21,318 nt of DNA from positions 1 to 21,318 of IMG/VR virus record IMGVR_UViG_3300030090_000555; one strand, given 5' to 3'. A program made the position numbers and the translations under genes. Source of the stretch: a virus. Below are positions 1 to 21,318 of the stretch, piece by piece. A model generated the notes under the pieces. The model was not told the origin of the DNA. It made no database searches and was given only the letters and a program-made list of their open reading frames with translations. Every line of letters begins with the position of its first letter. Position 1 is the first letter of the stretch.

Positions 1-216
1 CTGTGGATTCATACGAAGTCTCCACACTACATAGGTAGATGTAATCCAACTCTTACCTACACCACGAAATCCCTGTATGATTTTACGTCTTGCACCATAT
101 TGTAGATATTCAGCTATGTCTAACTGAACAGGTGTAGGGTCTGGTAGATTTAGATGTCTCCAAGTAACGATTAAGAAATATCTAAAGTCTTGTAGTTTTT
201 TTGGTAGGGGTTGCAA
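1..216 (-). CDS. terL: Terminase large subunit, N-terminal part (T7 gp19-like), cut by window edge
   Basis: This is the ATPase/nuclease motor that packages phage DNA into the procapsid. Only the first 72 codons are inside the window. The translation contains a Walker A motif, GFRGVGKS, at residues 49-56. Before it comes a segment (FRYFLIVTW then LNLPDPTPVQLDIA, residues 11-35) that aligns by eye with the N-terminus of T7 gp19. The only usable initiation codon upstream of Walker A is TTG at 216-214. It directly follows the TAA of the small-subunit gene and is in the same frame, and the first in-frame ATG comes only at residue 69, after Walker A. No Shine-Dalgarno sequence is visible, so initiation probably depends on coupling to the upstream gene. 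The Walker B, motor and nuclease parts lie outside the window. Identity is firm; the start codon is an inference. Confidence 0.93.
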   Translation of the reverse strand, partial: MQPLPKKLQDFRYFLIVTWRHLNLPDPTPVQLDIAEYLQYGARRKIIQGFRGVGKSWITSTYVVWRLRMNPQ

Positions 217-438
217 TTATAAATCAGCTAAAGGTACAGCATCTAGGTCTGGTAGGTTCTCCATAAGCTCTTGCATTGGGTTCTTTTCTACAGGTAAGCA
301 TTCAACACCATTATCTTTTAGAAATTGTCTAGCTACGTTTAGATCCCCTGCCTTTGCTTCTCCACTTGTAATCTTATCTGTCAGTTCTTTTGCAAGAAGT
401 AAATGTAACTTTTCTAGGATTTTAAAATTCTTATCCAT
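217..438 (-). CDS. terS: Terminase small subunit (T7 gp18-like)
   Basis: A 73-residue acidic, mostly helical protein lying directly upstream of the large terminase, the position of T7 gene 18. T7 gp18 is 89 residues long, and the family recognises phage DNA and regulates the packaging ATPase. The N-terminal half (LEKLHLLLAKELTDKITSG) is amphipathic helix, followed by a segment (DLNVARQFLKDNGVE) that resembles small-terminase proteins of marine podoviruses as I remember them. The tail is acidic and proline-containing. ATG at 438-436; only a weak purine stretch precedes it. The stop TAA (219-217) touches the TTG start of the large subunit in the same frame. The call rests on size, position and general resemblance, with no catalytic motif to confirm it. 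Confidence 0.75.
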   Translation of the reverse strand: MDKNFKILEKLHLLLAKELTDKITSGEAKAGDLNVARQFLKDNGVECLPVEKNPMQELMENLPDLDAVPLADL

Positions 439-465
439 GATTAGTCTTGTTTTTAAATAATATAA

Positions 466-774
466 TCACTTCTGATCTGTATTGCCAGATAGAAGATACT
501 TTATCTTACCAAAGAAACCTAGTTTTCTAACTTTTTTGTATAGTCTCATACCTTTCTCATAGCGATATAGTTTGGTTTCTATATCTGATATACGCATTAT
601 TGCTGAAGTTAAAAGCAAATCTTGTAGCTTGGTGTACTTAACTAAGTCTAAACAGTATGCCCTTACAGCTTCATCAGGCATTTGTTCTGTTTCACGTTGT
701 TTTACTTCAATTTCAAACTCTACTTCTGGCGGTGGGTTGCCAACAAGAATCTTAAAAAACTCTTTATGGTTCAT
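466..774 (-). CDS. Conserved phage protein of unknown function upstream of terminase
   Basis: 102 residues. The N-terminus contains NPPPEVEFEIEVKQRE, then a helical middle (CLDLVKYTKLQDLLLTSAIMRISDIETKLYRYE) and a strongly basic C-terminus (KKVRKLGFFGKIKYLL). No signal peptide or enzyme motif is visible. Similar proteins with an NPPPE motif and a helical middle sit next to terminase in marine T7-like phages, as far as I recall; none has a function known to me. ATG at 774-772 is one base past the stop of the 54-residue gene upstream, so the two are translationally coupled. The helical middle suggests self-association, and the position suggests a packaging or virion-assembly accessory; both are inference. 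Confidence 0.75.
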   Translation of the reverse strand: MNHKEFFKILVGNPPPEVEFEIEVKQRETEQMPDEAVRAYCLDLVKYTKLQDLLLTSAIMRISDIETKLYRYEKGMRLYKKVRKLGFFGKIKYLLSGNTDQK

Positions 775-775
775 A

Positions 776-940
776 TCAGTTCATTTTAGGAAACAACTGT
801 TGCTCCAACATATCAACTGCCCTGTCATCAAGAGTGTTCGAGGTCTGTTTACAAATTGCACGAAGAAGATCTACAACAAGTCTCTTTACAGCAGTTGTAG
901 TAAAGAACTTTAGTAGTATTGGTTTTAAGAGTTTCAGCAT
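776..940 (-). CDS. Small conserved phage protein, 54 residues, unknown function
   Basis: Complete short reading frame: ATG at 940-938, TGA at 778-776. The translation begins MLKLLKPILLKFF, continues through a helix ending LVVDLLRAICKQ and closes with NTLDDRAVDMLEQQLFPKMN. The N-terminal half is a basic, hydrophobic helix that could lie on a membrane; the C-terminal half is acidic and helical. It fills the otherwise unexplained space between the divergent promoter region and the next gene, with one base separating it from that gene's ATG. It resembles short proteins in the same position in marine podoviruses from memory. It is the first gene of the packaging operon. A T7-position comparison (the holin 17.5 region) might suggest a membrane role, but nothing in the sequence proves it. 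Confidence 0.72.
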   Translation of the reverse strand: MLKLLKPILLKFFTTTAVKRLVVDLLRAICKQTSNTLDDRAVDMLEQQLFPKMN

Positions 941-1005
941 AATAATCTTGTGTTACTTTCCAAACATAGCTAAAATGCTAGTATTAGACAAGACTTTGCA
1001 CTTCT
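941..1005. promoter_or_regulatory. Divergent intergenic region with two overlapping sigma70-like promoters
   Basis: This 65-base gap is the only divergent junction in the window. On the plus strand, TTGTGT (948-953), 17 bases, then TAAAAT (971-976) predicts a start near 983, about 23 bases before the ATG at 1006. On the minus strand, TTGTCT (991-986), 17 bases, then TATGTT (968-963) predicts a start near 956, about 16 bases before the ATG at 940. Matches to the hexamer consensus are 3/6 and 5/6 on plus and 4/6 and 4/6 on minus. The two elements overlap, so polymerases could exclude each other. In AT-rich DNA such matches arise by chance, so only the need for promoters here plus the exact 17-base spacings support the call. 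Confidence 0.45.
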
Positions 1006-1266
1006 ATGGAAGATCAAGACGAAAAAGAAGGTAATCGTGTTGAAACGATTGTTAAGATTGCGGTGTTAGTTTGGTCTGCTGCAATGTTGACTCTTTCTTA
1101 TTACGAACCTCCTGATGGAAAGAAGATTGTAGACTTTGATCCAACTTTCATAGCTTCGATTTTTTCGGGATCTCTTGCTAGTTTCGGTTTACAGGTTGGT
1201 AAAAAAAAGAACAATAATAATCCTAAAATAGTAGATAATAAAGATACTAACGTAGGCATTAAATGA
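1006..1266 (+). CDS. Small holin-like membrane protein
   Basis: 86 residues, first gene of the plus-strand cassette. A charged N-terminus (about residues 1-13) leads to a clear hydrophobic segment (IVKIAVLVWSAAMLTLSYY, about 15-33). A second, weaker segment follows (FIASIFSGSLASFGLQV, about 48-64), then a basic, Asn/Lys-rich tail with KKK. Short length, two membrane segments and a charged C-terminus fit small two-segment holins, which permeabilise the inner membrane at lysis. They would equally fit any small phage membrane protein, so holin is an inference. No endolysin is adjacent, which weakens it. The TGA overlaps the next gene's start (ATGA at 1263-1266), indicating coupled translation with the exported protein downstream. 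Confidence 0.7.
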   Translation: MEDQDEKEGNRVETIVKIAVLVWSAAMLTLSYYEPPDGKKIVDFDPTFIASIFSGSLASFGLQVGKKKNNNNPKIVDNKDTNVGIK

Positions 1267-1628
1267 AGAAATTATTATTACTAGGTTTGTTTCTAGCTGC
1301 ACCTTGTTACGCAAACGGACTTCCTACTTGGACTACTGGCTCTAGCAATAGAACTGAGAATACTACTCAGACTATAACCAGATCAATAGTTACTCAGAAA
1401 TATGGGTCTGCTCTAAATACTTGGGAAGGCTCTAATATTCAAGTTACCAGTGCTTCTAGTGGTGGTATTACTGATTCAGATGCAGTATTTACACCTTATA
1501 CAACTTCTGCTGATTGGTCATTAAATGTGACTACTAGAGCATCAGGAACTAAACTAGAAGAAATTACACAGAATGATACGATTACGACTACTAGCGTTAT
1601 CACTTCTTTGTCTGTCTTTAGTCAGTAA
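1263..1628 (+). CDS. Exported protein with Sec signal peptide, unknown function
   Basis: 121 residues. The start is a classic signal peptide: MKK, then a Leu-rich core (LLLLGLFLAAPC), then a cleavage site after CYA (about residue 17). The mature part is about 104 residues, rich in Thr, Ser and Asn (TTGSSNRTENTTQTITRS, later SADWSLNVTTRASGTKLEE), low in charge and probably beta-structured, ending in SLSVFSQ. From memory, short exported proteins with this Thr-rich body and an SVFSQ-type end occur in marine cyanophages, without a known function. The Cys at residue 15 is not in a good lipobox (Pro at the position before it), so a lipoprotein is unlikely. The ATG overlaps the upstream stop by four bases and the 3' end overlaps the next gene by 56 bases. 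Expected location is the periplasm or outer envelope. Confidence 0.75.
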   Translation: MKKLLLLGLFLAAPCYANGLPTWTTGSSNRTENTTQTITRSIVTQKYGSALNTWEGSNIQVTSASSGGITDSDAVFTPYTTSADWSLNVTTRASGTKLEEITQNDTITTTSVITSLSVFSQ

Positions 1629-2106
1629 TAAAGCAAGAGCCGAAGGCGATACAAACGTACAGGCTCAACCAAATGCGGTTGGTAATTCAAGTATTATCAA
1701 CCAGAATATGAATATTAATAATGGAATGACAGGTAAACAACAGTTTGGAAACTTAGTTTGTAGTCAACCTACTTTGGCTGTAACTCCTTTTTATACAGGA
1801 AATGATGCACAGGGCGAAGAAACATATTCTATAAACGAAGGTTGGGGAGTACAGATGTCATTTATGATACCTCTGGGAGATAATCAAACTTGTAACGAAT
1901 TATCCAAAGTAAAGCTAGACCTAGCCAAAGAAGAACTAGACAAGCAAGTGCATGATAAACAGCTAGTTCGTGTTTTGAAGTGTAGTCAGCTTCACGCAAG
2001 TGGCTATATGATAAACCCTGCTTCTAAATACGCATACATCTGTAGTGATGTCATTAATATACGAAGTTATGTTAAAGCTAACGCAGAAAAATTTAAAGGC
2101 GACTGA
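1573..2106 (+). CDS. Exported protein with Sec signal peptide, unknown function
   Basis: 177 residues. MIRLR, a hydrophobic core (LLALSLLCLSLVS) and a cleavage site after ARA (near residue 23) form a good Sec signal peptide. The mature protein starts with an Asn/Gln-rich stretch (VGNSSIINQNMNINNG). It continues with a segment that looks beta-structured (GWGVQMSFMIPLGDNQTC), then a Lys/Glu-rich helix (SKVKLDLAKEELDKQVHDKQ), and ends near CSQLHASGYMINP and YICSDV. Four cysteines in the mature region could form disulphides after export. Its first 56 bases lie inside the end of the upstream gene in another frame, so the whole signal peptide is dual-coding. The pairing with another exported protein suggests they act together in the envelope. 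No family function is known to me. Confidence 0.75.
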   Translation: MIRLRLLALSLLCLSLVSNKARAEGDTNVQAQPNAVGNSSIINQNMNINNGMTGKQQFGNLVCSQPTLAVTPFYTGNDAQGEETYSINEGWGVQMSFMIPLGDNQTCNELSKVKLDLAKEELDKQVHDKQLVRVLKCSQLHASGYMINPASKYAYICSDVINIRSYVKANAEKFKGD

Positions 2107-2266
2107 CGTTCTGTAGAGGAGGAACCAATTTCCAAGTTACCACTTGTGTTTAGTTTCATAAATCCGTTGCTTTGCATTGACGGAATCTTGAGTTCATCTT
2201 AGGAAATCAATCTAAAAAAACCTAAGAGAGATCAAGCAGGTCTGGTCGCCTGAACCTTAGTATATC
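2107..2266. other. Convergent intergenic region between plus cassette and tail operon
   Basis: 160 bases between the stop of the plus-strand cassette and the stop of the minus-strand tail operon. Visible structure: a strong AGGAGG at 2117-2122 with no standard start codon at usable distance. Small inverted repeats lie at 2133-2146 (CAAGT, 4-base loop, ACTTG, then a T-rich stretch) and at 2163-2184 (TCCGT/ACGGA). CTTAGG at 2198-2203 pairs with CCTAAG at 2221-2226. A reading frame in the same phase as the 177-residue gene continues after its TGA to a TAG near 2200, adding about 30 codons. No convincing independent gene is seen. The 2133-2146 hairpin could be a weak terminator for the plus cassette. 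Confidence 0.4.
2214..2260 (-). terminator. Possible intrinsic terminator ending the tail-fibre operon
   Basis: On the minus strand, just after the stop at 2267, CTAAG (2260-2256) pairs with CTTAG (2226-2222). Inside it, CAGG (2252-2249) pairs with CCTG (2240-2237) around an 8-base loop. A run of seven T residues (2220-2214) follows. The stem is interrupted and not GC-rich, so it is weaker than the terminator behind the capsid gene, but its position is right: it would stop tail-operon transcripts before they run antisense through the plus-strand cassette. Confidence 0.4.
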
Positions 2267-2734
2267 TTATTTCTTTCTATCTGCAATTTCTTTCTTAAGT
2301 ACTTTAGTAAACATCTTTTTAAATGTTTTCTTGATAAAAGCTAAAACACTTTGCATAGCAATACCACCTGCTACTGACACAACGCTTGCTGTACCTGCTG
2401 CTATTACACTTGACGCTATAACCTCTGGTGCAGGTATAGGCATTTCCCCAAAAAAAGGTATATTAAATGTAGCTACAGGTTCTATAGTTGAAGTATTTTC
2501 TAAGTTTTGTGGGAGGTTCGTTGGTATCGTTTCTGGCTTTATACCTTGCACTCCCTCGTCTTGCTCCTTTTCTTCTTCAGAAGTTTTTGCCTGATCTTCC
2601 TTCAATCCCGACTCTACCTGTTCCAGACTCGGAAGCAATAAAGGATCTAAATATGGAACGTCTGCCACTGGGGGATAAAAAATTGTTCTAGGTGGTACTA
2701 AAGATTCTGGTATGTCAATTTCTGGATAATCCAC
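2267..2734 (-). CDS. Proline-rich protein with C-terminal membrane segment, tail-side accessory
   Basis: 155 residues starting with GTG at 2734-2732, which shares one base with the TAG of the upstream gene. Residues 1-40 are rich in Pro and hydrophobics (ESLVPPRTIFYPPVADVPYL). Residues 40-75 are acidic and probably disordered. Residues 90-104 carry IPFFGEMPIPAPEV. Residues 105-133 form a long Ala/Ser/Val/Gly hydrophobic segment, and the last 22 residues are strongly basic (KKTFKKMFTKVLKKE). Proline-rich proteins ending in a glycine-alanine hydrophobic stretch and a Lys-rich helix are found beside tail-fibre genes in marine cyanophages, from memory. A membrane-inserting virion or lysis component is possible, but the function is unknown. 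Confidence 0.7.
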   Translation of the reverse strand: MDYPEIDIPESLVPPRTIFYPPVADVPYLDPLLLPSLEQVESGLKEDQAKTSEEEKEQDEGVQGIKPETIPTNLPQNLENTSTIEPVATFNIPFFGEMPIPAPEVIASSVIAAGTASVVSVAGGIAMQSVLAFIKKTFKKMFTKVLKKEIADRKK

Positions 2735-3036
2735 TATGGAGACATACCACCAGCTATAGGTGCAACAAAACCAAGAACATCAAATTTAAGTGAGTTAACA
2801 GTGCTTTTAGAATCAACTGTTACGTTAGTAATGGGTGCGACAAAACTTAAAATATCGAATCCCAAAGCTTGTGCCACAGTTGGTAATCCTTGTCCAACAG
2901 CAGAAGGATACTCCCAAGTGCTGCCAACTTTTACACCAATTTCATCTCCTTCTTTCCAAGTACCGCCAACATTTACATAATAGTTAGTAGCTGTTTTCCA
3001 GACACCTCCAACCTTGACGTATACAGTATTACTCAT
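2734..3036 (-). CDS. Small repeat protein with Trp-spaced beta repeats, probable tail/fibre accessory
   Basis: 100 residues with two internal repeat systems. The first covers residues 5-43: three copies of a V-x-V-G-G/S-x-W pattern with Trp at 13, 27 and 41, exactly 14 residues apart. The second is a pair, LGFDILSFVAPI (58-69) and LKFDVLGFVAPI (83-94), 25 residues apart. The first looks like a small beta-meander built from hairpins. No signal peptide or membrane segment is seen. ATG at 3036-3034 overlaps the upstream stop as ATGA. Similar VGG-x-W repeat proteins occur near tail genes in marine phages as I recall, so a structural or receptor-contact role is plausible but unproven. Confidence 0.75.
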   Translation of the reverse strand: MSNTVYVKVGGVWKTATNYYVNVGGTWKEGDEIGVKVGSTWEYPSAVGQGLPTVAQALGFDILSFVAPITNVTVDSKSTVNSLKFDVLGFVAPIAGGMSP

Positions 3037-3263
3037 GATGCTGATTGCGTTCTATACATACCTATTTTCATGTCATATTGATGCTTTTCTTTTAATATCC
3101 ATTCATCTATTGCTTGGTCTATTTGTTCTTGTGTTATATCATTTGTGCTAAATCCTAGCTTAACCATAGCATCAATCATAGGAGGTTCTTCAACTTGTTC
3201 TATACGAACAAAGTATTCATATTCGTGTGGCATTTCTACAATACCTTCAATAATGTTTGCCAT
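3033..3263 (-). CDS. Small acidic hypothetical protein between fibre and repeat protein
   Basis: 76 residues. The N-terminal half looks like a beta hairpin (MPHEYEYFVRIEQVEEPP); the C-terminal half is helical (DITQEQIDQAIDEWILKE). It is acidic, with no signal peptide, membrane segment or known motif. ATG at 3263-3261 follows the fibre stop by two bases, and its TGA overlaps the next ATG. Tight packing between structural genes supports a real gene in the fibre module, possibly a fibre chaperone or tail accessory. This is position-based inference; I do not recognise the family. Confidence 0.7.
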   Translation of the reverse strand: MANIIEGIVEMPHEYEYFVRIEQVEEPPMIDAMVKLGFSTNDITQEQIDQAIDEWILKEKHQYDMKIGMYRTQSAS

Positions 3264-3265
3264 AA

Positions 3266-6169
3266 TTAAGCTTGTGAAACTGTTAAATCATCAAGATACA
3301 AATAGTCAGTACTATTTGCACTTTGAGATTTTACATGGAAATGAACATCACAAGAACCAGCATTAACAGGAGTAAAAGTAATTGTATATTGAGTCCATTG
3401 ATTTGTAGTATTTTGTTGATATGACACTTGATTAGTGATTGGCGATACACCACTATTTATACTAAAGTTTGTAACTTTAAAATCTCCGTAAAGATATTGA
3501 TGAGTTTTTCGTAGATATACACCTACAGTAACTTGCGAACCTCCATTAAATACAATAGTTCCTATTTTCATATCTCCACCACCATTATGTGTAGGTCTTA
3601 GTTTCATTGAATAACCACTATTTGTATTTCTTACAGATGAATCTGCATATACATAAGCACCATCAATTTGCTTGTAATTATTACCTGATATGTTCATAAA
3701 GTCTTTAACTTCTACAACACCTGAATGATTGTAAACTCCACCGCTAGTTTCAACATATAAACTGGTAGCAAAGAACTTAGCTCCAAAATAAAAAATTGGT
3801 CTTCTTTCTGTAATTCCATCATGCACAGTTATTGTTGCGTCTGGTTGATAAACTTGACAAGCATATCCATAACTCCAATAACCCTCTCCTCTAAAATAAT
3901 TACTACCACTAACAATATCAAAGCAATCATCAACCCAATTACCTATATCTAAATTGCACTCATTATTTACCCAGAAGCCAGAATAACAACCAGAAGTATA
4001 AAGGTTATCTATATAAATAGGTGTACCTTTATCATTATCAACATACATAGGTACTGTAGTATTACCTTTGTAATCACAATATCCAAGTCTTAATTCATTA
4101 ATTTCAAGCTTAGATTGACTACCAGTATTAAGTGACACAGCAGCATTTTGTCTTTGACCTTCACAATTAATGATAGAAAACTCAACAGCATCTATTTGAT
4201 CTGTGCCTTTATAACTTCCAATTTTAACCATAGTACCTCTAGCACCAGCAGCCCATTTTATAAATCTTGTATCTTTATTGTATGTACTATGTTTTGTGCC
4301 ATCAGAATTAAGTAGAAAAGTTGCTTTATCTATTCCAGCACCTTCCGCATGTCTTCCAAAATTAATACCATGATAACTTGAATGTTGGTCATCAAAACCA
4401 GACATACAAGTCAGTCCAAATTTTTTAATTTTATGTGTGAAATATAAATAAAAACCATCAGAACAATTACAGATTCCAACATTATAAAGAGACATAGAAT
4501 GTCTGTAATATTGAAAATATCCATACATGCTTGTAAAATACAAATCTTCCATGTGACAGGTTTTATGCTCTCCATCTGCATGAAGACCAGCACCACTACC
4601 ATTAGAATGAGTAGCATTTGCACTTTCAAATCTAAATTGACCACATTCCCCTGTTCCACCATCTATACACGTTATATCCCCTGCTGTTTTAGTTGACATA
4701 TCTGTAGCGTTCCAACCACCCGATATTCTTAATGGGTGGTTATTACCTCCCATATACATAAAATATCCACCACTACTTGAACCAGTTTGATTACTGCTTA
4801 CGTTATACATTTGATACCAAAACTTTTCTCTTTTATAAATAGTTGTAGAAGTATTACCTGTTACGCTTGCGTTATAACTTTGCGGCCACCAACGAGGAGT
4901 AGCACAATCATTATTACTGCTAGGGCTTGGATAATTTCGATTAGCTTCAGTAGCAGAAGAAGACATATAAATAACAGTTTTATTATTTGAATTACATATC
5001 CAATGAATTGGATACCATTGTGGTGCTGCTGCTGTATGTAATCCCATCAAACTATCGTGGGTAACAGAGTCAGCACTACTTGAAGCTTTACAAGCAATAA
5101 TATTTGCTATGTCAAATTGTCGGCTTACACTTCTAGCAGTGTCAACGTATATAGCTATTGAATTAATATTGTTGCTTAAATTAGATCCAAAGTCTTTTAC
5201 TATTTGAGTTAATCTATATCCGTTGTTAACTTTATAATAATTTAAAGGAATAGTATGTACTGAAGTATTACCAGCATTATCACTGCATAAACGCAAACTA
5301 AATCCTTGTGTTATGTAAGTAGGATTAGTTGCATAATGATCTCTAGGATTATCGCCATAACTATAATACATTTGCAAAGATATTTGTTGATATGAACTAA
5401 GGTCTAATGTTGAAGGTAATTGCATATATGCTGCTTTACCAGTGCCTGTAAAACTACTGCTTATAGTTATTCGTTGACCGCCTTCTGGATTGGTTATCAT
5501 TCCTCTTGTGTTATAATAACTTCCCCAGTTATTTTCGGTAGTAGGTGGTGCAGCAGTTACATTAGTTTCTGCTGTCATTGAACTTTGTGCAGTAGCTTCT
5601 GCTGTTCTTGAACCAAAAGCAACCTCTTCTATTATTTTGTTATCAAGCTCTATCAAGTTTCCTGATGCAAGAAAAATATTTCCTCCAGTACCAGATGAAA
5701 CAGTATTTGAATTTGCTTTATATTCGTTCAAAGTAAAGTTATCCTTATCAACTCTAGTTATTTTCCAATACCCATTAACAAAAGCATTTGAATTGCTGTT
5801 ATAAAAAATCTTTACCCATTCTCCAGTTTGCAAACTATGATTATTAATCTGTACGTTTGTTGCTCCTTTTGTAGTGCTATATGTAAAAGTTGCAGTACCA
5901 GTAACAGTTCTATTATCATCTCCAGAAGCAATTTCTTTCCATATTTGACCAGCACCGCAAGATGTAGGGTCAGGAGATTTTTTAATTCTTATCTCGTCTG
6001 CTTGACCTATTTGGTTATCTGCATTGCTAGTACTGCCAGAATTATTAGTACCATTATCAGCAGTAGCAGCAGTATTGTATATTCTTTTTACGCTTCTAGC
6101 TCTATTAGCAAAAGAGCTACCATCTCCTGTGCCAGCTTCGCCTTCGTAATCAACATACCAAATAGCCAT
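3266..6169 (-). CDS. Second large tail fibre / tailspike-like receptor-binding protein
   Basis: 967 residues, rich in Asn, Ser, Thr, Gly, Tyr and Trp, with a beta-rich composition. The N-terminus (AIWYVDYEGEAGTGDGSSF, then NRARSV) resembles the cap of pectate-lyase-like beta-helix proteins. Residues about 104-160 contain the pattern NNHSLQTGEWVKI, then NGYWKITRVDKDNFTL, a small beta module common in phage fibres (FCCH-like). Residues about 220-360 and 855-967 look like jelly-roll or carbohydrate-binding modules; the latter ends DYLYLDDLTVSQA. The middle (about 400-750) has many short Gly/Asn-turn strands, consistent with a beta-helix. No obvious catalytic site is seen. It starts six bases after the gp17-like gene, so the two probably work together, this one as the distal adhesin that contacts the host surface. 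No S74 autoprotease motif is seen at the C-terminus. Confidence 0.8.
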   Translation of the reverse strand: MAIWYVDYEGEAGTGDGSSFANRARSVKRIYNTAATADNGTNNSGSTSNADNQIGQADEIRIKKSPDPTSCGAGQIWKEIASGDDNRTVTGTATFTYSTTKGATNVQINNHSLQTGEWVKIFYNSNSNAFVNGYWKITRVDKDNFTLNEYKANSNTVSSGTGGNIFLASGNLIELDNKIIEEVAFGSRTAEATAQSSMTAETNVTAAPPTTENNWGSYYNTRGMITNPEGGQRITISSSFTGTGKAAYMQLPSTLDLSSYQQISLQMYYSYGDNPRDHYATNPTYITQGFSLRLCSDNAGNTSVHTIPLNYYKVNNGYRLTQIVKDFGSNLSNNINSIAIYVDTARSVSRQFDIANIIACKASSSADSVTHDSLMGLHTAAAPQWYPIHWICNSNNKTVIYMSSSATEANRNYPSPSSNNDCATPRWWPQSYNASVTGNTSTTIYKREKFWYQMYNVSSNQTGSSSGGYFMYMGGNNHPLRISGGWNATDMSTKTAGDITCIDGGTGECGQFRFESANATHSNGSGAGLHADGEHKTCHMEDLYFTSMYGYFQYYRHSMSLYNVGICNCSDGFYLYFTHKIKKFGLTCMSGFDDQHSSYHGINFGRHAEGAGIDKATFLLNSDGTKHSTYNKDTRFIKWAAGARGTMVKIGSYKGTDQIDAVEFSIINCEGQRQNAAVSLNTGSQSKLEINELRLGYCDYKGNTTVPMYVDNDKGTPIYIDNLYTSGCYSGFWVNNECNLDIGNWVDDCFDIVSGSNYFRGEGYWSYGYACQVYQPDATITVHDGITERRPIFYFGAKFFATSLYVETSGGVYNHSGVVEVKDFMNISGNNYKQIDGAYVYADSSVRNTNSGYSMKLRPTHNGGGDMKIGTIVFNGGSQVTVGVYLRKTHQYLYGDFKVTNFSINSGVSPITNQVSYQQNTTNQWTQYTITFTPVNAGSCDVHFHVKSQSANSTDYLYLDDLTVSQA

Positions 6170-6175
6170 AATTTC

Positions 6176-9100
6176 TTAGGTGTATTTAATCCAAACATCT
6201 CCATCTGAACCACCAGAAGGGTTACCTGTTGATGCTGTAATTTTTTTCAAACCAGCAGTACCAGCAGCAGTAGATGTTGCACTTACTGTACCACCAACCG
6301 ATAGGTTAGTGCCATCAAAAGTTAGATTACTTGAACCCCCAAAAGAACCATTGTTATTAAACTGAACCTGTGTATTAGAACCAGCTACACTACCACCACC
6401 TCCACCACCACCTGATTGTGCGACCCAAGCATAATCAGATCCGTTCCAACTAAGAACTTGGCTACTAGATGCACTACCTGTATTTAAGTGTGTATCAACA
6501 CTAGAGTTAGTATATGAACTTGCTGGTGTAGTCCATGAAGTACCACCAGATCCATCTGTAGTTAAGACTTGTGCGTTAGACCCATAACTTGACGGCAAGG
6601 TGTAAGTAAGGTTTCCAGAAAAACTACTATGTGCAGGTGCTTTTATTGATGCGTAATGTGCGTTATTTGATTCACAATACAAACGTAATTCTGATTGGCT
6701 GCCTTGGTTCTTAACACCTAATATTCCACTAGATATAAACCTTGAGTTCATATCTAAATCTCCTCCAAGTTGAGGAGAACTATCGTTAACAAGATCAGAA
6801 CTAATGCCTGTTAAGTTAGCTCCGCTTATTGCTGGTAACGTACTAGGAAATCTTGCATCAGGTATCGTTCCAGAAGAAAGATTACTTGCGTTAAGTGAAT
6901 TAATAATAGATGAAGTTACATAACTAGCTCCATTTGTTAACTGGTTATTATTAGTTACGTTAGTTGCACTTGCAGCTATACCATTAAGTTTTGATAGTAA
7001 AGCATCTGTAAACGCATTTGTGTTGCTGTTGTTTTCATAGGCAGTCTTTATTTCAGCATCTGTTTGATCTGCGGTTGCACTAGCTTCAATACCATTTAAT
7101 TTAGTATGGTCAGCATCAGTAAACACATTGCTATCACTAGCACTTTCTACAAGTGTTCTTATTTCTGCTGCGGTCTGGTCTGCGGTTGCATTACTTTCTA
7201 TGCCATCTAATTTCGTGTGATCTGCGTTTGTAAAATTATTATCTGTTTGAGATGAAACAGAAAAATTTATTTTGCCAGAACTATCATCATAAGTAACAGT
7301 AATACCAGACTCAGTGTTACCTGATAACATTGCTCCGATAATATCTTCTACTTGTTCGTTAGTTAGTGTTGCTGTAATAAATCCAGCACCATTTGTTAGT
7401 TGGTTAGTGTTAGTAACATTAGTTGCATTGGCAGCTATGCCATTTAATTTTGACAGTAGTGCATCAGTAAAAGCGTTGGTGTTTGAGTTATTTTCATAGG
7501 CAGTTTTTATCTCAGCGTCAGTTTGATCGGCTGTAGCGTTAGCTTCTATACCAGCTAATTTACTTTGTTCAGCATCAGAAAACTCATTAGTATCTGAGTT
7601 TGATTCATATAAACTTTTTATCTCACTTGCTGTTTGGTCTGCTGTAGCGTTAGCTTCTATACCATCTAACTTATCGTGATGAGCAGCAGTCATTAGACCA
7701 GCAGCAGTACTATTTGCTTGATGTAGTGTTGCATTAGTTCCATCACTACTTACAATCGTATTTTCTGTTGTTGTTGTAGTAAGAGAAAGGTTTGTTGTTA
7801 CGTTTGTGACCTTTGCATTGTTAGCTGTTATGTCAGAAACAATAGAGTTTGCAAGCTTATCTGTAGTAACCGCATCATCAGCTATTTCTGATGTACCGAC
7901 TGAATTATTTGCAAGATGACTATCATCTAAAGGACTACTTGCTATAAGAGTTTTAATCTCACTTGCTGTTTGATCTGCTGTAGCCCCACTTTCAATACCA
8001 TCAAGCTTACTACCATCAGCAGAAACATCTCTACCATCTACAGTCTGAGAGCCAGCCATGACAATATTGCCTGTCATAGTACCTCCAGCTAAAGGTAGTT
8101 TTGTACCAATACTATTCGTTACTGTTGTAGAAAAGTTTGCATCATCTCCTAGTGCTGCTGCTAGTTCATTTAAAGTATTAAGTGCGGAAGGTGCAGAATC
8201 AACAACTCCAGCTACTTCAGTATCTACATAAGCTTTTACTGATTGTTGAGTAGGTACTTTAGTAGGACTATTTGATGACATATTATCTTCATCTACTACG
8301 AAATTCATTGCAGCAGTTGATGTGTCATTGTTCATTACAGCACCAGCAGCATCTACATTTGTGGCATCTGTTACGTCTGCACTAGCTTCTATACCTGTTA
8401 ACTTACTTTTCTCTGCGTCTGTATAAGCATTGGTATTAGAGTTATTTTCATAGGCAGTCTTTATTTCTGCATCAGTTTGGTCTGCTGTAGCTGCTGTTTC
8501 TATCCCTGCTAATTTTGTTTTCTCTGCATCTGTATAAGCATTGGTATTAGACTCTGCTTCATATAAAGATTTAATTTCTGATCCTGTTTGATCTTGAGTT
8601 GCGTTAGCTTCTATGTTATTTAATTTTGTGTGGTCAGCATCTGTAAAAACATTTGAGTCAGTAGCAGCTTCAACAGCAGCCCTAATCTCTGCATCAGTTT
8701 GGTCAGCAGTTGCATTAGCTTCTATACCTGTTAACTTAGTTTTCTCTGCATCTGTATAAGCGTTAGTATCGCTGTTGTTTTCATAAGCAGTTTTTATTTC
8801 TGCATCAGTTTGGTCAGCAGTTGCATTAGCTTCAATATTATTTAACTTCGTATGATCTGCGTCAGTAAATACGTTACTGTCAGTAGCAGCTTCTACTGCT
8901 GCTCTAATCTCTGCATCTGTCTGATCTGCGGTTGCATTAGCTTCTATGTTATTTAATTTAGTGTGATCTGCGTCAGTAAATACATTTGAGTCTGTTGCTG
9001 ATTCTACAAGTGTTCTTATCTCTGCTGCTGTCTGATCCCCTGTAGCATTACTTTCTATACCATCTAACTTAGTCTTATCAGCAGCAGACATAGACCCTGC

Positions 9101-9523
9101 TGCACTTGTAGTAGCTGCTGTAATACTTAATGTAGGTTTAGTAGTGCCTGTTGTTTCAATAGGACTTGTAGTATTAATTTCTGCAATGAGTCCAGTTTCA
9201 ACAAACTCTTGCATTGCGTGTATTATTTGATTTGCGTTATTGTCTAAATCAGCTTCTGTTAAAACACTACCATCTTGAAAATCTATTCTTTTATTACTTA
9301 TATCTGTATTTCTTTTAAATTTAATTGCAGCTAAATTAGCAGGGGCTGAAGTAAAACTTAGAGTAGAACCGCTTATTGTGTAATCACTGTTAAGGGTTTT
9401 ACTAACATCAGCTACAGTAACATCTATTTCTGTGCTATCTAAAAATGGAAATGTAATAGCAAAATCAGTAGTGCTATTGTTACCTGTATAAGACGAGGTT
9501 GTTGCTGTCGTACTGGTAGCCAT
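6176..9523 (-). CDS. Tail fibre protein with T7 gp17-type N-terminal domain and 37-residue repeats
   Basis: 1115 residues, twice the length of T7 gp17 (553). Residues 1 to about 115 match the tail-attachment domain of T7-type fibres: YTGNNSTTDFAITFPFLDS, then a DYTISGSTLSFTSAPA-type stretch, then DGSVLTEADLDNNANQI. The shaft carries 11 copies of a DQTxxEI module ending in TKLxGIEANAT. Six lie in tandem (residues 163 to about 384) with an exact 37-residue period, and five lie singly or paired further on, separated by unique segments. Near the C-terminus are a seven-Gly run (1038-1044) and an ending of GNPSGGSDGDVWIKY type that I associate with marine phage fibres. The protein presumably joins the tail to the second fibre. 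Repeat number may vary between relatives. Confidence 0.9.
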   Translation of the reverse strand: MATSTTATTSSYTGNNSTTDFAITFPFLDSTEIDVTVADVSKTLNSDYTISGSTLSFTSAPANLAAIKFKRNTDISNKRIDFQDGSVLTEADLDNNANQIIHAMQEFVETGLIAEINTTSPIETTGTTKPTLSITAATTSAAGSMSAADKTKLDGIESNATGDQTAAEIRTLVESATDSNVFTDADHTKLNNIEANATADQTDAEIRAAVEAATDSNVFTDADHTKLNNIEANATADQTDAEIKTAYENNSDTNAYTDAEKTKLTGIEANATADQTDAEIRAAVEAATDSNVFTDADHTKLNNIEANATQDQTGSEIKSLYEAESNTNAYTDAEKTKLAGIETAATADQTDAEIKTAYENNSNTNAYTDAEKSKLTGIEASADVTDATNVDAAGAVMNNDTSTAAMNFVVDEDNMSSNSPTKVPTQQSVKAYVDTEVAGVVDSAPSALNTLNELAAALGDDANFSTTVTNSIGTKLPLAGGTMTGNIVMAGSQTVDGRDVSADGSKLDGIESGATADQTASEIKTLIASSPLDDSHLANNSVGTSEIADDAVTTDKLANSIVSDITANNAKVTNVTTNLSLTTTTTENTIVSSDGTNATLHQANSTAAGLMTAAHHDKLDGIEANATADQTASEIKSLYESNSDTNEFSDAEQSKLAGIEANATADQTDAEIKTAYENNSNTNAFTDALLSKLNGIAANATNVTNTNQLTNGAGFITATLTNEQVEDIIGAMLSGNTESGITVTYDDSSGKINFSVSSQTDNNFTNADHTKLDGIESNATADQTAAEIRTLVESASDSNVFTDADHTKLNGIEASATADQTDAEIKTAYENNSNTNAFTDALLSKLNGIAASATNVTNNNQLTNGASYVTSSIINSLNASNLSSGTIPDARFPSTLPAISGANLTGISSDLVNDSSPQLGGDLDMNSRFISSGILGVKNQGSQSELRLYCESNNAHYASIKAPAHSSFSGNLTYTLPSSYGSNAQVLTTDGSGGTSWTTPASSYTNSSVDTHLNTGSASSSQVLSWNGSDYAWVAQSGGGGGGGSVAGSNTQVQFNNNGSFGGSSNLTFDGTNLSVGGTVSATSTAAGTAGLKKITASTGNPSGGSDGDVWIKYT
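8372..9037 (-). repeat. Six tandem 111-bp coding repeats in the tail fibre gene
   Basis: The stretch encodes six consecutive copies of a 37-residue unit, DQT(A/D/G)xEI, then about 13 variable residues, TDAxxxKL, a variable pair, and IExxATA. Two unit types are mixed: one with RAAVEAATDSNVFTDADH and one with KTAYENNSxTNAYTDAE. Copies 2 and 4 encode near-identical peptides although their codons differ. Five further copies lie dispersed between about 7000 and 8000. Mixed unit types point to duplication and recombination within the gene. Confidence 0.85.
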
Positions 9524-9532
9524 GATTAATTT

Positions 9533-12500
9533 TTAAAAGTTAATAGATGGAGTTGCTTCCCTTATATTATCGTTTCTTATGTTATCTGCCGACTTTTCTT
9601 GTCTATGTAATTTATCTCTTATATCTCTAGGTAAATATTTCTTTATAAAAAGCTCTAATGCTTTTGTTTTATATTCTGACAATATATCTTTAAGATCTCT
9701 TGCGACTCTTGCCCTAGCTCTCTCTTGAGCTAAAACCGCAACTTCTTCATTAGTGCTTGTTATACCTTCTCCTCTCATAGTTTTAATATCTCCTTGCATA
9801 CTAGGAGTATTGATTTTACTTATAAGACTATCATATAATCTTTTACCTCCAAACTTTTCACTAGCAGTTAAATATTTAAGTGTTGCATATTGATCGTTGT
9901 CTAGTGGAATTTGTTTATTCATTAAAGATTTAACAGGTGGATCTATCTTCACATTAAGATCAGCTAAAACACTTAATACTGGATCGTTAATTGTTTCTGT
10001 ATCAGTTGACCAGCCATCAAGTAAAGGATTCCAATTATGTTTACCAAAGCCTACAGGATATGTTCTCAACTGACCTGTAATCCAGTTTTGATCTGGTTTT
10101 AGTTCTGCATTGTAATATGGCATAGCACTTGCAACTTCGTTTAAATATCTTCTTAAAATAATCATTGGAGAACCTTTCTTTTCTCCATAAACATTTTTAT
10201 CCATAACGACATTAGGCTCAGATACGCTGTTATAACTACTACTTACTTTTTTTACATCTTTTAAAAAGTTATATGCTGGAACTGTAAGTATTGCTCCTCG
10301 TCTTGCAATGAACCTATAAACAAAATCAGCATCATCAAAGTTACTAAATAATTCTGTAATACCTTGCAGATATGTTTTATTAACTAAATTTCTTGATAAA
10401 GCTATTTTTGCTACATCAAATATTGTTTGTGCAGTTCCGTTATCTGTAGGTAAGTAACTTTGTATTTGAGTCATATCAGCAGAAATCGCAAAGAAACTAG
10501 CCCAAGGATCAATTCGTTTGTAGCTTATATATTTATATTTTAATTTTCCATCTGCACCTCTTACATATTTTTCTTGATCGTTTATATCAATCGTTCCATA
10601 AGGTTTACCATTCTCAGCATATTTTTCTTTTTCTGTATCTTTTAAAAGAAATCTAAAACTATATGGCTGTTTACCTGTAGCTAGTTCAAGCTTTCTTATT
10701 TCACTATTAGCAGACAAACCACCTGTTATTGCTATAGGTGCTTCTGGATTGTTAATAGCTAACGCACTTGTAATACCACTTATCCATAAAGCACCGCCTA
10801 ATCTTGTTCTACCTATAGCTCTAGCTCTCACTGCTGCATTAGGACTTGTTATTTCTTCAATATGTTCTTTATAAAAACCAACATCTTTAAATGGTTTTAC
10901 ACCACCTACATTTAGATCCCCAATTCTATTTAAGACAGGTGTCGCTTTTGCAGTCTGTTTTAAAATGTTTGCTGGTGTTCTAACAAAAGGTAGTATCTGT
11001 CTTAATATTGGGTGTTTATTAACAAAGTTTGAAACATCTTTTGTAATAGTTCCATCAATTAAATCTTCTGTAAATGTTGCTGAAGCTGAAAACTCTCTAG
11101 CTCTTCTATATAAATCTAAAGTTTTATTTGTAAATTTACCTGTTTTACTTTCATTATTTACAAGCTGCATAAGTTGATTAAATCTTCTATCCATATAGTT
11201 TGTAAGTTGTTTTCCTGTTTTACCTTTTCTTGTACCTTCTTCCCATATCTCTGCTTTTGCAAAAGCTCTAAAATTAACCTGTTTAAAAAATTCATCTTCT
11301 GCCATTAAAAATCTAGTTGGTAATCTATAAGCATTTCCGATACTTCTAACAAAAGCTGACTTGCCATCAAGCAAAGCCATATCATAATCAAGCACTTTTG
11401 AACCAGCATCTAAAATATTTGTATTAGCTCTAAAAGCTAAAGCAGCCATTTTAATAGAGTCTTGCATTGATTGAATTGCATATATTAATTCTTTACCAGC
11501 CCTTGTTCTTAATACAGCATCATCTCCAGAACCTAAAGCTAAAGTGATTGGTCTTGCAAGTGAGTTTAAAGCTGTTGATAATATATTTACTTGATGTGTA
11601 ACTGGACTACTAAGAATGTTGTTTATAAATACTTCGTTTGTAAGTTGTAATAGTCTTTGTCCTTTATCTACTTTAAATCCATCTTTCATCATTTTTTGAT
11701 ATGCCTTAGGATCTTGTGCTGCAATAGCAACTCTTCTCATAACAGTTCTTAGAGTTTTAGAATCGCCCTCTTCTGCAAGCTTTATTAAATCATCAAGCTT
11801 ATAGTTTGTAATTGGACTTATGTAATCATCTACTGCTTTTTTTACTTGCCTTTCATCAACAGTAATATTCTGTCTTACTTTACCTTTGTATTTTATTAAA
11901 GCATCTATGCCTTTACCTTGATCTGCTGAAGGTACTTTTGGTGGTACTCTTGTAGCAGCTAAACCAGTAGCTAATCTATTATCAAGATGCCTTTTAATAT
12001 TTAAAAAATAATCTGTTGCTGTTTGTTCTTCAAATAGTCCTTTTAATAATTTTTTTTGTAAGTCAACATTTCCTGTAGCTATTGCAGTATCTATAGCGTT
12101 TGAATATCTAATAGCTGCTTGTGAACCTTCAAAGACTATTTGTTTCATTTTTACTACGACTGCTTCTACATTCTTGTCATCTAAATATTCAACAATATCT
12201 GAAGCAGCATTGACAGCATCAAAAGGAAGCATTTGCTCTGCTTCATTTGCCATTTGTTTAAATGTTCTTTTTTCTATGCCATCTAACTGTCCTTTTCTGC
12301 TATTCAAATAATCTATTGCATCATCAAATTTTTTAAATTGACCAGCAAAATAAGAACGCTTATAACCAAATGGATCTATTATGTCTCCTTCTTCTGTAAC
12401 TCTTGAAGGTATAGATGAACCATCTCCCTTACCAATTTCTTTTTTTATTTTCTTATCTTTAGCTCTTATCTTTTTATTTTTTACTTCTAATCTTTTAAAA

Positions 12501-13615
12501 GACTTTAAATCTTCTATAAGTTGTGCATCTGTTATAGCGTTCTTATCAGCAATAATATCAGCGTTTATTGCATTTTGATAGCTACTTAATCTGCCTAATA
12601 TTAATTTTCTTCTTTTAGAGTTAGCTTTTATATCTAAAACAGTATTCATTATTAGGTCTGTTGAAGCTCCTAACTTTTCTCCTAAAAGACCTGTCAATTC
12701 TTGTGCTGGTTTCTTTGCTTTTTTTAAAACTTCTTTAGCTATTGGTGTACCTTTTTCAATAGCAGCACCAGCAACCTTATCAAATAAATAAGCATGAAAT
12801 CCATTCTTTAATCTAAGAAAATATTTATCTTCGGGTGCTATAAACTTATCGTCTGGCTGGTCTGGTGTAGCCAAAAAACCAATCATGTTATTTAGTATTG
12901 GTATATTTAAGCCTGTGAATAAATTAAAAGTATTATCTTCAAATGGATCAGTAAGAGTAAAATCAACAACACCAGCAGAAATTAAATCTTTATATTTAGT
13001 AATCCCTCTTTTAGCTAGTTGCCCTCTTACCAAAGCGTAAGGAAGAATATATTGTGTTATGGCTTTAGGTACAAAATATAATGGTTTTTCTTCATCTCCT
13101 TTTACATAAGTACCTAACTCTTCAGTATCAATTAAATCAAAATCTGTTCTTACATCTTTACCTAAAAGAGTTCTAAGAGTATCATCTCCTAATTCAAATA
13201 AATTATTTAAAGAATCTATACGACCATTTATAAGACCTCTAAATACTTGTGATACAGGGTTTTTTAATATTGTTTCTTCATGGATTTTGCGTTGTTCTTT
13301 TTGATATTTTTCTGCTTCATCAGCCCTAATTAAATAATCATCTCGTACATTTGTAAGAAAATTATTTATCTTTGATCCTTCTTTTGTTTTATCAACAAGA
13401 TTATTTAATAAAGATTCTTGTGGATCAAAGTCTTTTAATTTACCTATAAGACCTTTTTGTTCTAATTCTGGTTGTTTATTGACAACAGGTTTTGGTTTTA
13501 ACTCTGGTGGTTCAACAATATCTTTTGCTGTAGTTTGATCTTTAACAAATAAGTTCTCTTCTTGTACAGGATCTACAACCTTTTTTGGCTGATTGTTTTG
13601 TAGGTTTGAGTCCAT
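9533..13615 (-). CDS. Internal virion (ejectosome) protein, T7 gp16-like
   Basis: 1360 residues, close to T7 gp16 (1318) and in the same gene position. In T7, gp16 is ejected and helps form a channel across the envelope for DNA entry. Residues 1 to about 60 are Pro/Lys/Glu-rich and disordered (EPPELKPKPVVNKQPELEQK). Most of the rest is charged alpha helix. Around residues 880-910 is RQILPFVRTPANILKQTAKA, a motif I associate with gp16-like core proteins. It is followed near 938-965 by a hydrophobic stretch (GGALWISGITSALAI) that could insert into a membrane. The N-terminal lytic transglycosylase domain found in T7 gp16 is not visible; a wall-degrading domain sits on the neighbouring gp15-like protein instead. 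It starts three bases after that gene's stop. Confidence 0.88.
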   Translation of the reverse strand: MDSNLQNNQPKKVVDPVQEENLFVKDQTTAKDIVEPPELKPKPVVNKQPELEQKGLIGKLKDFDPQESLLNNLVDKTKEGSKINNFLTNVRDDYLIRADEAEKYQKEQRKIHEETILKNPVSQVFRGLINGRIDSLNNLFELGDDTLRTLLGKDVRTDFDLIDTEELGTYVKGDEEKPLYFVPKAITQYILPYALVRGQLAKRGITKYKDLISAGVVDFTLTDPFEDNTFNLFTGLNIPILNNMIGFLATPDQPDDKFIAPEDKYFLRLKNGFHAYLFDKVAGAAIEKGTPIAKEVLKKAKKPAQELTGLLGEKLGASTDLIMNTVLDIKANSKRRKLILGRLSSYQNAINADIIADKNAITDAQLIEDLKSFKRLEVKNKKIRAKDKKIKKEIGKGDGSSIPSRVTEEGDIIDPFGYKRSYFAGQFKKFDDAIDYLNSRKGQLDGIEKRTFKQMANEAEQMLPFDAVNAASDIVEYLDDKNVEAVVVKMKQIVFEGSQAAIRYSNAIDTAIATGNVDLQKKLLKGLFEEQTATDYFLNIKRHLDNRLATGLAATRVPPKVPSADQGKGIDALIKYKGKVRQNITVDERQVKKAVDDYISPITNYKLDDLIKLAEEGDSKTLRTVMRRVAIAAQDPKAYQKMMKDGFKVDKGQRLLQLTNEVFINNILSSPVTHQVNILSTALNSLARPITLALGSGDDAVLRTRAGKELIYAIQSMQDSIKMAALAFRANTNILDAGSKVLDYDMALLDGKSAFVRSIGNAYRLPTRFLMAEDEFFKQVNFRAFAKAEIWEEGTRKGKTGKQLTNYMDRRFNQLMQLVNNESKTGKFTNKTLDLYRRAREFSASATFTEDLIDGTITKDVSNFVNKHPILRQILPFVRTPANILKQTAKATPVLNRIGDLNVGGVKPFKDVGFYKEHIEEITSPNAAVRARAIGRTRLGGALWISGITSALAINNPEAPIAITGGLSANSEIRKLELATGKQPYSFRFLLKDTEKEKYAENGKPYGTIDINDQEKYVRGADGKLKYKYISYKRIDPWASFFAISADMTQIQSYLPTDNGTAQTIFDVAKIALSRNLVNKTYLQGITELFSNFDDADFVYRFIARRGAILTVPAYNFLKDVKKVSSSYNSVSEPNVVMDKNVYGEKKGSPMIILRRYLNEVASAMPYYNAELKPDQNWITGQLRTYPVGFGKHNWNPLLDGWSTDTETINDPVLSVLADLNVKIDPPVKSLMNKQIPLDNDQYATLKYLTASEKFGGKRLYDSLISKINTPSMQGDIKTMRGEGITSTNEEVAVLAQERARARVARDLKDILSEYKTKALELFIKKYLPRDIRDKLHRQEKSADNIRNDNIREATPSINF

Positions 13616-13618
13616 TAT

Positions 13619-16318
13619 TTAAAAGAGTGGTGGATTACGTTTTGCGTCTTTTATCAGTTGTAAGACTTTTGCTTTGTAGTTTTTATCTGTAGCATACAGA
13701 TCATCTGGTTTGCTCAAGATTAAATCAAGTGCTTCTTCAACTGTATTTACACTAACTATACCTTTTCTATCTCTAAAAGGATCATTCCATTCTTCTTTGT
13801 ATTGTTTCATTTGATCTCTTATATCATCAAAATCTACAAAGTCTCTTCTTGTATTCTCAAGACCTTTACCTAAATCTTCTTGCGTTTCTAGATTACTAGA
13901 CTGTCCTTTTTGTATTTGACGTTGTGATGCTTGCAAACCTAAATAATTATTTCTACCCGAAGGCGATTCTCCATTACCTGTTTCTTGCATAGCTTGTGCA
14001 GCAGTCAATTCTGGAAACTTATGTCCAGCTTCTTTTGCTAATTTGTAGAAGATAGGAAAGTTTGTTTCAAATCTTTTTACACCATTAGTTTCTTCTCTAC
14101 CTACTATGCCTAAAGATTCTGCTGTCTGTTTAGTTTCTTCCGCTACTGGCTTACCTTCTAATGTACCAGCAGCTACTGGCTGTTCTATTAATCTTCGTAA
14201 ATTAGATATAAAAGTATCATTTTGTTTTTGTGATAAATCTAAAGGGTTAGGTATTACGTCAGGTCTAGCTGGTGTATCTTCATTGCTAGATGTATTGGTT
14301 TTACCAGTACTTTCTATAGACTCTTTATTTGTATTATTTTCATCTCTAGGTTTAATGTCTATTGGCTTTAAGTCTGTTGTATCTTCTACCTCTACATATT
14401 TCTCTACATTACGAAGAAAAGATGAAGCATCTATATTTTGACTTTCTATAATTTCTATCAATCCTTCTGGTGTTATGTCTGGTTCATATTCTTTATATTG
14501 TTCAGTAACAGTTTCAACAGTAGGTCTTTCTCCTGTATCTTGATCTCTTGTTCTTTCAAATATTTGTTTTATTAAATTTAATTTACCTCTGTTTCTTTCA
14601 AAAATAACATCTTCTTGAGTAGTGTTTCCTTGTGCATATATATATGCTCTAGCTTCTTCTACAGCCAATTCTGCAAGTCTTTCTGCTTCACTTCTAATTT
14701 CTGCTTCTGATGGTGGTGTGCCTTTCCCTGCTTCTCTTTTATAAAACGCATCTAATTTTTTTGTTGTTTCTTTTTGTATATCTCTCATGTTGATACCATC
14801 TCTGGCTTTCTGAAAATCTAAACCATCATTTGTTTTAAATTCTGCTGCAATTTCTCCGTTTATAAAATTTTTATTCTTAGTTAAACTTGATAACTCTCCA
14901 CTAAAATTTTCATCAATACTCTTTTTTACTCTTAAAAAAGCTTCTCTCTGACTTGGTAATTTTAAAGTACTATTCCACCAACTATTTAATTCTTGTATAG
15001 CTGTTAATTTGTTAGGGTAAAATCCTTCAGTTAAAGCATTTATTTCTAATTGATCTAATCTATTAAAAGTCTCTGGTCTTGCTAAAACAACTGTTTCATT
15101 CATGTAATCGGCTATATCTGATGATGGATTTTGTTGCAAGAAATCTTGTACGTCTTGTGCTGTTGTATCAGGGTTAGATAACAAACTATAGGCTTCACTC
15201 TCTAATTTTTCTTTGTTTAACTTTTCTGTGTTATCTAATATGTCATCTTCAAGTTCAAGCATATCTTTTTCAAATTGGTTTTTTATCTTTAAAAACTCTG
15301 GGTGGTTTTTTAATACTGACGTACCACTATCATTAGTAGGAAAGTATTTAGCAAAATCATTTAACAAAGTTCTAGCTCTATCTACTGCACCTTCTTCTCC
15401 ACTAAAAGCTATTTCTAAAGCATTTTCTTTAATTGTATTTATTTGTATTTTTAAAAGACTGTTAAAGTTTTTACCTTTAAATAGTTTTCTTATCTCTTTA
15501 TTGTCATTAGCTAAATCATTTCTTAAATCTTTCTCTGCATCTATTAACGCTTGTCCTTCTAAACCTGCTAATTTTTTATACTTGTTTATAGCAGTATTTA
15601 TTTTATTTACTGATACTTGTTTGTAAGATTCAAAAAGTTGTTGTGGATATTCTGAACGTGATAGTTCTTGTATTCTATCGTGTGCTTTATCTAATTCTGG
15701 TACAAAGAATTTATTAAAGTAATAAGGTTCAACATCTAGTTTTTCTATATATGGACTTCTATTTGTTGCTTGCCAGTTTTGGAATTGAATACTGTTAGTA
15801 GGAAATGATGAAATAGGTCTTTCTATACCTTTATCATCTAATGCAGTATCAGTATAAAATCTATTTTCTAAGTTATCAGCAAGGGTTTGACCAAGTAATG
15901 TAGCTTTTCTTTTATTGAAATTGTGTTTAAACCAAGGACTTCTGCCAGCTAATATCTGTGCTTCTGTTGAACCTCTTGTTTTTTCTACATTTTGTAAAGT
16001 ATTACCCCATTCTTGTTCTGTATTCTCAAGTTCTGCTTCTTCTGGAAACTGTTGATCTACTGCTTGATTATATATATCTACATAGTTAGGACTTTTTGGG
16101 TCATATATTTCTTTAGCTGCTTGCTCTGCTTCAGCACCTATAATATCTCTTTGTTTATCAATCTCACTTTGCAACATCTTTCTAAGACTAGGATTGATGA
16201 TAGATAAAGCACTTGCAAGCTGACCAAAAGCATCATTTTGTGTAGTCGCAGCAGCAATTCTACTCTGTCTAACAAAAGTATCTACTGGTCTTGCTTGTGG
16301 CTGAAAGCTATTGGTCAT
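13619..16318 (-). CDS. Internal virion protein, T7 gp15-like, with C-terminal glucosaminidase (GH73/FlgJ-like) domain
   Basis: 899 residues against 747 for T7 gp15. Residues 1 to about 640 are long charged helices, as expected for an inner-core protein. Residues 649-696 form a disordered Asn/Thr/Pro linker. From about 740 to the end is a muralytic domain: LTAAQAMQETGNGE with a probable catalytic Glu at 779, then NNYLGLQ, then DFVDFDDIRDQM, and YATDKNYKAKVLQLI (Tyr near 875). This matches the order and spacing of FlgJ/GH73 peptidoglycan hydrolases, which cut the glycan strand. Its likely job is to open the cell wall during DNA entry, replacing the transglycosylase that T7 keeps on gp16. ATG at 16318 shares one base with the previous stop (TAATG). 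Confidence 0.88.
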   Translation of the reverse strand: MTNSFQPQARPVDTFVRQSRIAAATTQNDAFGQLASALSIINPSLRKMLQSEIDKQRDIIGAEAEQAAKEIYDPKSPNYVDIYNQAVDQQFPEEAELENTEQEWGNTLQNVEKTRGSTEAQILAGRSPWFKHNFNKRKATLLGQTLADNLENRFYTDTALDDKGIERPISSFPTNSIQFQNWQATNRSPYIEKLDVEPYYFNKFFVPELDKAHDRIQELSRSEYPQQLFESYKQVSVNKINTAINKYKKLAGLEGQALIDAEKDLRNDLANDNKEIRKLFKGKNFNSLLKIQINTIKENALEIAFSGEEGAVDRARTLLNDFAKYFPTNDSGTSVLKNHPEFLKIKNQFEKDMLELEDDILDNTEKLNKEKLESEAYSLLSNPDTTAQDVQDFLQQNPSSDIADYMNETVVLARPETFNRLDQLEINALTEGFYPNKLTAIQELNSWWNSTLKLPSQREAFLRVKKSIDENFSGELSSLTKNKNFINGEIAAEFKTNDGLDFQKARDGINMRDIQKETTKKLDAFYKREAGKGTPPSEAEIRSEAERLAELAVEEARAYIYAQGNTTQEDVIFERNRGKLNLIKQIFERTRDQDTGERPTVETVTEQYKEYEPDITPEGLIEIIESQNIDASSFLRNVEKYVEVEDTTDLKPIDIKPRDENNTNKESIESTGKTNTSSNEDTPARPDVIPNPLDLSQKQNDTFISNLRRLIEQPVAAGTLEGKPVAEETKQTAESLGIVGREETNGVKRFETNFPIFYKLAKEAGHKFPELTAAQAMQETGNGESPSGRNNYLGLQASQRQIQKGQSSNLETQEDLGKGLENTRRDFVDFDDIRDQMKQYKEEWNDPFRDRKGIVSVNTVEEALDLILSKPDDLYATDKNYKAKVLQLIKDAKRNPPLF

Positions 16319-16890
16319 TATCTATTAAAGGCTATGTAGCTATTTAGTCCTAATGTAGCAGCTTCAGCTACTGTATCTAGCAGCGTTGGTGCTTTTGATG
16401 CTTGATTATATGCTTGATTTTGGAAGTCAATAGCTTCATTTCTTCTGCTTGCTCGTTGTGCTATAAGCCCTTCTAAATCTCTTTCATACTGTCTATCTGC
16501 TGATTCCATTGTTTGATTGATAGTATCTCTTAATTTCCCTGCTTGTCTCTGTGCATCTCTATCTAATAACGCAGCTAAGTTACCTGATATACCTTCTGTT
16601 GTTGCAATAGCTCCTTGTGCTTCTAATTGTTTGATAGAAGCTTCTTGTCTTCTCTGTGCTGCTGCTTGTCTTTCTTCTCTTAATCTTGCACTTAAACCTT
16701 CCTGTTGTGCAGAAAACGCAGCGTCAGCAGATAAAGCACTACGTCTTGCAGATTCGTAGGCATAACTAGCTTGTTGGTTTGCTACTCTTTGTGCTTGTAC
16801 TGTGCTTGCTACACCTATAGCAAGACTACCAAGAAATAACCCACCAGCTAATTTACTTGTAAGTCCAAGGGCAGGGATAGCAGCACACAT
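16318..16890 (-). CDS. Internal virion protein, T7 gp14-like
   Basis: 190 residues, close to T7 gp14 (196). The start, MCAAIPALGLTSKLAGG, mirrors the MC-then-AAIP beginning of T7 gp14. A hydrophobic N-terminal region (GGLFLGSLAIGVASTV, about residues 15-31) is followed by a long Ala/Gln/Arg-rich helix (residues 35-165), typical of this ejected outer-membrane channel component. The C-terminus (TLLDTVAEAATLGLNSYIAF) is again hydrophobic. ATG at 16890 shares one base with the upstream TAA, and its own stop shares one base with the gp15-like start, so gp13-14-15 look translationally coupled. Confidence 0.9.
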   Translation of the reverse strand: MCAAIPALGLTSKLAGGLFLGSLAIGVASTVQAQRVANQQASYAYESARRSALSADAAFSAQQEGLSARLREERQAAAQRRQEASIKQLEAQGAIATTEGISGNLAALLDRDAQRQAGKLRDTINQTMESADRQYERDLEGLIAQRASRRNEAIDFQNQAYNQASKAPTLLDTVAEAATLGLNSYIAFNR

Positions 16891-17342
16891 TACTTGATCC
16901 TCATAAATTCAAAGAATGGTTTTTTATGTTCCCCATATTCTTTATGGTATTTAATAAATTGAAATCCAAGAGATTTCAACCACTTAATTGCAGCTTCATT
17001 CTCTGCATATACTACATTGTATAGGATTTTGTAAGATTTCAACAGACTGTCAACCCATTTCCTACCTTCTCGTATTAATTGGATTCTATATTGTTTATTA
17101 CTAAACAATTCATCTGTAGTTATTAACCATATACAACCACCAGTAACCACACCACATATACCCATTGGTTGATCGTTGTCTCCAGCTACAGTCATTACAG
17201 TTTTACTATGTAGATATGACAGTCGTAATGCTTCTTCTGCATCTTCATTTGTTTGATATAAAATTTCTAACCTATCCATTTTTCTAATATGAGAACAAAC
17301 ATAATTTAAATCTGATAACTTTGATTTCCTTAAATATCCCAT
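16890..17342 (-). CDS. Internal virion protein, T7 gp13-like (GNAT-type fold)
   Basis: 150 residues against 138 in T7 gp13, in the gene 13 position. Conserved features by eye: GGCIWLITTDELF (T7 has a similar GDQCWFVTSDQVW stretch), LIREGRKWVDSLLK and AAIKWLKSLGFQF (T7: SHIRFLKTIGAVF). The layout is that of a GNAT acetyltransferase fold; acetyltransferase activity is not established for the phage protein, and I do not see a clear acetyl-CoA loop. I chose ATG 17342-17340 (MGYLRKSKLSDLNY), one base after the gp12 stop. The longer frame from 17390 would overlap gp12 by 47 bases and adds 16 residues unlike the family start. Confidence 0.82.
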   Translation of the reverse strand: MGYLRKSKLSDLNYVCSHIRKMDRLEILYQTNEDAEEALRLSYLHSKTVMTVAGDNDQPMGICGVVTGGCIWLITTDELFSNKQYRIQLIREGRKWVDSLLKSYKILYNVVYAENEAAIKWLKSLGFQFIKYHKEYGEHKKPFFEFMRIK

Positions 17343-17343
17343 A

Positions 17344-19797
17344 TTACATACGCTTACTTCTGAGATAATACATAGCTTCGTATTCTGCACTAGATAATTG
17401 TGTGGGTAGAAAGCTATTGTTTTTTATATCTATACTTACTTTATTAGCTCTACTCATAACTGGTACTTTAAATGTTCCTGTCTCTAAATTTATCTGTCCA
17501 ACAGTTGTAGATGGAGAACCTATTAAACGACCAGTAAATTTGTGAGTACTTGTATCTCGATATTGAGGAGTAACTTCTACTTTAAAAAATCCTGTATCTT
17601 CAAACTTTATATAAAAATATCTTAGCTGCAATCTGCCACTTAGAATCTCTGCACTATTTTGACCAGCTATCTCTGTTATTCTTTGGTTGCTAAATCTGTA
17701 ATGAAATTCGTATGGTTCTCCAATAATAAATTTTGCATTTCTATAATCTCCTTCTGCTTCTATTGTTGATGTTGAACCATCAGTACTATTAGTTGTACTG
17801 ATAATAGCTCCACTCTTTAAAGTATGTGTATTGCCTACTATATCTACATAAGTGCTAGTTTCACTTGATCCTAAATATCTACCTACTATAGTCATAGAAG
17901 CTCGCAATCTATATGGAACAGTGAATGTAGATTTCTTGGTAGTGTTGTTATAAGTTACCGATACACCTGTTGTAGCTTCAGTAACTTTATGGTCTAAGTA
18001 AAATTCAAACTCAGCATTAGGTTCTGTAAAGTCATTTTCAAATGGTATCTTTTCAAGTGTTGTACCATTAGCTTCTTCTATAACACAAAATAAATCTGTA
18101 CCAATAAAGTCTATATTTCTAATTATTCGATTGGAATTTATTGTAAATGTAAACCAAGAGTTTAAAACTTTTTGACCATTAGCACCATACAGCCAGCGAT
18201 TTACATACAGTTTGTTTGGATTATCAGTGCCTAATAAAACCAAAACGTCTTGGTTGTTTGATACTGCTAGTTTAAATATTCCACTTGGTATTAGTCTTGG
18301 TACATGAATCGTGGTATTAGTTGCATCTTTTACTGTGACATCTGATTGAGTAATATATTCTCTAACACCAGCAAACGTACCTTTCTCAGTTAAAAAATAA
18401 ATACTAGATCCAGAACCCACAGGACTAGCAGCATCACTACTTTCAAATTCTGTTGCGACTAGCACGTTAGCTGTCTTTGGAGTTAAGTTGTCTGCTGAAC
18501 TACTTAATACAAACTGTGTTTGATCTGAGAATACAATTAACTGTTCTCCCATAGTTACTGCATTTTTAAGAATCGCAACTTTAGTATGTGATGCAGCTAC
18601 GTCTATAGGGTCTGAGTCAATAACAGATAAGACTGTTTCTGGAAAGAAGTTAAAGAACTCACTAACTCTTGATAGTACTACGTTGTCATCAGCTAGAAAG
18701 CCTAACCTATTTCTAAAAAAGAATACGTTATTTATTTTTGAATCTATAAAAGATGGATCGGGTGCAGAATCTAAATCTCCAACTGTACGTTCTCCCCATT
18801 TAGGTAACGTATAATCTGTACCATTGATTGTATATGTATCTCCATCTACTCTTGCAAATCTAAAGTTGCCATCTGCTTGTCTAATTAAAACGTGTGGCAT
18901 AGTGTCATAATTAAATTTAAACTTAATGCCAGCTTCAACTGTTTCTTCCCATTGCCCTTCTTCTAAAGCACCACCATTATTAGTAACAAATTTAACGTAG
19001 TAGTTGTCAAAGTTAGTTGATTCATCTCCTTTAACTTCGACCACATATCCATTAGGAGATACAGTAGGCAGATCAGTAAATCTTTGAATTGAGTCTTTTA
19101 CTATTGTTAGCTGTGTATTACCTTGTGTATCTGAACCATCAATAGAAAAATTAGACCCATCATTTTTTTTGATATGAAGAACACTTCCATTCTGTGCAAT
19201 CGTAAACCCTGTAAGTCCAGAGTTAAGTCCGTTCTTTAAATCAGTTGCTACTTGTTCTGTACTTAAAGTTGAATCTCCATCTGTATTATCAGTAACTGTA
19301 ACTCCATCTACTGTGACTGAATACGTTGTTTTATCTGAAACATTATTTACAAAGACTACAGCTTGTGTGATGTTACCACTTGATACTGTTGTATCCATTT
19401 GTGCTACGACACTTGTATTTACTACAAAAGTAAAGTCAGCAATAGTTACTGTTTTAATAACATTACGAGGATTACTTGTGTTTAAATAGTTAGTTCCATC
19501 AGGTTTAACTACTGTCTTTTCTGTTCCGTCTAATTCAAAAACTTTTACATTACCATTACTAAATACAGCTACATACTGTTCTGTTGCATCTCTATTGATA
19601 GTTTGAATATGTACATTACCTATTGTCGTATTACTTAAATTAGTTATATATTGCAAGCCTGATCTTTTTATTAATCCAATTACAGGGTTGCTATCAGCAT
19701 TATCTTGAATCTCTGCGTGGTCTGCTTGTTTAGCTGCATCAGAAGATTGTGATACACCTCTTAGTAATGTAGGTATAGATCTTGAAATAACAGGCAT
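17344..19797 (-). CDS. Tail tubular protein B (nozzle), T7 gp12-like
   Basis: 817 residues against 794 in T7 gp12. The N-terminus (SRSIPTLLRGVSQSSDAAKQ, then NADSNPVIGLIKRSG) is the hallmark of the podovirus nozzle protein. The middle holds the RNRLGFLADDNVVLSRVSEFFNF-type region (written in two parts: RNRLGFLADDNV and LSRVSEFFNFFP) around residues 360-390, and the C-terminal part is beta-rich. Six copies form the tail nozzle below the gp11 ring, closing the channel until ejection. It starts two bases after the gp11 stop and ends in SKRM one base before the gp13-like start. Nothing is missing or broken. Confidence 0.96.
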   Translation of the reverse strand: MPVISRSIPTLLRGVSQSSDAAKQADHAEIQDNADSNPVIGLIKRSGLQYITNLSNTTIGNVHIQTINRDATEQYVAVFSNGNVKVFELDGTEKTVVKPDGTNYLNTSNPRNVIKTVTIADFTFVVNTSVVAQMDTTVSSGNITQAVVFVNNVSDKTTYSVTVDGVTVTDNTDGDSTLSTEQVATDLKNGLNSGLTGFTIAQNGSVLHIKKNDGSNFSIDGSDTQGNTQLTIVKDSIQRFTDLPTVSPNGYVVEVKGDESTNFDNYYVKFVTNNGGALEEGQWEETVEAGIKFKFNYDTMPHVLIRQADGNFRFARVDGDTYTINGTDYTLPKWGERTVGDLDSAPDPSFIDSKINNVFFFRNRLGFLADDNVVLSRVSEFFNFFPETVLSVIDSDPIDVAASHTKVAILKNAVTMGEQLIVFSDQTQFVLSSSADNLTPKTANVLVATEFESSDAASPVGSGSSIYFLTEKGTFAGVREYITQSDVTVKDATNTTIHVPRLIPSGIFKLAVSNNQDVLVLLGTDNPNKLYVNRWLYGANGQKVLNSWFTFTINSNRIIRNIDFIGTDLFCVIEEANGTTLEKIPFENDFTEPNAEFEFYLDHKVTEATTGVSVTYNNTTKKSTFTVPYRLRASMTIVGRYLGSSETSTYVDIVGNTHTLKSGAIISTTNSTDGSTSTIEAEGDYRNAKFIIGEPYEFHYRFSNQRITEIAGQNSAEILSGRLQLRYFYIKFEDTGFFKVEVTPQYRDTSTHKFTGRLIGSPSTTVGQINLETGTFKVPVMSRANKVSIDIKNNSFLPTQLSSAEYEAMYYLRSKRM

Positions 19798-19799
19798 AG

Positions 19800-20408
19800 C
19801 TATCTGTTAAGAACATCAATAGGACTAAATGTATTTATTGCATCATTTAAAGCTGGATCTCCAATCAACATATTATGATCTGCATTAGATAAATCTGTCT
19901 CCATTAAAATAGCTCTTGCTCTTATCTCATCTTCTAGCGTATACGTTCTTAATGTGTTATCGCCAATCATTCTATCCACAAATGTTCTTGCAGCTTTTAT
20001 TGTCATATAACTTCTAGCCTGTTCTGGTATTTCATCAAAAGTTCTGTAGTAAACAACAGTACATTTTAAGTCTTCATCAAAAACAAAAGTGTTATTTTTT
20101 CTGTCATATAATTTATTACCTCTTTGTATAGGATCAATAGATGGGTGGTCTGGAGTTTGTACGTCTACTCGTAAAACATCAGCACCAAAAACAATATGAT
20201 TATTAGTATCTCTAATTAAAGTTACACTTAATTCTGTATTAAAACTCCAACCTTCTGATTGCACTTTCTTGTTTATTTCAGTTAATACGTTCTGTGCCAT
20301 TCTCACATCATTAGGTACTGAACCAATAAGACTACTTACTGGTGCTTCTCCAATAGCAGAAAGCATTATGTTAATACATTCAAGTTCAGTGCTTGCAGCT
20401 ACAGTCAT
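19800..20408 (-). CDS. Tail tubular protein A (adaptor), T7 gp11-like
   Basis: 202 residues against 196 in T7 gp11. The start, STELECINIMLSAIGEAPVS, then NDVRMAQNVLTEINKKVQSE and GWSFNTE, is diagnostic of the tail tube adaptor that joins the portal to the nozzle. The FVDRMIG segment and an acidic helical C-terminus also match. ATG at 20408 lies three bases past the stop of a tiny basic gene. There is no separate promoter, so transcription probably comes by read-through of the terminator behind the capsid gene. Confidence 0.95.
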   Translation of the reverse strand: MTVAASTELECINIMLSAIGEAPVSSLIGSVPNDVRMAQNVLTEINKKVQSEGWSFNTELSVTLIRDTNNHIVFGADVLRVDVQTPDHPSIDPIQRGNKLYDRKNNTFVFDEDLKCTVVYYRTFDEIPEQARSYMTIKAARTFVDRMIGDNTLRTYTLEDEIRARAILMETDLSNADHNMLIGDPALNDAINTFSPIDVLNR

Positions 20409-20411
20409 TGT

Positions 20412-20507
20412 TTAATACTTTTTTTTTGTAGGCATTTTTAGACTAGATAACTTAGGTTTTTTCTTGTCTTTTTTCTTTTTAATTTTGTAGGCTTTTCCTT
20501 CTGGCAT
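20412..20507 (-). CDS. Very small Lys-rich basic peptide between capsid and tail genes
   Basis: 31 residues: MPEGKAYKIKKKKDKKKPK, then LSSLKMPTKKKY. About half of the residues are lysine. ATG at 20507-20505, TAA at 20414-20412, three bases before the gp11-like ATG. Short Lys-rich genes sit between capsid and tail-tube genes in some marine podoviruses, from memory, so it is likely real; a nucleic-acid or capsid-interior contact is plausible from charge alone. The start codon lies only three bases after the T-run of the terminator and has no Shine-Dalgarno sequence, so expression would need read-through transcripts. AT-rich DNA makes Lys codons cheap, so a chance frame is possible. Confidence 0.6.
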   Translation of the reverse strand: MPEGKAYKIKKKKDKKKPKLSSLKMPTKKKY

Positions 20508-20510
20508 GAT

Positions 20511-20543
20511 AAAAAAAAAGGGTATCTAATAATAAGATACCCT
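20511..20543 (-). terminator. Strong intrinsic terminator after the major capsid gene
   Basis: On the minus strand, GGGTATCT (20542-20535), a 7-base loop, then AGATACCC (20527-20520) form a perfect 8-bp stem, extendable by one A-T pair. Nine T residues (20519-20511) follow directly. The stem begins about a dozen bases after the capsid stop codon. This is the location of T7's T-phi terminator between genes 10 and 11, which lets capsid be made in excess over tail proteins. It is the best terminator in the window. Confidence 0.9.
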
Positions 20544-20554
20544 ATAAATGTTAA

Positions 20555-21318
20555 TTAGGAAGCAGATAGCTTAATAGTAGCTGCACACTCAGGGCGTAAA
20601 ATCCCATGACCGAGCATATACTTTGCGATCATAAGGGTTCCTTGATACATGAGATTGTAGTCAGAGCCTGAGATCTCAGTCTTCATGTCCATAAGTTTAA
20701 CTGTACCAACAGCAGACTTGTGGAATACAAGACCAATAGTCTTACTATCATCTCCGTTGTAAGCATTGTTCTCTCCAGTAACAGCAGATCTGTTTGACTG
20801 TGGAACGCTGTTTGACATCATGATTGGTATGCCAGCAACTTGCTGTACTTTACCTGATGCAAACGAACCATTACCCTGTGGGTTAAAGTCTGTGCTTACA
20901 GTTCTTGTAGCTTCTTCTGCTAACTTATAATATTCAGCAGGGGGCAATATACAGAAACGATCTGTAGTTGGAATGTCACGCTCATCAAACGCTTGAGCAA
21001 TGTCATAGATAGCACCAGCTATCTCATCTCCTGATACGTTTGCTGAAGTTGTATTACCAGAAGCAAGAGTAGAAACGATACCACCATTACCACCACTAAG
21101 AGTAGTAGAAGCTCTGGAAGCATTAGCAATTACTTTCGCTACGTTTAAATCGTACTGCTTGGCAAGTGCTTTACCTAGCTCATCAGCGTAAGTAGCTCTT
21201 ACGTCATAATGATTCTTAAGCTCATCAATTTGAGCCACAAATGCTTGTGAGATTAGTAGATCATCAATAGTAATAATCTTCTCATTAGCTTTGATTTGGT
21301 TAGCTCCTACTAAAGGTG
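20555..21318 (-). CDS. Major capsid protein, T7 gp10-like, 5' end cut by window edge
   Basis: About 254 codons are present and the frame is open to the right edge. The GTG at 21238 is internal: upstream codons read ANEKIITIDDLLISQAFVAQ in frame without a stop. DDLLISQAFVAQIDELKNHY, DVRATYADELGKALAKQYD and LNVAKVIANASRAS match the corresponding region of T7 gp10 (a DDLL, DELMNHYDVR, AAQLGRSLA pattern). FCILPPAEYYKL and QVAGIPIMMSN are further typical segments. The protein forms the icosahedral shell. T7 gp10A has 345 residues, so about 90 N-terminal residues lie outside. I see no sign of a gp10B-type frameshift at the end: the gene closes with TAA and the terminator follows at once. Confidence 0.95.
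   Translation of the reverse strand, partial: PLVGANQIKANEKIITIDDLLISQAFVAQIDELKNHYDVRATYADELGKALAKQYDLNVAKVIANASRASTTLSGGNGGIVSTLASGNTTSANVSGDEIAGAIYDIAQAFDERDIPTTDRFCILPPAEYYKLAEEATRTVSTDFNPQGNGSFASGKVQQVAGIPIMMSNSVPQSNRSAVTGENNAYNGDDSKTIGLVFHKSAVGTVKLMDMKTEISGSDYNLMYQGTLMIAKYMLGHGILRPECAATIKLSAS

Follow-up and report, generated by a model that had tools for sequence, protein, structure and literature searches.

The abutting TerS stop and TerL TTG start of a T7-like phage probably form an ordinary close-packed late-region junction

The genes for the terminase small subunit (TerS) and the terminase large subunit (TerL) meet without a gap in the window, i.e., the whole stretch of DNA analysed here, a virus record of 21,318 bases. 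We judge it likely that this is an ordinary close-packed junction of the late region, in which the TAA of TerS is followed by an adjacent TTG start of TerL; TerL would be translated by reinitiation, and a fusion of both subunits is neither needed nor conserved. The main value of this result is a correction: the in-frame stop in front of TerL should not be read as a sign of a hidden fusion.

The window comes from a T7-like marine phage and has late genes on its minus strand, where capsid and tail genes, TerS and the start of TerL were identified by profile matches. The nearest named relative found was the Prochlorococcus phage P-SCSP2 (OM416780), with 87.9% DNA identity across window positions 1-1000, which the available text of PMC9860041 places in the MPP-C cyanopodoviruses. 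Within the late region, three genes lie on the opposite strand at 1006-2106 (+), with matches to PF20048 (DUF6450), phrog_650 and phrog_1755; two of them overlap (1263-1628 and 1573-2106). At the same relative position and in the same orientation, P-SCSP2 carries three similarly sized genes, a likeness judged by layout. The minus-strand gene at 16890-17390 belongs to the internal virion protein family phrog_308 and has a second match, to an acetyltransferase family (E 7.6e-05); the protein encoded at 13619-16318 on that strand is large, and its C-terminal region (residues 744-892) is endolysin-like.

TerS (217..438, minus strand) encodes 73 amino acids, from an ATG start to a TAA stop at 217..219. 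It matches phrog_891 and DNA_Packaging_2 (PF11123; E 1.7e-19), the latter with 70.1 bits, exceeding the curated cut-off of 27.5. On the same strand, 1..216 encodes the N-terminal 72 amino acids of TerL, the gene being cut by the window end; this part matches phrog_38 (E 1.9e-12) and is 97.2% identical to P-SCSP2 TerL across 71 amino acids. The stretch GFRGVGKS of TerL (49..72, minus strand) we take to be the Walker A motif. Based on the sequence and on relatives, the TerL start codon was assigned to the TTG at 214..216, which adjoins the TerS stop in the same frame: the minus-strand junction reads GCT GAT TTA TAA TTG CAA CCC CTA, with a 0-nt gap and in one frame. This agrees exactly with the gapless, in-frame arrangement described in an earlier note on this DNA. 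Two further statements of that note, that TTG is the only TerL start before the Walker A motif and that TerL has no Shine-Dalgarno (SD) sequence, were borne out: codons 1-48 contain no other ATG, GTG or TTG, and pairing of the preceding 20 nt with the anti-SD core reaches only -2.0 kcal/mol. A TATAAT-like string across the junction was considered as a promoter and rejected by reasoning alone, as it would put the transcription start within TerL and late genes of this family are transcribed by the phage polymerase.

The TAA-TTG arrangement is conserved among close relatives. Loci were collected from the best 80 of 594 for the TerL N-terminus and the best 80 of 270 for TerS (together, the best-80 sets), plus P-SCSP2; both sets share many contigs, and one locus is identical. 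Close relatives were counted at a TerL identity of at least 90%, window and P-SCSP2 included, which excluded L164 and L167. This gave 157 loci from the best-80 sets, 106 with TerS directly before TerL (72 non-identical) and 51 with genes between them (26 non-identical). TAA was directly followed by TTG in 72/72 non-identical direct junctions of the best-80 sets, window and P-SCSP2 counted, and the GenBank annotation of P-SCSP2 starts TerL from the same TTG, directly after the TerS TAA. A pattern scan used a DNA pattern of the TerL N-terminus that requires xTG at the start and is blind to the upstream sequence. It yielded 80 contigs among the matches listed, from 119 matching stretches, some of them common to the close-relative set; TerS and TerL adjoined directly in 54 and were separated by inserted genes in 23, while the remaining 3 came without TerS shown. 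TAA stood directly before TTG in 51 of the 54 direct junctions among the matches listed, 44 with a single TAA and 7 with tandem stops, and L378 reads TAA TCA TTG.

The shared junction decides on the possibility that the true sequence is TAATG, with the ATG in another frame and one T added by sequencing or assembly. Overlaps of this kind do occur in the P-SCSP1 group, where ATG precedes the end of the TerS stop by 1 or 4 nt (TAATG- or ATGA-like) in 24 of 33 pairs. Such an error was nevertheless rejected and has a negligible probability, because independent contigs and the isolate P-SCSP2 have the same junction; the concern about a misread at 205-225 can therefore be set aside.

The earlier note had further proposed that programmed or leaky readthrough of the TAA yields a functional TerS-TerL fusion that fixes the subunit stoichiometry. 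In favor of this, a lone in-phase TAA precedes TTG in 67 of the 72 non-identical direct junctions of the best-80 sets. In the remaining 5/72, however, an extra in-frame stop comes first (4 TGA TAA TTG and 1 TAA TAA TTG), matching the tandem stops in 7/54 direct pattern-scan junctions among the matches listed. Two loci of the pattern scan have a 1-nt gap and are out of frame: L405 (TAG G ATG) is a homologue of the kind the note itself had named as evidence against a fusion, with ATG, another frame and a gap, and L370 (TAG T GTG) is alike with GTG. At the 51/157 close loci of the best-80 sets with accessory genes between TerS and TerL (contigs collected twice included), a fusion cannot form, and the TerL start codon is retained in all 157 loci of these sets.

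The phase is not kept in more distant groups. In the P-SCSP1 group (group B; TerL 64% identical), 81 loci gave 33 non-identical pairs with the TerS end at most 75 nt from the TerL match, leaving out 1 locus without TerS hit, 9 identical ones and 38 with TerS further away. Relative to TerL, 24 pairs were in phase 2, 7 in phase 1 and 2 in phase 0, so that 31/33 were out of frame; the nearest start was mostly an ATG, placed 1 nt before the end of the TerS stop in 15 pairs and 4 nt before it in 9. The HTVC025P group (group C) of 87 loci retained 43 pairs (36 without TerS hit, 1 identical and 7 further away were left out), with phase 1 in 36, phase 0 in 4 and phase 2 in 3, i.e., 39/43 out of frame. 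Since both groups mostly show other phases, the in-frame adjacency is mainly peculiar to the window's own group. Comparison across relatives, as the note had recommended, thus gave a divided answer: TAA followed by TTG is kept in close direct junctions, whereas neither the phase nor the single stop is kept more widely. What is conserved is the closeness of stop and start, not the phase.

Features that would favor readthrough did not stand out at the junction either. Two window stretches across it folded no better than shuffled sequences (z 0.56 and 1.44), and a fold of the RNA that would mask the TTG or promote readthrough was rejected on this basis. Synonymous variation in the last ten TerS codons was 0.10 compared to 0.24 upstream (57 unique sequences), ranking 9/101 among ten-codon windows, which is no outstanding constraint. 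As the variation was no higher in 8/100 other windows, some of which overlap the last-ten window, a hidden conserved element was rejected and we claim nothing special for the TerS end. Readthrough therefore fails on its usual marks: the single in-phase stop is not conserved, and neither a stimulatory structure (two window stretches) nor a constrained context was found. With both the phase and the single stop variable among relatives, a fusion cannot be regarded as a conserved product; the tandem stops, the homologues in another frame and the intervening genes speak against the proposed control of stoichiometry, and we consider it very improbable.

Whichever gene lies upstream, the start position of TerL is kept. 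The codon ahead of the conserved TerL N-terminus was TTG, ATG or GTG in 157/157 loci of the best-80 sets, and no other in-frame ATG, GTG or TTG was present upstream of it in these 157 loci. The resulting N-terminus is of normal length, with 9 residues before DFR in the window, 12 in P-SCSP1k and 10 in HTVC025P. In all likelihood the conserved position is where TerL truly starts, since it is kept through changes of spacing, the use of three different start codons and many different genes upstream. TTG starts are scarce in P-SCSP2 (2/44 annotated starts), making the TTG the rarer part of the junction. The TTG start can be taken as real, and gene callers should leave the TerL start unmoved.

Genes inserted between TerS and TerL were seen in 23/80 pattern-scan contigs among the matches listed, in addition to the close loci described above; examples are L066:1186-2511, L018:1876-2490, L033:1544-2485, L015:2362-2511 and L406:3569-4373. 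The window itself has no insert. Representatives of these cassette genes were scanned against families. They include C5 cytosine methylases (PF00145), phrog_757 DNA methyltransferases and Mom-like modification proteins (PF25680, phrog_1384); one protein weakly matches a tRNA-methyltransferase model (PF02005), and proteins of 50-56 amino acids gave zinc-ribbon matches below threshold. Several further ORFs are small, one weakly matching an unknown PHROG and the rest having no useful match. Three small basic ORFs (L028:1368-1523, L051:2321-2491 and L002:931-1152; 52-74 amino acids, no family) start alike by eye and are possibly one diverged family. The L406 insert holds tandem cassette genes, one with the weak tRNA-methyltransferase-model match and one zinc-ribbon-like; genes like them occur singly in L039 and L015, which suggests modular exchange.

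Cassettes fit closely between both terminase genes. Relative to the TerS stop, most start at -4 to +4 nt, with exceptions at +9 (L339) and +11 (L406); two loci, L016 and L064, have their longest cassette ORF 156-162 nt further on. At the other end, the distance between the end of the last cassette ORF (the longest ORF, or in L406 the second) and the TerL start was -10 to +17 nt in 26/26 non-identical loci of the best-80 sets and in 23/23 pattern-scan loci among the matches listed. TerL starts with ATG in 13, TTG in 12 and GTG in 1 of the 26 non-identical cassette loci of the best-80 sets. Across the close-relative and pattern-scan sets, among the matches listed, TTG or GTG was confined to cases with the preceding stop 0-10 nt ahead of the start, and ATG was used at every +17 overlap. 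L018, L033, L034 and L405 have ATG although the stop sits just before the start. This trend toward weak starts is not general, because GTG lies 8 nt before the TerS stop end in 3/33 pairs of the P-SCSP1 group.

Synthesis of TerL by termination-reinitiation coupling is plausible. On this reading, most TerL would come from ribosomes that finish TerS, or an inserted cassette gene, and then reinitiate at the adjacent weak start, and TerL synthesis would be tied to that of TerS and held below it. If TerL is fed by terminating ribosomes, stop and start should stay close together. The 0-nt spacing, the missing SD, the weak start codon and the closeness kept with a cassette gene upstream all favor coupling, and the spacing, 0 nt here and -10 to +17 nt with other upstream genes, suits that of coupled pairs. 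According to the available part of PMC10666635, reinitiation works at overlaps and very short distances and is nearly gone by ~20 nt. The accessible text of PMC6728339 is mixed: the effect of removing the SD varied by gene pair, between none and complete loss, and reinitiation fell in 4/5 E. coli pairs, Cyanobacteria have SD sequences more commonly at overlapping pairs (~40% of which have one) than at leading genes, and an adjacent archaeal pair, UGAGUG, is cited as uncoupled.

The same junction could be served by free ribosomes that initiate TerL at the TTG independently of an SD, in an unstructured AU-rich site, the abutting stop reflecting mere packing. SD-less starts are indeed frequent, with anti-SD pairing weaker than -4 kcal/mol at 24/43 starts in P-SCSP2 and no SD at 13/15 listed starts in the window, and the junction is not notably structured. 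Packing is tight generally: 26/39 same-strand junctions of P-SCSP2 lie within -30 to +5 nt, 3 of them at exactly 0, and 25/39 within -17 to +10 nt, so closeness alone says little about coupling. Against such de novo initiation stand the stop-start closeness with all cassette genes seen and the fact that a TTG start without SD is usually weak. We regard it as rather unlikely, while giving it more weight than readthrough or error. Adjacency did not make up for a missing SD in P-SCSP2, where 11/20 SD-less starts were stop-adjacent versus 15/19 with SD. The coupling step of the preferred reading, reinitiation at a close-packed junction, is one we infer, because P-SCSP2 junctions are equally tight, SD-less starts are common and not more often stop-adjacent, and PMC6728339 is mixed. 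Among the literature titles and abstract openings listed, none described TerS-TerL coupling, readthrough or a TTG-started terminase.

A by-product of the analysis is more interesting than the junction itself. In this group the junction often holds accessory genes, many of them for DNA modification. Tentatively, it may serve the phage clade as a recurrent docking slot whose accessory genes mostly modify DNA (C5 methylases, phrog_757 methyltransferases and Mom-like proteins, besides zinc-ribbon and small basic proteins), with entry limited by translation: an insert would have to begin where TerS stops and finish where TerL begins, taking over the coupling of TerL to TerS. No account of a cargo slot at the terminase junction was met by literature title, and we do not claim that the slot is undescribed. 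If coupling is true, the junction would be a naturally occurring reinitiation site with a zero gap, a TTG start and no SD, in a marine phage group that is abundant. Relatives with other genes upstream of TerL offer ready variants for relating reinitiation to spacing and start codon.

P-SCSP2 is like the window in that the TerS TAA is directly followed by the TerL TTG; its last TerS codon is CTA instead of TTA, with otherwise no relevant difference at the junction. Coupled unidirectional gene pairs resemble the window pair in a stop-start spacing within the distance range of measured coupling and in being partners of one complex. In the available part of PMC10666635, known close pairs mostly overlap by 1 or 4 nt and are therefore out of frame. 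The window pair differs from known coupled pairs in its 0-nt spacing, shared frame, missing SD and TTG start, and its coupling is a predicted one. With a PF11123 TerS and a TerL N-terminal ATPase region containing the putative Walker A motif, it fits a T7-type terminase. Genes 18 and 19 of T7 (TerS and TerL) belong to the same families, PF11123 and phrog_38; unlike in the window, other genes presumably lie between them.
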